NCBI GenBank assembly: GCA_017427265.1
Contig: JAFRTG010000030.1
Span: 1-64,000 of the forward strand
Direction of reading: 5' to 3'
DNA from: Oscillospiraceae bacterium
GTDB lineage: Bacteria > Bacillota > Clostridia > Oscillospirales > Ruminococcaceae
DNA: 64,000 nt
In this document: positions 1-64,000 of the stretch, one piece after another
How positions within the stretch are numbered: the stretch's first letter is position 1
How the letters are laid out: each line of letters begins with the position of its first letter
Notes under the pieces: generated by a model
Databases searched by the model: none
What the model was told of the DNA's origin: nothing
Seen by the model: the letters and a program-made list of their open reading frames with translations, nothing else
Program-made: the position numbers and the translations under genes

Positions 1-1
1 C

Positions 2-97
2 GTTCTCAGCATCATTGCAATGAACATCGACCGCCTTGCGGCGATGCTTTTGCGCTTTGTTCAATTCTTCCAGGGCTCGGGATATCACACGGTCTAA
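2..97 (+). CDS. C-terminal end of an unidentified protein (cut by window edge)
   Basis: An open frame runs from the window edge to a TAA at 95-97 and would encode about 31 residues ending in QGSGYHTV. The product is not recognisable from this tail. It is listed only because the frame is open from the edge and stops shortly before the ribosome binding site of the next gene. It could equally be non-coding. Confidence 0.25.
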   Translation, partial: VLSIIAMNIDRLAAMLLRFVQFFQGSGYHTV

Positions 98-157
98 TAG
101 AGATCTCTTGAAATTTGGGGACTTGTTGAGGAGAGACTAATAAAGGAGCGATGAAAA

Positions 158-1042
158 GTGAACATGGATATCTTTCAGGACATCGAGATGGATTTCGACC
201 TGGAACAGGTGCTGAAACAGCTGGATGAAGTTATTCCGCCGCGGCCTGCCGTGCGCTTCCGGATTGAAGCCGGTGATCCCGGAATTTTTGATTCCAAGAT
301 CGGAGGCACGCCTTATTTTCCGCGGAACATGGCCTTTCCGTGCGGCAAAAAGGGCGCCTTTGCAGACAAGCCGCTGAGCCTGCTTGCACAGCTCAATTTT
401 GAGCAGCTGCCGCAGCTTCCGGATTTCCCGACAAAAGGCATCCTGCAGTTTTTCATCGCAGCCGACAGTGAATACGGAACCTCCTACGGCAGCGGCGATC
501 AGTCCATGCAGCAGGAGAATTTCCGCGTGATCTATCACGAAAATATCATCACGGATACGGCGCAGCTGCTTTCCGCAGATGAGATTCCGTCGTATACCGG
601 CGAGGGCTGCGAAGGACTCCCCTTCCGCGGCGCCTATCGCCTGACTGCGCAGCAGCCGGAGCTGATGCCGCTGACTTCGATGGATTACCGCTATCCCGAA
701 GCATTTGCCGAGGCGTTCAATGCATGTACGGATGATCCGATCGAATCGCTCTATGATCTCGACGAGGATATCATTGAGCCGCTTTACAACAGCTACGATG
801 ACAATGCGCCGAAGGCTGCAATCGGCGGCTATCCGCACTTCACGCAGAACGATCCCCGCGAAACAAATGATGTGCTTGCCGCCTGTGACACGGTGCTGTT
901 TGAATCGGACAGCCTGCGGGACGATGCGCAGGGCATTGACATCATGTGGGGCGATCTCGGCATCGGCGTGTTCCTCATTTCCCGTTCAGACCTGAAAGCG
1001 CGCAATTTTTCAAGAGTATTGTATCACTTTGACTGCGGCTGA
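158..1042 (+). CDS. DUF1963 (YwqG-like) protein
   Basis: This 294-residue protein resembles the DUF1963/YwqG family. A segment near residues 45-60 (GGTPYFPRNMAFPC) is followed by a LLAQLNFEQLP stretch and a GILQFFIA strand, the family's usual order. The biochemical role of the family is unknown, and members are common near polymorphic-toxin immunity genes. A GTG start at 158 is chosen because the AAAGGAG at 142-148 is 9 bases upstream. An in-frame ATG at 164 would leave a 15-base gap. It is cytosolic, with no signal peptide or membrane segment. The next gene, thyX, starts 38 bases downstream in the same direction, so the two may be co-transcribed. Confidence 0.75.
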   Translation: MNMDIFQDIEMDFDLEQVLKQLDEVIPPRPAVRFRIEAGDPGIFDSKIGGTPYFPRNMAFPCGKKGAFADKPLSLLAQLNFEQLPQLPDFPTKGILQFFIAADSEYGTSYGSGDQSMQQENFRVIYHENIITDTAQLLSADEIPSYTGEGCEGLPFRGAYRLTAQQPELMPLTSMDYRYPEAFAEAFNACTDDPIESLYDLDEDIIEPLYNSYDDNAPKAAIGGYPHFTQNDPRETNDVLAACDTVLFESDSLRDDAQGIDIMWGDLGIGVFLISRSDLKARNFSRVLYHFDCG

Positions 1043-1080
1043 TATCTGACCGCCGCAGCTCATGCAGAAGGAGATCATCT

Positions 1081-2451
1081 ATGAATCATGCATCTGCAAA
1101 AATCATTGCCTCGTCCAGTGCCGGTGATACGGTCGTTGCATCTGCTGCCCGTATCTCCACCACACAGGGCACGGCGCTGGAAATTTATGCCCGCTCCTGC
1201 GAAAAGGAGAACAACGGCACGCTGATCGAAAAGGTTGTTGCATCCGGTCATACATCGACGCTGGAGCATCAGTTCTTCACGGTTGCCTTTGATAATGTAT
1301 CCGTCTGCACGGAAGAATTCGTGATTGAATTCCGGCTGGGCTCCTATACGGTGAAATCACGCAGATATGTTGATTTCACGAATGCCGGATTCTATGTTCC
1401 GCCGATGCCGGACGCGCTGCTGCCGGATTATCAGGCGCATATGCAGTCGCTGTTTGATGCTTACGCGGAGCTGCTGGAGATGGAGATTCCGAAGGAGGAC
1501 GCGCGCTATCTGCTCCCCTACTGCTTCCGCAGCAACTTCTACTGCACGATGAATGCACGCGAGCTGCTGTATATGGTGACGGTCATGTGCCGCGGCCGCG
1601 GTTCCTATTATCCGGAACTGAAAACGCTCGGCGAATCGCTGAAGGCGCAGCTGCGCGATTATTTCCCGCATCTGCCGGAGCTGTTTGAAAATCGCTTCCA
1701 TGCAGACGAATCGGAATTCTATGCGCGCTATGCACCGGTTCAGCCCGATGGCTGGACGATCGAGCCGAAACCGGCTGCGGCAGAGGTTGAACTCCGTTCT
1801 GCACCGCCGGAATCCGCACATGATCTCCTCATGGATGCACAGATTTACAACGGCATGTTCTCTCATGATCCGGAAGGACCGTATGAATATTCCGATCTCA
1901 TTGCCAGCGAGCGCAACCGCGAGCTGGAACTGCTCCATGCACAGTTTGAGATCCGGAATCTTTCGCTGGCGGCGATTACGCATCTGGTGCGGCACCGGAT
2001 GCAGACGGTACTCGTGCCGCAGGTTACGCAGGCAGTGTATTTTCAGAATTATGTGCTGCCGGAATCTGTCAGGGAAAATGCGAAGGCATGTGAGATCTAT
2101 CAGCAGGCATTTGCAGGGAATGCTGCTGCGTTCAAGCAAATGCGCAGCAAGGGACTCCCGGATGAGGCCGCGCAGTATTTTGCGCTTGCAGGCAATCAGC
2201 TCGACGTGCTCTGCGATATGAACGGCCGCGAGCTGCTGCACTTCATGAAGCTGCGTACCTGTACGCGCGCACAGTGGGAGATCCGCGCATGTGCCGTCGA
2301 GCTGCTGCGGCAGCTGCGGAAAGCATGTCCGGCTGTTTTCGGATGCTTCGGCCCAAGCTGCTATGTCAGCGGAAAATGTCCGGAGGGACGGCTTTCCTGC
2401 GGAAAAGCAGAGGAGATGCGCGCACGCTTTTCCGAGGACGGCACGCTGTAA
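1081..2451 (+). CDS. thyX: Double-length FAD-dependent thymidylate synthase (ThyX)
   Basis: ThyX methylates dUMP to dTMP using methylenetetrahydrofolate, FAD and NADPH. This copy is 456 residues, about twice the usual length, and reads as two ThyX-like halves. In the first half the RHR-X7-S signature has become E83-F84-R85-X7-S93. In the second half it is R304-H305-R306-X7-Q314. Both halves also carry the NARELLYM / NGRELLHF helix, near residues 158 and 381. Only the second half keeps the LRTCTRAQWEIR segment expected at the active site. The C terminus has a four-cysteine cluster (GCFGPSCYVSGKCPEGRLSC). RBS AGAAGGAG lies before the ATG. Whether both halves contribute to one active site is inference. 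Confidence 0.85.
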   Translation: MNHASAKIIASSSAGDTVVASAARISTTQGTALEIYARSCEKENNGTLIEKVVASGHTSTLEHQFFTVAFDNVSVCTEEFVIEFRLGSYTVKSRRYVDFTNAGFYVPPMPDALLPDYQAHMQSLFDAYAELLEMEIPKEDARYLLPYCFRSNFYCTMNARELLYMVTVMCRGRGSYYPELKTLGESLKAQLRDYFPHLPELFENRFHADESEFYARYAPVQPDGWTIEPKPAAAEVELRSAPPESAHDLLMDAQIYNGMFSHDPEGPYEYSDLIASERNRELELLHAQFEIRNLSLAAITHLVRHRMQTVLVPQVTQAVYFQNYVLPESVRENAKACEIYQQAFAGNAAAFKQMRSKGLPDEAAQYFALAGNQLDVLCDMNGRELLHFMKLRTCTRAQWEIRACAVELLRQLRKACPAVFGCFGPSCYVSGKCPEGRLSCGKAEEMRARFSEDGTL

Positions 2452-2469
2452 CGAGAGAGAGGGATACTT

Positions 2470-2937
2470 ATGGCACAAGCCGATCAAATGCAAAAAATTC
2501 AGTCGCTTCAGATCAAGATCGGAATGTATCTGAGCCGGCTGGTTCCGGTGCCGTGGAACAAAGTCTGCCTTTATGCGGAATGTGCACCCGAAGGCGTGAC
2601 GATCTGGTACGCAGCGGAGGAGCAGGAGACAAAGGCGGTCTGCACGAAGGAGCACTTCTGGGAGCGCTATGACAGCTATCCCGCCGACCGGGAAACCGTC
2701 GAAAAACTGCTGACTGCGCTCGCCGATGCGCTGCACAAGGCGTATCAGCCGGTGCTGGATCAGCAGGAAATGTGGTGCACGATGTATTACAGCATCACCG
2801 CGGACGATTCCGTTCATATGGATCTCGGCAGGGAAATGCCGGAGGGTACCCGCGAGGAGATTACCCATGCCGTTTACGCGCATTTCTTCGGTGCGCCGTA
2901 TCAAAGCGTCACCGGAAAATATCCTTCTGCGGAATAA
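2470..2937 (+). CDS. YezG/DUF600-like putative immunity protein
   Basis: This is a 155-residue acidic cytosolic protein. The pattern of an N-terminal helix, then VPVPWNKVCLYAE, then a GVTIWYA strand and a C-terminal helical part resembles the YezG (DUF600) family, known mainly as antitoxins or immunity proteins. The match is from memory of the family pattern and is moderate. The start follows GAGAGAGGG with suitable spacing, and the gene lies 18 bases after thyX in the same direction. No toxin gene is visible beside it, so a free-standing immunity or unrelated role is possible. Confidence 0.5.
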   Translation: MAQADQMQKIQSLQIKIGMYLSRLVPVPWNKVCLYAECAPEGVTIWYAAEEQETKAVCTKEHFWERYDSYPADRETVEKLLTALADALHKAYQPVLDQQEMWCTMYYSITADDSVHMDLGREMPEGTREEITHAVYAHFFGAPYQSVTGKYPSAE

Positions 2938-3051
2938 CCGCCCTGTGCATACATCCGCAGAATGTGCGTCTGCTGAAACGGCACAGTCTGCCGGATTCTG
3001 CCTGAAATATTAAAATTTCCTTGCGGAACCGCAGAAATTCCCGAAAAACAC

Positions 3052-3080
3052 TTGCAAAATTCGGCGGAATCCGCTATAAT
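3052..3080 (+). promoter_or_regulatory. SigA-type promoter for the SGNH-like gene
   Basis: TTGCAA (3052-3057), a 17-base spacer and a perfect TATAAT (3075-3080) lie about 38 bases upstream of the start at 3118. Confidence 0.8.
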
Positions 3081-3117
3081 ATAAGGTAGCTTTGTATGCG
3101 AAGGAAGGAGAAACGAC

Positions 3118-4140
3118 ATGCCCAGCGGAAGAAGACCCTCATATAAAAGAAAACCGCTTACGCGCTCCAAGCGCAGACGCACAAAACATAAAAAGCAGCG
3201 CCGCGGACCGGTCATGCGGTTCCATTTCAGCAGACTGATTCTGCTCTGGATTCTGAGCCTGATTCTCTGTTTCGGCGCTTACCTCTATAACCGGAACTTC
3301 CACCCGGAAAAGGAAGTGTTCGTCAGGCCGGCTGCCGACGAAACCGAAAGCTCGGAGGCTGTTTCCGTGCCGGATGCACCGATTGAGGAACCCGATCTGA
3401 CGGAGGAATCGGAGGACACCGAGCAGGAATCTGCGCCCGATACGCAGGAAACGCCTGCGGAGGAAGGCAGCAGCGAGACTGCTGAAAATCCCGGTGAGGA
3501 AAGCTCTGAAGCTGCACCGACCGGCCCGACCAAGGTCAACCCTGTTCCGGAATCCGCTGCACAGCCGCAGGATTATCTTGCTCAGTGTGCATTCGTCGGT
3601 GAGACAAATGTATTTAACCTTGGTGAGGACAACCTGCTGCAGCCGCTCAGCGTTTATGCCAGCGAGAAGCTGACGCTTGAGAATTACCGCAGAGAGTATG
3701 TCATGCTCAGCGGCACGACCATCCGCATTCTGAGTGCGCTGCACGAGGCAGATTGTCCGATCTATCTGATGTTCGGTACAGAAACGCTCATGAATAACCC
3801 GCCTGACTATACGGTGGAGCAGTTCCGTCTGATGCTGAATGATGTCATTGCAACAGCACCGGAAGCAAAGATCTATGTGCTCTCCATCCCGCCGGTCACG
3901 GCTGAGGCGGAGCGTGCACAGGAAAATCCGATCAAGAACAGCGATATCGACCAGTATAATTCGCTGCTGCTTGAGCTCTGCAACAAGGAGAATATCTACT
4001 TCATCGACACCAACACGGCTCTGAAGAACAATGAGGGCAAGCTGGACGGTCATCTTGCTACCGAGGACGGCAAGCACCTCAGCGCAGAGGGCGGCATGAT
4101 CCTGCTGAGCTATGTGCTGACGCACGTTCCGGCAGAGTAA
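3118..4140 (+). CDS. Membrane-anchored SGNH-hydrolase-like protein with an altered nucleophile
   Basis: This 340-residue protein has a very basic cytosolic N terminus (residues 1-36), one membrane segment (about 38-56), a long Glu/Ser/Pro-rich extracellular linker (70-150) and a C-terminal SGNH-like domain (152-338). The Asp-x-x-His of block V is present (D317-G-K-H320). The block I GDS serine is replaced, reading F159-V-G-E-T163. Block III reads FGTETL rather than the usual GxND. The fold is therefore likely but esterase activity is doubtful. It may be a binding or scaffolding relative of the cell-surface GDSL proteins common in Clostridia. It is monocistronic, with its own promoter and terminator. 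Confidence 0.7.
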   Translation: MPSGRRPSYKRKPLTRSKRRRTKHKKQRRGPVMRFHFSRLILLWILSLILCFGAYLYNRNFHPEKEVFVRPAADETESSEAVSVPDAPIEEPDLTEESEDTEQESAPDTQETPAEEGSSETAENPGEESSEAAPTGPTKVNPVPESAAQPQDYLAQCAFVGETNVFNLGEDNLLQPLSVYASEKLTLENYRREYVMLSGTTIRILSALHEADCPIYLMFGTETLMNNPPDYTVEQFRLMLNDVIATAPEAKIYVLSIPPVTAEAERAQENPIKNSDIDQYNSLLLELCNKENIYFIDTNTALKNNEGKLDGHLATEDGKHLSAEGGMILLSYVLTHVPAE

Positions 4141-4153
4141 TATCCGAAAAACA

Positions 4154-4206
4154 GAATCAGCAGCATAACCGGCCGCTCACTCCGGATATGCTGCTGATTC
4201 TTTTTG
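4154..4206 (+). terminator. Terminator of the SGNH-like gene
   Basis: A 14-base stem (4154-4167 pairing with 4187-4200) is followed by a T-rich run (TTCTTTTTGC). It starts 13 bases after the stop codon. Confidence 0.85.
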
Positions 4207-4435
4207 CTTGGGGAAGTTGCCATAAAGTCCATCATTTCACTACATTTTCAGAAAGGGAGGATATGTTTGTCAGAGAGGGGAATTCCGAATGCTCGCTCAC
4301 TTCATTCGTTTGTGTTTCTCTGATGATGTTATTATAACCGCCGATTGTGGGAAATATGTGAGGAGTCTGCGTGCTGTAACCGAAAGAACGGTGCGCAGTT
4401 GCAAAAGGAACCGTGTGCGCGCTTTTCACAAACGG
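4207..4435. other. Intergenic stretch between convergent genes
   Basis: No gene is supported here. A small imperfect palindrome lies around 4273-4322, built on GAATGCTCGCTCACTTCATTC with flanking CAGAGAG/CTCTG. Nothing else was recognised. Confidence 0.4.
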
Positions 4436-4488
4436 CATAAAAAAGCACACAGCCATGCGAAAAACAATGCGCGGCTGTGTGCTTTTTC
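4436..4488 (-). terminator. Terminator of the aminotransferase gene
   Basis: A 15-base perfect stem, AAAAAGCACACAGCC against GGCTGTGTGCTTTTT, is followed on the minus strand by a run of T. It lies directly after the aminotransferase stop codon. Confidence 0.85.
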
Positions 4489-4490
4489 GG

Positions 4491-5660
4491 TTATTTGTGA
4501 TGCTTGCTGAGGAAGTGCTCCATGCGGTCGGCCGCCTCTGCCAGATGCTTCAGCGAATACGCATAGGAAATGCGGATATTGTTCTTGCCGCACGCACCGA
4601 ATGCCGAGCCCGGTACGACGGCGACGCGCTCCTCCTGCAGCAGCTGCTCGCAGAAGCTCTCGCTGTCCATGCCGCTGGATTCGATGCTCGGGAACAGATA
4701 GAATGCGCCCTGCGCCGGGAAACATCGCAGTCCCATCTGCGAAAAGCGCTCCAGCAGGAAGCGGCGGCGGCGGTCATATTCCGCGATCATGTCAGCGCAG
4801 TCGCTTTCGCAGTGTTTCAGCGCCTCAATGGCCGCACGCTGACTGACCATCGGTGCACACATGATGCCGTACTGATGAATCTTGCGTGCCTCCGCGATGA
4901 TTTCGGGCGGAGCAGCCATCCAGCCGAGACGCCAGCCGGTCATGGCAAAGGTCTTGGAAAAACCGTTGACCACAATCGTCCGCTCACGCATTCCTTCAAA
5001 GCCTGCAATGGAAACATGCTTCGTGCCGTAGGTCATCTCAGAATAAATCTCATCCGAGAGCACGAAAATATCGGTATCCCGGAGCAGCGCCGTGATTTCC
5101 TCATAGTCCTCGCGCCGCATGATCGCGCCCGTCGGGTTGTTCGGATACGACAGCACGAGCAGCTTGGTTTTCGGGGTGATTTTTTCTTTGAGCTCTGCGG
5201 CGGTCAGGCGGAATTCATTTTCCTCCTTCGTCGGCAGAGAGACCGGTACGCCGTCCGCCATCGAGACCAGCGGCGCATAGCAGACAAAGCACGGCTCGGT
5301 AATCAGCACCTCGTCGCCCGGATTGATGAGCGTCCGGAAGGTCAGGTCAACAGCCTCGGAGCCGCCGATCGTCACGAGCAGCTCGTTTTCCGGACAATAG
5401 GAGAGCTGATATTTCCGCTCCATGAAGCGGGAAATTTCCTGACGCAGCTGCAGCAAACCGGAATTTGCACCGTAAAAGATCGCCTGCCGTTCCAGCGTAT
5501 TGATCGCTGCGGAACGGATCGTCCACGGCGTGCGGAAATCCGGCTCACCGACGCCCAGCGAGATCACGCCTTCCATGTTCTCCGCCATATCGAAAAAGCG
5601 GCGGATCGGAGAAGGGGCAATGGCCTGTGCCCGCTGAGACATACGCTGTTGATAGTTCAC
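4491..5660 (-). CDS. Class I pyridoxal-phosphate aminotransferase
   Basis: This 389-residue fold-type I aminotransferase is close to the aspartate/aromatic (PatA/AspC-like) group. Visible marks are GVGEPDFRTP near residue 37, SYPNNPTG near 170, the SDEIYSEMTYG strand, and SKTFAMTGWRLG with the PLP-binding lysine near 235. It would move an amino group between an amino acid and 2-oxoglutarate in the cytosol. Substrate cannot be decided from the sequence. It overlaps the upstream Lrp-type regulator by four bases (ATGA), an arrangement common in Clostridia, so the regulator probably senses the amino acid handled by this enzyme. Confidence 0.9.
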   Translation of the reverse strand: MNYQQRMSQRAQAIAPSPIRRFFDMAENMEGVISLGVGEPDFRTPWTIRSAAINTLERQAIFYGANSGLLQLRQEISRFMERKYQLSYCPENELLVTIGGSEAVDLTFRTLINPGDEVLITEPCFVCYAPLVSMADGVPVSLPTKEENEFRLTAAELKEKITPKTKLLVLSYPNNPTGAIMRREDYEEITALLRDTDIFVLSDEIYSEMTYGTKHVSIAGFEGMRERTIVVNGFSKTFAMTGWRLGWMAAPPEIIAEARKIHQYGIMCAPMVSQRAAIEALKHCESDCADMIAEYDRRRRFLLERFSQMGLRCFPAQGAFYLFPSIESSGMDSESFCEQLLQEERVAVVPGSAFGACGKNNIRISYAYSLKHLAEAADRMEHFLSKHHK

Positions 5661-6133
5661 AGGTAAACACCTCTTTCGTCATTTCCCTCATCCTGAATGA
5701 GGATTCCTTTTTCTTTATAGCGTTTCAGAACGAAATGCGTTCTGGTGGAAAGCACACCCTTGATTGTTGCGAGCCGCTGTGCGACAAAGCTCGCAATATC
5801 GCGCAGGCCGGTTCCGGTGATCGTGATGCCGAGGTCATAGCCGCCGGACATCAGCGTCACGGATTCGACCGATTCAAAGCCGGAGATCATCCGCGCCAGC
5901 TCGTCAAAGCCGCAGTCCGGCTGCGGTGTGACCTTCAGCTCAATATAGGCAGAGACCTCGTCCTTGTCGGCGAGTTCCTCGTCCACAATGACGCTGTAGC
6001 CGCGGATAACGCCGGTATTCTCAAGCTCCTTGATCTGTGCTGCAACAGTGGCCTCGTCCCGGCCGAGGATGACGGCCAGTTCCGCGTTGCTGCGTCTGGC
6101 GTTTTCCTTGAGAAGCTGCAACAGTTCTTTCAT
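5657..6133 (-). CDS. Lrp/AsnC-family transcriptional regulator
   Basis: This 158-residue protein has an N-terminal winged helix-turn-helix (about 1-60, with NAELAVILGRDEATVAAQIKEL) and a C-terminal RAM ligand-binding domain (about 68-140, with the Gly-rich MSGGYDLGITI turn). RBS AAGGAG precedes the ATG. It is translationally coupled to the downstream aminotransferase. Lrp proteins act as dimers or octamers that respond to amino acids. Autoregulation is likely for the family, and a short palindrome lies in the leader at 6154-6173. Confidence 0.9.
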   Translation of the reverse strand: MKELLQLLKENARRSNAELAVILGRDEATVAAQIKELENTGVIRGYSVIVDEELADKDEVSAYIELKVTPQPDCGFDELARMISGFESVESVTLMSGGYDLGITITGTGLRDIASFVAQRLATIKGVLSTRTHFVLKRYKEKGILIQDEGNDERGVYL

Positions 6134-6153
6134 AGCAAATACTCCTTTTTCAT

Positions 6154-6173
6154 GTATCCGTCCGTGCGGATAC
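6154..6173. promoter_or_regulatory. Palindrome in the leader of the Lrp-type gene
   Basis: GTATCCG-N6-CGGATAC lies about 20 bases upstream of the regulator's start codon. It could be an operator for the Lrp protein or the remains of a terminator for the upstream minus-strand genes. No T-run supports a terminator. Confidence 0.35.
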
Positions 6174-6199
6174 GCTGGTATTGATTCAGCAGTCAGAAT

Positions 6200-6412
6200 T
6201 TATTTATCAAAGCGGTCGAGCTTGTCGATGAGAAAATCACAGATCAGGCGCTCGGCCTTTTTCTTTCTGCCCGAGGCAGTTGTCGGGATGCCGGTGACCT
6301 TTGCGATCTTGCGCTTTAATTTTTCCGTCGGTGTCTGTGTACGCTTGCGTCTGCGGCGCGGCTTCGGCGGAGGCGGGAACAGTCCCGGGGCGGGCGGTTT
6401 TCTTGCGGGCAT
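6200..6412 (-). CDS. Small basic protein of unknown function
   Basis: This is a 70-residue, strongly basic protein. It has a proline-rich start (APGLFPPPPKPRRRRKR) followed by a predicted helical region with KLKRKIAKVTGIPTT and a RLICDFLIDKL end. Start M at 6412 is preferred because AAGGA lies about 10 bases upstream. The upstream in-frame ATG at 6421 is too close to it. It sits 21 bases after pyrC in the same direction. The basic character suggests nucleic-acid binding, but no family was recognised. Confidence 0.5.
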   Translation of the reverse strand: MPARKPPAPGLFPPPPKPRRRRKRTQTPTEKLKRKIAKVTGIPTTASGRKKKAERLICDFLIDKLDRFDK

Positions 6413-6433
6413 AACAGGCATTTCCTTTCCGTA

Positions 6434-7711
6434 TCAGTTCTCCGGCGCGGCAGTATAGCGAATGATGCCGCCGGTCAGCGTCATCCGCACGTTTCCGGTG
6501 AAGGTCATGCCCTTGAACACTGTATTGTGCGATCTGGAATGCAGCTTGTCGGGATCGACCGTCCATTTGCGGTTCAGATCGGCGAGAAGCAGATCAGCCG
6601 GTTCCCCCGGAGAGAGCGTCCGCACCGGCAGATGCAGAATTTTGCGCGGATTGTCGCTCATCAGCCGCACGATATCCTGCAGCGTCAGCAGTCCGGTGTG
6701 ATAGAACGCAGTCAGCGTCGCGGCCAGAGAGGTTTCCAGCCCGACAACGCCGTTCGGTGCGGTTTCAAAATTCGCCTTTTCCGCTGCGGAATGCGGTGCG
6801 TGGTCGGTGATGATGCAGTCGATCGTGCCGTCGAGAATGCCTTCTTTGATTGCTTCCACATCATCCGGCGTGCGGAGCGGCGGATTCATGCGGTAATCGG
6901 CATCGCGCTTGCGCAGCAGCTCATCGGTCAGCAGAAAGTAATGCGGGGCGGTCTCGCAGGTGACATTTCCGCCTGCGGCCTTGGCTTTGCGTACCGCGTC
7001 GGTGCTGCCGCGTGTCGAGACATGGCAGATATGCAGCTGCGCGCCGGTTTTCAGTGCTGCCTGCAGGTCGCGCTCCGTGATGGAATCCTCGGAGCGTCTG
7101 TCCATGCCTTTGACGCCGAGCGCCTCAGATACAGCGCCCTTGTTGATAATGCCGCCGTCGATGATCGCAAGATCCTCGCAGTGCGAAACGACCGGGAGCC
7201 CGGCCTCCTTTGCCTTGGCGAGCGCTTTTTCCATCATTTCCGCTGTCGGGACGGGCTTGCCGTCATCAGAGAGCGCGGTGACGCCGGCTTCCTTGAGTGC
7301 TTTGTAGTCGGCGAGTGTTTCGCCTTTGAGCCCGACGGTCAGCGTGCCTGCCTGGTGGACATCGACGCCGGTTTTTGCAGCGCGTGCGAGAAATTCGCGC
7401 ACCTGCTCCGGGTTATCCATCGGGGGCGTAGTGTTCGGCATACAGAGTACGCCGGTCACGCCGCCGGCGAGGGCTGCCGCCGTTCCGGTATTGACATCTT
7501 CCTTGTGCGTTTGTCCGGGATCCCGGAAGTGCACATGCATATCAAAAAGACCCGGCATTGCGGTCAGTCCGGTGCCGTCGATCTCACGGTCTGTCTCTGC
7601 AGCGATATCTTCTCCGATTGCGGCGATTTTGCCGTCCCGGATGAGGATATCGCAGACTGCGTCCCGCAGGCTGTCAACCGCGCGGACGTTTCGGATGAGT
7701 ACGGTCTCCAA
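6434..7711 (-). CDS. pyrC: Dihydroorotase
   Basis: This 425-residue cytosolic amidohydrolase catalyses the third step of UMP synthesis, cyclising carbamoyl-aspartate to dihydroorotate. The class I motifs are present: metal-binding HVHFRDPG near residue 60, the metal-binding histidines in VSHCED and HICHVS, and ITDHAPHS with the catalytic aspartate near residue 304. The only suitable start is TTG at 7711 behind GGAGG (spacing 11), giving METVLIRNV. pyrF, pyrK and pyrD lie 34 kb away at 41-44 kb, so the pathway genes are split. carAB, pyrB and pyrE are not in the window. Confidence 0.95.
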   Translation of the reverse strand: METVLIRNVRAVDSLRDAVCDILIRDGKIAAIGEDIAAETDREIDGTGLTAMPGLFDMHVHFRDPGQTHKEDVNTGTAAALAGGVTGVLCMPNTTPPMDNPEQVREFLARAAKTGVDVHQAGTLTVGLKGETLADYKALKEAGVTALSDDGKPVPTAEMMEKALAKAKEAGLPVVSHCEDLAIIDGGIINKGAVSEALGVKGMDRRSEDSITERDLQAALKTGAQLHICHVSTRGSTDAVRKAKAAGGNVTCETAPHYFLLTDELLRKRDADYRMNPPLRTPDDVEAIKEGILDGTIDCIITDHAPHSAAEKANFETAPNGVVGLETSLAATLTAFYHTGLLTLQDIVRLMSDNPRKILHLPVRTLSPGEPADLLLADLNRKWTVDPDKLHSRSHNTVFKGMTFTGNVRMTLTGGIIRYTAAPEN

Positions 7712-7747
7712 GGAAACCAGCCTCCTTTATTCAGATAATTGCCGGGA

Positions 7748-8251
7748 TCAGATGCCGTCGCAGCTGATCTCGTTTTCCTCGCTGATCTTGATATGGATGC
7801 GGTGTCCCGCAAAATAGTCCGGCTCACAGAGCAGCTCCAGATAAGCACTGCATTGCGCTGTGCTTTTTTTGAAATCGAAGCCGAACGCAACGGGGAACAG
7901 GCTTTCCATGAAGCGTTCGGGCGTCACCTCGACCGGAACGGTGCTGCCGTCCTCCAGTTCGACCTCCGTGTCATCTTCATCCTCGACCAGTTCATAGAGC
8001 CATTCCTCTGCAAGCTCATCCAGATGTGCATCGTCAACCGTGGATAGCAGGACAGCCTCTTTGTTCGTTTCCATGAAGCGGAGCTTGCTGTTGATCGCGG
8101 GCAGTGCCGCCGCAAGTGTTTCCTCGGTTTTGCCGAGCGCATCCCCGAAGGAAACATCCAGCTCGATTTTTTCTCCCAAGAGCGTGATTTCAGCAATATA
8201 ATCCGCCCAGCGGTCGTCGCCGCGTTTGAAATCAGTAAGATTCAGCATCAT
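7748..8251 (-). CDS. Conserved hypothetical acidic protein
   Basis: This 167-residue acidic cytosolic protein has no membrane segment. It contains VEVTPERFMESLFP followed by a FGFDFKKSTAQCSAYLEL strand, a pattern seen in uncharacterised DUF families of immunity-like proteins. I cannot assign the family with certainty. AAGGAAG precedes the ATG pair at 8251/8248. It lies 36 bases upstream of pyrC in the same direction. Confidence 0.6.
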   Translation of the reverse strand: MMLNLTDFKRGDDRWADYIAEITLLGEKIELDVSFGDALGKTEETLAAALPAINSKLRFMETNKEAVLLSTVDDAHLDELAEEWLYELVEDEDDTEVELEDGSTVPVEVTPERFMESLFPVAFGFDFKKSTAQCSAYLELLCEPDYFAGHRIHIKISEENEISCDGI

Positions 8252-8294
8252 AGCACTTCCTTTTCTTTCGGTTTTTTATCGTTATCTGCCTTAC

Positions 8295-8558
8295 TCAGAT
8301 GATGCGCCGGATCTGCGCAAGATTGCGTCTGAGCTTTTTCCGTTTATTCCGTCTGCGGTGCGTCAGCAGGCGGAGCAGCGCGAGCAGCAGTCCGGTAATC
8401 CAGATTGTATCCACGCCCTTGGCTGCAAACAGCCGGACGCCCTCCTGCAGCGGGATCGTGTCGCTCGGTTTTTCCGCGCCGACGGCATCCTGATGCAGCA
8501 CGCCGGCATGAAAAAACTGCTTGCCGGAGCGGCTTTTCCAGTTCCATTCCTTTGTCAT
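8295..8558 (-). CDS. Small single-pass membrane protein of unknown function
   Basis: This 87-residue protein has a hydrophobic segment (about residues 54-68, DTIWITGLLLALLRLL) followed by a highly basic tail (THRRRNKRKKLRRNL), which favours a cytosolic C terminus. GGGAG with a 7-base spacer selects the ATG at 8558 over one 18 bases upstream. It lies between trmB and the gene at 7748 on the same strand. The family was not recognised. Confidence 0.5.
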   Translation of the reverse strand: MTKEWNWKSRSGKQFFHAGVLHQDAVGAEKPSDTIPLQEGVRLFAAKGVDTIWITGLLLALLRLLTHRRRNKRKKLRRNLAQIRRII

Positions 8559-8591
8559 ACAGCATCTCCCGTTCATGACGCAAGCCGCGGC

Positions 8592-9416
8592 TTACGTTTC
8601 ATCCTGTTCCGGCTCCTGTGGGCACTGCGTCAGAATCTTCTGCTTTTCGGCTTCAAATTCCGCGTCCGTCAGGATGCCGATATAGTGCTGCTTTTCCAGT
8701 GCGCGGAGCAGCTTGACCGTATCCGGTGCATGGAGATTCGGGACGGGCTTTCCGAAGGCATCCGCGGGGGGCTTTGCAATCAGAAAATGGATTTTCTTGC
8801 CCATTTCCGTGAACATGTTCTCATGCTCCGTGCGGATATTGTCTGCGGGCTCGTCGGCGTGGAGATCGAAGGTCTTGTGCAGAATCTCCCAGCCGGATTC
8901 CTCGAAATATTCAATGGACTCCGTGAACAGATCGCGGTCATCCGTTTTGAAATGCAGCTCGCCGCGCAGAACGGCTGCATACTGCCGGAGCTGCCGCGGA
9001 TGCGTCAGGCGGCGTTTTTTGTGGCCTTCCTTCGGCCACGGATTGCAGAAATTGATGTAGATGCGGTCAACATTGTCCGCGGGTGTGATGACCTCGGAAA
9101 ACCGTTCGATATTCAGGATGGACAGGCGGATATTGTCCGGTTCCCTGCCGGCCTCTGCAAAGGCGGCTTCGGTTTTGCGCTTGGCCATGCCGAGCATTTC
9201 GCTTTTCATGTCGAGCGCAAGATAATTGTTTTCCGGGTGCAGCACGGCTGCCTGCGAGACCCATCCGCCCTTGCCGCAGCCGAGCTCAACACAGAACGGC
9301 TGCTCCGGTCTGGCGAACTGTTCGCGCCATTTTCCGGCGAGCGCAAATGCATCGTCCATGCAGAACGGTGATGCTGCGATTTCGGGCCGTGCCCATTTTT
9401 TGAATCGGATTCTCAT
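8592..9416 (-). CDS. trmB: tRNA (guanine-N7-)-methyltransferase with SHOCT-like C-terminal tail
   Basis: TrmB adds N7-methyl to G46 of tRNA using S-adenosylmethionine. The SAM-binding loop VELGCGKGGWV is near residue 43, FCNPWPKEGHKKRRL near 122 is the family signature, and FKTDDRDLF follows. The protein is 274 residues, longer than the usual 210-240. The extra C-terminal piece (about 238-270) reads LLRALEKQHYIGILTDAEFE, the pattern of a SHOCT domain. The gene has its own strong promoter at 9467-9495. Confidence 0.9.
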   Translation of the reverse strand: MRIRFKKWARPEIAASPFCMDDAFALAGKWREQFARPEQPFCVELGCGKGGWVSQAAVLHPENNYLALDMKSEMLGMAKRKTEAAFAEAGREPDNIRLSILNIERFSEVITPADNVDRIYINFCNPWPKEGHKKRRLTHPRQLRQYAAVLRGELHFKTDDRDLFTESIEYFEESGWEILHKTFDLHADEPADNIRTEHENMFTEMGKKIHFLIAKPPADAFGKPVPNLHAPDTVKLLRALEKQHYIGILTDAEFEAEKQKILTQCPQEPEQDET

Positions 9417-9466
9417 AATCTGACCTGTCCTTTAACGATTTTTCGGAAAAATATCCACTTGTCTTT

Positions 9467-9495
9467 ATTATAACATATATACCTCTTTTTTTCAA
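9467..9495 (-). promoter_or_regulatory. SigA-type promoter for trmB
   Basis: On the minus strand TTGAAA, a 17-base spacer and TATAAT lie 51 bases upstream of the trmB start. Confidence 0.8.
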
Positions 9496-9537
9496 TGGGT
9501 GTGAGAGAAAAAGGTATCGCGTCTCAGCTTGTCAAAA

Positions 9538-9729
9538 AAAAGGTATCGCTGTGCGATGATTTATGATGAGGGTTTTGTCCTCAAACTCCCACTGGGGACG
9601 TATCTCCAGACCCTATTTCTGTATCAAACAACGCAGTTACAAATATTTCATCAAAGCGGGATTCCAAAGGGTTACGCCCCTTTGGCAGGAGTTAGGGCAG
9701 GACTCCATGATCAATCCATCGGAGATACC
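9538..9729 (+). repeat. Dispersed intergenic repeat, copy 1 (full length)
   Basis: The copy begins GGTATCGCTGTGCGATGAT and ends CGGAGATACC, so it has inverted GGTATC/GATACC ends. A left module (9538-9608) is shared with copies at 46912 and, inverted, at 35128. A right module (9654-9729) is shared with copies at 23080, 29563 and 33534. The right module contains CCAAAGGG/CCCCTTTGG hairpin arms. It fills the gap between trmB and glgA. Confidence 0.75.
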
Positions 9730-9741
9730 TCTTTAATTACA

Positions 9742-9777
9742 GAATGAGGCGCTGATGTTGTCATCAGCGCCTCATTC
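9742..9777 (-). terminator. Hairpin after glgA
   Basis: A perfect 16-base stem (9742-9757 pairing with 9762-9777) with a 4-base loop lies 29 bases after the glgA stop. There is no clear T-run on either side, so it may be a weak or processing hairpin rather than a full terminator. Confidence 0.6.
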
Positions 9778-9806
9778 TCAATCAACTGCTGCGGAATCAT
9801 ACCGCA

Positions 9807-11240
9807 TTATTGGTTCCAGCCCTCCAGCTCCTTATAGAGGCCGAGATAAAGCTCTGCGGAGGAAGCCCAGCTGAAGTCCTCGGACATCGCGTTCTTCCGG
9901 ATCTCCGCCCAGAACGGCTTATTCTCATAGGCGCCCTTTGCGCGCAGGCAGGCGCCGAGCATATCATGCGCATTGTAGGTCTTGAACGTGAAGCCGGTAC
10001 CGTTTTCGCCGCCCGCATCGCGGACAGAATCGCGCAGACCGCCGGTCTCCCGGACGATCGGCATGGTGCCGTAACGCATGGCGTACATCTGTGCAAGGCC
10101 GCACGGCTCACTCTGCGAGGGCATCAGGAACATGTCGCAGCCGGCGTAAAGCCGCCGTGCGAGCTGCGGGAAGAACCCGATTGTCACGCTGACAGCCTGC
10201 GGATAGCGCCATGCCATCTCCTTGAAGAAATCCTCGTAGATTCGCTCGCCGCTGCCGAGTACGGCAAAATGGAAACCGTCGTGCACCATTTCCTCAAAGA
10301 CGTAGCGAATCAGGTCAATGCCCTTGTGTGCGACAAACCGCGTGCAGATGCCGATCAGCGGCTGATCGTCCTCCGGCAGACCGAGCTCCTGCTGCAGTGC
10401 GCGTTTGCAGGCAGCCTTGCCGGAGGGATCCTTCACGCTGAAATGCCGATACGGTTCTGCCAGCGCATCATCGGTCTCCGGGTTGTAGCTTTCGACGTCG
10501 ATACCGTTGAGGAAGCCGGTCAGCTTATACTGCTTGTTGGTCAGTGCGCGGTCGAGCCCGTGCGAATACCACGGATCGAGAATCTCCCATGCGTAGCTCG
10601 GCGAAACCGTCGTGATCTTGTCCGCGGTTTCAATCGCGCCCTTCATCATGTTGACATTGCCGTCATATTCCAGCAGATTCGCATGATACATCGGAATGCC
10701 CATCAGCTCGTTGAGCACCTCTTTGCCGTATTTGCCCTGATAGGCGATGTTATGGATCGTGAACACCGTATGGATATTGTCAAAGCCCTCCTGATACTTG
10801 TAGAAGATCTGATAATAAACCGGTGTCAGCGCAGTCTGCCAGTCGTTGCAGTTGATGACCGCAGGCTTGAAGTCGATCACGCGGAGCATTTCCAGAATGG
10901 CGCGGCTGAAGAACACAAAGCGTTCGCAGTCGTCGTAGAAGCCGTAAATGCCGTCGCGCTTGAAATAATACTCATTGTCAATGAAGTAATAGGTCACGCC
11001 CTGATATACCGCGGAAAAAATGCCGCAGTACTGCTTTCTCCATGCCACATCGACCGTGATCGAGGTGATAAAGGTCATGTCCTTGCGCAGATCCTCGCCG
11101 ATGGCTTTGTACAGCGGAATGACGACGCGGCAGTCATGTCCCTTTTTGTTCAGTGCAAGCGGCAGTGCGCCTGCAACATCTGCAAGGCCGCCGGATGCGA
11201 CATAAGGTCTTGCTTCACTTGCTGCATATAAAATATTCAT
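9807..11240 (-). CDS. glgA: Glycogen synthase (ADP-glucose, GT5)
   Basis: This 477-residue GT5 enzyme elongates alpha-1,4-glucan from ADP-glucose. The N-terminal motif that is often KxGGL reads YVASGGLADVAGALP, so the lysine position is occupied by alanine or serine. The C-terminal donor site has PSQSEPCGLAQMYAMRYGT with the conserved glutamate, near residue 377. The start at 11240 is set by GGAGGG 6-7 bases upstream and by family alignment (MNILYAASEARPY). It is the last gene of glgB-glgC-glgD-glgA, 122 bases after glgD. Confidence 0.93.
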   Translation of the reverse strand: MNILYAASEARPYVASGGLADVAGALPLALNKKGHDCRVVIPLYKAIGEDLRKDMTFITSITVDVAWRKQYCGIFSAVYQGVTYYFIDNEYYFKRDGIYGFYDDCERFVFFSRAILEMLRVIDFKPAVINCNDWQTALTPVYYQIFYKYQEGFDNIHTVFTIHNIAYQGKYGKEVLNELMGIPMYHANLLEYDGNVNMMKGAIETADKITTVSPSYAWEILDPWYSHGLDRALTNKQYKLTGFLNGIDVESYNPETDDALAEPYRHFSVKDPSGKAACKRALQQELGLPEDDQPLIGICTRFVAHKGIDLIRYVFEEMVHDGFHFAVLGSGERIYEDFFKEMAWRYPQAVSVTIGFFPQLARRLYAGCDMFLMPSQSEPCGLAQMYAMRYGTMPIVRETGGLRDSVRDAGGENGTGFTFKTYNAHDMLGACLRAKGAYENKPFWAEIRKNAMSEDFSWASSAELYLGLYKELEGWNQ

Positions 11241-11362
11241 AAGTTGCCCTCCGTGTTGGAATGCGGAACGGCAGTTTGTATGCAGGAGCCGTTTCCGCAT
11301 CTGATATCCCGTTCCGTATGCAGGCGCCTGAAATGCAGCGCATTCACGCACCTGTTTCGCCG

Positions 11363-12487
11363 TCAGATCTGTGCGCCTTTTCCGATAAAGAGCGGATAGC
11401 CCACAGAGCCGGTCAGCTGACGCTCATCTGCAATCAGGACATTCTTATCCGTGATGACATTGCGGATGGAGCAGCGCTCGCCGATAACGCCGGCCTGCGT
11501 GATGATGGAATCCCGGACAACGGAGCCTTTTCCGATCCGCACACCGCGGAACAGCACACAGTTTTCGACCTTTCCTTCAATGATGCAGCCGTCTGCAATC
11601 AAAGAATTCTTGATATGGGATTCCAGTCCGAAATGAACCGGCGCATTGTCCTTGGTTTTGGTCAGGATCGGGGCATTTTTCGCAAAGATCGCATTGCGCT
11701 TTGCAGTGTCCAGCAGCTCCAGATTTGCCTGGAAATAGGATGCGAGCGAGTCGATCTTGGAATAGTAATTCTTGTGCTCATAGGCAAGAATCTTATAGCC
11801 TGCACTGCGGTCCAGCAGGATATCCTTGCGCAGACTTGTCCGGTTGCGGCTGATGGATTCCTTGACGATTCTGCGCAGGAAATCACGGCTCATGATATAC
11901 ATGTCAAGGCCGAGGCTGCAGCTGCCGGTCATCGGCGGATTGATCGTCACATCGTTGACAAAGCCGTCGCCGCCGATCCCGAAAATGGTGGCCGAGGTAC
12001 CCCTTGACTGGTCATAATAGCCCTTTGCATAGACCGCGGTGATATCCGCGCCTGCAGCGATATGTGCTTCGACAGCCGGGCGGAAGTCAATGTTTGTCAC
12101 GATATTGCAGTCAGAAAGCACGACATAATCGGCATTGGAGTGCTCCACGAAGCTCCAGACATTGCCGAGCGCATCCATTTTTCCGTGATAGATTGTGGAG
12201 CTGGTGTGGCTGTAAGGCGGCAGCAGATGCAGTCCGCCCTTTTTTCTTGCGAGATCCCACTCTCTGCCGGAGCCGACATGGTCCAGCAGCGAGCCGTAAT
12301 TGCTCTTGGTGATGACGCCGACCTGCGAAATGCCGGAATTGACAAAATTCGAGAGCGGAAAGTCGATCAGCCGGTATCTGCCGCCGAACGGCACCGAGCC
12401 CATTGTACGGTTCTTGGTGAGATCGAAAATAGCTTCATCATGGATACTGGCAAAGACCAGTCCCAGAACATTTTGATTGATTCCCAT
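11363..12487 (-). CDS. glgD: Glucose-1-phosphate adenylyltransferase subunit GlgD
   Basis: This 374-residue protein is the second, usually regulatory, ADP-glucose pyrophosphorylase subunit found in Firmicutes. The N-terminal nucleotidyltransferase fold keeps [14 protein letters not shown], but the GlgC-type GGxGxRL loop is missing and the start reads GLVFASIHDEA. The C-terminal part shows left-handed beta-helix hexapeptide repeats (IKNSLIADGCIIEGKV). It would form heterotetramers with GlgC. GGAGG lies before the ATG, and it is 26 bases after glgC. Confidence 0.93.
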   Translation of the reverse strand: MGINQNVLGLVFASIHDEAIFDLTKNRTMGSVPFGGRYRLIDFPLSNFVNSGISQVGVITKSNYGSLLDHVGSGREWDLARKKGGLHLLPPYSHTSSTIYHGKMDALGNVWSFVEHSNADYVVLSDCNIVTNIDFRPAVEAHIAAGADITAVYAKGYYDQSRGTSATIFGIGGDGFVNDVTINPPMTGSCSLGLDMYIMSRDFLRRIVKESISRNRTSLRKDILLDRSAGYKILAYEHKNYYSKIDSLASYFQANLELLDTAKRNAIFAKNAPILTKTKDNAPVHFGLESHIKNSLIADGCIIEGKVENCVLFRGVRIGKGSVVRDSIITQAGVIGERCSIRNVITDKNVLIADERQLTGSVGYPLFIGKGAQI

Positions 12488-12513
12488 TGGTAAACCTCCG
12501 TTTTCAGCTGCGC

Positions 12514-13722
12514 TCAGATTGATTCGGAGAGAATCTGCTTCGGCGCGACCTCTTTTCCTTCGCTGACAGTGATTCTGTGTCCGGTCACGGCAATGCCCCA
12601 GTTGCTGCGGGATTCACCTGCAAACTCCTCCGGACTTCTGCCGACATGCGCGTTCTCACCGATGACGCAGTCCTCACCCACGATGGCATATTCCACGACG
12701 GCGCCCGCCTTGATGACGGTGCCCGGCATCACAACGCTGTACTGGACGGTGGCGCCCTCTTCGATTGTCACGCCGCCGAAGATCACAGAAAAATCGACCT
12801 TTCCGCCGATGACGGAGCCTTCTGTAATCATGGAGTTTTCAATCTCGGCGGTTTCACTGATATACTGCGGGGGCAGATTGCTGTGCCGCGAATAAATCCG
12901 CCATGATTTATCGTAGAAATTGAGCTGCTCTGCCGGCGCCAGCAGATCCATATTGGCATCCCAGAGCGAATCCAGCGTGCCGACGTCCTTCCAGTAGCCC
13001 TCAAAGGTATAGGCGTAGAGGCGCTCGCCGTTGTTCAGCATGGACGGAATGATATCCTTGCCGAAGTCCTTGGAGCCGGTGTTCGCATTTTCATTCTCAA
13101 TGAGATATTTTTTCAGCTTGCTCCATGTGAACACATAGATGCCCATGGAAGCAAGCGTTGAGCGCGGTACAGCAGGCTTTTCCTCAAATTCTGTAATGCG
13201 CATTTCCTCATCGCAGATCATGATGCCCATGCGGGATGCCTCCGAGCGCGGGACGTCCAGCACGGCGATGGTCAGATCGGCCTTCTGCGCCTTGTGGTAA
13301 TCGACCATTTTCGCATAATCCATTTTATAGATATGGTCGCCGCCGAGCACAACGACGTATTCCGGATCGTAGCGCTCGATGAAGCTGATATTCTGATAGA
13401 TCGCATTCGCGGTGCCTTCGTACCACGATGCGCCGGAATTGCTCTCATAGGGCGGGAGCACATGCACGCCGCCGTTCATGCGGTCCAGATCCCACGGCTC
13501 GCCGTTGCCGATGTACTCATTGAGCACCAGCGGCTGATACTGCGTCAGAACGCCGACCGTATCAATGCCGGAATTTGTGCAGTTGGAAAGCGGGAAATCA
13601 ATCAGCCGGTATTTTCCGCCGAACGGCACGGCAGGCTTTGCCATGTCCTTTGTCAGCGCGTAGAGTCTGCTGCCCTGTCCGCCTGCGAGGAGCATTGCCA
13701 CGACTTCTTTTTTTGTATTCAT
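12514..13722 (-). CDS. glgC: Glucose-1-phosphate adenylyltransferase (ADP-glucose pyrophosphorylase)
   Basis: This 402-residue catalytic subunit makes ADP-glucose from ATP and glucose-1-phosphate, the committed step of glycogen synthesis. The ATP loop [15 protein letters not shown] is near residue 10, [15 protein letters not shown] follows, and [12 protein letters not shown] carries the metal-binding aspartate near 141. A hexapeptide-repeat beta-helix forms the C-terminal third. AAGGAGG precedes the start. It lies between glgB and glgD with short gaps. Confidence 0.95.
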
Positions 13723-13749
13723 AGGGTTTACGCCTCCTTCAGTGATGCA

Positions 13750-15978
13750 TCATTGCTCCTTGCTTTCTTTTTTGGAGCGGGTTCGCTTGGATTTCTTTTT
13801 CTCCTCCGCGGGAGCTTTCTCCGCTGCTGCGGATTTTTTGGAGCGCTTCGGCTTTTCTGCCGCGGGCTTTTCAGCGGCGGTTTTCTTCGCGGAGCGCTTC
13901 GGCTTCGGTGCTTCAGCGGCTGCGGCCTTTTCCGGAGCTGCCTTTTCCGCCGCGGCTTTCTTTGTGCGCTTCGGTTTTTCGGCTGCGGGCTTTTCCGCGG
14001 CCTTCTTCGCGGTATGCTTCGGTGCCTTTGCCGCTGCGCTCTCTTCCGGATCGGATTTCTTTGTCCGTGTCTTTTTCGGTGTCAGCTTGAAATACTGCAC
14101 GGAAAGCGGCGGAAGCGTCAGTGCGATCGACTGGTCAAAGCCGTGCATCGGCTCTTCCTCGGACTTTACCTTTTTCAGTGCGGTTCCGCTGCCGCCGAAG
14201 GTCTCTGCATCCGAATCGAATACCAGCGTATACGTTCCGGACTGCGGCACACCGATCCGGTAATGCTCGCGTCCGACGGGAACAAAATTGCATACGGCAA
14301 TGATCTCGTTTCCGCTGTCGTCGATACGGCGGAAGGCGATGACGCTCTGCCGGTAATCGTCGTTGGAGATCCAGCTGAAGCCCTTCCACGAATCGTCGTT
14401 TTCCCAGAGCGGCGCGTTCTCGCGGTAGAATTTGTTGAGCGCCTTAGAGAATTCGAGCAGTGTTTTATGGTTCGGATAATCGAGCATGAACCATTCCAGC
14501 TCGGATTTATAGTTCCACTCTCTGCGCTGGCCGAATTCCTGGCCCATAAAGAGCAGCTTCTTGCCGGGATGTGCAAACATATAGCACAGAAATGCGCGGT
14601 AGGAAGCGAATTTCTGCTCATCGGTGCCGGGCATCTTCTCGATCATTGAGCATTTGCCGTGGACGATCTCATCATGCGAGATCGGCAGCACGTAATTTTC
14701 GGAGAAACAATAGAAGAACGAGAAGGTCAGCTTGTCGTGATTGAACGCGCGGTAAAGCGGATCCATCGACATATAGGAGAGCATATCGTTCATCCAGCCC
14801 ATATTCCACTTGAAGTTGAAGCCCAGTCCGCCGATATCGGTCGGCTTGGTCACGAGCGGCCATGCGGTCGATTCCTCGGCAATCATCAGCACATCGGGAT
14901 GCCGTGCGAAAACAGCCTCATTCAGCTGCTTGAGGAATGCAACTGCTTCCAGATTTTCGCGGCCGCCGTTGACATTCGGGCGCCATTCGCCGTCCCGGCG
15001 GTCATAATCGAGATAGAGCATAGATGCAACGGCATCCACGCGCAGACCGTCGATGTGGAACGAGTCGAGCCAGTAGCAGGCCGAGGAGATCAGGAACGAG
15101 CAGATCTCCGGCCGGCCGTAGTCGAACACTCTGGTGCCCCAGCCCTTGTGCTCCCGCTTGAGCGGATCGGTATATTCATAAAGGCATGCGCCGTCGAATT
15201 CGCAGAGTCCCTGCTCGTCCTTCGGGAAGTGCGCCGGCACCCAGTCCAGAATGACGCCGATGCCCGCCTGATGGAACATGTCGATCATCGCGCGGAAGTC
15301 ATCCGGTGTTCCGAAGCGCGAGGTCGGTGCAAAGTAGCCCGTCACCTGATAGCCCCATGAGCCGTCATACGGATACTCCGTCAGCGGCATGAACTCGATA
15401 TGCGTATAGGACAGATCCTTCATATACGGGATCATCTGCTTTGCAAATTCCCGGTAACTGAGCGGATTGCCGTCCTCATAGGTGCGCCATGAATCAAAGT
15501 GCACCTCGTAGATATTCATCGGGGATTTATAGATATTCGTTTCCGCCTTCTGCTTGAGCCATTTGTCGTCCTTCCACTGATAGGAAGATGCAAACAGCTT
15601 GGTCGCATTCTGCGGCGCGGTTTCGTAGTGCTGACCGTAGGGATCGTTTTTCAGCAGCACCTCACCGGATTTGGTGAGAATACTGAACTTATAGAGTGTG
15701 AACGGCGGCAGGAGATCAAGCGCGGCCTCCCAGATTCCGTCCGCGACCGGCAGCATCGTATTTGCATGGCGGTTCCATTCGTTGAAATCACCGACGACAG
15801 AGACATCTATGGCGTTGGGCGCCCAGACGCGAAACACTGTTTTTTCTATTCCGTCCCGGATTTCGGTGTGTGCACCGAAGAAGCGCTGTGCTTCATAATT
15901 TCTGCCCTCAAAAAACAGGTGCAGCGGGAACGCATTCGGATTCTGCTCCGCGTTTTGCTTTGTCTGTTCTGTATTCAT
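13750..15978 (-). CDS. glgB: 1,4-alpha-glucan branching enzyme with a histone-H1-like tail
   Basis: This GH13 branching enzyme makes alpha-1,6 branches in glycogen. It has an N-terminal CBM48 region (about 20-125), then the barrel with DWVPAHF, DGLRVDAVASMLYLDY (nucleophile aspartate), MIAEESTAW (acid/base glutamate) and PISHDEIVHGK. Unlike normal GlgB it carries about 108 extra C-terminal residues (about 635-742, DNA 13753-14076). These are almost wholly Lys, Ala, Glu, Pro, Ser and Arg, with repeated AAEKPAAEKPKR units. AGGAGG precedes the start. It is the first gene of the glycogen operon, behind a promoter at 16112-16140. Confidence 0.93.
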   Translation of the reverse strand: MNTEQTKQNAEQNPNAFPLHLFFEGRNYEAQRFFGAHTEIRDGIEKTVFRVWAPNAIDVSVVGDFNEWNRHANTMLPVADGIWEAALDLLPPFTLYKFSILTKSGEVLLKNDPYGQHYETAPQNATKLFASSYQWKDDKWLKQKAETNIYKSPMNIYEVHFDSWRTYEDGNPLSYREFAKQMIPYMKDLSYTHIEFMPLTEYPYDGSWGYQVTGYFAPTSRFGTPDDFRAMIDMFHQAGIGVILDWVPAHFPKDEQGLCEFDGACLYEYTDPLKREHKGWGTRVFDYGRPEICSFLISSACYWLDSFHIDGLRVDAVASMLYLDYDRRDGEWRPNVNGGRENLEAVAFLKQLNEAVFARHPDVLMIAEESTAWPLVTKPTDIGGLGFNFKWNMGWMNDMLSYMSMDPLYRAFNHDKLTFSFFYCFSENYVLPISHDEIVHGKCSMIEKMPGTDEQKFASYRAFLCYMFAHPGKKLLFMGQEFGQRREWNYKSELEWFMLDYPNHKTLLEFSKALNKFYRENAPLWENDDSWKGFSWISNDDYRQSVIAFRRIDDSGNEIIAVCNFVPVGREHYRIGVPQSGTYTLVFDSDAETFGGSGTALKKVKSEEEPMHGFDQSIALTLPPLSVQYFKLTPKKTRTKKSDPEESAAAKAPKHTAKKAAEKPAAEKPKRTKKAAAEKAAPEKAAAAEAPKPKRSAKKTAAEKPAAEKPKRSKKSAAAEKAPAEEKKKSKRTRSKKESKEQ

Positions 15979-16469
15979 GTGTTCCTCCTGAAACGGCTCC
16001 GGCTGCTGCGGGCGCCGGACGTTTTCCTCATTGCTTTCACGGCATTTGTTTTATTTTGAATCTCGTGCAGATTGCGCAAAATCGCAATACACGACAATAC
16101 ACCGTATATACATTTTACCATAGAATTGCCCAAACTGCAAGTGTTTTTGCAATTTAATGGAAATTTCGGAGAATCGGACAATTTTCACCACTGTTTTTGT
16201 ATATTCTGACAACTGTTAACATCTGGTTTGAAAAAAATCTGCGAAATATTACCGAATGTACAAGGTTTCGAAAGCTGTTTTGTTATTTTTGATATTTATT
16301 CATTCTGCATGTCCTGTACATAATCGCTTGCAATTTTGTACAAAATGTATGCACAGAACGGACCGGCCTGCGCAGCTTTTTGTTGCATTTTTGTACCATA
16401 TCAGACGCTTTCTGTGCAGCGGCATTTTTCTGCGGCGCTTCCGCAATATGATTCCGAAAAATGACGGGA
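15979..16469. other. Long AT-rich gap between spoIIE and glgB
   Basis: This 491-base gap holds the glgB promoter and leader near its left end. The rest (about 16141-16469) is AT-rich with several TGTACA-type words (for example around 16259, 16315 and 16337). I see no open gene and no convincing spoIIE terminator in it. Confidence 0.5.
16112..16140 (-). promoter_or_regulatory. Promoter of the glycogen operon
   Basis: On the minus strand TTGCAG, a 17-base spacer and TAAAAT lie about 130 bases upstream of the glgB start, leaving a long leader. Confidence 0.65.
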
Positions 16470-18707
16470 TTATGCATCGGCTTCGGCTGCGGAAACTGCG
16501 GCGGCCAGCACGGTCAGATCGTCCCGCGGTTCGCCCTTTGCGCTGCGCTGCGCCTTTGCGCAGACAGCATGTGCCAGCTCCTGCAGATCGCCGCCCTGCT
16601 TCATCTGCTCCCGGACGAACGGAAACAGCGATTCGTCCAGCCCGTCCGAAAGCAGGAACAGCAGGTCGCCGCGGTCGAGCTTCAGCACAGTTGTATAAGG
16701 CTCTGCGTCCGGCAGAATGCCGATCGGGTTGCTCGGTGCCTGAAACAGCATGATCTGACCGCCGTGCCGGATAAACGTCGGACCTGCGCCGTATTTGTAA
16801 AGCGTGACGGCAGCGGTGTCTGTGCAGATTTTTGCGACGTCCAGCGTTGCGAAGCGCTCGTCGCCGGATTTTGTCATCATGATCGCGTTAATCATGCGGG
16901 CGGCTTCGGTGCACTCCATGCCGGACTGCACGAGCTTCCGGAAATCGGACAGCACGATTTTTGCGTCGAGTGCGGCGCGCCGTCCGGAGCCCATGCCGTC
17001 CGAAACGGCGAGATAATATGCACCGTCGCTGTCCGTGAAGGTATCCCAGCAGTCGCCGCAGGGCTCGTCCTCCCGGACGGCACACTGCGCAGCCGCCGCT
17101 GAAACGCAGTATCCGCCCGCGGACTGCAGCAGCAGGCGCTGCGCATCGCCGGCAGATTCCGCGCCGCAGCTGAACAGCGGCTTCTGCAGTGCTTCGGAAA
17201 GACATTCTTCTATGAGCCCGCTGTCCAGCTCCTCGTCTGCCGGGGCATAAAGCTCGATCAGCAGGCGCCGGTTGATTCCGGTCGATACGGCCGCTGCCTG
17301 CACGGGAATCCCGTATTTTGCAAGGACATCAGAGACATAGCGCGTCAGTTCACGCTGATAGGTTTTTTTCGGCAGTGTCCCCGCTCTGCAGAGCAGATCC
17401 TCGGTAATTTTCATCTGCGAAAACAGCAGCGACTGCGATTCCCGCAGCCGCATGATCTGTGTGCGGATGCTGAGCGCCTGCCGCTTCGTCCGTGAGAAGG
17501 CAGCCGTTACCTGATCGGGCTGCAGACAGTGGAACGGCGCGGTCAGCTTGGCTGCGGGTGCTTCGGCCGCGAGCTGATGAAAGCAGAGCCGGGTTTCGTC
17601 ATCGCCGCTTTCCCAGCACAGTGCCCGGCTTTTGCACCGGCTGCATACGGTTTCGCATACCTTGTCCGCGGGGTCGGCATCGCGTCCGGATTTTGCCATC
17701 ATACCGGCAATGCGCTCTGCACCGCCGCGCACACCGGCAATCGAATGCGACAGAAACGCCATGCGGGCACTGTTCAGTGCCGCGAAATCGGCCTCGGAAT
17801 CGCTCCATTGCAGCACGGCATCTGCAAGCGAACCGGCCGGGAGGAACAGAAAGGCCAGTCCGCCGAGCATTCCGCCGACCCATGAGCCGGCAAGCGCCGC
17901 ATTCTGATCGGAGAGAATCAGGCCAAGCGCGCCGAATCCCTGAAAGGCAAGATAGTTCATGCCCGCAGAGCGTCCGGCCAGACAGCCGGCTGCGAATCCT
18001 GCTGCGGGCAGCATCGCGGCATAGCCTGCGGTCTCTGCGTTGGCGAGCACCAGAGCCAGTGCGGAAAGCATTCCGCAGACGGTTCCGCCGCTTGTCCGGT
18101 AGCGCCGGGCTGCTGTCAGCGTGACGAATGCTGCAATCATCTCCCCGAATCCGACGGACATCAGCCGCACGGTGCACAGCGCCGCGATGCCGCAGACATA
18201 GCAGACCGAAAACGAAAGCCTGTCCGCCTCATGCAGCCGGACGGGCAGGCCGCTCCGGAAGCGGTCGGTCAGAGAGCGGACGGAATAAGCCAGCACGCCC
18301 GCGAGGATACTGCCGGAGATCCACGGGATCCACGCGGCTCCGGCAATCAATCCCGCCAGAGAAAAAATCACGGCGGAGAGCAGCGTGCTCCCCGCGGCCA
18401 GCATGGCGACGGTCTGCGGCTTTTCCTGCACGCCGAAGATCCAGCGGAGCACAGCGGTCAGCACGAGCGCGCAGAGCAGCGCAGGCTGTTTGTGCAGCAT
18501 ACCGGTCAGCGCATAGGCAGCAGCACTGCCGATCAGGACGGCAGCACCGCAGGCGGGCGAAAGCGCCGCCGAGAGCGCCGTGTTCATCGGCACGGGCATA
18601 CCGTTCAGTTCAACGGTCGCCAGCAGACAGCCTGCCGCGCCGCAGAGCATCATCTGCGCGGTCTGTTTTACACGCGGATGCGTGCGCAGTTCGTTCCAAT
18701 CCATCAT
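16470..18707 (-). CDS. spoIIE: Stage II sporulation protein E (membrane serine phosphatase)
   Basis: SpoIIE dephosphorylates SpoIIAA to activate sigma-F in the forespore and acts at the polar septum. This 745-residue protein has about ten hydrophobic segments in its first 330 residues. A cysteine cluster (VCSRCKSRALCW) and a coiled-coil-like region follow. The C-terminal PP2C/SpoIIE phosphatase domain has AVSDGMGSGRRAALDAK, ATLDVAKI, and LLFLLSDGLDESLFP with metal-binding aspartates. The start at 18707 (MMDWNELRTHP) is set by family length and an AGGA upstream. A Spo0A-like box lies in its promoter. Its presence implies endospore formation. Confidence 0.93.
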   Translation of the reverse strand: MMDWNELRTHPRVKQTAQMMLCGAAGCLLATVELNGMPVPMNTALSAALSPACGAAVLIGSAAAYALTGMLHKQPALLCALVLTAVLRWIFGVQEKPQTVAMLAAGSTLLSAVIFSLAGLIAGAAWIPWISGSILAGVLAYSVRSLTDRFRSGLPVRLHEADRLSFSVCYVCGIAALCTVRLMSVGFGEMIAAFVTLTAARRYRTSGGTVCGMLSALALVLANAETAGYAAMLPAAGFAAGCLAGRSAGMNYLAFQGFGALGLILSDQNAALAGSWVGGMLGGLAFLFLPAGSLADAVLQWSDSEADFAALNSARMAFLSHSIAGVRGGAERIAGMMAKSGRDADPADKVCETVCSRCKSRALCWESGDDETRLCFHQLAAEAPAAKLTAPFHCLQPDQVTAAFSRTKRQALSIRTQIMRLRESQSLLFSQMKITEDLLCRAGTLPKKTYQRELTRYVSDVLAKYGIPVQAAAVSTGINRRLLIELYAPADEELDSGLIEECLSEALQKPLFSCGAESAGDAQRLLLQSAGGYCVSAAAAQCAVREDEPCGDCWDTFTDSDGAYYLAVSDGMGSGRRAALDAKIVLSDFRKLVQSGMECTEAARMINAIMMTKSGDERFATLDVAKICTDTAAVTLYKYGAGPTFIRHGGQIMLFQAPSNPIGILPDAEPYTTVLKLDRGDLLFLLSDGLDESLFPFVREQMKQGGDLQELAHAVCAKAQRSAKGEPRDDLTVLAAAVSAAEADA

Positions 18708-18788
18708 GGGATCACCGTTCCTCTCTTTTGCGGGATTTCTCTTTCCGGATACATGTCTTTTCTCAGAGAAAGGCATTTTGCACCCCTT

Positions 18789-18823
18789 ATTATACCGCAG
18801 ACACTGTGCGGAGTTTGTCGAAA
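18789..18823 (-). promoter_or_regulatory. spoIIE promoter with a Spo0A box
   Basis: On the minus strand a TATAAT (18789-18794) is preceded, 21 bases upstream, by TTCGACA. Read on the plus strand this is TGTCGAA at 18816-18822, inside TTTGTCGAAA. TGTCGAA is the core of the Spo0A box, and a box about 21 bases above the -10 is the arrangement known for Bacillus subtilis spoIIE and spoIIG. There is no good sigma-A -35 at 17 bases, which fits an activated promoter. Confidence 0.65.
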
Positions 18824-18938
18824 GGCATATCGGAACGGAAGAAACGGCTGCTGATGCGGCTCTGACAAATGCTGTGAAAATCTTTCTTTCAGGATTATGA
18901 AAAAACCATGAAGAACGCATCAAAGATGCCGTCTCCGC

Positions 18939-18967
18939 TTGACTTTCCGGTGATTACATGGTATAAT
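18939..18967 (+). promoter_or_regulatory. SigA-type promoter for the DJ-1 gene cluster
   Basis: TTGACT, a 17-base spacer and TATAAT lie about 60 bases upstream of the start at 19027. Confidence 0.85.
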
Positions 18968-19026
18968 AACTTGATATATTATGCATATCTGCTGACAAGC
19001 AGCCGGGATGAAGGAGGCAGAATACA

Positions 19027-19572
19027 ATGATTTATGTATTTCTTGCAGATGGATTTGAGGAAGTTGAGGCTCTGACCCCTGTGGATTGTCTGCGCAGAGC
19101 CGGCAAAACCGTGCAGACGGTCGGTGTCGGCGGGACTGTGATCAGGGGCTCGCACGGCATTCCTGTCACGGCAGATCTTGCCGCGGAGGACATGAAGCTG
19201 GATGACGATCTGGAAATGATCGTGCTGCCCGGCGGAATGCCCGGCACGCTGCACCTCGGAGAGAGCGCAGCCGTGCAGGAGGCCATCACCTACTGCGATG
19301 CGCAGGAGCGGCTGATTGCGGCGATCTGTGCAGCGCCTTCGGTGCTCGGTGCACGCGGCCTGCTCAGCGGCAGGACTGCAACATGCTATCCGGGCTTTGA
19401 AGAAAAGCTGACCGGCTGCAATGCGGTTGCAGTGCCGGTTTGTCAGGACGGCCGGATTATTACCGGCAGAGGCCCCGGTGCCGCTATGGACTTCTCCCTG
19501 AAGCTGGTCGCAGTGCTCTGCGGTCAGGAGACGGCGGACCGTCTTGCGGAAGGTATGGTATATACAAAATGA
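19027..19572 (+). CDS. DJ-1/PfpI family protein (YajL-like)
   Basis: This 181-residue protein has the DJ-1 fold. Visible marks are a FLADGFEEVEALTPVD start with the conserved glutamate near residue 10, the VLPGGMPG turn, and the nucleophile elbow IAAICAAPSVLG with the reactive cysteine near residue 100. Family members act in protection from glyoxal or oxidative damage, or as chaperones. The exact role is not decidable here. AAGGAGG precedes the start. Its stop overlaps the next start by four bases (ATGA), so the two are translationally coupled. Confidence 0.9.
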   Translation: MIYVFLADGFEEVEALTPVDCLRRAGKTVQTVGVGGTVIRGSHGIPVTADLAAEDMKLDDDLEMIVLPGGMPGTLHLGESAAVQEAITYCDAQERLIAAICAAPSVLGARGLLSGRTATCYPGFEEKLTGCNAVAVPVCQDGRIITGRGPGAAMDFSLKLVAVLCGQETADRLAEGMVYTK

Positions 19573-20162
19573 TTCAGACTGCAACTGAGATTCCGGTAGG
19601 AAAGAAGGAGCTGCGTGCAGCGATGATGAAAAAGCGCCGCGCGATGTCCGTTTCCGCCCGTGCAGCAGCCGACCGCGCCATTGCGGAGGCGGTGCTGCAG
19701 CATCCGGCCTATCAGGCAGCGAAGCAGGTGTTTGCCTATGTTTCGATGCCGCATGAAGTCGGAACAGGCCGGATTCTGGAGGCGGTGCTTGCTGACGGCA
19801 AGCTGCTCGGACTGCCGGTCTGTGAGCCGGACTGCTGCGGGATGCGGTTTTACCGGCTGCGTGCGCTCTCAGAGCTGAAGGCAGGCGCCTACCGGATTCC
19901 GGCTCCGCCGGTTTCGGATGACCGGCTGCTGGTGCCGGATGAAAATACCCTTGTGATCGTCCCGATGCTCGCGTATGATGCGGAAGGCTATCGGCTCGGC
20001 GCGGGCGGCGGCTACTATGACCGCTTCCTCGCGGCGAATCCGGTGCAGACGCTCGGGATTTGTTATGCGGATTGCAGATTGGCGCAGCTTCCGCATGATG
20101 ACTATGATATAAAACTCTCATGCTGCGTCACGGAACAAAAAACGGAGGATTTTTATGGCTGA
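19569..20162 (+). CDS. 5-formyltetrahydrofolate cyclo-ligase
   Basis: This 197-residue enzyme converts 5-formyl-THF to 5,10-methenyl-THF using ATP. Marks are an N-terminal basic helix (KKELRAAMMKKRRAM), VIVPMLAYDAEGYRLGAGGGYYDRFL, the family signature, near residue 140, and a short C-terminal strand. The ATG at 19569 is chosen because it overlaps the upstream TGA. An upstream in-frame extension would lie inside the DJ-1 gene. It overlaps the mltG start by eight bases. Confidence 0.93.
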   Translation: MIQTATEIPVGKKELRAAMMKKRRAMSVSARAAADRAIAEAVLQHPAYQAAKQVFAYVSMPHEVGTGRILEAVLADGKLLGLPVCEPDCCGMRFYRLRALSELKAGAYRIPAPPVSDDRLLVPDENTLVIVPMLAYDAEGYRLGAGGGYYDRFLAANPVQTLGICYADCRLAQLPHDDYDIKLSCCVTEQKTEDFYG

Positions 20163-21708
20163 TGAGAAGACACCTCTGCAGGAGGACGAAACCGGAATCC
20201 CTGCGGAGGCCTCACAGGAAGCTGCAGCAGATGCAGAACAGAATACACAGCAGGAGACTGCCGCGCCGGCAGAGCAGCCTGCTCAGGATCCTGCAGATGC
20301 AGGGGCCGGCAGCGATGCGGTGAAGAATGCCGCTGACGAGCTTGACGCTGTGCTGAACAGTCTCGACACGGTGCCGGGCGATGAGCCGGAAAAGGCCGCA
20401 GAGACCGCAGAAACCGCAGAAACCGCAAAGCCGGCAGAAGCTGCCGCAAAACCGGAAAAGAAGCCTGCGCCGAAGAAAAAGAAGAAGCGAAAACCCAGAG
20501 CGCGCACCATCGAGGAGGAGCTTGCCGATCTTGCAGAGGAAGAGGCACAGTTCGATGAGTGGGGCCGCCCGATCAAAAAGAAGCGCAAGCGCAGAAAACG
20601 CAAAAAGGGCCGCGGCCTTTCCTGTACGTTCGTGCTGCTGGCAGCGATTCTTGCACTGTCCTCTGTGCTTTCCATGCTGATCCTGACGGTCGCAAAGGAA
20701 ATCTACGGCATCGGCAAGAGAGAAGAAAAGATCATTGTCAATATTGAGGCGGGCGCCAGCACGCAGGCCATTGCCCAGCAGCTGGTCGAAGAGCATATCA
20801 TCACGCTGCCGCAGGCGTTCCGGCTGGTCTCCCGTATGAACGGCAAGGACGGCGCCTATATCGCGGGTGAGCATGTCATCATGCCTTCCATGTCCTATGA
20901 AACGATGATCGAAGAGCTCTGCAAGAATTATAAGGAGGAAGGCCGCGAATCCGTTCGTGTGACGATTCAGGAGGGCTGGACGCTTCTGCGTGCTGCACAG
21001 GAGCTGGCAGATAATCAGGTCTGCAATGCGGATAAGTTTATCTTCTTCTTCAACAGCGGCGGCTATCACTTCAAATTCGAGGACTATCTGCCTGAGAGAA
21101 ATCCGCTGAAATGGCAGCAGATGGAAGGCTATTGCTTCCCGGATACCTATGAGTTCTATGTCGATGAGGATCCGAGCGTCGTGGCACAGAAGATCTATTC
21201 CAACTTTGATTCCAAGCTGACGGACGGCGACTATGCCAAGATGGAAGAGCTCGGCATGGATCTGGACAAGCTGATTACGCTTGCATCCATGGTGCAGGGC
21301 GAGGCCAGCAAGAAGGAATATATGAGAAAGGTCTCTGCGGTCTTCCAGAACCGTCTGCGTGAGAACGCGATCTTCCCGAAGCTGCAGTCTGACCCGACCA
21401 GAAAATATGCAGACGATGTCATCGCGGCAAATCTTGACATCAACAACGAGACAATGATTACCGCGTACAATACCTATAAAGGCAACGGTCTGCCGCCCGG
21501 CGCGATCAATAACCCCGGAAAGGATGCGATCGAAGCCGTGCTTTATCCGGATCCGGATACGACAATCTTCTACTTCAACTCGAATATCAACACCGGCGAA
21601 ACCTATTTTGCGCATACGCTGGATGAGCATAACAGCAACCTTGCACTGGTCAATGCGCAGTATGCAGCTGCGGAAGCCGCTGCAAACGGTGAGAATGTCA
21701 ACGGTTAA
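20155..21708 (+). CDS. mltG: Endolytic transglycosylase MltG with a long cytosolic N terminus
   Basis: MltG cleaves nascent peptidoglycan strands at the membrane and limits glycan length. Residues 1-160 are cytosolic and low-complexity, first Ala/Glu/Pro-rich and then Lys/Arg-rich. One membrane segment follows (about 162-182, CTFVLLAAILALSSVLSMLI), then a LysM-like part (about 193-245) and the YceG catalytic domain. The catalytic glutamate aligns with LASMVQGEA near residue 383, and FPKLQSDPT and GLPPGAINNPG are also present. At 517 residues it is longer than Gram-negative MltG because of the N terminus. GGAGG lies before the ATG. Confidence 0.93.
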   Translation: MADEKTPLQEDETGIPAEASQEAAADAEQNTQQETAAPAEQPAQDPADAGAGSDAVKNAADELDAVLNSLDTVPGDEPEKAAETAETAETAKPAEAAAKPEKKPAPKKKKKRKPRARTIEEELADLAEEEAQFDEWGRPIKKKRKRRKRKKGRGLSCTFVLLAAILALSSVLSMLILTVAKEIYGIGKREEKIIVNIEAGASTQAIAQQLVEEHIITLPQAFRLVSRMNGKDGAYIAGEHVIMPSMSYETMIEELCKNYKEEGRESVRVTIQEGWTLLRAAQELADNQVCNADKFIFFFNSGGYHFKFEDYLPERNPLKWQQMEGYCFPDTYEFYVDEDPSVVAQKIYSNFDSKLTDGDYAKMEELGMDLDKLITLASMVQGEASKKEYMRKVSAVFQNRLRENAIFPKLQSDPTRKYADDVIAANLDINNETMITAYNTYKGNGLPPGAINNPGKDAIEAVLYPDPDTTIFYFNSNINTGETYFAHTLDEHNSNLALVNAQYAAAEAAANGENVNG

Positions 21709-22918
21709 GCCGGAGCTGCTTGCGCCCGCGGGCGATGCGGAATGCTTCGCCGCGGCGCTGCAGTTCGGTGCAGATGCCGTTTATATCGGCGCGAAGGAAT
21801 ACGGTATGCGCGCCGCTGCAAAGAACTTTGATTTTGACGACCTGCGCGCAGCTGTTCAGAAGGCACACGCGCAGGGCGTCAAAGTGTATCTGACCGCGAA
21901 TGTCCTGCCGCGCAATGCGGAAATGGATGCGTTTCCGGCATTTCTGGAGCAGGTGCAGGCCTGCGGGATTGATGCGGTCATTGCGGCCGATCTCGGTCTC
22001 ATCACGCAGATCCGGAAGCTGGCGCCCGCACTGCCGGTTCATGCCTCTACGCAGACCGGCGTGGTCAATTATCAGACGGCCAATGCGCTGTGGGATCTCG
22101 GTGTGCAGCGTGTTGTGCTGGCACGGGAGCTTTCCATTGAGGAGATTGCCGGAATCCGTGCGAAAACACCGAAAGAGCTTGAAATTGAGGTATTCGTGCA
22201 CGGCGCGATGTGCATGAGCGTCTCCGGACGATGTCTGCTCTCGGAATATCTGACGGGCAGAGATGCGAACCGCGGCGCCTGTGCGCAGTCCTGCCGCTGG
22301 AAATATGCGCTGATGGAAGAAAAACGTCCGGGGCAGTATTTCCCCGTGGATGAGGACAGCGACGGCAGCTATATCCTCAATGCAAAGGATCTCTGCCTGC
22401 TCCCCTATCTGAAGGAGCTTGCGGCGGCCGGCGTGGATTCCGTCAAGATTGAGGGCAGAGCAAAGGCTGCATATTACGTGGCGGGTGTGACGAATGCCTA
22501 CCGCATGGCGCTGGATGCGCTGTTTGATACGCCGCCGCGTGAAGTGCCGGACTGGGTCATGCAGGAGCTGAACAATGTCAGCCACCGGCCGTATACGGTC
22601 GGGTTTGCATTCGGACAGCGCAAGGACCTCATCTGGCAGGAGGAAAACGGCTATATCCGCGATTATGAGGTCGTCGGCATTGTGCAGAAGCAGGAAAACG
22701 GCAGGCTGTATGTCAGCCAGCGCAACCGCTTCTTTGCAGGTGATACCGTTGAAATTCTGATGCCGCAGACCGAACCGCTGGTTCTGAAGGTTGCGGATCT
22801 GCGAAACGGCGAGGACGAGCCGATCGAAGCCGCGAACCATGCGGTCATGGACTGCTCATTCCTGTGCGATGCAGAGGTACCCGCGGGTGCGTTTGTGAGA
22901 AAACAGACCGTTGAATAA
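21695..22918 (+). CDS. U32 family peptidase (tRNA hydroxylation TrhP-like)
   Basis: This 407-residue protein has PELLAPAGDAECFAAAL at the start and the U32 signature EVFVHGAMCMSVSGRC near residue 170, followed by two more cysteines (GACAQSC) of the probable iron-sulfur site. A C-terminal beta-barrel region follows. Members of this U32 branch (TrhP/YegQ, YrrO) are known to take part in prephenate-dependent 5-hydroxyuridine formation at tRNA position 34. Peptidase activity is also reported for collagenase-like members. The start at 21695 overlaps the mltG end by 14 bases, so it belongs to the same operon. Confidence 0.88.
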   Translation: MSTVKPELLAPAGDAECFAAALQFGADAVYIGAKEYGMRAAAKNFDFDDLRAAVQKAHAQGVKVYLTANVLPRNAEMDAFPAFLEQVQACGIDAVIAADLGLITQIRKLAPALPVHASTQTGVVNYQTANALWDLGVQRVVLARELSIEEIAGIRAKTPKELEIEVFVHGAMCMSVSGRCLLSEYLTGRDANRGACAQSCRWKYALMEEKRPGQYFPVDEDSDGSYILNAKDLCLLPYLKELAAAGVDSVKIEGRAKAAYYVAGVTNAYRMALDALFDTPPREVPDWVMQELNNVSHRPYTVGFAFGQRKDLIWQEENGYIRDYEVVGIVQKQENGRLYVSQRNRFFAGDTVEILMPQTEPLVLKVADLRNGEDEPIEAANHAVMDCSFLCDAEVPAGAFVRKQTVE

Positions 22919-22931
22919 GGAGCCGCAGCAA

Positions 22932-23162
22932 ATGCTCGGAAAAGACGGCATAACGTACAAAACTGAGCAGGAATATCCGTTTGCGGAGCAGAATAACGGG
23001 CATGAACCGAAAAAGCATACAGCGGCCGCATCCGTTTTCAAAGCATCCGGCAGTGTCCGGAAACAAGCATTTCCCGAAACGGGATTCCAAAGGGATGAGA
23101 TCCCTTTGGCAAGGTTTGGAGCAGCGCTCCATGATCAATCCGCCGGAGGCACATCTGAATGA
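22932..23162 (+). CDS. Possible small ORF reading through a repeat copy
   Basis: A 76-residue frame begins at an ATG with AAGGAG nine bases upstream, and its TGA overlaps the next gene's ATG (ATGA). Both features favour translation. The second half (from about residue 50) is encoded by dispersed repeat copy 2, and the amino-acid sequence matches nothing I recognise. It may be a truncated gene or a chance frame. Confidence 0.25.
   Translation: MLGKDGITYKTEQEYPFAEQNNGHEPKKHTAAASVFKASGSVRKQAFPETGFQRDEIPLARFGAALHDQSAGGTSE
23080..23152 (+). repeat. Dispersed intergenic repeat, copy 2 (right module)
   Basis: It begins CGGGATTCCAAAGGG and has a perfect hairpin CCAAAGGG/CCCTTTGG (23087-23109). It continues GGAGCAGCGCTCCATGATCA and ends CCGCCGGAGGCACATC, a diverged form of the CGGAGATACC end. 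The diverged end supplies the GGAGG ahead of the radical SAM gene at 23159. Confidence 0.75.
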
Positions 23163-25027
23163 ACCTCTTTGAGAAAATTGAACCGCTGCTGCTGCGGGTA
23201 CAGAAGCCCGCGCGGTATATCGGCGGTGAGCCGGGCAGCATTATGAAGGACAAATCGCAGATCAAGGCGCGCTTTGCCTTTTGCTTCCCTGACCGTTACG
23301 ATGTCGGCATGAGCCATCTCGGCATGAAGGTGCTCTATGCGGTCATCAACAAGCGCCCGGAATACTGGTGCGAGCGTGTGTTTGCGCCGGATACCGATTT
23401 TGAGGCGCTGATGCGGGAACAGAAGCTGCCGCTCTATGCGCTGGAAAGTCTGGAGCCGGTCAGGGATTTTGATTTCATCGGCTTCACGCTGCAATATGAG
23501 CTTTGCTATACAAACATCCTGAATATGCTGGATCTTGCCGGGGTGCCGGTCATGCAGCGGGACCGCGGCGAAAGCATCGCACCGATCGTCTGTGCGGGCG
23601 GCTCCTGCGCGTGCAATCCGGAGCCGCTGGCAGATTTCATCGACATGTTCTTCATCGGTGAGGGCGAGGAGCTCGATCTTGAGGTCATGGATCTCTATGT
23701 GAAGATGCGGGACGCGGGTGCGACGCGCTCGGAGTTCCTGAAGGCCGCTGCGCAGATTCAGGGCGTCTATGTGCCGTCGCTTTACGATGTCAGCTACAAC
23801 GAGGACGGCACCGTGAAGGCGGTCACGCCGCGGGACGGTGCGCCGGCTGTCGTGAAAAAACGCATCATCGAGAATTTTGATGCATGTCCCGCGCCGGATT
23901 CTTTTGTCGTGCCGTTCTCGGAGATTGTGCATGACCGTGCCGTGACCGAAGTGCTGCGCGGCTGTCTCCGCGGCTGCCGCTTCTGTCAGGCGGGATTTTT
24001 ATACCGGCCGTTCCGGGAGAAAACGCCGGAAACCATCTGCGAACATTCCAAAAAGCTGATCGACAACACCGGCTATGAGGAGCTTTCACTCTGTTCGCTT
24101 TCGACATCCGATCACTCGCGGATCGAGGAGATGATGGACGGTCTGCTGACCTTTACCGAGAACGAGCATATCAACCTGAGCCTGCCCTCGCTGCGTGTGG
24201 ATAACTTCAGCACAGGTCTGATGAACCGGCTGCGGCGCGTCCGTAGCAGCGGTCTGACCTTTGCGCCGGAGGCGGGTACACAGCGAATGCGCGACGTCAT
24301 CAACAAGAATGTCACCGAAGAAGAGCTCATGCGCACCTGCCGGATCGCGTTCAACGCGGGGCAGACCTCGGTCAAGCTCTACTTCATGATGGGACTGCCG
24401 ACGGAAACCGACGAGGATATCCGCGGCATCATCGAGCTTGCACAGCGCGTCGTGGATATGTATTACGAGATGAACCAGCGGCCGAAGGGCAAGCCCGTGC
24501 AGATTTCCTGTTCGATTGCGACATTCGTTCCGAAGCCCTTTACGCCGTTCGAGTTTCATCCGCAGGATACCCGCGAGATGATCGCGCACAAGCAGAAGGT
24601 GCTGGAGGAAGCCGTGGCCGGACATAAGCGGATCCGCGCCAGCTGGCACTTCCCGGATACCAGTATCCTCGAAGCGGTACTGGCCAAGGGCGACCGCAGA
24701 CTCTGTGCGGTGATCTACAGCGCATGGAAGCGCGGATGCATCTTTGATGCGTGGTCGGAGCATTTCCGCTATGATCTGTGGCTGGAAGCCTTTGCGGAGG
24801 CCGGCCTGAACGTCGAATTCTACGCGAACCGGCCGCGCTCCTATGACGAGGTGTTCCCGTGGGATCACATTGATTACTACGTGGACAAGGCATTCCTGAT
24901 CCGTGAAAACGAAAAGGCCAAGCAGGCCCAAACCACAAAGCACTGCCGTCTGAGCTGCGCCGGATGCGGCGTCACAAAGGTGACGGGGCATCCGTGCTTT
25001 GACTATACACAAACATCCGAATCGTGA
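23159..25027 (+). CDS. B12-binding-type radical SAM protein (TIGR03960-like)
   Basis: This 622-residue protein has an N-terminal B12-binding-like region (about 30-220, with DVGMSHLGMKVLY), then a radical SAM barrel with the CxxxCxxC cluster in RGCLRGCRFCQAG near residue 265 and the EAGTQRMRDVINKN segment. The C-terminal region is typical of the TIGR03960 family. The reaction is not established. The family almost always sits with a DUF2344 partner, found here at 25615. The start codon's GGAGG (23145-23149) comes from the preceding repeat copy. Confidence 0.88.
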   Translation: MNLFEKIEPLLLRVQKPARYIGGEPGSIMKDKSQIKARFAFCFPDRYDVGMSHLGMKVLYAVINKRPEYWCERVFAPDTDFEALMREQKLPLYALESLEPVRDFDFIGFTLQYELCYTNILNMLDLAGVPVMQRDRGESIAPIVCAGGSCACNPEPLADFIDMFFIGEGEELDLEVMDLYVKMRDAGATRSEFLKAAAQIQGVYVPSLYDVSYNEDGTVKAVTPRDGAPAVVKKRIIENFDACPAPDSFVVPFSEIVHDRAVTEVLRGCLRGCRFCQAGFLYRPFREKTPETICEHSKKLIDNTGYEELSLCSLSTSDHSRIEEMMDGLLTFTENEHINLSLPSLRVDNFSTGLMNRLRRVRSSGLTFAPEAGTQRMRDVINKNVTEEELMRTCRIAFNAGQTSVKLYFMMGLPTETDEDIRGIIELAQRVVDMYYEMNQRPKGKPVQISCSIATFVPKPFTPFEFHPQDTREMIAHKQKVLEEAVAGHKRIRASWHFPDTSILEAVLAKGDRRLCAVIYSAWKRGCIFDAWSEHFRYDLWLEAFAEAGLNVEFYANRPRSYDEVFPWDHIDYYVDKAFLIRENEKAKQAQTTKHCRLSCAGCGVTKVTGHPCFDYTQTSES

Positions 25028-25070
25028 TACGAATTATTCCGGCACACTACAGCAATCGGAGGTAGATGAA

Positions 25071-25481
25071 ATGGAAATGAATAATCTGAATTTTGCGTTT
25101 TCTTTTTTACGCTTGGGCAGAATAGCGGTTCTGGCAGCGGTGGCCGCGATCGTCCTGATCGTTGTGCTTCGCCGGAAAAAGGAGGATGCAGCCAATAACG
25201 CTGCACCTGTTCAGAATGTACAGACGCGGATCATCAGCAAACGGACAGAAACCGAAGGCATGGCCGGTATGGAATACGGCGGAATGCTGACGACAAAGCA
25301 TTATGTGACCTTTGAAGCGCCGGACGGCTCCCGGCTGGAGCTGCCGGTTCAGGGCGACCAGTTCGGAATACTCGCGGAGGGCGATACCGGTGTGCTGGCC
25401 TTTCAGGGCTCCCGTTTTCTGAATTTCGAGCGGCGTCTTGAAATTCCGGAGCAGACAGAGAAAAATTTCATTGATCTCTGA
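25071..25481 (+). CDS. DUF2500-like single-pass membrane protein
   Basis: This 136-residue protein has one N-terminal membrane segment (about residues 14-32, RIAVLAAVAAIVLIVVL). A short Asn/Ala linker and a beta-rich domain with TKHYVTFEAPDGSRLELPV and a GDTGVLAFQGSRFLNFER end follow, the DUF2500 pattern. Its function is unknown. The ATG at 25071 has GGAGG eight bases upstream. It stands between the two genes of the radical SAM pair, all in one direction. Confidence 0.75.
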   Translation: MEMNNLNFAFSFLRLGRIAVLAAVAAIVLIVVLRRKKEDAANNAAPVQNVQTRIISKRTETEGMAGMEYGGMLTTKHYVTFEAPDGSRLELPVQGDQFGILAEGDTGVLAFQGSRFLNFERRLEIPEQTEKNFIDL

Positions 25482-25614
25482 CCGGCGGAAAGCGGCTTTT
25501 GATTTGCCCGGCATTGAGGGAGAAATCAAAAGCCCAGCATGAATACGATCCGTCCGTGTGCGGTCGATTGCTTTTGTACCGCAGAAGCCGGACGATACAG
25601 AAGGAGAGACAGGG

Positions 25615-26292
25615 ATGGTTCCGGTCAGAGCGACCTTTGAAAAGCGCCGCCGTGCGAAATATATCTCGCATCTTGATCTGATGCGCTGTATGCAGCGGGC
25701 CTTCCGGCGTGCGGGTGTGCCGATCTGGTTTACAGAAGGCTTCAATCCCCATGCATATCTGATGTTTCCGCTTGCGCTGTCGCTCGGCTATGAGAGCGGC
25801 TGCGAATGCATGGATTTCCGCATTGACGGCGATATGCCGATGGAAGAAGCGATGGAGCGCCTGAACCGTGTTCTGCCGCCCGACCTTCAGCTGAAATCCG
25901 TAGCAGCACCCGTCCGGAAGCATACGGACATTGCCTTTGCGGATTACGCGGTGGTTCTGGACTGCGCGGACGGTACGCCGGCGGAAGCGCTTCGGCGCGC
26001 GTGGGATGCGTTCATCGCGCAGCCGCAGATTCTGGTGGAAAAGAAAACCAAGCGCGGCACGGCCGAGGTCGATGTCAAGGAGAAGGCTCAGATCATGGAG
26101 ACGGAAACGCTGGAAAGCGGTATCCGACTGCAGCTGCGGATGCCGGCGGGTACCTCTGTGAATGTCAATCCCGGCCTGCTGACGGATGCGTTCGCGGTAT
26201 GGCTGCCGGCGCATGAACCGGATGTCCGCATGGGCATGATGCACGCGGAGCGCCTTGCCATTCTCTGTGAGGACGGTACGCCGTTTGTATAA
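25615..26292 (+). CDS. DUF2344 (TIGR03936) protein, partner of the radical SAM enzyme
   Basis: This 225-residue cytosolic protein starts VRATFEKRRRAKYISHLDLMR and contains AGVPIWFTEGFNPHAYLMF, the DUF2344 signature. It is usually encoded next to, or fused to, the TIGR03960 radical SAM protein and presumably works with it. The start at 25615 is set by AAGGAG eight bases upstream. A terminator follows at 26371. Confidence 0.88.
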   Translation: MVPVRATFEKRRRAKYISHLDLMRCMQRAFRRAGVPIWFTEGFNPHAYLMFPLALSLGYESGCECMDFRIDGDMPMEEAMERLNRVLPPDLQLKSVAAPVRKHTDIAFADYAVVLDCADGTPAEALRRAWDAFIAQPQILVEKKTKRGTAEVDVKEKAQIMETETLESGIRLQLRMPAGTSVNVNPGLLTDAFAVWLPAHEPDVRMGMMHAERLAILCEDGTPFV

Positions 26293-26344
26293 AGCGTTGT
26301 CTGCTGCTTATCAGACTGAGAGCAATGCCCCGCTATAAAACCAT

Positions 26345-26354
26345 CGGAGATACT
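26345..26354 (+). repeat. Isolated right end of the dispersed repeat
   Basis: The words CCATCGGAGATAC match the right end of copies 1 and 5 (CATCGGAGATACC) but no left part is recognisable. It lies just before the terminator of the DUF2344 gene. Confidence 0.4.
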
Positions 26355-26370
26355 ACTTTTTCCAACAAGC

Positions 26371-26401
26371 AAAGGCGCTGATGTTGCATCAGCGCCTTTT
26401 T
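26371..26401 (+). terminator. Terminator of the DUF2344 gene
   Basis: AAAGGCGCTGATG pairs with CATCAGCGCCTTT across a three-base loop and ends in a T-run. It lies between convergent genes and may serve gatB as well. Confidence 0.85.
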
Positions 26402-26435
26402 CATATTCATTATAAATCCGTCTGGAAAAACCTTT

Positions 26436-27833
26436 TTACAGCTTGGAGAGCTTTTCCTTGAGCAGCGCGGTCGCTTCGGCGGGGTTGGCGGCGCCCTTGG
26501 TGCGCTTCATGATCTGTCCCATCAGCGCCTGAATCGCAGCCTGCTTGCCGCTCTTGAAGTCCGCAACGGCCTTCGGGTTTGCAGCAATGACCTCATCTGC
26601 GATGCTGTTCAGCAGGCCGGTATCCTGCACCTGCTCCAGACCGAGCTCCTTGACCAGCACGGCAATCTCCTTGCCGGTTTCGCGGAAGGCTTCGAGCAGC
26701 TTGGCGGGTGCGGAGCGGTTGATCTTGTTCTCTGCGCAGAGATTGGTCAGCTCTGCCCAGACCGCGGCCGGAATGGCTGCGGCGTCGGAATCCGCAAGCA
26801 TGAGATTTGCAAGCAGCTTCGGCTGTTTGACGCTCTGTACCGCTTCCTGATAAAGATTTGCGAGCTTCGGCTCATCGCAGAGCGTTTTTGCAGTGGCCTC
26901 CGGCAGCTTGTATTCGCCGGTATATTTTGCAAGACGCTCCTCCGGCAGATCGGGAATCATGGCGCGCAGCCGTGCATGATCCTCGTCCGTCAGATAGATC
27001 GGCACAAGGTCGGGATCCGGGAAGTAGCGGTAATCGTTCGCGTTTTCCTTGACGCGCATCGAATAGGTCTTGTCCTTTTCGGGATCGTAGCGGCGGGTCT
27101 CCTGCACAAGCTCGCGGCCTGCTTCGGTTTCGTCGATCTGACGGGCTTTTTCGGCGTCAATCGCCGCAACGATGTGCTTTAAGCTGTTGAGGTTCTTGAT
27201 CTCGGTTCGGGTGTACAGATTTGTATCCCCGACCGGACGGATCGACAGATTGACGTCGCAGCGCATGGAGCCGGTCTCCATCTGGCAGTCGGAGACGCCG
27301 ACCCAGCGGACGAGCTCGCGCAGACGTTCCAGATAGGCTTTCGCCTGTGCAGCCGACCGGATATCCGGCTCGGAGACAATCTCGATCAGCGGGACGCCGC
27401 AGCGGTTGCAGTCGGCGCCGGAGCCGGAATCGGTATGCACCAGCTTGCCCGCGTCCTCCTCAATGTGAATGCGCGTGATGCCGATGCGCTTTTCCTCGCC
27501 GCCGACGTTGATGTCAATATAGCCGTGCTCGCAGAGCGGGTGATCCAGCTGAGAGATCTGATAGGCCTTCGGCAGATCGGGATAGAAATAATTCTTTCTG
27601 TCCATCTTGGAAAAATGCGCGATCTCGCAGTTGAGAATCATGCCTGCACGCGCCGCAAAATCGACGACTTGCTTGTTCAGCACAGGCAGCGTACCCGGCA
27701 TACCCATGCAGACCGGGCAGCAGCGGGTGTTCGGTTCGCCGCCGTGATCAGCCGGGCAGTCACAGAAAATTTTGGTCTTGGTGCGCAGCTCAATGTGCAC
27801 TTCCAGACCGATGACACATTCATATTTTGCCAT
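26436..27833 (-). CDS. gatB: Asp/Glu-tRNA amidotransferase subunit B
   Basis: GatB activates Glu or Asp on misacylated tRNA(Gln/Asn) within GatCAB. This 465-residue protein has CVIGLEVHIELRTKTKIFC at the start, the CCPVCMGMPGTLPVLN segment, FYPDLPKAYQISQ, and a C-terminal YqeY-like tRNA-binding helical domain (about 320-465). AAGGAG precedes the start. It lies five bases after the small gene at 27839, and over 3 kb from gatC-gatA, which is unusual for a gatCAB set. Confidence 0.95.
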   Translation of the reverse strand: MAKYECVIGLEVHIELRTKTKIFCDCPADHGGEPNTRCCPVCMGMPGTLPVLNKQVVDFAARAGMILNCEIAHFSKMDRKNYFYPDLPKAYQISQLDHPLCEHGYIDINVGGEEKRIGITRIHIEEDAGKLVHTDSGSGADCNRCGVPLIEIVSEPDIRSAAQAKAYLERLRELVRWVGVSDCQMETGSMRCDVNLSIRPVGDTNLYTRTEIKNLNSLKHIVAAIDAEKARQIDETEAGRELVQETRRYDPEKDKTYSMRVKENANDYRYFPDPDLVPIYLTDEDHARLRAMIPDLPEERLAKYTGEYKLPEATAKTLCDEPKLANLYQEAVQSVKQPKLLANLMLADSDAAAIPAAVWAELTNLCAENKINRSAPAKLLEAFRETGKEIAVLVKELGLEQVQDTGLLNSIADEVIAANPKAVADFKSGKQAAIQALMGQIMKRTKGAANPAEATALLKEKLSKL

Positions 27834-27838
27834 TTTTA

Positions 27839-28120
27839 TTAGCTCCTTGATTCATTTTCGGATAATACCAGGGAAACGAGCTGCCGGACCGTTTCCGGTG
27901 TGATGACATCCGGCACTGCAGCGGGTATCGTTTTTTTCGCGGGATCGCGCAGAGACGAATCCAGCGGAAAGGTCAGGACGAGCGATTTGTCCTCTGCAAT
28001 GACGCGCAGTGTCAGCATTTTGCCTGTCAGCTCCGGGTTGTCATAATCCGGCACAACATGCCAGTAATAATCTTTGCCCTGACAGGTGATTTTGCGCTTG
28101 TTCTTTGTGTTGATTGACAT
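27839..28120 (-). CDS. Small hypothetical protein upstream of gatB
   Basis: This is a 93-residue protein with a conserved-looking KRKITCQGKDYYWHVVPDYD start and an acidic C-terminal helix. There is no membrane segment. GAGGTGA with a 5-base spacer selects the ATG at 28120. The upstream in-frame ATG at 28165 lies in a decayed zinc-ribbon sequence and is rejected. Five bases separate it from gatB, so the two are probably co-transcribed. Family not recognised. Confidence 0.6.
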   Translation of the reverse strand: MSINTKNKRKITCQGKDYYWHVVPDYDNPELTGKMLTLRVIAEDKSLVLTFPLDSSLRDPAKKTIPAAVPDVITPETVRQLVSLVLSENESRS

Positions 28121-28152
28121 AACGGTCACCTCTGGGTATCGGGCGTATTTTG

Positions 28153-28270
28153 TATGTATCTGCATTTCGGGAAAGCTGAACAGCCATAGAACTTTTTTCA
28201 GTGTTCACGCCTTTTTCGCAGTTCGCAGAATCATTGCAGCGCCGCAGCGGGGATGCTGCATACCGGTTTG
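28153..28270 (-). pseudogene. Decayed copy of the topoisomerase-type zinc ribbon of the NERD gene
   Basis: On the minus strand this stretch closely matches the last zinc-ribbon module of the gene at 28353. It would read QTGMQHPRCGAAMILRTAKK before a stop, and after a small deletion another frame resumes KKFYGCSAFPKCRYI. The first cysteine is lost (C to H) and a net two-base deletion breaks the frame. It lies 83 bases past the NERD gene's stop codon. Confidence 0.8.
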
Positions 28271-28352
28271 GCAGTTCCGGGATGCGTTCTGCCGGAACTA
28301 CCGGTGTTGATGTATCGGTAATCAGATTGGTTCCGATCGAATTTATTTCGGA

Positions 28353-29534
28353 TTATTCCAGATACAAAGCGCCGCGATAATCACTGACAGGTTCCGGAAC
28401 TGTCTGGATAAATCTGCATTTCGGGAATGCTGAACAGCCATAGAACTGTTTTCCGGCATTCGCGCCTTTATTGGCGGTTCGCAGAACCATTGCGGCGCCG
28501 CAGCGCGGGCACTGCATACCGGTTTGTATCGGCGGCTGGGGTTGAGGCTCCGGTATGCATTTTTCCGTAGCAACCGGTGCAGGAACAGGTTCCGGTTTGC
28601 ATTCCGGAACAGGTTTTGCTGCCGGTTCTTCTGCGTTTACAAAATATCTGCATTTTGGAAATGATGAGCAGCCGTAGAATTGTTTTCCGGTATTTTCGCC
28701 CTTTTTGGCAATTCGCAAAACCAGTGCTGCGCCGCAGCGCGGGCATTTTCTTTGCGATTCTTCCGGTTTGGCGGGTTGAGGTTCCGGCTCCGTTTCAGCC
28801 GGGACGGGTTGCACGGTCTGCGGCGGTTCGGGAGGAAGCGGCTGCTCAGGCGGAAGTGCGCTTGCCGGTTGTGTCTGTACAGCAGGTTGTTCCGGCGCTC
28901 TCTTGCGGCTTCCGTATGCATTCTGTATCCGGTCGATATGCGCCTGCTTCAGTGCATCGTCGGCGTTTTGCAGAACGGAAAGACTGTCATAAATGCTTTT
29001 CACCTGTTCTTCCGTCAGTGCGTCCGGATGCCGCTTCCATATGGAACGGATCGTGAGAAACATCTCATCCCGATGAATGATTTTGCAGTTTTCATCATAA
29101 AAGGTCAGCTTTTTCAGCTCGCACCGCTCAGAAAAAACAATCAGAGAAAAGCAGGGAAGGCTTTCGTCTTGCAGAAATGCTTTCAGCCATTTGATATGCC
29201 CGCGGTTCTGCCAGATCGGATTGAAAAACTGATGCTTGGTTCTGTCGGGCATGGACTGTGTCCAGTAACGTCCGCTTTCCGAACCGAAAATCCAGCCGGA
29301 ATAGTTTTTGCTTTCAATGATGAATAAGCCTTTTTGTGTGATGTAAATCAGGTCAATTTCCGTTGTTTCTCCGATTTCAGCGGGAATATAGACATTCCGA
29401 AGCAGCATTCCGCTGTAGCCGAACAGTTTTGTCCATTTCAGCTTACGGGCAGTCAGATCCTCGCCGTATTTTCCGAGTAGATCGCTGTCGTCATCATTAA
29501 GCAGAAAAAACCTGATCCGTTCGCCAAAATTCAT
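28353..29534 (-). CDS. NERD-domain protein with two topoisomerase-type zinc ribbons
   Basis: This 393-residue protein has a NERD nuclease-related domain (about 22-130). TEIDLIYITQKGLFIIESKN gives the D and E-x-K of the PD-(D/E)XK fold. A Pro/Gln/Glu-rich linker with two CPRCGAA-type zinc ribbons follows, at about 268-310 and 345-385, each CPRC...FYGCSxFPKC. NERD proteins with such ribbons probably act on DNA. Start M at 29534 has GGGAGG just upstream. The gene separates gatA from gatB and is less GC-biased than they are, suggesting insertion. Confidence 0.88.
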   Translation of the reverse strand: MNFGERIRFFLLNDDDSDLLGKYGEDLTARKLKWTKLFGYSGMLLRNVYIPAEIGETTEIDLIYITQKGLFIIESKNYSGWIFGSESGRYWTQSMPDRTKHQFFNPIWQNRGHIKWLKAFLQDESLPCFSLIVFSERCELKKLTFYDENCKIIHRDEMFLTIRSIWKRHPDALTEEQVKSIYDSLSVLQNADDALKQAHIDRIQNAYGSRKRAPEQPAVQTQPASALPPEQPLPPEPPQTVQPVPAETEPEPQPAKPEESQRKCPRCGAALVLRIAKKGENTGKQFYGCSSFPKCRYFVNAEEPAAKPVPECKPEPVPAPVATEKCIPEPQPQPPIQTGMQCPRCGAAMVLRTANKGANAGKQFYGCSAFPKCRFIQTVPEPVSDYRGALYLE

Positions 29535-29562
29535 GTTGTCCTCCCTTGAACTCTGTTTCAAA

Positions 29563-29640
29563 CCGGGATTCCAAAGGGATACCATCCCTTTGGCGGGAGT
29601 TTGAGGGCGGAGCCCTCTTTATCAATCAAATACCGCTCTC
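29563..29640 (+). repeat. Dispersed intergenic repeat, copy 3 (right module)
   Basis: CCGGGATTCCAAAGGG with a CCAAAGGG/CCCTTTGG hairpin is followed by GGCGGGAGTTTGAGGGCGGA and an end reading ATACCGCTCTC. The end runs into the 3' end of gatA, whose last three codons and stop (SGI, TGA at 29626-29628) lie in the element. Confidence 0.75.
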
Positions 29641-31065
29641 ATATGCCGCTGCAGCCTGATAGAGCTTCGCCTCAGAGAAGGCCGGGCCGATTAGCTGGAA
29701 GCCGACAGGCAGGTTTGCGCTGTCCTGCGCGACTGTGCCGCAGGGAACGGAGATTGCAGGCAGACCGGCGAGGTTGACCGGGACGGTGCAGATATCACCG
29801 AGCGCCATTTCCATCGGGTCGCTGGACTTTTCACCGATTTTGTAGGCCGGTGTCGGGGCGACCGGTGCAAGCAGCATGTCATAATCCTTGAACAGATCTG
29901 CAAATGCGCGGATCAGCAGCGTTCTGGCCTGCTGCGCCTTTTTATAGTAAGCATCGTAATAACCGGCAGAAAGTACGTAGTTGCCGAGCAGGATTCTGCG
30001 GCGCACCTCGCGGCCGAAGCCCTGCGTGCGCGTCATGCGGTAGAGCCGGTCGAGATCCTCCGCACCCTCGGCACGGAAGCCATAGCGGATGCCGTCGAAT
30101 CTTGCGAGGTTTGAGGAAGCCTCTGCACAGCACAGCACATAGTAAGCAGGCAGCGCGTAGCTGACAGCCGGGAGCGAGCACTCCTCGATCTTTGCACCGG
30201 CGTTTTCGAGCTGCTTTGCGGCATTCTGTACGAGTGCCGCGACATCTGCATTGATGCCCTCGCCGAAATATTCCTTCGGCAGACCGATGCGCATACCGCT
30301 GAGATCCTTGCCGATCAGCGACGAATAATTCGTGTCGAACTCAGGCAGCGAGGTCGAATCGCGGCGGTCGTGGCAGGAGATTGCTTCAAGCACCTTTGCG
30401 TTATCTGCAACGGTTTTCGTCAGCGGGCCGATCTGGTCAAAGCTCGATGCATACGCGACAAGGCCGTAACGTGAAACGGTGCCGTAGGTCGGCTTCATGC
30501 CGACAACGCCGCAGAACGACGCCGGCTGACGGATCGAGCCGCCCGTATCGGAGCCAATCGCAAATGCACATTCATTGGCAGCGACTGCCGCAGCGGAGCC
30601 GCCTGAGGAGCCGCCCGGAACATAGTCGGTTGCGGCAGGATTGCGGGTCAGCTGCAGGGCGGAATTTTCCGAGGAGCTGCCCATGGCAAATTCGTCCATG
30701 TTGGTCTTGCCGAGCATCACGGCACCGGCAGCCTTCAGCCGCTCGGTGACGCAGGCGTCATAGACCGGGAGCCAGTTTTCGAGCATTTTGGATGCACAGG
30801 TTGTGCGCACGCCCTTTGTGCAGATGTTGTCCTTCATGGCAAAGGGAATGCCCGTCAGCGGACCTGCCTTGCCCTCTGCGCGCATATTGTCCGCGATTTC
30901 CGCCTGACGGCAGGCCTCATCCTCGGCAACGGTCAGATAGGCGCCGACGGTGCCGTCGGTTTCTGCGATGGCCTGCAGCGCATCCTTTGCAAGCTCCATT
31001 GCGGAGACCTCTTTGTTCTGCAGCAGCTGCGAGAGCGCTGCGATATTCATTTCGCTGTACTTCAT
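29626..31065 (-). CDS. gatA: Asp/Glu-tRNA amidotransferase subunit A
   Basis: GatA is the amidase-signature subunit that frees ammonia from glutamine. Visible marks are the catalytic lysine in FAMKDNICT, GKTNMDEFAMGSSSENS, and GGSSGGSAAAVAA with the cis-Ser/Ser of the triad. IGSDTGGSIRQPASFCG is also present. It has 479 residues. The C terminus is short, ending AAAYESGI where relatives run on about ten residues, because a repeat copy supplies the stop. ATG at 31065 has GGAG eight bases upstream and is 14 bases after gatC. Confidence 0.95.
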   Translation of the reverse strand: MKYSEMNIAALSQLLQNKEVSAMELAKDALQAIAETDGTVGAYLTVAEDEACRQAEIADNMRAEGKAGPLTGIPFAMKDNICTKGVRTTCASKMLENWLPVYDACVTERLKAAGAVMLGKTNMDEFAMGSSSENSALQLTRNPAATDYVPGGSSGGSAAAVAANECAFAIGSDTGGSIRQPASFCGVVGMKPTYGTVSRYGLVAYASSFDQIGPLTKTVADNAKVLEAISCHDRRDSTSLPEFDTNYSSLIGKDLSGMRIGLPKEYFGEGINADVAALVQNAAKQLENAGAKIEECSLPAVSYALPAYYVLCCAEASSNLARFDGIRYGFRAEGAEDLDRLYRMTRTQGFGREVRRRILLGNYVLSAGYYDAYYKKAQQARTLLIRAFADLFKDYDMLLAPVAPTPAYKIGEKSSDPMEMALGDICTVPVNLAGLPAISVPCGTVAQDSANLPVGFQLIGPAFSEAKLYQAAAAYESGI

Positions 31066-31079
31066 GTTCTGCGCTCCTT

Positions 31080-31367
31080 TCATCCGATGACCTTGGGCAG
31101 CGTGATGAGGCCGTCCTCGGACTGCGTGCCGGAAAGCAGCAGGTCGCGGTCAAGGCGGGGCGCAAAGGGTTCGTCCTCACGCAGCACATTCTGCAGCGGG
31201 ACGACATGCGCAGTCGGCTCGACGCCTTCGGTATCGAGCGCGGAAAGCTGCTGGAAAAAGGTCAGCATCTCCGCAATGCTGCCGGAGAGCGCTTCGGTTT
31301 CTTCTTCGGGAATGTCCAGTCTGGAAAGCCATGCAAGCGTATCCAGCGTTTTGGCATCTAATTGCAT
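31080..31367 (-). CDS. gatC: Asp/Glu-tRNA amidotransferase subunit C
   Basis: This 95-residue GatC clamps the GatA-GatB interface. It starts with a helix (LDAKTLDTLAWLSRLDI), followed by LSALDTEGVEPTAHVVPLQN and LREDEP, the family's conserved stretches. AAGGAG lies before the ATG and a strong promoter at 31411-31439. It is the first gene of gatC-gatA. Confidence 0.95.
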   Translation of the reverse strand: MQLDAKTLDTLAWLSRLDIPEEETEALSGSIAEMLTFFQQLSALDTEGVEPTAHVVPLQNVLREDEPFAPRLDRDLLLSGTQSEDGLITLPKVIG

Positions 31368-31410
31368 GATGATTCTCCTTTATCTGATATATGGATTAGC
31401 CTACAGTATT

Positions 31411-31439
31411 ATTATACCATAATATATTTGTAATTGCAA
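31411..31439 (-). promoter_or_regulatory. SigA-type promoter of gatC-gatA
   Basis: On the minus strand TTGCAA, a 17-base spacer and TATAAT lie 44 bases upstream of the gatC start. Confidence 0.85.
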
Positions 31440-31467
31440 TGGGCGGGCGAAAAAATCGCGGGAACAG

Positions 31468-31686
31468 CTATTTTTCCGCCATGTGCATGATGTTGGTTCT
31501 GCCGAGAATGTAATCTACAGACACCCCGTAGAAATCCGCAAGAATCAGGAGATGTTCTACGGGAATTGTCTGATAGCCGCGTTCATAGCGGGAGTAAACA
31601 GTCTGGCTTGTGTGGAGCAGTTCGGCAATCTGTGTCTGGTTCATGTCCTTGTCCTCGCGCAGATCGCGCAGTCTTTGAAAATACAC
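31468..31686 (-). CDS. XRE-family helix-turn-helix repressor (module 1)
   Basis: This 72-residue single-domain DNA-binding protein has the HTH in MNQTQIAELLHTSQTVYSRY (about residues 14-33). A LADFYGVSVDYILGRTN end follows, typical of small XRE repressors. A GTG start at 31686 is chosen because GGAGG is nine bases upstream. It is divergent from the gene at 31865, and the 178-base gap carries two identical palindromes (TAGTAC-N6-GTACTA). Autoregulation plus repression of the divergent operon is the natural reading but is inference. Confidence 0.88.
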   Translation of the reverse strand: MYFQRLRDLREDKDMNQTQIAELLHTSQTVYSRYERGYQTIPVEHLLILADFYGVSVDYILGRTNIMHMAEK

Positions 31687-31728
31687 AAAAACACACCTCC
31701 GGCTTTGTTGCATTGACCGAAAATCATA

Positions 31729-31746
31729 TAGTACTGTTCGGTACTA
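31729..31746. promoter_or_regulatory. Operator 1 of the XRE module: TAGTAC-N6-GTACTA
   Basis: A perfect 6-6-6 palindrome (spacer TGTTCG) directly abuts the -35 of the plus-strand promoter and, on the other side, a possible minus-strand -10 (TATGAT, complement of 31723-31728) of the repressor gene. Binding here could shut both promoters. Confidence 0.75.
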
Positions 31747-31775
31747 TTGACTTTAGCATATTTTTGTGCTATACT
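31747..31775 (+). promoter_or_regulatory. SigA-type promoter of the PD-(D/E)XK-like operon
   Basis: TTGACT, a 17-base spacer and TATACT lie between the two palindromic operators, about 90 bases upstream of the start at 31865. Confidence 0.8.
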
Positions 31776-31783
31776 TTCTATAT

Positions 31784-31801
31784 TAGTACTTTTAAGTACT
31801 A
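31784..31801. promoter_or_regulatory. Operator 2 of the XRE module: TAGTAC-N6-GTACTA
   Basis: A second perfect palindrome with the same half-sites (spacer TTTTAA) lies just after the -10, over the expected transcription start. The two operator centres are 55 bases apart. Confidence 0.75.
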
Positions 31802-31864
31802 GACAATCAATGGAATGTGTTTTTCAAGCTGACATGAGAGAAAAACAGAAAAGGAGGTCTTATA

Positions 31865-32701
31865 ATGAACAATGTAACAGATCGGATTAAACAGGTCAAG
31901 CAGCCTTACGGCGGATATTTGAAGGTATCTGATTTCAGAGTTATAATGCTGGATGACGGAATTACACTGAATGAAGATGAGAATATACACGGTTCCATAG
32001 TCGGTTTGGTCGTTGATTATATGACCAGATTCCTGATTGGTTCAGACGTACAGGATGCTTTTGTGATTTCGATGAAGGGCGCAATCAAAGCAGAGGAAAT
32101 GGGAATAGAAGGCTCTGTTGAGAAGGGAAAAGAGCTTCTGCGCGGAATCACCGGGACGGATGCTGCTTCTGTTGTGAATGCCTGCAAGCTCGCAGGGTTT
32201 GATGTGTGGTACAGAAATCCGCGGAATGCATTGCGGGCAGCCGGATATGAAATCAATCCGGACGAAGCAACGGTGCAGAATATTCAAACGCTCCTGAACC
32301 GATGCCGGACATTTTTTGAAAAATACGGGCCGGTAACTGCATCCGGTTTTACATTTGAACCTGAAAATGCGGAATTTGATAAATGGATTGAGATGTGCCG
32401 GTCGGGCAAAGGAACCTTCGGCGGCTATACGCCCACGGTCTGTACCGGAGACGGAGATTATCTGACAGCGGATACCCTTTGGGACATGAAGGTCATCAAG
32501 TCGAGAATCACAAGCAAGGAAACATTGCAGCTGCTGATGTACTGGATTATGGGACAGCATTCGGGGCGTGACCTGTTCAAAGGGATTACCAGACTGGGGG
32601 TCTTTAATCCAAGATACAATCAGGTGTATCTGTATGATATGCATGACATTCCGGCGGAGACCGTCCGGGCAGTTGAAAGAGATGTCATTTGTTATGACTG
32701 A
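31865..32701 (+). CDS. Uncharacterised protein with PD-(D/E)XK (RecB/Cas4-like) motifs
   Basis: This 278-residue cytosolic protein belongs to no family I can name. Its C-terminal half shows the ordered motifs of RecB/Cas4-type nucleases. These are GDGD (D196/D198), then D207-M-K209 in LWDMKVIKS, then Q222-LLM-Y226 (QxxxY). After these comes a conserved-looking GITRLGVFNPRYNQVYLYD. The N-terminal half (1-150) is helical and unassigned. AGGAGG lies before the ATG. It is transcribed from an operator-flanked promoter divergent from the XRE gene and is followed 13 bases later by a secreted dockerin-bearing protein. Base composition is more AT-rich than the neighbours. Nuclease activity is inference. 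Confidence 0.65.
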   Translation: MNNVTDRIKQVKQPYGGYLKVSDFRVIMLDDGITLNEDENIHGSIVGLVVDYMTRFLIGSDVQDAFVISMKGAIKAEEMGIEGSVEKGKELLRGITGTDAASVVNACKLAGFDVWYRNPRNALRAAGYEINPDEATVQNIQTLLNRCRTFFEKYGPVTASGFTFEPENAEFDKWIEMCRSGKGTFGGYTPTVCTGDGDYLTADTLWDMKVIKSRITSKETLQLLMYWIMGQHSGRDLFKGITRLGVFNPRYNQVYLYDMHDIPAETVRAVERDVICYD

Positions 32702-32714
32702 AAGGAATGATGAT

Positions 32715-33476
32715 ATGAAGCGTTTATTCGGAGTGACTGTCCTGCTCGCTGTATATATTGCGGCATGTACGGTTGCGGTACCCGCTTCTGAGCCGGTCAG
32801 TGCCGCCGGTGAGACGGGCTCTGTAATTCTCGAAAGTGCAGAAGAAAAGGTAATCTTCAGAAAATCCTTTGAGCATAAACCGCCTGTTGTGGTGCGGGAG
32901 GATAAGTGGAATTTTATGACAACCGTGCTGGCGTATGATACCGGTCATATTCAGATTAAGGTTTCCTGTGTGCAGAGCGATGTATTTGACTGCAATGAGA
33001 TCGGCAAAATTTCGTTTGACGATTCCCTTATCCAGTCCGTTGGAGAGAAATCAGTGTATAAAGTCGTGGAGACAGGTGTAAATGTCGTTACGTCATTTGA
33101 CAATGAAAATGTAATCTATACGGTTGTATATCCTAACGGAAAAAGTAGTCTCGGCGGAAAAGAGTTCATCACATTTGATTTTTATGCAACGGAAGCCGGT
33201 ATGAAAACCAGCCCTGTTATCAGTGTGATGGGAGAAGAAATTGTGATTCCGTTTTCTGAAAAAATGCCGGAAGAAAATTTGCAGGAACAAATAGCTGCCT
33301 TAAAATCGCAAGCAGAATCATTACAGGCAGAGAACCAGAAACTGAAATCGGAGAATTATGATTTGCTGCACAGGAAACCCGATCCGGATTATAACGGAGA
33401 CGGCCTTGTAACAATCGGTGATGCAGTTTGGCTGCTGCGCTTTATTTCTGAGGATCCCACATTGCAAGTCAGTTAA
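32715..33476 (+). CDS. Secreted protein with coiled coil and a single dockerin repeat
   Basis: This 253-residue protein has a signal peptide (about 1-30, KRLFGVTVLLAVYIAACTVA then an AxA-like site). A beta-rich domain of unknown type (about 35-180) is followed by a leucine-zipper-like coiled coil (about 185-220, LQEQIAALKSQAESLQAENQ). One dockerin F-hand (DYNGDGLVTIGDAVWLLRF) ends the protein. Classical type I dockerins have two such repeats. AAAGGA lies eight bases before the ATG at 32715. It follows the PD-(D/E)XK-like gene by 13 bases and is probably co-transcribed with it. Confidence 0.75.
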   Translation: MKRLFGVTVLLAVYIAACTVAVPASEPVSAAGETGSVILESAEEKVIFRKSFEHKPPVVVREDKWNFMTTVLAYDTGHIQIKVSCVQSDVFDCNEIGKISFDDSLIQSVGEKSVYKVVETGVNVVTSFDNENVIYTVVYPNGKSSLGGKEFITFDFYATEAGMKTSPVISVMGEEIVIPFSEKMPEENLQEQIAALKSQAESLQAENQKLKSENYDLLHRKPDPDYNGDGLVTIGDAVWLLRFISEDPTLQVS

Positions 33477-33516
33477 AAAAATACCGCCCGTGCAGATTGT
33501 TCTCTGCACGGGCGGT
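33475..33516 (-). terminator. Terminator after cysS
   Basis: ACCGCCCGTGCAG pairs with CTGCACGGGCGGT (33483-33495 with 33504-33516). On the minus strand it is followed by a run of seven T, so it ends cysS transcription. It may also slow transcripts from the plus strand. Confidence 0.8.
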
Positions 33517-33533
33517 TGTATGATCGGATAAAA

Positions 33534-33600
33534 GCGGGATTCCAAAGAGTTACGACCCTTTGGCGGAGCCTCATGAAAAAACCACCGGAGATACCGCTCT
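33534..33600 (+). repeat. Dispersed intergenic repeat, copy 4 (right module)
   Basis: It begins GCGGGATTCCAAAGAGTTACG and ends CACCGGAGATACCGCTCTC. The CysS stop codon abuts the end, as gatA does at copy 3. The hairpin is imperfect here (CCAAAGAG). Confidence 0.75.
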
Positions 33601-35009
33601 CACGCCTTGGTGATCTCAGTGCCCTGACGGGTCTCGCGGATCTGCCAGCCGAGCGCGGTGATCTGGTCACGGATTGCGTCCGCCTTTGCAAAATCCTTGG
33701 CCTTGCGGGCTTCCTTGCGCTGCTCGACCAGTTCCAGCACCTCTGCCGGGATCTCAGCAGATTCGTTCTCCTCTGCGAGCGCCTTTGCATTGGCAATCAG
33801 GTCAAGCGAGAGCACGCGGTCCATCTGCTCAATGCAGGCGAGCTTGGTTGCAGCGGTCGTGTCCGCCTTGAGGACGTCGTACAGCACGGTGATGGCCTGC
33901 GCGGTGTTGAGATCGTTGTCCATCGTCTCCGTGAATGCGGCAAGCAGCTCGGACTTTTTCGCTTCGTCAACCGCATCGTTCTGATCGAGCAGTGTGCGGA
34001 TCTTTGCGAGCAGCTTCTGATAAGCGCCCTGTGCGTTATCGAGGTTTTCCCACGTAAACACGAGCGATTTGCGATAGTGCGACTGCAGGCAGAAGAAGCG
34101 GTAGGCCATCGGCAGATAGCCCTTTTCTTCCAGCAGGGATACCGTGAGGAATTCACCCTTGGATTTGCTCATCTTGCCGCTGCTGGTGTTCAGATGCAGC
34201 ACATGGAACCAGTGCTTGCACCATTCGTGGCCGATCAGCGCCTCGCTCTGCGCGATTTCGTTGGTGTGATGCGGGAAGACATTGTCGATGCCGCCGCAGT
34301 GCAGGTCGAGCGTTTCGCCCGCATATTTCATGCTGATGCAGGAGCACTCGATGTGCCAGCCCGGATAGCCGAGACCCCACGGGCTCTCCCACTTCAGCTC
34401 CTGATCGTCAAACTTGGATTTGGTGAACCAGAGCACGAAATCAGCCTTGTTGCGCTTGTTTGCGTCGCCCTCGACGCCTTCGCGGACGCCGACCTCCAGA
34501 TCCTCCTCCTTGAAGTCGTGGAAGCGGTAATACTGCTCCAGCTTCGAGGTATCGAAGTAGACGTTTCCGCCGGCCTCATAGGCATAGCCCTTGTCGAGCA
34601 GCTTCTGCACGGCGCCGATAAATTCCGGAATGCAGCCGGTTGCAGGCTGAACGATCTCCGGCGTTTTGATGTTGAGCTTTTTGCAGTCCTCAAAGAATGC
34701 ATCTGTGTAGAACTTTGCGATTTCCATGACGGTCTTATGCTCGCGCTTTGCGCCCTTGAGCATTTTGTCGTCGCCGGTATCGCCGTCGGAGGTCAGATGT
34801 CCGACATCCGTGATGTTCATGATGCGAAGCACATCATAGCCTGCAAAGCGCAGATACTTGTCAAGGATATCCTCCATGATGTAGGTGCGCAGGTTGCCGA
34901 TGTGAGCAAAGTGATAGACAGTCGGGCCGCAGGTATACATTTTGACCTTGCCGGGCTCGGCCGTCGTGAATGTTTCTTTTTTTCTGGAAAGAGAATTGTA
35001 CAGCAGCAT
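33600..35009 (-). CDS. cysS: Cysteinyl-tRNA synthetase
   Basis: This 469-residue class I synthetase has the zinc and cysteine site in YTCGPTVYHFAHIGNLRTYI. It also has the HIGH-type HIGN near residue 36, the GLGYPGWHIECSCIS zinc ligands, and KMSKSKGEF near residue 265. A C-terminal DALR-like helical region ends in RETRQGTEI. GGGAG precedes the ATG. A promoter lies just upstream with a leader too short for a T-box, so T-box control is not expected. Confidence 0.96.
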   Translation of the reverse strand: MLLYNSLSRKKETFTTAEPGKVKMYTCGPTVYHFAHIGNLRTYIMEDILDKYLRFAGYDVLRIMNITDVGHLTSDGDTGDDKMLKGAKREHKTVMEIAKFYTDAFFEDCKKLNIKTPEIVQPATGCIPEFIGAVQKLLDKGYAYEAGGNVYFDTSKLEQYYRFHDFKEEDLEVGVREGVEGDANKRNKADFVLWFTKSKFDDQELKWESPWGLGYPGWHIECSCISMKYAGETLDLHCGGIDNVFPHHTNEIAQSEALIGHEWCKHWFHVLHLNTSSGKMSKSKGEFLTVSLLEEKGYLPMAYRFFCLQSHYRKSLVFTWENLDNAQGAYQKLLAKIRTLLDQNDAVDEAKKSELLAAFTETMDNDLNTAQAITVLYDVLKADTTAATKLACIEQMDRVLSLDLIANAKALAEENESAEIPAEVLELVEQRKEARKAKDFAKADAIRDQITALGWQIRETRQGTEITKA

Positions 35010-35037
35010 AAAAATGGCTCCCTTCGTATTTGTCCCT

Positions 35038-35066
35038 ATTATACCATATTATGCGGGAAAATGCAA
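35038..35066 (-). promoter_or_regulatory. SigA-type promoter of cysS
   Basis: On the minus strand TTGCAT, a 17-base spacer and TATAAT lie 29 bases upstream of the start codon. Confidence 0.85.
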
Positions 35067-35127
35067 TGGATTGCGGTGCAAAATTATTCCCCGGAATTGT
35101 CCGCTTTTTGCGCCCCTTAAAATGTGA

Positions 35128-35172
35128 TTCTTGCGGGCAAAGCTCTCATGACAGAGCATCGCGCAGCGATAC
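35128..35172 (-). repeat. Dispersed intergenic repeat, copy 6 (inverted left module)
   Basis: On the minus strand this reads GGTATCGCTGCGCGATGCTC then TGTCATGAG and TTGCCCGCAAG, matching the left modules at 46912 and 9538. The right part is absent. Confidence 0.7.
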
Positions 35173-35188
35173 CTTTTTTACAAGCGGA

Positions 35189-35213
35189 AGCGCCGGCTGT
35201 AACAGCCGGCGCC
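35189..35213 (-). terminator. Hairpin after the APH-type kinase gene
   Basis: A GC-rich stem GCGCCGGCTG/CAGCCGGCGC with a three-base loop lies about 60 bases downstream of the kinase stop codon. T-runs are weak on both sides. Confidence 0.5.
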
Positions 35214-35270
35214 TGTTTTCAAATGCATTGCGGTTGTCCAGCGGTGCGCATTCGCGCGGGGACTCTCCGC

Positions 35271-36029
35271 TCAGACGTAATCCACAACATTGACCCAGCG
35301 GGAGAGCAGCTCGAATTCTTCGGGGCTGTTTTCCTTGACAGACTGTGATGCAGCGACAATCGGCATCCAGTTCTGCACATATTGCAAAGCGGTATCGCTC
35401 ATCTTGCAGAAGGTCTTGAGGTATTTCTTTGCGAAGGCCTCGCCGTTGTGCAGCGTCAGATACAGGTAGGTTCTTGCGACATCGGCGGAAGCATTGCCCT
35501 GCGTCGCATGTGCCCAGTCAATGATGAACGGCGTGCCGTCCGGTGTGATGATGACATTGGACGGGTTGAAGTCGCCGTGGCAGACCTTCTTGTGCTTCGG
35601 CATACCTTCGAGACGGGTATGCAGCTCAAAGCGGATGGTCGCTTCAAATTTGCTGTCGCTGATCTTGCGGTGCATTTTGTCCTTGAGCTTGGTCAGCAGC
35701 GGGGCACGCTTGGTGTGAATCTCCATCTGCAGCCGGACGAACTGTTCCAGATACTCGTCGAGCTTTTCGGGATTCTCGTCCATCAGCTGCTGCAGCGTCC
35801 GGCCCTCGATATAATCGGAGCGGATTGCCCAGCGGTCGTCGATCTTGAAAACCTCGTGCAGCTGCGGGATATGCAGATCGGTCTCCTCCACACGCGCCTG
35901 ATTGAGCGCCTCATTGAGGACGGCCGCCTTGGAATATTCGGGATCGAACAGCTTGACAACGGTATCGCCTTCGCGGTAGATCACCTTTGTCGGGCGTGTT
36001 GCAATGATCTGATCCTGTTTCGGTGTCAT
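35271..36029 (-). CDS. APH/choline-kinase-type phosphotransferase
   Basis: This 252-residue kinase-like protein has an N-terminal nucleotide-binding lobe (VIYREGDTVVKLFD). The Brenner motif HGDFNPSNVII is near residue 153 and IIDWAHATQG with the metal-binding aspartate follows. This is the aminoglycoside/small-molecule phosphotransferase fold. Such Firmicutes proteins include cell-surface sugar and choline kinases. The substrate cannot be read from the sequence, and resistance should not be assumed. AAAGGGGG precedes the ATG, and it lies 14 bases after adhE in the same direction. Confidence 0.85.
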   Translation of the reverse strand: MTPKQDQIIATRPTKVIYREGDTVVKLFDPEYSKAAVLNEALNQARVEETDLHIPQLHEVFKIDDRWAIRSDYIEGRTLQQLMDENPEKLDEYLEQFVRLQMEIHTKRAPLLTKLKDKMHRKISDSKFEATIRFELHTRLEGMPKHKKVCHGDFNPSNVIITPDGTPFIIDWAHATQGNASADVARTYLYLTLHNGEAFAKKYLKTFCKMSDTALQYVQNWMPIVAASQSVKENSPEEFELLSRWVNVVDYV

Positions 36030-36043
36030 AAAAGTAACCCCCT

Positions 36044-38659
36044 TTATACCTGTTCGCTGTTTTTGCCGTAATATGCATTGAGATACATCTGCTTGATCTC
36101 ACTGATAAGCGGATAGCGCGGATTTGCGCCGGTGCACTGGTCATCGAAGGCCTGCTCGCACATTTCGTCGAGGCGTTCGAGGAACTTCTGCTCGTCCACG
36201 CCCCATGCCTGAATGCTGTCCGGAATGCCGATGGTTTCCTTCAGCTCGCGGATGGCCTTGATGAGTGCTTCCAGCTTATCGCTGTCGGTCTTGCCCTTCA
36301 TGCCGAGTGCGGAAGCGACCTCAGCATAGCGTGCAAGCGTATGCGGATAGCCGTACTGCGGGAAGGTACCCATTTTCGGCGGAACCTCAGCAGCATTGAA
36401 GCGCATGACCTGTTCCAGCAGCAGCGCATTGGCAATGCCGTGCGGAACATGGTGGAAGGCGCCGAGCTTGTGCGCCATCGAGTGGCAGACGCCGAGGAAA
36501 GCATTTGCAAAGGCCATGCCGGCCATTGTCGCGGCGTTGGCCATGTTCTCCCATGCCTTTTCTTCTTTTGCGCCGTTCTGATAGGTAAGCGGCAGATTCT
36601 CAAAGACCAGCTTCAGCGAACGGATTGCAAGGCCGTCGGTATAATCGGTTGCCATCATGGAGGCGTAGGCTTCAAGCGCGTGGGTCGCAACGTCGATGCC
36701 CGATGCGCAGGTCAGACCCTTCGGCGCAGTTTTCATCATGTTGCTGTCCACGATTGCCATTTTCGGCATCAGCTCATAGTCTGCGAGCGGATACTTGACG
36801 CCAGTGCTCTCATCGGTGATGACCGCGAACGGCGTTACCTCAGAGCCGGTACCCGCAGATGTCGGCACGGCGATGAAGTATGCCTTTTCGCCCATCTTCG
36901 GGAAGGTGTAGATACGCTTGCGGATATCGCAGAAGCGCATTGCCATATCCATGAAATCCGCTTCCGGATGCTCATAGAGCACCCACATGATCTTGCCGGC
37001 GTCCATGGCCGAGCCGCCGCCGAGTGCGATGATGACATCCGGCTGGAAAGCGGTCATGGCCTCAGCGCCCTTTTTGGCAGAGGAGAGCGTCGGATCCGGC
37101 TCGACCTCAAAGAAGGTGCTGTGAACAATGCCGAGTGCATCGAGCTTGTCCGTGATTGCTTTTGTATAGCCGTTCTTGAACAGGAAGCTGTCCGTGACGA
37201 TGAAGGCACGCTTTTTGCCCATGACATTGCCGAGCTCATCGAGTGCGACGGGCAGGCAGCCCTGCTTGATATAGACCTTTTCCGGCGCGCGGAACCACAG
37301 CATATTCTCTCTCCTCTCGGCAACGGTTTTGATATTGAGCAGATGCTTGACACCGACGTTTTCGCTGACCGAATTGCCGCCCCATGAGCCGCAGCCCAGC
37401 GTCAGCGACGGGGTCATGTTGAAGTTATAGAGGTCGCCGATGCCGCCGTGCGAGGAGGGCGTATTGACCAGAATACGGCAGGTTTTCATGCGTGCAGCCA
37501 TCATGTCGATCTTTTCGCGTTCGCCGATCGCATCCAGATACACGGACGAGGTGTGGCCGTAGCCGCCGTCCGCGATGAGGCGCTCTGCCTTCTGGACGGC
37601 ATCCTCAAAGTTCTTTGCACGGTACATGGCCAGCACCGGAGAGAGCTTTTCGTGTGCGAATTCCTCGTCAATGCTGACGTCCTCGACCTCACCGATCAGG
37701 ATTTTTGCCGTTTCCGGCACCTTGACACCGGAAAGCTCCGCGATGGTGTGCGCCTTCTGGCCGACGATCTTCGCATTCAGCGAGCCGTTGATGATGATGG
37801 TATGACGAACCTTGTCGAGCTCGTCGCCCTTGAGGAAGTAGCAGCCGCGTGCGGCGAATTCCTTTTTGACCTTGTCATAGATCTTGTCGAGCACGATGGT
37901 GGACTGCTCCGAAGCGCAGATCATGCCGTTGTCGAAGGTCTTGGAATGGATGATCGAATTGACGGCCAGCGTAATGTCAGCAGAGTCGTCAATGATCGCA
38001 GGCGTATTGCCCGCGCCGACGCCGACAGCCGGCTTGCCGCTGGAATATGCGGCGTTGACCATGCCGGGGCCGCCGGTTGCAAGGATGATGTCGGAATAGC
38101 GCATGACCGTATTGGTCATATCGAGGCTCGGCTTGTCAATCCAGCCGATCAGACCCTCCGGCGCGCCTGCCTTGTAGGCTGCCTCCGCAACGATTTTAGC
38201 AGCAGCAATCGTCGATTCCTTTGCACGCGGATGCGGCGAAATGATGATGCCGTTGCGGGTTTTCAGCGTAATGAGCGTCTTGAAGATCGCAGTCGAGGTC
38301 GGGTTTGTGGTCGGGATGACCGCAGCGATGACGCCGATCGGCTCTGCAATGCGCATGGTACCCATGGACTCGTTGCGCTCAATGACGCCGCAGGTCTTGG
38401 TATTGCGGTAGGCATTGTAGATATATTCCGAGGCAAAATGGTTCTTAATGACCTTGTCCTCAACAACGCCCATGCCCGTCTCAGCGACGGCCATTTTGGC
38501 GAGCGGGATACGCGCCTGATTGGCAGCGATTGCAGCCGCACGGAAGATTGCATCGACCTTTTCCTGCGGGAAGGTTGCAAATTCCTCCTGCGCCTTCCGG
38601 ACTCTTGCGAGCAGCGCCTTCAGGGTATCAACTGTGTCAACAATCGGATATTCTTTCAT
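36044..38659 (-). CDS. adhE: Bifunctional acetaldehyde-CoA/alcohol dehydrogenase
   Basis: AdhE reduces acetyl-CoA to ethanol in two NADH-dependent steps and forms spirosomes. This 871-residue protein has an N-terminal aldehyde dehydrogenase domain (about 1-440) with the catalytic cysteine in [11 protein letters not shown]. The C-terminal iron-dependent alcohol dehydrogenase domain (about 455-870) has [37 protein letters not shown] and the iron-binding histidines. ATG at 38659 has GGAGG five bases upstream. It points to ethanol as a fermentation product. Confidence 0.97.
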
Positions 38660-38696
38660 ATTAGCCTCCAAGCCGTTGATGGGTTGACAGATTCAA

Positions 38697-38755
38697 AGGC
38701 GGCATGGCTCCCGTGCTCCGAAGAACGGATCCGGAGACACATGCCGCCTCTTTTC
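38697..38755 (-). terminator. Terminator of oadB
   Basis: AGGCGGCATG pairs with CATGCCGCCT across a long loop containing a smaller inner hairpin. A short T-rich stretch follows on the minus strand. Confidence 0.6.
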
Positions 38756-38775
38756 CAATTATGAAACCGTGTGCA

Positions 38776-39987
38776 TTATCCGATGACGGAAAGCAGCACA
38801 CCTGCTGCAACTGCCGAACCGATAACGCCGGCCACGTTCGGGCCCATTGCGTGCATCAGCAGGAAGTTGGTCGGGTCAGTCTCAGCACCGACCTTCTGAG
38901 AGATACGTGCAGCCATCGGCACGGCAGAAACGCCTGCGGAGCCGATCAGCGGATTGACCTTTCCGCCGGTAACCTTGTACATGATCTTACCGAAGAGCAG
39001 GCCGCAGGCAGTACCGAGCGAGAAAGCGATGACGCCCAGCAGCATCACGCCGCCGAACTTGAGGTTGATGATCTGATCGGCCTTGGTGGTCGCGCCGACG
39101 GATACGCCGAGGAAGATCGTGATAATGTTCATCAGCGCATTCTGTGCGGTGTCGATCAGTCTTGCAGCCACACCGGATTCCTTGAGCAGATTGCCGAACA
39201 TCAGCATACCGACAAGCGGTGCTGCGGAAGGAACCAGCAGAGAAACGATAATTGTAACAGCGATCGGGAAGATGATCTTTTCCGTCTTGGAAACGGTTCT
39301 GAGCTGTTCCATCTTGACAGCGCGTTCCTTCTTGGTGGTCAGCGCCTTCATGATCGGCGGCTGAATGATCGGAACAAGCGCCATATAAGTATATGCAGCC
39401 AGTGCGATATTACCCGTGGTGATGGCACCGCCGCCGGTCAGCAGACGGGTGGATACGTAAATAGCAGTCGGGCCGTCCGCACCGCCGATGATGGCGATAG
39501 AGCCCGCTTCTGCTGCGGTAAAGCCGAGCAGGCCTGCCACAACAAAGGTGAAGAAGATGCCGCCCTGTGCAGCTGCGCCGAGCAGGAAGCTCTTCGGGTT
39601 TGCGATCAGCGGGGAGAAGTCTGTCATACATCCGATGCCGAGGAAGATCAGCGGGGGATATATTTGCAGCTTGACGCCTAAATACAGGATATCCAGCAAT
39701 CCGCCTTCCTTTAGTACCTCTCCGTAATTGACATGCCCGTCAACCAGCACCCAGAGATCCGGGTGATAGAGCCCTGCCATCGGCAGGTTGGTCAGCAGCA
39801 TACCGAAGGAGATCGGGAGCAGCAGCAGCGGCTCAAAGCCCTTGGCGATTGCCAGATACATAAATACAAAGGAAACCAGAATCATGATGAGATTCTTCCA
39901 GCCGCCTTCTCCAAACAGCGCGTGAAGTCCGCTGTCTGACCAGAGACCGCCGAGTGTGTTCGTGAAAAAGTCTATAACGCCTTGCAC
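38776..39987 (-). CDS. oadB: Sodium-pumping decarboxylase beta subunit
   Basis: This 403-residue membrane protein of the OadB/GcdB/MmdB family couples decarboxylation of a carboxybiotin to Na+ export. About nine to eleven membrane segments are visible. GIGCMTDFSPLIANP and GGADGPTAIYVSTRLL (conserved aspartate of the ion path) are family signatures, and NPLIGSAGVSAVPMAAR follows. The start is a GTG behind GGAGG (spacing 9). No carboxyltransferase or biotin carrier is encoded nearby, so the substrate (oxaloacetate, methylmalonyl-CoA or glutaconyl-CoA) is open. Confidence 0.93.
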   Translation of the reverse strand: MQGVIDFFTNTLGGLWSDSGLHALFGEGGWKNLIMILVSFVFMYLAIAKGFEPLLLLPISFGMLLTNLPMAGLYHPDLWVLVDGHVNYGEVLKEGGLLDILYLGVKLQIYPPLIFLGIGCMTDFSPLIANPKSFLLGAAAQGGIFFTFVVAGLLGFTAAEAGSIAIIGGADGPTAIYVSTRLLTGGGAITTGNIALAAYTYMALVPIIQPPIMKALTTKKERAVKMEQLRTVSKTEKIIFPIAVTIIVSLLVPSAAPLVGMLMFGNLLKESGVAARLIDTAQNALMNIITIFLGVSVGATTKADQIINLKFGGVMLLGVIAFSLGTACGLLFGKIMYKVTGGKVNPLIGSAGVSAVPMAARISQKVGAETDPTNFLLMHAMGPNVAGVIGSAVAAGVLLSVIG

Positions 39988-40036
39988 GGTTTCAGTCCTC
40001 CAATTTTATTTATTTGTGTTTTGCTGCGGAATCCGT

Positions 40037-40483
40037 TCAGAACGGTCTGGTGAGATCCGCGATGCCGGCCTGTGCCCATGCGGAACGTCCGGAGCCGCCG
40101 CGTGCAACCGGTCTGACCGACTTGATGCGGTACTGCTTGCCGTCGGCCGCGCCCATTGCAGAGATTGCAGCCATGATGACGGCGATGACCTCGCTGTCAT
40201 CCTCTGCCGGAGCAGGTGCGGCAGGTGCGGGCTTTGCTGCCGGTGCAGCTTTGGGTGCCGGCTTGGCAGCAGGAGCGGCAGCCTTTGGCTTTTCGGCCTG
40301 TTTCTGACCGGGCTTTGCTGCTTTGAAGAAGGAACCGGAAGTATACAGGAAGATAACCAGAATCAGCAGCGCAAAGAATACGACCGACAGGCCGATGATT
40401 GTCATTGCGGTGATCTGTGTGCCGTCCAGTTTTTCGGTTCCCTTCAGGACTTTATCCGCCAGAATAATGGGGATGATGTTCAT
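40037..40483 (-). CDS. oadG: Sodium-pumping decarboxylase gamma subunit (OadG family)
   Basis: This 148-residue protein has one membrane segment (about residues 26-48, MTIIGLSVVFFALLILVIFL). An Ala/Pro/Lys-rich flexible linker (about 53-92) and a short C-terminal domain with VIAVIMAAISAM and YRIKSVRPV follow, typical of the DUF4491/OadG group. It would anchor the carboxyltransferase to OadB. GGGAGG precedes the ATG, and it is 49 bases upstream of oadB in one operon. Confidence 0.88.
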   Translation of the reverse strand: MNIIPIILADKVLKGTEKLDGTQITAMTIIGLSVVFFALLILVIFLYTSGSFFKAAKPGQKQAEKPKAAAPAAKPAPKAAPAAKPAPAAPAPAEDDSEVIAVIMAAISAMGAADGKQYRIKSVRPVARGGSGRSAWAQAGIADLTRPF

Positions 40484-40518
40484 GGAAAGACCTCCCTCGC
40501 TTTTTTACATACATATTT

Positions 40519-40547
40519 ATTATACTCTATTTTCGCAAAAAACGCAA
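40519..40547 (-). promoter_or_regulatory. SigA-type promoter of oadG-oadB
   Basis: On the minus strand TTGCGT, a 17-base spacer and TATAAT lie 36 bases upstream of oadG. Confidence 0.8.
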
Positions 40548-40610
40548 GTGCTGATACATGAAATTTCAAGCGACGCATTCGGCGCAAAACTAGCATATTT
40601 CCCGAAAAAG

Positions 40611-40652
40611 GAAAAAGCGCCGCACTGTCCTTCCGGACAGCGCAGCGCCTTT
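40611..40652 (-). terminator. Terminator of the Imm51-like gene
   Basis: GCGCCGCACTGTCC pairs with GGACAGCGCAGCGC across a TTCC loop. On the minus strand a T-rich tail follows. Confidence 0.75.
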
Positions 40653-40663
40653 GCTGCATCTGT

Positions 40664-41026
40664 TCAGTCCCATTCAATCTCGCTGCCGTATTTTTCAACG
40701 AATGCACAGAGCTTTTCGCCGTCCTCCACAAGATCGCTGATCAGTTCGGCAAGCGCCTGTGCGCGGGCACGGTTTTCGTCATTTGCTTCGTAATAGGCTG
40801 CATACATACCGGCTTCGGGGTCTGATTCCAAGCCTTCCAGCAGCGATTCTGCATTGTTTTGCAGATAGCAGGTCAGAAGGGCATCCCATCCGTAGCCGTT
40901 CATGTAGGCATCCTCACAGGATTCCGCGAGCCGGTCGCCCAGTGCCATGACCGTTTCATCTTCAATATCGAAAATAACGGAAATGCAGTTGTCATCCTCC
41001 GTCAGCTTTACAAAGTCTGCCATCAT
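40664..41026 (-). CDS. Imm51-like immunity protein
   Basis: This 120-residue acidic cytosolic protein has NGYGWDALLTCYL near residue 45 and DPEAGMYAAYYE near residue 69. These two stretches fit the Imm51 family, which comes from polymorphic-toxin systems. The ATG at 41026 is chosen because AAAGG lies about eight bases upstream. It has its own promoter and terminator, and no toxin gene lies beside it. The family call is from pattern memory. Confidence 0.65.
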   Translation of the reverse strand: MMADFVKLTEDDNCISVIFDIEDETVMALGDRLAESCEDAYMNGYGWDALLTCYLQNNAESLLEGLESDPEAGMYAAYYEANDENRARAQALAELISDLVEDGEKLCAFVEKYGSEIEWD

Positions 41027-41076
41027 TCCATCCGCCTTTCTCAGTACGGAGCGCTGCTCCGCATTATTATAGTATG

Positions 41077-41105
41077 AGTATAGCATACGGAACGCATCTT
41101 GTCAA
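41077..41105 (-). promoter_or_regulatory. SigA-type promoter of the Imm51-like gene
   Basis: On the minus strand TTGACA, a 17-base spacer and TATACT lie about 51 bases upstream of the start. It diverges from the pyrF promoter. Confidence 0.8.
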
Positions 41106-41152
41106 TATGATGAAAAGGATTTCTGCTGCCGCGGACAAATCCGTTTTTTCTC

Positions 41153-41182
41153 TTGACTGTTCTGCGCTTGTTGTGGTATAAT
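41153..41182 (+). promoter_or_regulatory. Promoter of the pyrF-pyrK-pyrD operon
   Basis: TTGACT, an 18-base spacer and TATAAT lie 68 bases upstream of pyrF. The leader is short and I see no PyrR-type attenuator in it. Confidence 0.8.
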
Positions 41183-41249
41183 ATCATTGCGTACTTTGGG
41201 CTTTCCGCGGTGCGCAGAAACTATTCTAAAAGCAAAGGGGAAACGAACC

Positions 41250-42173
41250 ATGTCTTTTGACCGTCTGATTGCAAAAATCATCAGTATGAAGAATCCGACC
41301 GTTGCAGGTCTCGATCCCAAGCTGGACTATGTGCCTGAGTATATCCGCAGGAGCTTTCTGGAGGAGGACGGCGAGACGCTGAAGGCTGCGGCCAAGGCGA
41401 TCTTCCGCTATAACCAGATGCTGATTGACGCGCTCTGCGATATTGTCCCGGCGGTCAAACTGCAGGCAGCATACTATGAGATGTACGGACACCACGGCGT
41501 CAAGACGATGGAGCGTACCATCCGTTACGCAAAGCTGAAGGGGATGTATGTCATCACGGATGCCAAGCGGAACGATATCGGCGCCACGATGGAAGCGTAT
41601 ACGGCTGCACATCTCGGCTCCTGCATGATCGGCGGAACCGAATGTGAGCCGTTCGGTGCGGATGCACTGACCGTCAACGGCTATCTCGGCACGGACGGCA
41701 TTTCGCCGCTGCTGCCGGTCTGCAAGGAAAAGGACAAGGGCATCTTTGTGCTCTGCAAGACCTCGAACCCGTCCTCCGGCGAATTTCAGGATCTGCTGAT
41801 CGACGGTGTGCCGCTCTACGCAAAAATGGGCGACAAGTGCGAGGAGTGGGGCGCGGAAACCGTCGGTACATACGGCTACAGCGCAGTCGGCGCAGTGGTC
41901 GGCGCGACCTATCCGGAGCAGCTCACTGAGCTGAGAAAGCGTCTGCCGCACACGATGTTCCTCGTGCCGGGCTACGGCGCACAGGGCGGCGGTGCAGCAG
42001 GCATCGCAGGCGGCTTTGACGAAAACGGCCTCGGTGCAATCGTCAACAGCTCCCGCGCGATTCTCTGCGCATATAAAAAGGAAGGCTGCGACGAGCGCGA
42101 CTTCGCAGAGGCAGCCCGCAGAGAGGCACTCCGCATGAGAGCGGATCTGACCTCCTATATCAATCTCGGCTGA
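41250..42173 (+). CDS. pyrF: Orotidine-5'-phosphate decarboxylase (type 2)
   Basis: PyrF makes UMP from OMP. This 307-residue protein is of the longer type 2 form. It has AGLDPKLDYVPEYI at the start, the VKLQAAYYEMYG strand, and the catalytic DAKRNDIGATMEAY near residue 108. GYGAQGGGAAGIAGGF (phosphate-binding loop) and VNSSRAILCAY complete the signature. ATG at 41250 follows AAAGGGG. It heads pyrF-pyrK-pyrD and a two-gene tail. Confidence 0.95.
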   Translation: MSFDRLIAKIISMKNPTVAGLDPKLDYVPEYIRRSFLEEDGETLKAAAKAIFRYNQMLIDALCDIVPAVKLQAAYYEMYGHHGVKTMERTIRYAKLKGMYVITDAKRNDIGATMEAYTAAHLGSCMIGGTECEPFGADALTVNGYLGTDGISPLLPVCKEKDKGIFVLCKTSNPSSGEFQDLLIDGVPLYAKMGDKCEEWGAETVGTYGYSAVGAVVGATYPEQLTELRKRLPHTMFLVPGYGAQGGGAAGIAGGFDENGLGAIVNSSRAILCAYKKEGCDERDFAEAARREALRMRADLTSYINLG

Positions 42174-42242
42174 GATGCGGCTGCACCCAATCAAAACGAC
42201 AGTTGAATTCCCGGCAGTATTTGCCGGAAGGTTTGGTGAAAT

Positions 42243-43031
42243 ATGAAACAGGACAAATATACCGAAAAGCTGACATATCCGATCCGCAGCATGGAGCAGC
42301 TGACTGCTGCTGCATGGAGCATGGTGATCGAATGTCCGGAGATTGCGCAGAAGGCAGTGCCCGGACAGTTCGTCAATCTGCTGCCGGACGGCGGCTTCAC
42401 GCTCCGCAGACCGATTTCCATCTGCGGCATTGACAAGGCGCAGGGCACGCTCCGCATTGTGTTTGAGGTGCGCGGCAAGGGCACCAAGGCGCTTTCGGAG
42501 CTCCGTGCAGGCGATACGGTCAACATGCTTGCGCCGCTCGGTCACGGATTTACGCTTCCGGAAAAGGATGCCCGCGTGATTCTGGTCGGCGGCGGCATCG
42601 GCACGCCTCCGATGCTCCCGCTTGCGCAGTATTCCGGTGAAAAGGCAGTCGTGATCTGCGGCTTCCGGAATGCGGAGGCTGTGATTCTGCAGGATGACTT
42701 TGCCGCGGCAGGTGCAAAGACCGTTCTCTGCACCGACGACGGCTCCGCAGGGCGGTTCGGCCTTGTGACGCTGCCGCTGGAGGAGGAGATCAAGGCGGAA
42801 AAGCCCGCACTGATCTGTGCCTGCGGTCCGCTCCCGATGCTGAAGGCTACGGCAGCGCTGGCGCAGGCCTATGAGATTCCGTGCCAGGTCTCTCTGGAGG
42901 AGCGCATGGGCTGCGGCATCGGAGCCTGTCTGGTCTGCGCGTGCCGCACAAAGGACGAACACGGCGCGGAGCAGTATCAGCATGTCTGCAAAAACGGTCC
43001 GGTTTTCCGTGCTGAGGAGGTGATCTGGTAA
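42243..43031 (+). CDS. pyrK: Dihydroorotate dehydrogenase electron-transfer subunit
   Basis: PyrK carries FAD and a [2Fe-2S] cluster and passes electrons from PyrD-B to NAD+. This 262-residue protein has the FAD-binding RRPISICGID, the NAD-binding VGGGIGTPPMLPLAQ, and a C-terminal four-cysteine cluster (GCGIGACLVCACRTK...C). GGAAGG lies before the ATG. It overlaps the pyrD start, so the two subunits are translationally coupled. Confidence 0.95.
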   Translation: MKQDKYTEKLTYPIRSMEQLTAAAWSMVIECPEIAQKAVPGQFVNLLPDGGFTLRRPISICGIDKAQGTLRIVFEVRGKGTKALSELRAGDTVNMLAPLGHGFTLPEKDARVILVGGGIGTPPMLPLAQYSGEKAVVICGFRNAEAVILQDDFAAAGAKTVLCTDDGSAGRFGLVTLPLEEEIKAEKPALICACGPLPMLKATAALAQAYEIPCQVSLEERMGCGIGACLVCACRTKDEHGAEQYQHVCKNGPVFRAEEVIW

Positions 43032-43942
43032 TGGCTGATCTTTCTGTCAATATCTGCGGGATTCCGTTCAAGAACCCGGTGATCCCCGCTTCCGGCGTAT
43101 TCGGATACGGACGCGAATACGAGCAGTATTATGACCTGTCGAAGCTCGGCGGCATTTCCACGAAGGGCACGACCGGCACAAAGCGGACAGGCAATCTGCC
43201 GCCGCGTGTTGCGGAAACGACAATGGGAATGCTCAACTCCGTCGGATTGCAGAATCCCGGCATTGATGCCTTTATCGAAAAAGAACTGCCGCATCTGCTC
43301 TCCTGCGATACGGTGATTCTCGCCAATATTGCAGGCTCCACGGCGGAGGAATGCGCAGAGGTTGCCGCAAAGCTCGACAAGACCGATGTACACATGATCG
43401 AGCTGAATATTTCCTGCCCGAACGTGAAGCAGGGCGGCGCGGCGTTCGGTACATCCTGTGAGGCCGCGGCGCATGTGACGAAGGCCGTCCGGCGTGCGAC
43501 CGGAAAGCCGCTCTGCGTCAAGCTCAGCCCGAATGTCACCAGCATCACTGATATTGCAAAGGCTGTTGAGGCGGAGGGTGCGGATGCGCTCTCTCTCATC
43601 AATACACTGCTCGGTATGCGCATTGATCTGCGGACCCGCAGGCCGATTCTGCACAACAACATGGGCGGATTTTCCGGCCCGGCCGTATTTCCGGTTGCCG
43701 TGCGGATGGTCTGGCAGGTTGCAAACGCGGTGAATCTGCCGGTGATCGGCATGGGCGGCGTGATGTCCGGTGAGGACGCCGCAGAGCTGATGATGGCGGG
43801 TGCCTCGGCGGTACAGGTCGGCACGGCAATCGTGCAGGATCCCTACGCGCCGCTGCGCATCATTGATGAGCTGAACGACTGGCTTGACAGCAATCACATT
43901 GCATCAGCTGCCGAGCTGACGGGAAGCGTGAAGCCGTGGTAA
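43031..43942 (+). CDS. pyrD: Dihydroorotate dehydrogenase, class 1B catalytic subunit
   Basis: This 303-residue FMN enzyme oxidises dihydroorotate to orotate. FKNPVIPASGVFGYG is at the start, NSVGLQNPGI near residue 68 and the active-site cysteine lies in LNISCPNVKQGG near 130. VIGMGGVMSGEDAAELMMAGASAVQVGTA binds FMN phosphate. The next gene starts with a GTG inside its last codons, so expression is coupled. Confidence 0.96.
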   Translation: MADLSVNICGIPFKNPVIPASGVFGYGREYEQYYDLSKLGGISTKGTTGTKRTGNLPPRVAETTMGMLNSVGLQNPGIDAFIEKELPHLLSCDTVILANIAGSTAEECAEVAAKLDKTDVHMIELNISCPNVKQGGAAFGTSCEAAAHVTKAVRRATGKPLCVKLSPNVTSITDIAKAVEAEGADALSLINTLLGMRIDLRTRRPILHNNMGGFSGPAVFPVAVRMVWQVANAVNLPVIGMGGVMSGEDAAELMMAGASAVQVGTAIVQDPYAPLRIIDELNDWLDSNHIASAAELTGSVKPW

Positions 43943-44610
43943 CAACCGTTTATCTGATTCGCCACGGCGAGGCGGAGGGCAATGTGCTGCCGTATTTTCA
44001 GGGCACGGTTGATACAAAGCTGACCGAAAAAGGCCGGGAGCAGGTCTCGTATCTGTCCGGGCGCTTCCGGGATATCCCGCTGGATGCGGTGTATTACAGC
44101 CCGTGGCACCGTGCAAAGGAGACCGCAGAGGCGGTCAACAAATATCACAATCTGCCGCTGATTCCGGAATTTGACCTGCATGAAATCAACGGCGGCGACT
44201 GGGAGGGCGTCCCGGTCACGGAGCTGTGTGAGAAATTCCCCGCCGAATTTGAGGTCTGGACAAAGCATATCTGGGATTTTCAGGCGCCGAACGGCGAGCG
44301 GATGACAGAAGTGTTTCAGCGCATGGCAGATGCCGTCACGCGCATTGCAGCGGAAAATCCCGGCAAAACGATTGCAGTCTGCTCACACGGCTGTGCGATC
44401 CGCAACTTTCTCTGTTTCGCGGAATTCGGCGATATCACGCGGCTGAATGATGTCGGCTGGGCAGATAACACCGCCGTATCCAGGGCGGAATATGACCCGG
44501 AAACCGGCTGGCGGCTCCTGATGAAGAACAGCGTTTCGCATCTGCCGAAGGCGCTGCTTGCTGCGGACAATCCCGCATGGGCGGCCGATCACGGGGAGGA
44601 TGCGGAATGA
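43936..44610 (+). CDS. Histidine phosphatase family protein
   Basis: This 224-residue protein has the phosphohistidine motif LIRHGEAEGN at residues 7-16, SPWHRAKETAEAV near residue 55, and AVCSHGCAIRNFL with the second histidine. This is the phosphoglycerate-mutase-like fold. Substrate is unknown, and phosphatase activity is more likely than mutase. The GTG start at 43936 overlaps the end of pyrD, and a downstream ATG is not available near an RBS. It sits in the pyr operon and overlaps the ruvX start. Confidence 0.85.
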   Translation: MVTTVYLIRHGEAEGNVLPYFQGTVDTKLTEKGREQVSYLSGRFRDIPLDAVYYSPWHRAKETAEAVNKYHNLPLIPEFDLHEINGGDWEGVPVTELCEKFPAEFEVWTKHIWDFQAPNGERMTEVFQRMADAVTRIAAENPGKTIAVCSHGCAIRNFLCFAEFGDITRLNDVGWADNTAVSRAEYDPETGWRLLMKNSVSHLPKALLAADNPAWAADHGEDAE

Positions 44611-45047
44611 TTATTTTCGGTGTTGATTTCGGTGATACGCGCACCGGCTGGGCGGTCTGCGACCGGTCGGAGCTGATGGCCTCGCCTGCGGGTGTGCTGA
44701 CGGAGCGCGACTTTACTGTCTGTGCGCAGAAAACAGCGGAGGCCGCACTCGATGCACATGCGGAGGAAATCGTGGTCGGGCATCCGATCAATATGGACGG
44801 CAGCTGCGGTCCGCGCGCACAGAAATGCGAGGAATTTGCAGAGATGCTGCAAATGCTGAGCGGTTTGCCGGTCAGGCTGTGGGATGAACGCTGCACGACG
44901 GTCTCGGCGCATCAGATTCTGAATGTGACGAACACGCGCGGAAAAAAACGCAAGGCGGTTGTGGATGCCGTTGCGGCAACGATCATTCTGGAAAGCTATC
45001 TTGCCTACCGCAAAAACCGGCAGGCGGCGGCAGCATCCGAGGCCTGA
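44607..45047 (+). CDS. ruvX: Putative Holliday junction resolvase / pre-rRNA nuclease RuvX
   Basis: This 146-residue YqgF-family RNase H-like nuclease has IIFGVDFGDTRTGWAVCD with the first catalytic aspartate, IVVGHPINMDGSCG, RLWDERCTTVSA with the second acidic pair, and VVDAVAATIILESYL. Family members are linked to 16S rRNA maturation and junction resolution. ATG at 44607 has GGGGAGG seven bases upstream and overlaps the phosphatase stop codon. Confidence 0.9.
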   Translation: MIIFGVDFGDTRTGWAVCDRSELMASPAGVLTERDFTVCAQKTAEAALDAHAEEIVVGHPINMDGSCGPRAQKCEEFAEMLQMLSGLPVRLWDERCTTVSAHQILNVTNTRGKKRKAVVDAVAATIILESYLAYRKNRQAAAASEA

Positions 45048-45105
45048 AGGATTCCTGCCGGGGTCATGTAGACTGCACGGCGTTCCGGCCGCGCAGTACC
45101 GGATT

Positions 45106-45279
45106 CTATTTGATGAAATCCGCAATGCTGTCCATGACGGCGCCGATTGCGTGCACTGCTTTGACTGTCCGCCGCTTGAGACGGGAGCGCTCGCCGCTGC
45201 TTGCGCTGCTCAGCAGATAGCCCGCCATGCCTGCGGCTGCACCGATCGCCATGCCCTTTGCGATTGCCTGAATCTGCAT
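45106..45279 (-). CDS. 57-residue membrane-associated small protein
   Basis: A short minus-strand frame with a good RBS (GGGGAG, eight bases before the ATG) encodes MQIQAIAKGMAIGAAAGMAG followed by a hydrophobic YLLSSA, a basic SRLKRRTVK stretch and an amphipathic end. It resembles the small YtxH-like membrane proteins common in Ruminococcus-like genomes. It lies antisense between ruvX and trmL and is too short for most gene finders' cut-offs. Function unknown. Confidence 0.55.
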   Translation of the reverse strand: MQIQAIAKGMAIGAAAGMAGYLLSSASSGERSRLKRRTVKAVHAIGAVMDSIADFIK

Positions 45280-45375
45280 GAAAACTCTCCCCTTTCCGAT
45301 GTGGGACGGTTTCAGTATGCCGCAGCATGCAGCGTACTATGCAGACCAGATTTTGATAGAAAAAGGAGTATCACC

Positions 45376-45924
45376 TTGCATAAACTGCATCTTGTTCTTG
45401 TGGAACCGCGCATTCCGCAAAATACCGGCAGCATTGCGCGCACCTGCGCGGTGACGGGCGCCTCGCTGCATCTGATTCATCCGCTGGGCTTCCGCATTGA
45501 CGATGCAAAGCTCAAGCGCGCAGGGCTCGATTACTGGGATAAGCTGGATATTTTTCACTATGAGAATCTGGATGCGTTTTTTGCGCAGCATCCGGCAGCG
45601 ACAGCGGAAAATCCCTATTTTTATTTCACCGCAAAAACCGGCACGCTCTATACGGATGTGCAGTATCCGGAGGAGACATTTCTGTTCTTCGGGCGGGAGG
45701 ATACCGGGCTGGATGATGCAATTCTGGCAGCGCATCCGGAGCGCTGCGTGCGGATTCCGATGCGCGAAACGCTGCGCTGTCTGAATCTTTCCAATTCGGT
45801 TGCCGTTGCAGCCTATGAGGTTCTGCGGCAGCACGATTTTGCCGGTCTGACCCGCGACGGCAGATATGCAAAGGCCGGCTGGGAGCCGGATACACCCCGC
45901 GCTTATGACATCAGTCAAATTTGA
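45376..45924 (+). CDS. trmL: tRNA (cytidine/uridine-34-2'-O)-methyltransferase
   Basis: This 182-residue SPOUT methyltransferase has LVEPRIPQNTGSIARTCA near residue 8 (motif 1), FLFFGREDTGLDD (motif 2) and IPMRETLRCLNLSNSVAVA (motif 3, the SAM-binding knot). It would modify the wobble ribose of tRNA(Leu). The start is a TTG at 45376 with AAGGAG seven bases upstream, since no ATG or GTG lies in frame nearby. degV follows 16 bases downstream. Confidence 0.9.
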   Translation: MHKLHLVLVEPRIPQNTGSIARTCAVTGASLHLIHPLGFRIDDAKLKRAGLDYWDKLDIFHYENLDAFFAQHPAATAENPYFYFTAKTGTLYTDVQYPEETFLFFGREDTGLDDAILAAHPERCVRIPMRETLRCLNLSNSVAVAAYEVLRQHDFAGLTRDGRYAKAGWEPDTPRAYDISQI

Positions 45925-45940
45925 GAAAGGAACCGAAAAC

Positions 45941-46828
45941 ATGCTGAAACAGAAAATCAAACTGATGACAGACTCTGTCAGTGATATTTCAAAAGAAGTG
46001 GCCGAGGCACTCGATATTGCCATGCTGTATATGCCGATCACCATTGACGGCAAGGCACTGCGCGAGGAGATCGACTTCACCAAGGAAGAATTCTATCAGA
46101 TGATCGACAATGCGAAGGAATATCCTTCGACTGCGCAGATCACGCCGTTCGAGATCGTTGAAAAGTTTGAGGAGATCGCAGCAGACGGCTATACCGATCT
46201 GATCTTCACGACAATCGGTTCCGGCGGCTCCGGTACATATAACAATGCTGTCATGGCACGGGAGCAGTTCTATGAGGCACATCCGGATGCGGAAAACCGG
46301 ATGCAGATTCATCTGGTGGACGGCCGGAACTATACCGCAGCCTACGGCTATGCGGTGACGGAAGCTGCCAAAAAGCTCGTGCGCGGCGCATCGGTTGCGG
46401 AGCTGGTTGATTATCTGGAGGACTGGACGGCACATGCAGGCCTGTATTTTATCCCGATGACGCTGAAATATGTCAAGCGCTCCGGCAGAGTCAGCGCGGC
46501 TGCGGCGTTTGCCGGCGAGCTGCTCGGCCTGAAGCCGTTCTGCCGCATCTGCAACTGCAAATCCAGCGTGATCCAGAAGATCCGCGGCGAACAGAATATG
46601 ATTCCGAAGATGGTCGAGACGGTCAAGGCAGATATGCAGCCCCATGCGCCGTATATCATCATGCAGGGCTGCAATGAGAAGCTGGCACAGGATTTTGCCG
46701 CCGCGCTGACCAAGGCGCTCGGCTATCCGCCGGAAGCCTTCTGGAAGATCGGTGCAGCGATCTGCTGCAATGCCGGCCCGAATGTCGTCGGCTTTGTCAT
46801 CAAGCGCACGGAAGCGGATACTGAATAA
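45941..46828 (+). CDS. DegV family fatty-acid-binding protein
   Basis: This 295-residue DegV-fold protein starts KLMTDSVSDISKE and has TSAQITP-type words (STAQITPFEIVEKF) near residue 66. TIGSGGSGTYNNAV near 95, the lipid-contacting loop, and PMTLKYVKRSGRVSAAAAF near 173 complete the signature. Family members bind fatty acids, and some act as FakB subunits of fatty acid kinase. AAAGGA lies before the ATG. A terminator and repeat copies follow. Confidence 0.9.
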   Translation: MLKQKIKLMTDSVSDISKEVAEALDIAMLYMPITIDGKALREEIDFTKEEFYQMIDNAKEYPSTAQITPFEIVEKFEEIAADGYTDLIFTTIGSGGSGTYNNAVMAREQFYEAHPDAENRMQIHLVDGRNYTAAYGYAVTEAAKKLVRGASVAELVDYLEDWTAHAGLYFIPMTLKYVKRSGRVSAAAAFAGELLGLKPFCRICNCKSSVIQKIRGEQNMIPKMVETVKADMQPHAPYIIMQGCNEKLAQDFAAALTKALGYPPEAFWKIGAAICCNAGPNVVGFVIKRTEADTE

Positions 46829-46850
46829 GGTATTGCTGCGCGATGATGGG
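46829..46850 (+). repeat. Fragment of the dispersed repeat, left end
   Basis: GGTATTGCTGCGCGATGAT directly follows the degV stop codon and matches the left end of copies 1, 5 and 6. The match then stops at the terminator. Confidence 0.55.
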
Positions 46851-46862
46851 ATAATATGATAA

Positions 46863-46903
46863 AACCGCCTGATTGTTACGTACACAGTCAGGCGGTTATT
46901 TTG
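46863..46903 (+). terminator. Terminator of degV
   Basis: AACCGCCTGA pairs with TCAGGCGGTT across a 15-base loop and is followed by ATTTTG. Confidence 0.75.
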
Positions 46904-46911
46904 TTGAAACA

Positions 46912-47002
46912 GGTATCCGCTGCGCGGATGATCTGTCATGAGGGCGTTGTCCGCAAGCTCCCACCGGGGGCGTATCTCCATAATCACTCCATCGGAGATA
47001 CC
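46912..47002 (+). repeat. Dispersed intergenic repeat, copy 5 (91-base form)
   Basis: It begins GGTATCCGCTGCGCGGATGAT and ends ATCGGAGATACC, so both inverted ends are present without the internal CCAAAGGG hairpin module. The middle (CATGAGGGCGTTGTCCGCAA) matches copies 1 and 6. Confidence 0.75.
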
Positions 47003-47014
47003 GCTTTTTGCATT

Positions 47015-47668
47015 TTATTTTGGATTGCCGGGATTCCCGTATTTGCCTGCTTCTTTTCGCACCTTCGGATCCTCCGGGTCAAAAATGTGATAACGGTAAG
47101 CGTTGATGACGACTGTGTCCTGATACTGCGAAAGCCGCGGCGTTTTGAGGCCGTAATTCATGTGCACATGTCCGTGAACGAAAAACTGCGGCCGGTATTG
47201 CTCCAGCAGTTCGCGGAACACCTCGAAGCCGGTATGGCAGAGATCATTCGGATCATCGTGAAATCCCGCCATCGGTGCGTGTGTGACCAGAATATCAAAG
47301 CCTCTGGTGCGCCAGAGCTTGCGCTTCAGTCTGCGGACACGCCGCTGCATGTCCTTTTCCTTATACTGGAAATAGCCGTCGCGGTAGCGCATGGAGCCGC
47401 CGAGTCCGGCAATGCGCAGCCCGCTTTCGTGTACATAGACATCATCCTCAATGCAGATGCAGCCCTCCGGCGGCTTGATCGTATACTTTTCGTCGTGATT
47501 GCCGTGGACGTAGAGCAGCGGCAAATTGGAAACTGTCTCAATGAACGTGAGATACTCTGCCTTCAGGTCACCGGCAGAGATAATCAGGTCAATGCCCTTG
47601 AACGCGCCCGGTTTATAATAATCCCAGAAATTCTTTGCCTCTTCGTCCGACATTACGAGAATATTCAT
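47015..47668 (-). CDS. Calcineurin-like metallophosphoesterase
   Basis: This 217-residue phosphoesterase has the metal-binding blocks SAGDLK, YVHGNHDEKY, VTHAPMAG and FVHGHVHMNY in the usual order. The first block starts MNILVMSDEE rather than the common SDxH. It would hydrolyse a phosphoester in the cytosol, and the substrate is unknown. ATG at 47668 follows a GGTAGG. An upstream in-frame ATG gives a basic extension without RBS and was not used. Confidence 0.88.
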   Translation of the reverse strand: MNILVMSDEEAKNFWDYYKPGAFKGIDLIISAGDLKAEYLTFIETVSNLPLLYVHGNHDEKYTIKPPEGCICIEDDVYVHESGLRIAGLGGSMRYRDGYFQYKEKDMQRRVRRLKRKLWRTRGFDILVTHAPMAGFHDDPNDLCHTGFEVFRELLEQYRPQFFVHGHVHMNYGLKTPRLSQYQDTVVINAYRYHIFDPEDPKVRKEAGKYGNPGNPK

Positions 47669-47795
47669 GTTTTTCCTACCCCTGTGTTTTCTTTTCTTTT
47701 TATTTGCGTCTTTTTCTGAATTGCAGATGCGTGATGTCATGCTGAAATGCATGCTTCAGGCTCCCCCTGAGTCCTGCAGCTGCGTGAATCCTGTG

Positions 47796-49871
47796 TCAGA
47801 TGACAGGCCGCGGAATCTGTCCGCCTGTCTGCCGCTGAATGCTGTGCCACTTTGCAAATTCCCGGAATTCAGGAGCCAGCTCGCTGATCTCCGGCAGACG
47901 TCCGACCACATTGTCCGCAAGCCAGTCCTGCGTGATGATCTCATCCGGCGTCAGGCTCTGGTTTTCTTCAACTCTGCATTTTCCGTCCTGACTGTAGATC
48001 GGGCCGCTGAACGGTTTGAATTTTTCCATCGTGATGCGTTCCTGCACCAGCTTGACCAGCTTCTGCGTGCCGATCGGCAGCCGCTTGGAACATGCAACGT
48101 CGATCGCGCCTGACGACATGCCCCAGTAATAATTCAGTGCCTGCTTTTCATTCTGGTTGGCGTCATTTTTCCATGCGCCGATCAGAACCGAGCGCACCAG
48201 ATCCTCATAGAGATTGCCCCAGTTCCAGAACGGCGATGCCAGATGGAACGAGGTGTCGCCGTAAACGCCGTAGAGTCCGTAATCCGGTTCTTCAGGCTGA
48301 TCCTTGGTATGCGGCCGCTCGTTGATATCGCGCCGGGAAATCATGTCAATCTGCTTGGAATGGAAATATGCAACCGGGTCGTGATTTTCGAGCGTTGACC
48401 AGTCCAGATACACAGTTGCACGCGGATTGACCAGCTTGACGCCGAGTGCAAAGGCATTGACCGATGCCAGTGCACCGAGAATCGGATAATCTGCGACATA
48501 GCCGATCCGGCCGATTTCGGTCATGGAACCCGCGATAATGCCTGTAATGAACTTTGCTTCGTAGATACGCAGATAATAGGTGCGGAGCTGCTGATAGGCC
48601 GTGTTGACCGAGCAGTTCAGAATAATAACCTCCGGATGCGCAACCGCCATCCGCATACTGCATGCGTGGTAAAACGGAGAGGTTGTGAAAATCAGCGTGT
48701 TGCCGTCGGCAATCGCTTTTGCAATGGTTTCCTCGCCCTGCTCTGCGGTGCAGATATAGTATTGGGTTTTGATGGTGTTGCCGAACACTTTTTCAATGTA
48801 GCAGCGGCCGACTTCGTGATTAAAGATCCATGCGGAATCATCCGGGTGCTTCGGATAGAGAAATGCAATCTGCAGAACGCTGCTCTGCCCGATCGGAAGC
48901 GGGATGACTTTGTTCAGCAGAGAGACCTTCTGGGAACCCTCTGTCGGGTTCAGGATATGCGAGGTCGGATTTTCGCTGCTGAGCACGCGGAATTCTCCGC
49001 GGATGCGGTCGATCTTGCGGTGCAGCTCAACAGAGGAAAGTCCTTTCAGCTGCTGGAAGCCGTAGATCTCAATGAAGTGCAGGAATGCATCGCCGGGCGT
49101 GATCGAAAGCCGTGTGCCGATCTTTGAGCTGTAATACCGTTCAAAAACGGAGTACATGAACTTGACGTCGCGGCGGAGCTCCTCGCCCCACGGTGCCGGC
49201 TGCGGCGCTTTTGTGTCCGTGTTGTCGGGTGTATCCGTCGGCGTGATGGCCTGCACCAGACGGAGAAATCCGCCGGGCTGCGTCATCTGAATCTCATAGA
49301 TGCCGGAAATACGGAAAAACTCCATGAATTCGCGGTAGATGAGGTAATCCGTATCATCTGTCGGCTTGGGCAGCAGTCTTGTCACAACAGCGCCGATACT
49401 GACAGCACCGAAGTATTTGGAAACGCTGACGCGCTTGTTGCCTTCCACGATATAGAACCGCTGCATATATTCATAGACGATGATCGGTTCGTTGACGCCG
49501 ACCTCCCGGACAGAATCGCAGAGTGCGGACCATTTGCTGCCGAATTCCGTTTCGTAATCCAGCAGCGGCATGAAGTTGGATGCAAAGGCCGATTTACGGT
49601 CAGACTGCGCCGTGCCTGCAATCAGCGCGAGCGGGATTTCAAGCTGCCCCATCGGCTGCTGGCCGTCCAGTTCCTTCCGCTTTGTGATATCGTCGTCCTC
49701 GATGATCTCATCCTTTTCGACGATCTCTTCGTTGTTTTCCTTTTTGATTCGCTCGACCCCGCGCAGGATGCCGTCCAGCGAGGGGAGGAACGGGTATTCA
49801 CCGCGGGAAACTGCCGTGCGGTACTGCTTTTCAGCCATTTTCTGTGCTTTGGTATAATCCTGAATTGCCAT
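47796..49871 (-). CDS. Cytosolic ParB-like / BMP-domain fusion protein
   Basis: This 691-residue protein has no signal peptide or lipobox. Residues about 105-165 resemble a ParB/sulfiredoxin-like domain (VGVNEPIIVYEYMQRFYIVE, then EGNKRVSV at 143-150). A helical middle follows (about 170-330). Residues about 335-640 match the BMP/PnrA nucleoside-binding lipoprotein fold (YICTAEQGEETIAKAIADGN, FITGIIAGSMTEIGRIGYVA, VLIGAWKND). BMP proteins are normally exported ABC-transporter receptors, so a cytosolic nucleoside or nucleotide sensor is a reasonable inference. It has its own promoter. Confidence 0.75.
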   Translation of the reverse strand: MAIQDYTKAQKMAEKQYRTAVSRGEYPFLPSLDGILRGVERIKKENNEEIVEKDEIIEDDDITKRKELDGQQPMGQLEIPLALIAGTAQSDRKSAFASNFMPLLDYETEFGSKWSALCDSVREVGVNEPIIVYEYMQRFYIVEGNKRVSVSKYFGAVSIGAVVTRLLPKPTDDTDYLIYREFMEFFRISGIYEIQMTQPGGFLRLVQAITPTDTPDNTDTKAPQPAPWGEELRRDVKFMYSVFERYYSSKIGTRLSITPGDAFLHFIEIYGFQQLKGLSSVELHRKIDRIRGEFRVLSSENPTSHILNPTEGSQKVSLLNKVIPLPIGQSSVLQIAFLYPKHPDDSAWIFNHEVGRCYIEKVFGNTIKTQYYICTAEQGEETIAKAIADGNTLIFTTSPFYHACSMRMAVAHPEVIILNCSVNTAYQQLRTYYLRIYEAKFITGIIAGSMTEIGRIGYVADYPILGALASVNAFALGVKLVNPRATVYLDWSTLENHDPVAYFHSKQIDMISRRDINERPHTKDQPEEPDYGLYGVYGDTSFHLASPFWNWGNLYEDLVRSVLIGAWKNDANQNEKQALNYYWGMSSGAIDVACSKRLPIGTQKLVKLVQERITMEKFKPFSGPIYSQDGKCRVEENQSLTPDEIITQDWLADNVVGRLPEISELAPEFREFAKWHSIQRQTGGQIPRPVI

Positions 49872-49984
49872 GATGCTGCTCCTTTTGTGTCTGCGGCGGA
49901 GCGGACATCCGGAACGGGATGCCCGTGCGGATATTACTGTAACAACAGAAGCGGACAGGAAAACGGTGCTGCCCGCCGTTCATT

Positions 49985-50013
49985 ATTATAGCATATTGTT
50001 CTCTAAAAAGCAA
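49985..50013 (-). promoter_or_regulatory. SigA-type promoter of the ParB-BMP gene
   Basis: On the minus strand TTGCTT, a 17-base spacer and TATAAT lie 114 bases upstream of the start codon. Confidence 0.8.
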
Positions 50014-50023
50014 GCTGAGAGCA

Positions 50024-50053
50024 GAAAAAAACCGGCGGAGTGCTCCGCCGGTT
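50024..50053 (-). terminator. Terminator of the dockerin-amidase gene
   Basis: ACCGGCGGA pairs with TCCGCCGGT across a four-base loop. On the minus strand a run of T follows, directly after the stop codon region. Confidence 0.85.
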
Positions 50054-50061
50054 TGGGAGAT

Positions 50062-52053
50062 TCAGTTTTTATATTCGGCCGGAATTTTAATCAGATGGCG
50101 AGATTTGTAATAGGTAGTATAAACGGTATCATAGTTTTCGCTTTTTATGAAGAAAATATAATATGCCTCTGCGAAATACATTGAATAGCCGTCAACATTA
50201 GACATATTTGTTCCGTTTTGTGCTCCGCCTTGCTGTTCGCCAGGATGGATAACAGTTGCTGCATTTACCTCATCAACAGTGAATGTCCATTCATTGTGAT
50301 GTTCACCATAAGCTGAAGACAAACCGTTTTCGTCAAAATTGCCGTTCACACTATAATTTCGATATTGACGACGCCATGGATTGAGAGCAGCAGTACAATA
50401 TGCTTCCATATTGTAGCTCACAAGCACCTGAGAACCACGATCTTCTTTTTCGACCTGAACCGTGTCAGAAGCATCTATCTTAGTCGTAGACCAATCCGAC
50501 CAGTCAGACCATGTTTCGGTATAAGCTGTTTTGACATTCACCTTGCAGGAGACGCTTGTGCCGTTTGCACTTGCAGTAATTGTTGCGGTTCCGTCCTTCT
50601 GAGCGGTGACAAGTCCTGCTTTGACGCTTGCGACTGTTGCGTTTGAGGAACTCCAGACAACATCATCCGGGAAAGGATACGAACAGATCAGCTGAAAGGT
50701 CTTGCTTGTGCCTTCAGTATTCAGCGTCAGAGAATACTTGTTCAGTATGATAATAATGCCGCGCTCAGTCAGAATTTTTCGTTTCAGCATCGAATAATCA
50801 ACAGCATTCAGTTTGCCGTCGCCGTTCAAGTCAGCAGCCTTTGCATCCTTCAGAGTTGTTTGCGGAGCAGTCAGCAGCCAGTTCTTCAGCAGCGTCAGAT
50901 CGGTTTCATCAACCTCGCTGTCTGCGTTGATGTCGCCCGGAACAGAGATCTGTTCCCAGCGTGCATAAAGCATGACCTTTGCGCTTCCGTTTACGATATC
51001 GGGATAAATATCATTGGCAGTTAGCGCAGTGTCGTCCTGATCGAAGATGGTTCCACTGTCTTTGGCAAGGCTCCAGCCGAGGAAGCGGTATCCGGTTTTT
51101 GTCAGCTTGAATGAACTAGCGTTTGTCAAACCGTATTCCGGACTGCCGCTGCCGTTGTTCCAGATGGTAGCATAGACTTTTCCGCTGGATTTGACAAGGA
51201 TCGTGCCGTCATCGCTTGCCTTGTAATCGGCCTCCTCTGCGATCGTACCGCCGTTCGTGTTATAGTTGATCGTGAGCTGCTTGGGCGGTTCTTTGACAGT
51301 GAAGGATACATTGTCGCTGAACGTGTAGTTTCCGTTTGCATTTACAGAGGCTACATTTGCATAATAGCTGCCCGATGCGAGAGAATAGGAATAGGAAAGC
51401 CCGCTGATCCTGTATTCTACTGCAATATTCGTTCCGTCCGGATTGCAGATATAAACATCATACCAGTCAGCGTTATCACATGCATTCCATGAAAATCCGA
51501 CCGGTGAAGCGCTTGTATTGGCCGAGACGGAAAGTGTGGGCTTGGAGGGAACGACGGGGGCGGGTGGAGAATAGCGTAAAACACCATCCCATGATACGCC
51601 CCCGGCATTATTCCAGAAATTCTCTCTGATAATACCGTCATCGTCGTTTGCTGCTGCAACACATTTACCTCCGCCCAAATAAAATTCCGTGTGAGCGGAT
51701 TCATCTAGCAAAATGTCACCTCTTTGGAGATTGGAGGAGTTTCCGATATTGCTCCACGAAATCCATTGAAAACCGATGCCAGTAAGTACACCTCTCATAT
51801 TGCGGGTGTTGAATGCTGAATTACCGACATCAAATCCACCGGCTTTCAATGCATAAAAAACAAAGGAAGAGCAATCATAATCCGGTCCGTTTCGATTGGA
51901 CTGGCTGTACCAGTGACTGTTATCATCCGCAATTGCAAGCGCCCATTCCAAAGCGGCTTCGATATTTCCGGCAGCCTGTGCTCTTATTGGTACAGGCAAC
52001 AGAAAGCAACAGCACATCATCAAAGACAAGCAAAGCGAGACTAATTTTTTCAT
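50062..52053 (-). CDS. Secreted peptidoglycan amidase-like protein with an internal dockerin
   Basis: This 663-residue protein has a signal peptide (about 1-28, ending RAQAAG). A phage-type NlpC/P60-like cell-wall hydrolase domain follows (about 30-165) with catalytic C61 in DYDCSSF and H121 in ESAHTEF. Next come a fibronectin-like domain (about 172-258), an InlB-B-type repeat (about 262-376, YNTNGGTI and FLGWSLAKDSG) and a two-repeat dockerin (about 381-428). A Big2-like domain (about 440-512) and an unassigned end rich in W and Y complete it. A dockerin in mid-protein is unusual. The region is AT-richer than its neighbours. It diverges from the XRE gene at 52313. Confidence 0.85.
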   Translation of the reverse strand: MKKLVSLCLSLMMCCCFLLPVPIRAQAAGNIEAALEWALAIADDNSHWYSQSNRNGPDYDCSSFVFYALKAGGFDVGNSAFNTRNMRGVLTGIGFQWISWSNIGNSSNLQRGDILLDESAHTEFYLGGGKCVAAANDDDGIIRENFWNNAGGVSWDGVLRYSPPAPVVPSKPTLSVSANTSASPVGFSWNACDNADWYDVYICNPDGTNIAVEYRISGLSYSYSLASGSYYANVASVNANGNYTFSDNVSFTVKEPPKQLTINYNTNGGTIAEEADYKASDDGTILVKSSGKVYATIWNNGSGSPEYGLTNASSFKLTKTGYRFLGWSLAKDSGTIFDQDDTALTANDIYPDIVNGSAKVMLYARWEQISVPGDINADSEVDETDLTLLKNWLLTAPQTTLKDAKAADLNGDGKLNAVDYSMLKRKILTERGIIIILNKYSLTLNTEGTSKTFQLICSYPFPDDVVWSSSNATVASVKAGLVTAQKDGTATITASANGTSVSCKVNVKTAYTETWSDWSDWSTTKIDASDTVQVEKEDRGSQVLVSYNMEAYCTAALNPWRRQYRNYSVNGNFDENGLSSAYGEHHNEWTFTVDEVNAATVIHPGEQQGGAQNGTNMSNVDGYSMYFAEAYYIFFIKSENYDTVYTTYYKSRHLIKIPAEYKN

Positions 52054-52173
52054 AACAAACCTCCTGTTCTTCGGTTGCTGTATTGTGAAACATTATGCTG
52101 CATACGGTATAAGGGGAGCGGATTTTTGCATTAGAGCGGGAATCCGGACACCGTATGAGATACAGCTTCAAAA

Positions 52174-52189
52174 TACAACGAATCGTGTA
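52174..52189. promoter_or_regulatory. Putative operator A of XRE module 2
   Basis: TACAACGAATCGTGTA, an imperfect palindrome, lies downstream of the minus-strand promoter in the leader of the amidase gene. It matches the inverse of operator B. Confidence 0.55.
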
Positions 52190-52222
52190 TAACAAAAACA
52201 TCATTCGACGTTTTATAATTAT

Positions 52223-52251
52223 ATAATACACGAATTGTTGTAATTTGTCAA
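52223..52251 (-). promoter_or_regulatory. Promoter of the dockerin-amidase gene with embedded operator B
   Basis: On the minus strand a perfect TTGACA, a 17-base spacer and TATTAT are present. The spacer holds TACACGAATTGTTGTA (52227-52242), the inverse of operator A, so a bound repressor would block RNA polymerase. Confidence 0.75.
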
Positions 52252-52271
52252 TAGAATTCCGTGACATGTGG

Positions 52272-52317
52272 TATAATTTAGGCGCATTATATAAACGGAG
52301 GTACAACGAATTATGCA
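52272..52317 (+). promoter_or_regulatory. Promoter and operator C of the XRE gene
   Basis: An extended -10 (TGGTATAAT, -10 at 52272-52277) lies 36 bases before the start. A third operator-like word, TACAACGAATTATGCA (52302-52317), overlaps the start codon, just after GGAGG. Confidence 0.6.
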
Positions 52318-52675
52318 ACATTATCAACGAATACGGGATTTGCGGGAAGATGCCGATCTGACGCAGGAGGCGCTCTGCCGAAGACTGAATATGCATAAAA
52401 CGACCTATACCAATTATGAACAAGGAAAGCATACCGTTCCGCTTGATTTTGCCGTTGTACTCGCTGATTTTTATCAGGTCTCACTTGATTATCTGACCGG
52501 CCGCACGAGCTTTCCGCACGGAAGAGCCAATCCGGTGTTTTCAGAAGAACAGCTTCATGTTGCAGAACAGTATGCGCAGCTGAGCGAAAAAAACAAAGGC
52601 CGTCTGGAATACTATCTGGAAGAACTGCTGAAAAAGCAGGCAACAGAATCTGCATGCGGAAAAGATACAGAATAA
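52313..52675 (+). CDS. XRE-family helix-turn-helix regulator (module 2)
   Basis: This 120-residue regulator has an N-terminal HTH (about 4-60, LTQEALCRRLNMHKTTYTNY) ending in VLADFYQVSLDYLTGRTSF. A C-terminal helix pair (about 75-108, FSEEQLHVAEQYAQLSEKNK) probably serves dimerisation or ligand sensing. It resembles the repressor at 31468 in its RIRDLRED start and GRTS turn. GGAGG lies before the ATG. It diverges from the dockerin-amidase gene, and operator-like palindromes lie between them, so it likely represses that gene and itself. Confidence 0.88.
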   Translation: MQHYQRIRDLREDADLTQEALCRRLNMHKTTYTNYEQGKHTVPLDFAVVLADFYQVSLDYLTGRTSFPHGRANPVFSEEQLHVAEQYAQLSEKNKGRLEYYLEELLKKQATESACGKDTE

Positions 52676-52683
52676 GCACAGAT

Positions 52684-52728
52684 AAAAGCTGCCTGACTTG
52701 CTTAACACACAGTCAGGCAGCTTTTTCA
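52684..52728 (+). terminator. Terminator of the XRE gene
   Basis: AAAAGCTGCCTGAC pairs with GTCAGGCAGCTTTTT across a 14-base loop, followed by further T. Confidence 0.85.
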
Positions 52729-52755
52729 TTTGTAAAATATGACCCTTATCTTTCC

Positions 52756-52983
52756 TCAGAACTGCGGTTCGCCGGAGAGAATCAGCATTTCATCGGCGTG
52801 CGGATCAATTTCCTTTTCCTTGACCTCGCGTGCCCAGACCTCCGGCTCATATTCCTCGACCTTGACGGTGACGGCAGAGCGGGGGCAGCCCCATTTTTCT
52901 GCGAACAGATCCGTGAGGTCCTGTGCGACCTCCTGCTTGACCTTTTCGTCCTTCGGATAGGCTTTTATCACGATCAGCGGCAT
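52756..52983 (-). CDS. 4-oxalocrotonate-tautomerase-like enzyme
   Basis: This 75-residue protein begins MPLIVIKAYP, so removal of Met would expose the catalytic Pro1 of the tautomerase superfamily. The later VTVKVEEYEPEVWA strand fits the fold. The start at 52983 is chosen because of Pro2 and an AAGGAG upstream. Substrate is unknown. It follows the MurL-like gene by 14 bases on the same strand and is probably co-transcribed. Confidence 0.8.
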   Translation of the reverse strand: MPLIVIKAYPKDEKVKQEVAQDLTDLFAEKWGCPRSAVTVKVEEYEPEVWAREVKEKEIDPHADEMLILSGEPQF

Positions 52984-52997
52984 AAGAAGCGCTCCTT

Positions 52998-54431
52998 TCA
53001 GCGGTAGTTTTCGACACATTCGCGTCTGACCAGTCCGGCCAGCGCATCAGGCAGATTGTGCTGCGGATCCCATTCCTGCCCGAAGGCAGATGCAGTCTCC
53101 GCATATTCTGCGTACAGTGGGGATGCTTTATAGTTTTCAAGCAGCAGCGGGAGTTTTTCGCCTGCTTGCTCTGTGCGGGCGATCGCAAGACAGAGCGAGA
53201 TATTCACCTCTTTGCGGCTGCCGACGCATTCAAACGGCTTATTCGGCAGCGCACCGCAGAGCTCCTGCAGAACAGGCTCCATATCTGCCATATTGAACAG
53301 ATCGGCGCCGAGCAGTCTGGTGATCTCTGCCAGCGGCAGGAACGGTGACAGGATCACGGAGACAAACAGGCATTTTGCGCAGTGTCCGCACCATTTATCC
53401 TGCTTGGCACCGGCATTGCAGCTGCGGAAGATCTCGTGATATGCTGTCGGGAGCGATGCAAAATATCTTGCAATCTGGAATTCCGTCAGCGGACGGAGCA
53501 GACTGAAATACTGCACGCCGCAGCGCAGATAATCCCGTTCATAGGCTGCAAAATCACGCTCAAACTGATAGCTCTTGGAATACTGATGATTGACCTCTGC
53601 TTCAGAGACTGTCGATTCGCTCGCTGAGGATTCATTCGAGAGAATGACCGTTTTCAGCCCGTTGACATAGGCTGTCAGTGCCGCCGAAAAAGCAACGATC
53701 GCGGAAAACGGTGTGTGACCGTTCAGAAAGCCCTCTTTGTTCAGGCGCAGCATATTCGGATCAAGCGTGCGTTTCACTTCCAGAATCCGCTCCTTCGGGA
53801 TGCCGGCAAGCAGCGCGGCCTGTTCCGAGGAATCGCGGTGATTGATCTGATAGGCATAGGCATTGTCAAGCTGCCCCTTCAGCAGATTCAGCGTGACGAT
53901 CGAATCCTTGCCGCCGCCGACCGGGATCAGAAGGCCGGAAAGGTCTGTGCGCTGTGCGGGTTTATCCGGAAGATTCTCATAATACGGCGCATCGTCATAT
54001 TCAAACTGCATAAAGCTGTCAAAATCCGTTTCGATGCCGTTGCGGTAGAAGAACTCGCCCAAGCCGCCGAAATACAGCCGCTTCCACCAGTCCTCCTGCT
54101 CCTTGTCCACCAGAATATCGCTGAGCTTCACCTTCGGCGGACAGGCGATCTTCCAGTAGGAGACCAGCTCTGCCATGCCGAGCGAAACGATCAGCCGCCA
54201 GAAAGCGGGATCGTCCTCCAGCGGGCTGAAAAGGCGCTTTGCACCCGGCTTTTGTGAAAGCTCCGTTTTGCAGGGAATCTCCCATGTCGGCCGAAACAGA
54301 CCGTCTATCCCGTCAATGGAAAAAAAGTATTCGAGATGCAGAACAGTGCCTGTCTCTGTCTTTTTGAATTCGGGAAAGATTTCCGTAAATTTGAACCTGG
54401 GATGTTTCTCACGCAGTTCGGTAAATGTCAT
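52998..54431 (-). CDS. PP-loop ATP pyrophosphatase protein, MurL-like
   Basis: This 477-residue cytosolic protein has a PP-loop (GLLIPVGGGKDSIVTLNL, VGGGKDS at 171-177). The NESSASESTVSEAEVNHQYSK stretch follows near residue 265, and a cysteine cluster (RSCNAGAKQDKWCGHCAKC) near 335-352. The order and length fit MurL, the UDP-MurNAc-L-Ala-L-Glu epimerase that gives an alternative route to D-Glu in peptidoglycan. The call rests on remembered motifs. Another N-type ATP pyrophosphatase function (queuosine- or thiolation-like) is possible. Confidence 0.55.
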   Translation of the reverse strand: MTFTELREKHPRFKFTEIFPEFKKTETGTVLHLEYFFSIDGIDGLFRPTWEIPCKTELSQKPGAKRLFSPLEDDPAFWRLIVSLGMAELVSYWKIACPPKVKLSDILVDKEQEDWWKRLYFGGLGEFFYRNGIETDFDSFMQFEYDDAPYYENLPDKPAQRTDLSGLLIPVGGGKDSIVTLNLLKGQLDNAYAYQINHRDSSEQAALLAGIPKERILEVKRTLDPNMLRLNKEGFLNGHTPFSAIVAFSAALTAYVNGLKTVILSNESSASESTVSEAEVNHQYSKSYQFERDFAAYERDYLRCGVQYFSLLRPLTEFQIARYFASLPTAYHEIFRSCNAGAKQDKWCGHCAKCLFVSVILSPFLPLAEITRLLGADLFNMADMEPVLQELCGALPNKPFECVGSRKEVNISLCLAIARTEQAGEKLPLLLENYKASPLYAEYAETASAFGQEWDPQHNLPDALAGLVRRECVENYR

Positions 54432-54459
54432 GTGTTTCGCTCCGTTCTGACATAGAATG

Positions 54460-54494
54460 CAGAATGCGCAATCCGTCAGAGATTACGCATTCTG
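54460..54494 (-). terminator. Hairpin after the transketolase genes
   Basis: CAGAATGCGCAATC pairs with GATTACGCATTCTG with one mismatch. T-run is weak on the minus strand. Confidence 0.5.
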
Positions 54495-54504
54495 TCAGTA
54501 TCTC

Positions 54505-55452
54505 TTATTTCGCTTTGACTGCCTCGCGGACAACCTCTGCGATGTGCTCTGCGGACAGGCCGAACTGCTTGAGCAGATCGACAGCCGGGCCGGAGTGGCC
54601 GAAGGTGTCGTTGACGCCGATTCTGCGCACCGGAACCGGGCATGCCTCGCAGACGGCCTCTGCAACAGCAGAGCCGAGTCCGCCGATGATGCTGTGCTCT
54701 TCCGCGGTGACGATCGTGCCGGTTTCCTTTGCGGCCTTGACAATGATATCTTGATCGAGCGGCTTGATCGTGTGGATGTTGATGACGCGGACGGAGATGC
54801 CCTCGCCTGCCAGCGTCTCTGCGGCGATCAGCGCCTCATTGACCATGAGACCCGTTGCGACAACGGTCACATCGCTGCCGTCGCGGAGCAGAACACCCTT
54901 GCCGAGTTCGAACTTGTAGGTTGCCGGATCATTGATAACCGGAACAGCCAGTCTGCCGAAGCGGCAGTAGACCGGGCCGTCATGCTGAATGGCAGCTTCG
55001 ACAGCAGCCTTTGCTTCGGTGTCGTCTGCCGGGTTGATGACGGTCATGCCGGGAATCGTGCGCATGAGTGCGATGTCCTCGCAGCACTGATGCGTTGCGC
55101 CGTCCTCACCGACGGAGATGCCGGCATGGGTTGCGCCGATCTTGACATTGAGATGCGGATAGCCGATGCTGTTGCGGACGATCTCGAATGCTCTGCCGGC
55201 CGCAAACATTGCGAACGAGGATGCAAACGGAATCATGCCGGCTGCTGCAAGACCCGCAGCAACGCCCATCATGTTGGCCTCTGCGATGCCGCAGTCATAG
55301 AAGCGGTCCGGATAAGCCTTTTTGAACATGCCGGTCTTGGTCGCGGCAGCAAGGTCAGCGTCCAGAACGACGAGGTTTTCATATTTTTCAGCCATTGCAA
55401 CCAGCGCTTCGCCGTAGCTTTCGCGCGTTGCCTTCTTGATTACATCACTCAT
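54505..55452 (-). CDS. Transketolase, C-terminal subunit
   Basis: This 315-residue half carries the pyrimidine-binding and C-terminal transketolase domains. Visible are DADLAAATKTG near residue 35, the catalytic-region IAEANMMGVAAGLAAAGMIP, THAGISVGEDGATHQCCED and a C-terminal RIGVNDTFGHSG. With the N-terminal partner it interconverts pentose and triose/hexose phosphates. Its start overlaps the N-terminal subunit's stop by four bases, keeping the two in equal amounts. Confidence 0.93.
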   Translation of the reverse strand: MSDVIKKATRESYGEALVAMAEKYENLVVLDADLAAATKTGMFKKAYPDRFYDCGIAEANMMGVAAGLAAAGMIPFASSFAMFAAGRAFEIVRNSIGYPHLNVKIGATHAGISVGEDGATHQCCEDIALMRTIPGMTVINPADDTEAKAAVEAAIQHDGPVYCRFGRLAVPVINDPATYKFELGKGVLLRDGSDVTVVATGLMVNEALIAAETLAGEGISVRVINIHTIKPLDQDIIVKAAKETGTIVTAEEHSIIGGLGSAVAEAVCEACPVPVRRIGVNDTFGHSGPAVDLLKQFGLSAEHIAEVVREAVKAK

Positions 55453-56294
55453 GCTTCTGCCTCCAGTCTGCTCAGTTCTGCCTGCAGTTCAGCCATGGCC
55501 TTTTCATACTGCTCTGCATTCGGAGCGGTGCCGTGCCAGCCGACCTGATTTTCCATGAAGGAAACGCCCTTGCCCTTGGTGGAGTGCTGAATGATTGCAA
55601 CGGGCTGTCCGGTGATCTTTTCTGCCTCACGGAATGCGCGGTCGATGTCGTCAAAGTCATGTGCGTTCATCTGAATGACATGCCAGCCGAACGCTGCAAA
55701 TTTATCCGGAATCGGCTCCGGCGAACAGACATCGGTGATTTTTCCGTCGATCTGCAGACCGTTGTTATCGACAATGGCAATGAGATTGTCAAGGCCGTAG
55801 TGCGCTGCAAACATCGCTGCTTCCCAGACCTGACCCTCTTCGATTTCACCGTCACCGAGCACGGCATAAACACGGTAATTATCGTTTCTGTGCTTGCCGG
55901 CCAGCGCCATGCCGCAGGCTGCGGAGATGCCCTGTCCGAGCGAGCCGCTGCTCATGTCAACACCGGGGATTGTGATGCAGGGGTGGCCTTGCAGTCTTGC
56001 ACCGATGTGGCGGAGCGTCTTCATCTCGTCCATCGGGAAGAAGCCGCGCTCTGCAAGTGTTGCATAGAGTGCCGGTGCCGTGTGTCCCTTGGAGAGCACA
56101 AAGCGGTCACGCTCTGCGAAATCCGGGTTATCCGGATACACATGCATTCTGGTAAAGTAAAGATACGTCATCACATCTGCGATGGAGAGAGAGCCGCCCG
56201 GATGGCCGGATTTCGCATTGTATACGCCCTCAATGATACCCATGCGGATTTTGCAGGCATGGATCTGAAGCTGTCTGCGGAGCAAATCGTCCAT
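55449..56294 (-). CDS. Transketolase, N-terminal subunit
   Basis: This 281-residue thiamin-diphosphate-binding half has SGHPGGSLSIADVMTYLYF near residue 28, FVLSKGHTAPALYA, SSGSLGQGISAACG and the TPP motif VLGDGEIEEGQVWEAA...NN. ATG at 56294 has GAGGAA upstream and family alignment supports it. Split transketolases are usual in Clostridia and archaea. A promoter lies 95 bases upstream. Confidence 0.93.
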   Translation of the reverse strand: MDDLLRRQLQIHACKIRMGIIEGVYNAKSGHPGGSLSIADVMTYLYFTRMHVYPDNPDFAERDRFVLSKGHTAPALYATLAERGFFPMDEMKTLRHIGARLQGHPCITIPGVDMSSGSLGQGISAACGMALAGKHRNDNYRVYAVLGDGEIEEGQVWEAAMFAAHYGLDNLIAIVDNNGLQIDGKITDVCSPEPIPDKFAAFGWHVIQMNAHDFDDIDRAFREAEKITGQPVAIIQHSTKGKGVSFMENQVGWHGTAPNAEQYEKAMAELQAELSRLEAEA

Positions 56295-56388
56295 ATTCGT
56301 TCCTCTTCCTTTCTGTTTTCTGCGTTCCGGCCTCTGCCGGAACGGCGCATGAATTCGCTGTGCCCGGCTTTGCCGGAGCATCGTTTTT

Positions 56389-56417
56389 ATTATACTATAT
56401 TCCGCGGCAAATTGCAA
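56389..56417 (-). promoter_or_regulatory. SigA-type promoter of the transketolase genes
   Basis: On the minus strand TTGCAA, a 17-base spacer and TATAAT are present. Confidence 0.85.
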
Positions 56418-56506
56418 GCGCTTTTCTGCAAGTGAGTCATTGATTATTGCGGTTTTTGCAGCTTTGTATCTGCCGGAACGGCGTGTACGGCGCTGTGGTA
56501 AAATAC

Positions 56507-56535
56507 TTGACTTTTTACACAAAATATGGTATAAT
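56507..56535 (+). promoter_or_regulatory. SigA-type promoter of the membrane protein at 56604
   Basis: TTGACT, a 17-base spacer and TATAAT lie 69 bases before the start codon. Confidence 0.85.
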
Positions 56536-56603
56536 ATTCTGCGGTATACAGAGGATATACCGGGGATTTTTTTGACCGATTGGGAAAGGTAAGGAACAAA
56601 AAA

Positions 56604-57074
56604 ATGAGCGAAAAAGAGACCAAGACAATGACAAAGCCCGAGAGCAACGCAACCAACATTTATGCGCAGCTGGAAGAGAGTGCCCGCCGCGAGCGGAAAC
56701 AGAAAAATGAGCTGCTGCGCTTCTTCGGCGGTCTGCTGCTGTTCGGCGCAGGCATGTTCATGATTTTCCAGAACATGACCGTTTCGAGTTCGTGGGGCAT
56801 GGGCGGCTCGATCTTCCGGATCGGCGGCTTCGGCATTCCGAACGGCACGATCATGATTCCGCTGCTGATCGGCATTGCACTGCTGTTTCTGTGTGACAGA
56901 AAGCTGTGGGGCTGGCTGTTCATCGCTGTCGGTCTTGTGATTATCCTTGCAGCCGTGATTATGACGGTCAGCATTTCATGGCGGTCTACGACCGGCTGGA
57001 CCTTCTTTGTCGTCTTTGCAATGACCTTTGCAGGCGGCGCGATGATGCTCCGCGAGCTGTTCCGCTCCAACTGA
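56604..57074 (+). CDS. Small polytopic membrane protein of unknown function
   Basis: This 156-residue protein has a charged cytosolic N terminus (about 1-36) and four hydrophobic segments (about 37-58, 78-95, 99-120 and 130-148), with Gly/Met-rich turns such as SSSWGMGGSIFRIGGFGI. No catalytic motif is visible. AAGGA precedes the ATG. It is monocistronic, with promoter and terminator. Confidence 0.8.
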   Translation: MSEKETKTMTKPESNATNIYAQLEESARRERKQKNELLRFFGGLLLFGAGMFMIFQNMTVSSSWGMGGSIFRIGGFGIPNGTIMIPLLIGIALLFLCDRKLWGWLFIAVGLVIILAAVIMTVSISWRSTTGWTFFVVFAMTFAGGAMMLRELFRSN

Positions 57075-57110
57075 GCAGAAGGACGCAAAAACTGAATCAC
57101 TGACGGAATG

Positions 57111-57162
57111 CACCGCAGGATCACCGGATGAAAGACCGGAGATTCTGCGGTGCTTTGATTTC
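57111..57162 (+). terminator. Terminator of the membrane protein gene
   Basis: GCACCGCAG pairs with CTGCGGTGC, with an inner hairpin (CACCGG/CCGGAG), followed by TTTGATTT. Confidence 0.7.
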
Positions 57163-57234
57163 CCGTGCGGCAGGATATTTTGCTATTCCGATCTGATTAT
57201 GCCCCCTATCAAAAAAACCGTATGCCGGAATGTC

Positions 57235-57263
57235 TTGCAATCTGCTGCGGATTATGCTATAAT
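57235..57263 (+). promoter_or_regulatory. SigA-type promoter of the xylanase gene
   Basis: TTGCAA, a 17-base spacer and TATAAT lie 52 bases upstream of the start at 57315. Confidence 0.85.
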
Positions 57264-57314
57264 GAAAATACCGCCGCAGTGCGGAATAAAAATACGTTTC
57301 AGGGGGAGAGAAAT

Positions 57315-59267
57315 ATGAAACGACTTCATCAGGCAGCAGCGGCGCTGCTCAGCTGTGTGCTGGCCATGCAGAGTATGCCGCTGAACGGAACCGTTCAGGC
57401 AGCGGATTCTGCCGAACCGGGCAAGGAAATCCTTGTCACCGGCTTTGAGGACAAGGCGGTTTCCATGTTCTCCAAGCGCGGCGATGATGACACCTCTGTC
57501 ATCACCGCATCTGACGAAAAGCCGCATTCCGGCGATTACTGCATGGCGATCAAGGAGCGCAGCGATGGCTGGAACGGCCCTTCGATCTCGCTTGAAAGCC
57601 TCGGCTGCAAGCCCGGCGTCCGCTATATCGCAAGCGCATGGGTCAAGGCGCAGTGGTATAACGACTGCAAGATCAGCCTGCAGTATACCGATGCCGACGG
57701 CGAACAGCACTATAACAACATGAGCTCGGCAATCAGCCAGGGCGAATGGGTCAAGATCCCTGAAGTCAAGTTCAGCTTTTCTTCTGACATGAAGGATGTC
57801 CAGCTCTATATCGAGAGCACGGACAAGGTTGAGCTTTATGTGGACGATTTCTCGCTGACAGAAGGCCCGACCTATCACATCCAGAAGGACATTCCCTCGC
57901 TGAAGGAGGTCTACGGCGACTATTTCAAGATCGGCACCGCAGTTACCGCCGCAGAGCTTGCTCCGGACGCAACCAAGGATCTGATCCTCAAGCATTTCAA
58001 CTCCGTGACGCTGGGCAATGAGCTCAAGCCGGAAAACATGCTCGATCAGAAAGCATCGCAGGCCTATCTCAAGGAGACCGGCGACGATACCGTGCCGCAG
58101 GTCAAGATGAACGGCGCTGCCCGCACCATTCTGGATTTCTGCCGCGAGTACAATATCCCCGTGCGCGGTCATACGCTGGTGTGGCACAGCCAGACGCCGA
58201 CATGGTTCTTCAAGGATGACTACACCAAGGACGGCGAGTGGGTCGATAAGGCGACGATGCTCAAGCGTATGGAAAACTATATCAAGGGCGTGTTCGATGT
58301 CGTTCTGACGGAATATCCGGATATCGACTTCTACGCATGGGACGTTGTCAACGAGGCGTTCGGAAACGACAGCGGCAATCCGCGTGATCCCGGCACCTAC
58401 GAGGCAGGCCGCGGCGAATCCGCATGGGTCAAGGTGTTCGGTGACAATTCGTTCATCAAGCCGGCATTCCAGTACGCAAGAAAATATGCGCCGGCAAATA
58501 TCAAGCTCTACTACAACGACTACAACGAATACATGACCGCAAAGCAGGACGGCATCATTGAGCTTGTCCGCGATCTGGCGAAGGATAACCTGATCGACGG
58601 CATCGGAATGCAGTCGCATCTCGATATCAGAAAGGGTTCGGACGCATTCCCGTCCACCGGTACCTATGCGGCCGGTCTGAAAAAGTATGTCGAAGTGGCC
58701 AAGGAGCTCAACCTCGATCTGCAGGTCACCGAGCTGGACGCAACGCTGGACAAGGGCTTCCACGATGATGAGGCCATGGAGATTCAGGCGAAGTATTACA
58801 GCGATATCATGGACACACTGGTCAAGTACAAGGACAACATTTCCGCTGTTGTGTTCTGGGGCACGACCGATGACCAGAGCTGGCGTGCATGGGGCTATCC
58901 GCTGCTGTTCAACGAGGATTACTCCAAGAAGGAATGCTTCGATTCGATCGTGGACGGCATTCAGTACACGACTGCTGCCAGCACGACGCGCGTCGTCCGG
59001 ACAACGACCACCACGACCGCGACCACGGAAAAGATCACTGTCACCACGCCGGATTCTTCCAAGCGTCTGGCAGGCGATGTCAATCTCGACAAGAGCGTTG
59101 ACGTTTCCGATGCGGTTCTGCTGGCCAAGTTCCTCGGCGGCGACAGCAGTGCCAAGGTGACCGATCAGGGCAAGGCGAACGGAGAGGTTGACGGCAAGGA
59201 AGGCCTTTCGACGGACGACCTCACAATGATCCTGAAGTACATCTGCAAATTGGTTGTTCTGAAATAA
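57315..59267 (+). CDS. Secreted GH10 endo-1,4-beta-xylanase with CBM22-like and dockerin domains
   Basis: This 650-residue secreted enzyme has a signal peptide (about 1-30) and a CBM4/9/22-type binding domain (about 38-184, ending YVDDFSL). The GH10 barrel (about 190-550) has acid/base E347 in WDVVNEAF and nucleophile E473 in QVTELDA, plus RGHTLVWHSQTPTWF. A Thr-rich linker (about 555-583) leads to a C-terminal type I dockerin (about 585-646) with two F-hands (GDVNLDKSVDVSDAVLLAKF). The dockerin implies attachment to a cohesin scaffoldin, which is not encoded here. GGGGAGAG lies before the ATG. Confidence 0.96.
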   Translation: MKRLHQAAAALLSCVLAMQSMPLNGTVQAADSAEPGKEILVTGFEDKAVSMFSKRGDDDTSVITASDEKPHSGDYCMAIKERSDGWNGPSISLESLGCKPGVRYIASAWVKAQWYNDCKISLQYTDADGEQHYNNMSSAISQGEWVKIPEVKFSFSSDMKDVQLYIESTDKVELYVDDFSLTEGPTYHIQKDIPSLKEVYGDYFKIGTAVTAAELAPDATKDLILKHFNSVTLGNELKPENMLDQKASQAYLKETGDDTVPQVKMNGAARTILDFCREYNIPVRGHTLVWHSQTPTWFFKDDYTKDGEWVDKATMLKRMENYIKGVFDVVLTEYPDIDFYAWDVVNEAFGNDSGNPRDPGTYEAGRGESAWVKVFGDNSFIKPAFQYARKYAPANIKLYYNDYNEYMTAKQDGIIELVRDLAKDNLIDGIGMQSHLDIRKGSDAFPSTGTYAAGLKKYVEVAKELNLDLQVTELDATLDKGFHDDEAMEIQAKYYSDIMDTLVKYKDNISAVVFWGTTDDQSWRAWGYPLLFNEDYSKKECFDSIVDGIQYTTAASTTRVVRTTTTTTATTEKITVTTPDSSKRLAGDVNLDKSVDVSDAVLLAKFLGGDSSAKVTDQGKANGEVDGKEGLSTDDLTMILKYICKLVVLK

Positions 59268-59273
59268 TGTGAG

Positions 59274-59305
59274 AAGGCGCTGGTTTCAGGAATCAGCGCC
59301 TTTTT
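59274..59305 (+). terminator. Terminator of the xylanase gene
   Basis: AAGGCGCTG pairs with CAGCGCCTT across an 11-base loop and runs into TTTTTG, seven bases after the stop codon. Confidence 0.85.
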
Positions 59306-59359
59306 GTCTGCCGGTCAGGAGTCTGGGGCTTGCGGCAGAAGTCCCCGTTCCGTTATCGC

Positions 59360-59388
59360 TTGCATTTTCATTTGGAGTATGTTATAAT
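59360..59388 (+). promoter_or_regulatory. SigA-type promoter of the AI-2E family gene
   Basis: TTGCAT, a 17-base spacer and TATAAT lie about 60 bases before the start at 59449. Confidence 0.85.
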
Positions 59389-59448
59389 AATATCAAATTT
59401 AAGCCCGAAGCAGAAAACCGGAGCTTTCAGAACAGGAGGTGCGGATTC

Positions 59449-60792
59449 ATGAAAAAAACAAGACGCGAACCGATCGTGCTGTCACAGATGCACCCGTTCA
59501 CACTGTTTCTGGTGCTGAGCGGCTGCATTGTCGTTGTCTTTGCGCTGATCCGCATTGACAGCGTTGCAAAGTTCTGCGGCAAAATTTTTTCCGCGCTCGG
59601 CCCTGTGTTTACGGGCTGTGTCTTTGCGTTTCTGCTTGTTCCGGCCGCCAACCTGACGGAACGCCGCATTGCAAAAATCATGGCCCGCGCCATTGAAAAA
59701 CACCCGCGGATGAAAAGCTATCCGCGCTGTATCGGGTCGTTTCTGGTCGTGCTGGTATTTGTCAGTTCCATTGTGCTGCTCGTCGCTGCGACCTTTTCGC
59801 AGGTCGTGGACGGCGTTTCCAGAGCCATCGACCAGCTGCCGCATTACTTCGATCTGGTTACAGAGCATATCGGAATGATCCTCTCCGCAGACAACAATAT
59901 CGCGCGGTATCTCTCCGATCTCAGCGACCGTTTTTCCGCCTCGCAGCTCGGCATGGGCAGTGTCGATACGGTGGATGTCACGCAGCGGCTGCTTTCGGCT
60001 GCGGCATCCGGTGCAGCGGGCACGTTCGGCTTTCTCTATGACGTGATCGTCGGCTTTGTCGTCGCGGTGTATCTGCTTGTCAGCCGCGACCGCTTCTTCA
60101 AGCAGTGGAAGCAAATCCTCTATGCCGTCTGCAAGCCCAAGACCGCTGTATGGATTGACGGCCGTCTGCGCATCGCAAACCAGACCTTCGGCACGGCGGC
60201 CATCGGCAAGCTGATTGACTCTGTTCTGATCGGTCTGTTCTGCTTTATCGGCTGCTCGGTCATCCGCACGCCTTACAGCACACTGATTGCCGTCATCATC
60301 GGCGTGACGAATATGATACCGTATTTCGGCCCGATCTTCGGCGCCATTCCCTGCGTACTGCTGATTCTGATGGAAAGCCCCGCAAAGGCACTCTATTTTG
60401 CGATCTTTATCATCGCGCTGCAGCAGTTTGATGCGAATATTCTCGATCCGCGAATCGTCGGCAAGTCGATCGGCCTGCCCGCATTCTGGGAGCTGTTTGC
60501 CTGTCTGCTGGGCGGCGGTCTGTTCGGCATTGTCGGCCTGATTATCGGCGTGCCGGCCTTCGCGGTCGTATACACACTGGTCAAGCAGCTCGTTTCGGAG
60601 CGGCTCAGCGACCGCGTCAAGGAGGGCGAGCTGACGCCGGAATTCCTGCGGGAACAGCTCGGCGTGACGGAGGTCATACAGGAATCCGGTCTGTTCAGCG
60701 ACGACGAATCCGACAGTCCGTATATCCAGCATCTGATTCTGCTTGAAGATATTGCACAGCAGCCGCACATAAACAAGGATAAACCGGAATAA
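59449..60792 (+). CDS. AI-2E family transporter
   Basis: This 447-residue membrane protein has eight predicted membrane segments and the family's hallmark NMIPYFGPIFGAIPCVLLIL near residue 285 and QFDANILDPRIVGKSIGLPAFW near 325. Members include autoinducer-2 exporters and Na+/H+ or other antiporters, so the substrate is not decided. AGGAGG precedes the ATG. A lipoprotein gene follows 16 bases later in the same direction. Confidence 0.9.
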   Translation: MKKTRREPIVLSQMHPFTLFLVLSGCIVVVFALIRIDSVAKFCGKIFSALGPVFTGCVFAFLLVPAANLTERRIAKIMARAIEKHPRMKSYPRCIGSFLVVLVFVSSIVLLVAATFSQVVDGVSRAIDQLPHYFDLVTEHIGMILSADNNIARYLSDLSDRFSASQLGMGSVDTVDVTQRLLSAAASGAAGTFGFLYDVIVGFVVAVYLLVSRDRFFKQWKQILYAVCKPKTAVWIDGRLRIANQTFGTAAIGKLIDSVLIGLFCFIGCSVIRTPYSTLIAVIIGVTNMIPYFGPIFGAIPCVLLILMESPAKALYFAIFIIALQQFDANILDPRIVGKSIGLPAFWELFACLLGGGLFGIVGLIIGVPAFAVVYTLVKQLVSERLSDRVKEGELTPEFLREQLGVTEVIQESGLFSDDESDSPYIQHLILLEDIAQQPHINKDKPE

Positions 60793-60808
60793 AGGAGTTG
60801 CCTGTCTG

Positions 60809-61717
60809 ATGTCAGAAGCACTGAAAAAATACATGATTCTGCTGATTTGCGCTGCACTGCTCCCCGCGGCCGGATGCAGCCTGAAAAAATCCGATCCGGA
60901 AGGCAGCAAGCAGGATTCCGCTGCGGAAGAGAGCATTCAGATCATTGAAAGTCTGCCCGCCGAAACCGAAGCCGCCGTCACAAAGCCTGTTCCCGCTGAG
61001 CTGCAGCCGCTGCTTGATAAATACCCGATGTTCGGCGAATCCGAAGCCTTCAAGGGTGTTGAGGTCTATATGTGGCAGACGGCGAATGAGGGCATTCGCT
61101 GCGGCGCGCTCTACGGCACAAACCGCAGCAAATATCCGGAGGAGATCTATGCGCTGCGCTGGAACAGTGTCTCGGCCGATGAAATGAAAATGCTGCTGGA
61201 ATACTATACTGAAACCATGGGCGCAGACGCAAACACCGTGGCCATCCTTCCCTGCCGGCAGATGAACGGCGATCCGGAAACAGACGCAGCCTTTACCGCG
61301 CAGGTACAGGAGCTCTTTTCAGATTATTCCGTCTTTTCTTTTATGGATCTGGAACTGGAGGAGCTGAAAAAGAAATATGGGGCTTATTTCCGGCTGAATC
61401 CCGGCGAAGGCATTTTGGTCTATGTCTGGCAAAACGCGGAGAATGCCTTCCACTGCTGCGCGCTGAATCCCTCGGACAATCATTATACGGATTGGTTTTC
61501 ACGCGGCGCTTCGGTTGACGAAATGAAGCAGATTCTGGCTTATTACAGCACACAGGAGGCGCTTGCGGCAGCCGGCACAACCAAGCCGCCGGAGATCACC
61601 GTGGTTCCGTGCATCCAGCCTCTTTCCAGCTACCTCTACGAGATTGACGATGCTTATATCAGCAAGCTGGAGGAGCTGTTCCCGGAATATCCGGTGCAGC
61701 GGCCGGAATCAGATTGA
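60809..61717 (+). CDS. Lipoprotein with a duplicated domain
   Basis: This 302-residue protein has a lipoprotein signal (LLPAAGC, lipidated Cys near residue 23) and an acidic linker. Two similar domains follow, about 65-165 and 180-290. Each contains a YxWQ...C strand (VYMWQTANEGIRCGALY; VYVWQNAENAFHCCALN), then (A/V)DEMKxxLxYYxx, then VxPC. Family not recognised. The duplicated Cys pairs suggest disulfides outside the membrane. AAAGGAG lies 11 bases before the ATG. It likely shares a transcript with the AI-2E family gene. Confidence 0.75.
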   Translation: MSEALKKYMILLICAALLPAAGCSLKKSDPEGSKQDSAAEESIQIIESLPAETEAAVTKPVPAELQPLLDKYPMFGESEAFKGVEVYMWQTANEGIRCGALYGTNRSKYPEEIYALRWNSVSADEMKMLLEYYTETMGADANTVAILPCRQMNGDPETDAAFTAQVQELFSDYSVFSFMDLELEELKKKYGAYFRLNPGEGILVYVWQNAENAFHCCALNPSDNHYTDWFSRGASVDEMKQILAYYSTQEALAAAGTTKPPEITVVPCIQPLSSYLYEIDDAYISKLEELFPEYPVQRPESD

Positions 61718-61766
61718 GATTCCGGTGACTGACAGGCATTCCGTTCCGAACTGCATAAAAGAAAAA

Positions 61767-61802
61767 GGCCGCCTTCCGGAACCGGAAAGCGGCGCTTTTT
61801 TG
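61767..61802. terminator. Bidirectional terminator between the lipoprotein gene and rpsT
   Basis: GCCGCCTTCCGG pairs with CCGGAAAGCGGCGC. A T-run follows on the plus strand (TTTTTTTG) and, on the minus strand, another (CCTTTTTC), so it can serve both convergent genes. Confidence 0.85.
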
Positions 61803-61821
61803 TAATGATTGTTTGACCCGA

Positions 61822-62094
61822 TCAGTTTGCCTTGTTCAGCAGCTTCATCAGCTGAGACTTCTTTCTTGCGGCATTATTCTTGTGCAGAATGCCCTTTGCA
61901 CAAGCCTGATCCACACGCTTGATTGCATAGGTGATGACTGCAACACGATCGGTGCCGCCGACATATGCCTTCTTGATAGCGGTCTTCAGTGCGGACTTGG
62001 TTGCCTTGTTGCGAGCAGCACGGATCTTGTTGGTCTTTGCTCTCTTTTCGGGTGTCGGGCGCTTCTTCGGCGCGGTATTCTTTGCAGCTGCCAT
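61822..62094 (-). CDS. rpsT: 30S ribosomal protein S20
   Basis: This 90-residue S20 is basic and helical, with KRAKTNKIRAARNKATKSAL near residue 17 and RKKSQLMKLLNKAN at the end. ATG at 62094 has AAGGAG nine bases upstream. It is divergent from gpr, a gene pair often seen together in Clostridia. Confidence 0.97.
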   Translation of the reverse strand: MAAAKNTAPKKRPTPEKRAKTNKIRAARNKATKSALKTAIKKAYVGGTDRVAVITYAIKRVDQACAKGILHKNNAARKKSQLMKLLNKAN

Positions 62095-62246
62095 GATTTG
62101 GTACTCCTTTTCTTGTCTGCCAGTTTGCAGAATCTCTGAATAATTCCGGAAAAGCGGCATACAGTAAAAACAGAACGATTATGGCGGGATCATTCTGCAG
62201 ACGCGGGTGGGGACCGCATACGTTACATGCTGCCAAACCAAATATT

Positions 62247-62275
62247 ATTATAGCAGGTTCAGCAAAAAAATGCAA
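62247..62275 (-). promoter_or_regulatory. SigA-type promoter of rpsT
   Basis: On the minus strand TTGCAT, a 17-base spacer and TATAAT are present, giving a leader of about 150 bases, long enough for S20 autoregulation. Confidence 0.85.
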
Positions 62276-62347
62276 TAGGGCAAAACGAGGAAAATCAGCC
62301 GCATTCCGCCTTTTGTTTCGGCGGAATGCACAACATCGGGGGAAGAT

Positions 62348-63217
62348 ATGCAGAAACAGGGGCATTACAGCCGGACAGATCTTGCCGTAGAGCAGGCAGA
62401 GACGCTCCCGCCGGGGTCCGGCATCCGGATGCGGCACCGCGGAGAAGCGTTCCGCACCACGGAAATCGAGATTGAATCGGACGCAGACGGCGCAGCAATC
62501 GGCAGAGGCAAAGGGCGTTATCTGACGCTGGAATCCGCCGATCTGCACCGCACGACGCCGCAGCTGCGGGCGCAGGTCACGGAGCTTGCAGACGAACTGC
62601 GCAGCTTTGTACCGCCGGGTGCAGTCCTCGTTGCGGGGCTCGGCAATGCGGACATTACGCCGGATGCGCTCGGCCCTGCGACGGCGGGCTGCGTGCTCGC
62701 AACACGGCATCTGCGGCAGGAGCTGCGGAGCAACGAACCGGATACGGACTTTCTGCGGCAGCTGCGGCCGGTCAGCGTGCTCTCGAACGGCGTGCTCGGA
62801 CAGAGCGGCATCGAGACTGCCGAGCTGATCGCGGCGCTCCGGCAGAACGTGCAGCCCGCCTGCGTCATCGCGGTGGATGCGCTCGCCTGCTCGGATCTCA
62901 GCCGGCTCGGCACCACCGTGCAGATCTCAGATGCGGGCATCCAGCCCGGCAGCGGCGTCCGGAACAGCCGTGCAGAACTAAGCCGCAGAACGCTCGGCAT
63001 CCCGGTGATTGCGCTCGGCGTCCCGACGGTCGTCGATCTGCACACGGCGGTCACAGAAGCCGCGGGACAGGCCGCCGATCTTTCCCGTCTGCCGAATATG
63101 ATGGTTACGCCGCGGAATATCGACCAGCTGCTGCATCATGCAGCGCGGCTGCTCGGTACGGCGCTGAATCTGGCGCTGCATCCGCAGCTTTCGTTTGAAG
63201 ATGCGGAAGCGCTTTGA
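62348..63217 (+). CDS. gpr: Spore protease GPR
   Basis: GPR degrades small acid-soluble spore proteins at germination. This 289-residue protein has the autoprocessing site RTDLAVE (9-15) near the start. GLGNADITPDALGP near residue 98, SNGVLGQSGIETAE near 140 and AVDALACSDLSRLGTTVQ near 177 are family blocks with the conserved aspartates. GGGGA lies four to five bases before the ATG. With spoIIE it supports endospore formation. Its promoter is probably forespore-specific but I could not identify a sigma-G motif. Confidence 0.93.
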   Translation: MQKQGHYSRTDLAVEQAETLPPGSGIRMRHRGEAFRTTEIEIESDADGAAIGRGKGRYLTLESADLHRTTPQLRAQVTELADELRSFVPPGAVLVAGLGNADITPDALGPATAGCVLATRHLRQELRSNEPDTDFLRQLRPVSVLSNGVLGQSGIETAELIAALRQNVQPACVIAVDALACSDLSRLGTTVQISDAGIQPGSGVRNSRAELSRRTLGIPVIALGVPTVVDLHTAVTEAAGQAADLSRLPNMMVTPRNIDQLLHHAARLLGTALNLALHPQLSFEDAEAL

Positions 63218-63247
63218 ACACGATGCTTCCGGAAGGGGGGACGGCCT

Positions 63248-63925
63248 GTGCTCATGATTTTTATGCGTGTTCTGATTATTTATCCGATTGTCGTGTTCGG
63301 CATCCGGCTGATGGGAAAGCGGCAGATCGGCGAGCTGCAGCCGACGGAGCTGGCCGTTACGCTGCTGATTTCCAACATTGCGACACTGCCGCTTGAGGAC
63401 CAGAATCTGCCGGTGCTGACCGGTGTACTCCCGATGCTGATGCTGATTGCCTTTGAGGTGCTGCTTTCATTCGGGGTGCTCCGGAGCCGGAAGCTGCGGC
63501 ATATGCTGGCGGGTGCGCCGCAGACGGTCATCCGCAGCGGAAAGATCGACCAGAAGGTGATGCGGGCGCTGCGCTTTACGCTCGATGACCTGATGACATC
63601 CCTGCGCAGCAGCGGCGTTTTCGATATCGCGGAGGTGCAGACGGCCATCGTCGAAACAAACGGTACGGTCTCTGTCCGGCAGAAGGCGCCTGAGCGAACC
63701 GTCACCTGTGCCGATATGCAGCTGCATAAGACGGATGACGAACCGCCGGAGGTGCTGATTGCTGACGGCTGCATCAGCGCAGCAGGGATGCAGGCAGCAG
63801 GCTGGACGGAACAGCGGCTGAACGGCGTTCTGCGGCAGAAGCAGCTGCAGCCGGCGGACATCTATCTGCTGACCGCAGACAGCAGCGGCCTGCGCACGCT
63901 GATCCGGAAGGAGGCAGACGCATGA
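63248..63925 (+). CDS. DUF421 (YetF-like) membrane protein
   Basis: This 225-residue protein has three N-terminal membrane segments (about 2-20, 30-47 and 53-75) and a C-terminal YetF/DUF421 domain with GKRQIGELQPTELAVTLLIS and DDLMTSLRSSGVFDIAEVQT. Function is unknown, and sporulation or germination links are reported for relatives (YetF, YdfR, SpoVAF context). The GTG start at 63248 follows GGGGGG. An ATG six bases later is possible. Its TGA overlaps the next gene's ATG by four bases. Confidence 0.88.
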   Translation: MLMIFMRVLIIYPIVVFGIRLMGKRQIGELQPTELAVTLLISNIATLPLEDQNLPVLTGVLPMLMLIAFEVLLSFGVLRSRKLRHMLAGAPQTVIRSGKIDQKVMRALRFTLDDLMTSLRSSGVFDIAEVQTAIVETNGTVSVRQKAPERTVTCADMQLHKTDDEPPEVLIADGCISAAGMQAAGWTEQRLNGVLRQKQLQPADIYLLTADSSGLRTLIRKEADA

Positions 63926-64000
63926 ACAAACGCTTTCTGACAGCACTCTGCCTGCTCGGCATCGTGCTCATGCTGATTGTGTTCTCGACCGTGACGGTCT
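63922..64000 (+). CDS. N terminus of a membrane-anchored protein, probably DUF4363 (cut by window edge)
   Basis: Only 26 residues are present, MNKRFLTALCLLGIVLMLIV and six more, which form a signal-anchor segment. The start overlaps the DUF421 stop (ATGA). DUF421 genes in Clostridia are commonly followed by DUF4363, so this is the likely family, but the visible sequence cannot prove it. Confidence 0.5.
   Translation, partial: MNKRFLTALCLLGIVLMLIVFSTVTV

Follow-up and report, generated by a model that had tools for sequence, protein, structure and literature searches.

A probable XRE autorepressor switch with interchangeable cargo and its PDC-S61 nuclease in an Oscillospiraceae bacterium

Introduction

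In an Oscillospiraceae genome, a small XRE-type repressor gene faces, across two palindromes with the same arms, an operon encoding a nuclease-like and a secreted protein. The question raised by this locus is whether repressor, nuclease and secreted protein belong together as one system, or whether the repressor and its operators form the lasting unit behind which other genes come and go. We pursued it in the window (the whole analysed stretch of 64,000 nucleotides) and by comparison with other genomes, plasmid records and viral sequences. The locus has gatC, gatA and cysS as neighbours (cysS: NCBIfam TIGR00435) and consists of the following parts:

31468..31686, minus strand: XRE repressor gene, 72 aa; GTG start; HTH_3 match, E = 4.1e-15; orthologues in the genus
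31729..31746: operator 1, TAGTAC-N6-GTACTA; abuts the -35 hexamer; alignable in 43 loci
31747..31775, plus strand: sigma-A promoter TTGACT-17-TATACT; sequence and geometry in 43 loci
31784..31801: operator 2, TAGTAC-N6-GTACTA; begins 8 bp past the -10 hexamer
31865..32701, plus strand: RecB-type PD-(D/E)XK nuclease of the candidate family PDC-S61, 278 aa; the cargo
32715..33476, plus strand: 253-aa protein, secreted or lipoprotein-like, with a coiled coil and a single dockerin-like repeat
33484..33515: G+C-rich hairpin between the nuclease operon and the convergent cysS; read from the sequence as a probable shared terminator

Results

The longest ORF of the repressor gene (31468-31713) would encode 81 aa, and its start is best read as the GTG at 31686, with GGAGG upstream, which yields the 72-residue XRE repressor described in an earlier note on this DNA; the domain search with this protein gave nothing besides the HTH. 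The two operators, TAGTACTGTTCGGTACTA at 31729-31746 and TAGTACTTTTAAGTACTA at 31784-31801, have identical arms and different centres and enclose the sigma-A promoter between repressor and divergent operon. No further TAGTAC-N6-GTACTA site occurs in the 64 kb at up to one mismatch, and the highest palindrome count in 100 shuffles of the window was 0 at the same tolerance, so that the arrangement reported in the earlier note stands. Its description of the locus as AT-rich was right in direction and overstated in degree: GC amounts to 49% at 32001-34000, mildly lower than the 53-60% of most other window bins.

The first operon gene, for which the same note could name no family, does have one. 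Residues 1-277 of the 31865 protein align with positions 1-250 of the 253-position PADLOC model PDC-S61 (9.2e-99), and the model was matched by 36 of 36 aligned nuclease sequences; judged by this full-length match, the protein is a new member of an already known candidate family. The alignment of 36 comprises the window, 32 of 40 GTDB loci and L076, L119 and L120; omitted were L012 and L002 (an in-frame stop each), L017 (same DNA as G002, kept as L076) and the broken or partial L021, L033, L037, L040, L041 and L043, and L029 and L039 are near copies. PDC-S61, itself a single-gene candidate system, is named in a table for Streptococcus thermophilus ST55, with no assay of it described, to go by the available part of the source (PMC11514479).

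The structure prediction, proposed earlier as a check, returned a RecB-type PD-(D/E)XK nuclease fold (pLDDT 94.3), with MGME1, AdnA, ACE1 and Dna2 among the best matches. The top 28 by Z, a ranking obtained by re-alignment of Foldseek's own candidates, were MGME1, AdnAB, ACE1, RecBCD, DinG, Dna2, AddAB, SSO0001, Cas4, EXO5 or lambda exonuclease. Relative to the RecB-type nucleases among them (MGME1, AdnA, Dna2, AddAB, ACE1, Cas4), the 31865 protein is 7-18% identical over these 28 rows and differs in having neither a helicase part nor the four conserved cysteines; Cas4's four iron-sulphur cysteines are absent, with only C107 and C276 reaching 90%. The motifs read from the sequence beforehand, GDGD (D196/D198), D207-M-K209 and Q222/Y226, are present as described: K209, Q222 and Y226 are invariant in the 36 sequences and D196, D198 and D207 are conserved to at least 90%, with replacements such as N198 in L031, E207 in L076 and N207 in L028. 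A candidate motif I histidine, H42, is frequent at less than 90%, and D51 reaches 90% (alignment columns only).

Other comparisons were less productive. Profile matching against nine Cas4 proteins from relatives, weak in itself (Neff 1.7, plus one single-residue junk row), gave nothing, and a search of solved structures by sequence yielded no nuclease and two weak chance matches. Foldseek against viral models gave five matches with E up to 0.001, namely giant-virus helicases and two "AP endonuclease family 2" proteins, followed at weaker E by phage PD-(D/E)XK nucleases. All 36 aligned sequences also match RTasPDDEXK, the PADLOC nuclease model of reverse-transcriptase defence (window residues 193-262); the window differs from such systems in that a look by eye through the ORFs of 24-42 kb showed no reverse transcriptase.

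The second operon gene begins 14 bp past the last base of the nuclease stop codon. ORF 32715-33476 agrees with the earlier description of a secreted protein with a half-dockerin: by eye it has a signal-peptide-like start and a possible lipobox IAAC (residues 15-18), and the best matches to other proteins, at residues 222-250, fall in one dockerin-like repeat. As a conserved partner of the nuclease it was rejected. Matches in 13 of 119 other genomes are confined to residues 185-253, mostly to the repeat at 222-250; the gene was found at none of 42 other nuclease-homologue loci, and the sister locus has no ORF resembling it. The gene is best regarded as a passenger of this locus, and since this partner is not conserved, a three-part system of XRE, nuclease and secreted protein is unsupported. 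Of the defence- or toxin-type module suspected in the earlier note, the nuclease fold, the operator-controlled layout and a candidate defence gene thus stand, and the three-part composition does not.

The repressor and its twin operator, by comparison, recur widely. Two operators at a 55-bp period, with up to three mismatches, were found in 37 of 396 family genomes (22 of 126 genera), the reversed-pattern control giving 0; a survey of the order, which we take to be probably Oscillospirales, found them in 14 of 295 genomes, of which nine belong to three other families; the control again gave 0. We compared 43 loci, 37 chosen by the operator alone and six more from the window's genus, with G218 and others retained despite differing cargo or order. 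A homologous divergent XRE gene with an SRYERG motif is present at all 43, and likewise at the eight foreign loci examined (the ten foreign twin sites except those of G592 and the second one of G536). TTGAC directly past operator 1, the 17-bp spacer and the 8-bp gap between -10 and operator 2 are each found in 41/43 loci; the loci were oriented by their better TTGAC match, a choice biased towards this motif. Within the window's genus, nine of 30 genomes have XRE matches of at least 80% identity. Eight of the nine, namely the window's own genome and seven with orthologues 80-93% identical, carry both operators at a distance of 55 bp and with no more than one mismatch in either site; the XRE match of G004 is partial, and operators were not found there.

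The reverse test started from the protein and overlaps with the operator survey, many loci being common to both. Of 197 family genomes, 26 yielded a total of 27 XRE matches. A twin with four mismatches or fewer accompanies 16 of the 20 matches of at least 67% identity (window included), four of these close matches being without a 55-bp twin, and none of the seven matches of 63% identity or less; 20 unrelated control loci reached 10 to 12 mismatches at best. The operator sequence is therefore tied to this XRE protein rather than to a global regulator. A phage origin of the switch was rejected, as two exact patterns, searched with no mismatches, gave 0 IMG/VR contigs.

What lies behind operator 2 varies. 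In 29 of the 43 loci a cargo ORF starts within 63 bases of this operator, in 28 cases with a Shine-Dalgarno-like stretch; 14 loci (one at a contig edge) have no clear cargo start within this distance. By BLAST at 1e-3, with grouping and choice of cargo being ours, the 29 genes fall into 14 groups devoid of detectable similarity: zinc-ribbon plus small membrane proteins (8), 82-83 aa proteins (5), bPH/SHOCT-type proteins (3), a 125-aa membrane protein (2), PDC-S61 (2), two lipoprotein types (1 each) and seven singles. Pfam matches comprise TM2, bPH_2, SHOCT and zinc ribbons, with DUF4190 below the cut-off. The genus itself reflects this diversity, with PDC-S61 in G000 and G002, TM2 plus zinc ribbon in G006 and G026, a zinc ribbon in G027, a small protein whose zinc-finger matches are sub-threshold in G012, a protein ending in a sorting-signal-like tail (by eye) in G022 and none clear in G029. 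The 82-83 aa protein is also the cargo at seven of eight examined loci of other families (L191 4997-5245, L226-L232); one copy tested had no Pfam or NCBIfam match.

The XRE sequences group by genus overall, and the cargo varies. On a tree of 74 alignment columns, ten genus labels need 10 changes versus 21.7 in shuffles, 0 of 200 shuffles being as low; five of the ten genera form one group each and five do not, support for the window's genus being 61/70. Nine of the 43 loci have pth and mfd no more than 5 kb from the switch, with cargo that differs or is absent; seven of the nine read XRE, then cargo (if any), pth and mfd. Three loci of genus g101 have common downstream genes, with an 85-aa gene beside operator 2 in G139 and G231 and not in G350. 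The flanks examined in the window's genus have no common neighbours except for G000 and G002 (both beside gatC); cysS is near the switch in both G000 and G027, on different sides, and G003, G020, G024 and G025 align with the window as far as 31443-31454 and not past. From these flank and cargo comparisons we conclude that the cargo turns over and that the switch unit can also relocate.

The nuclease has a distribution of its own. It was found in three of 120 relatives and three of 297 family genomes (both counts include its own genome), at 40 GTDB genome loci and in 31 plasmid records, six viral contigs and one of 50,697 phage records. The co-occurrence of nuclease, XRE gene and operator, put forward earlier as a test by neighbourhood survey, holds for XRE and operator and is rare for the nuclease: a divergent XRE gene, of three types, lies directly upstream in four of the 40 GTDB loci (upstream DNA is lacking at three), and a TAGTAC pair beside it in one of 40, with the DNA of sister species G002. 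Within 4 kb of PDC-S61, XRE-type genes occur in six loci, four of these directly upstream, and no non-XRE family recurs in more than two GTDB loci in a listing that omits three near-duplicate locus pairs.

In R. flavefaciens (L036), a PDC-S61 gene is accompanied by a distant relative of the window's XRE (E 1e-18). Between the two lie palindromes with AGGAC/GTCCT arms (4824-4838 and 4959-4973), one of them directly past a TTGACA-17-TATAAT promoter; here, the operator may have changed in sequence without leaving its position at the promoter. Upstream of PDC-S61 in L028 and L031 lies a further XRE type, of 106 aa. Given these different XRE types, XRE repression of the nuclease may have more than one origin.

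Within the window, neither a restriction nor a CRISPR gene was seen adjoining the nuclease. Elsewhere, defence-type genes lie beside PDC-S61 in four of eight loci, picked by eye and with no background rate: a type I methylase (L006), type I restriction (L011), Cas3 and Cas5c (L020), and matches to MkoA, MkoC and PDC-S37 (L038). Among 12 of the 31 plasmid records inspected, methylase or restriction genes are annotated in five stretches (L158, L160, L166, L188, L189). One of them, from a Limosilactobacillus reuteri plasmid (L166, 673-3579), carries a DNA methylase, a small HTH gene and a divergent gene for a 569-aa protein with PDC-S61 similarity in its N-terminal part and a tail of about 315 aa that has no Pfam match, in a restriction-system-like layout.

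Discussion

We consider it probable, at roughly two in three, that the locus is a switch run by an autorepressor, that its cargo can be exchanged, and that inheritance of the switch mostly follows the genera. Each TAGTAC-N6-GTACTA site is probably bound by a dimer of the 72-aa XRE protein. As operator 2 begins 8 bp past the -10 hexamer, it should cover the expected transcription start of the cargo and block it, and operator 1, on the XRE side and abutting the -35 hexamer, should act on the start of the XRE gene itself; with the operators so placed, a single protein would hold down the XRE gene and the divergent cargo alike. The slot behind operator 2 has received new cargo repeatedly, and in the window's genome and one sister species it is filled by the PDC-S61 nuclease, seemingly under control of the switch. 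This putative nuclease most likely acts as a single-gene, anti-phage protein on DNA ends or single strands, and its level would have to be low in uninfected cells.

Alternatively, the switch might belong to an envelope or stress regulon serving mainly surface proteins, with the nuclease recently captured. Cargo with TM2, bPH_2, SHOCT or zinc-ribbon matches, sub-threshold DUF4190 or lipoprotein-like appearance (by eye) is indeed common, but 82-83 aa proteins with no membrane segment (by eye) occupy the slot in 5/43 and 7/8 foreign loci, and the nuclease has been kept in two species at 53% identity. We regard this alternative as doubtful.

It is unlikely that the locus represents a dedicated defence module of XRE plus nuclease, with XRE acting as the nuclease's control protein and the other cargo loci being secondary. 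Restriction-modification C proteins and other XRE autorepressors share with the window's switch a small XRE protein, two operators and an autoregulatory layout. The switch differs from C proteins by the divergent gene, the exact 55-bp twin around a sigma-A promoter and the change of cargo from species to species, and from restriction-modification systems with a C protein by having no adjacent methyltransferase, none of the three locus genes matching a methylase. Divergent XRE genes of three types beside PDC-S61 (window/G002; L036; L028 and L031) would fit such a module, as would methylase, HTH gene and divergent PDC-S61 fusion on the Limosilactobacillus plasmid. Yet XRE with twin operators precedes PDC-S61 in only two of 43 loci, and 36 of the 40 GTDB loci of PDC-S61 have no divergent XRE gene directly upstream (three of them no upstream DNA).

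A toxin-antitoxin type module, with XRE as antitoxin and the cargo as toxin, appears improbable to us despite the small XRE protein, the autoregulatory layout and a nuclease cargo that could be toxic: no cargo family is held in common, the 14 groups in 29 loci leaving no conserved toxin partner, the XRE protein has no part beyond the HTH, and the genes are divergent instead of forming one operon. FapR boxes of lipid metabolism, a reading we find hardly credible, were rejected on centre spacing and on the co-conservation of operator and XRE, inasmuch as the FapR palindrome, given as TTAGTACCAGATACTAA in the available part of the source (PMC5028935), has a similar half-site but is a 17-bp palindrome with a 3-bp centre versus the 6-bp centre here, a FapR-type site at two mismatches had one match in the genome versus 16 for the control, and the cargo is not lipid synthesis.

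Returning to the autorepressor switch with interchangeable cargo, the literature searched, which covered broader work on TAGTAC palindromes in part, held no account of a repressor with a TAGTAC operator, of an Oscillospiraceae XRE protein with a palindrome, or of TM2 divergent from XRE; a repressor slot with changing cargo is a variant undescribed in that literature. More tentatively, and as something possible rather than probable, the switch could be an order-wide plug-in expression slot, i.e. an autorepressor and twin-operator promoter inherited as a unit into which different defence or surface genes were inserted repeatedly, placing unrelated phage-facing proteins under one release signal. 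If so, a fixed repressor-promoter unit would mark where these bacteria place changeable genes, a search with the 73-bp signature would list cargo across many genomes and thereby new defence or surface proteins, the question of a common release signal would become directly testable, and a candidate defence nuclease would gain a predicted fold and a probable regulator.

Two further regions of the window may be mentioned. At 28353-29585 (minus strand), inside the gat cluster between gatA and gatB, lies a gene for a NERD-domain protein with two topoisomerase-type zinc ribbons; in the sister locus L076 this place spans only about 0.3 kb. A low-GC patch at 50062-52675 encodes a 663-aa protein that has no NCBIfam match and, by eye, a secretion signal and dockerin-like repeats; beside it stands a second XRE-like gene, of 120 aa.
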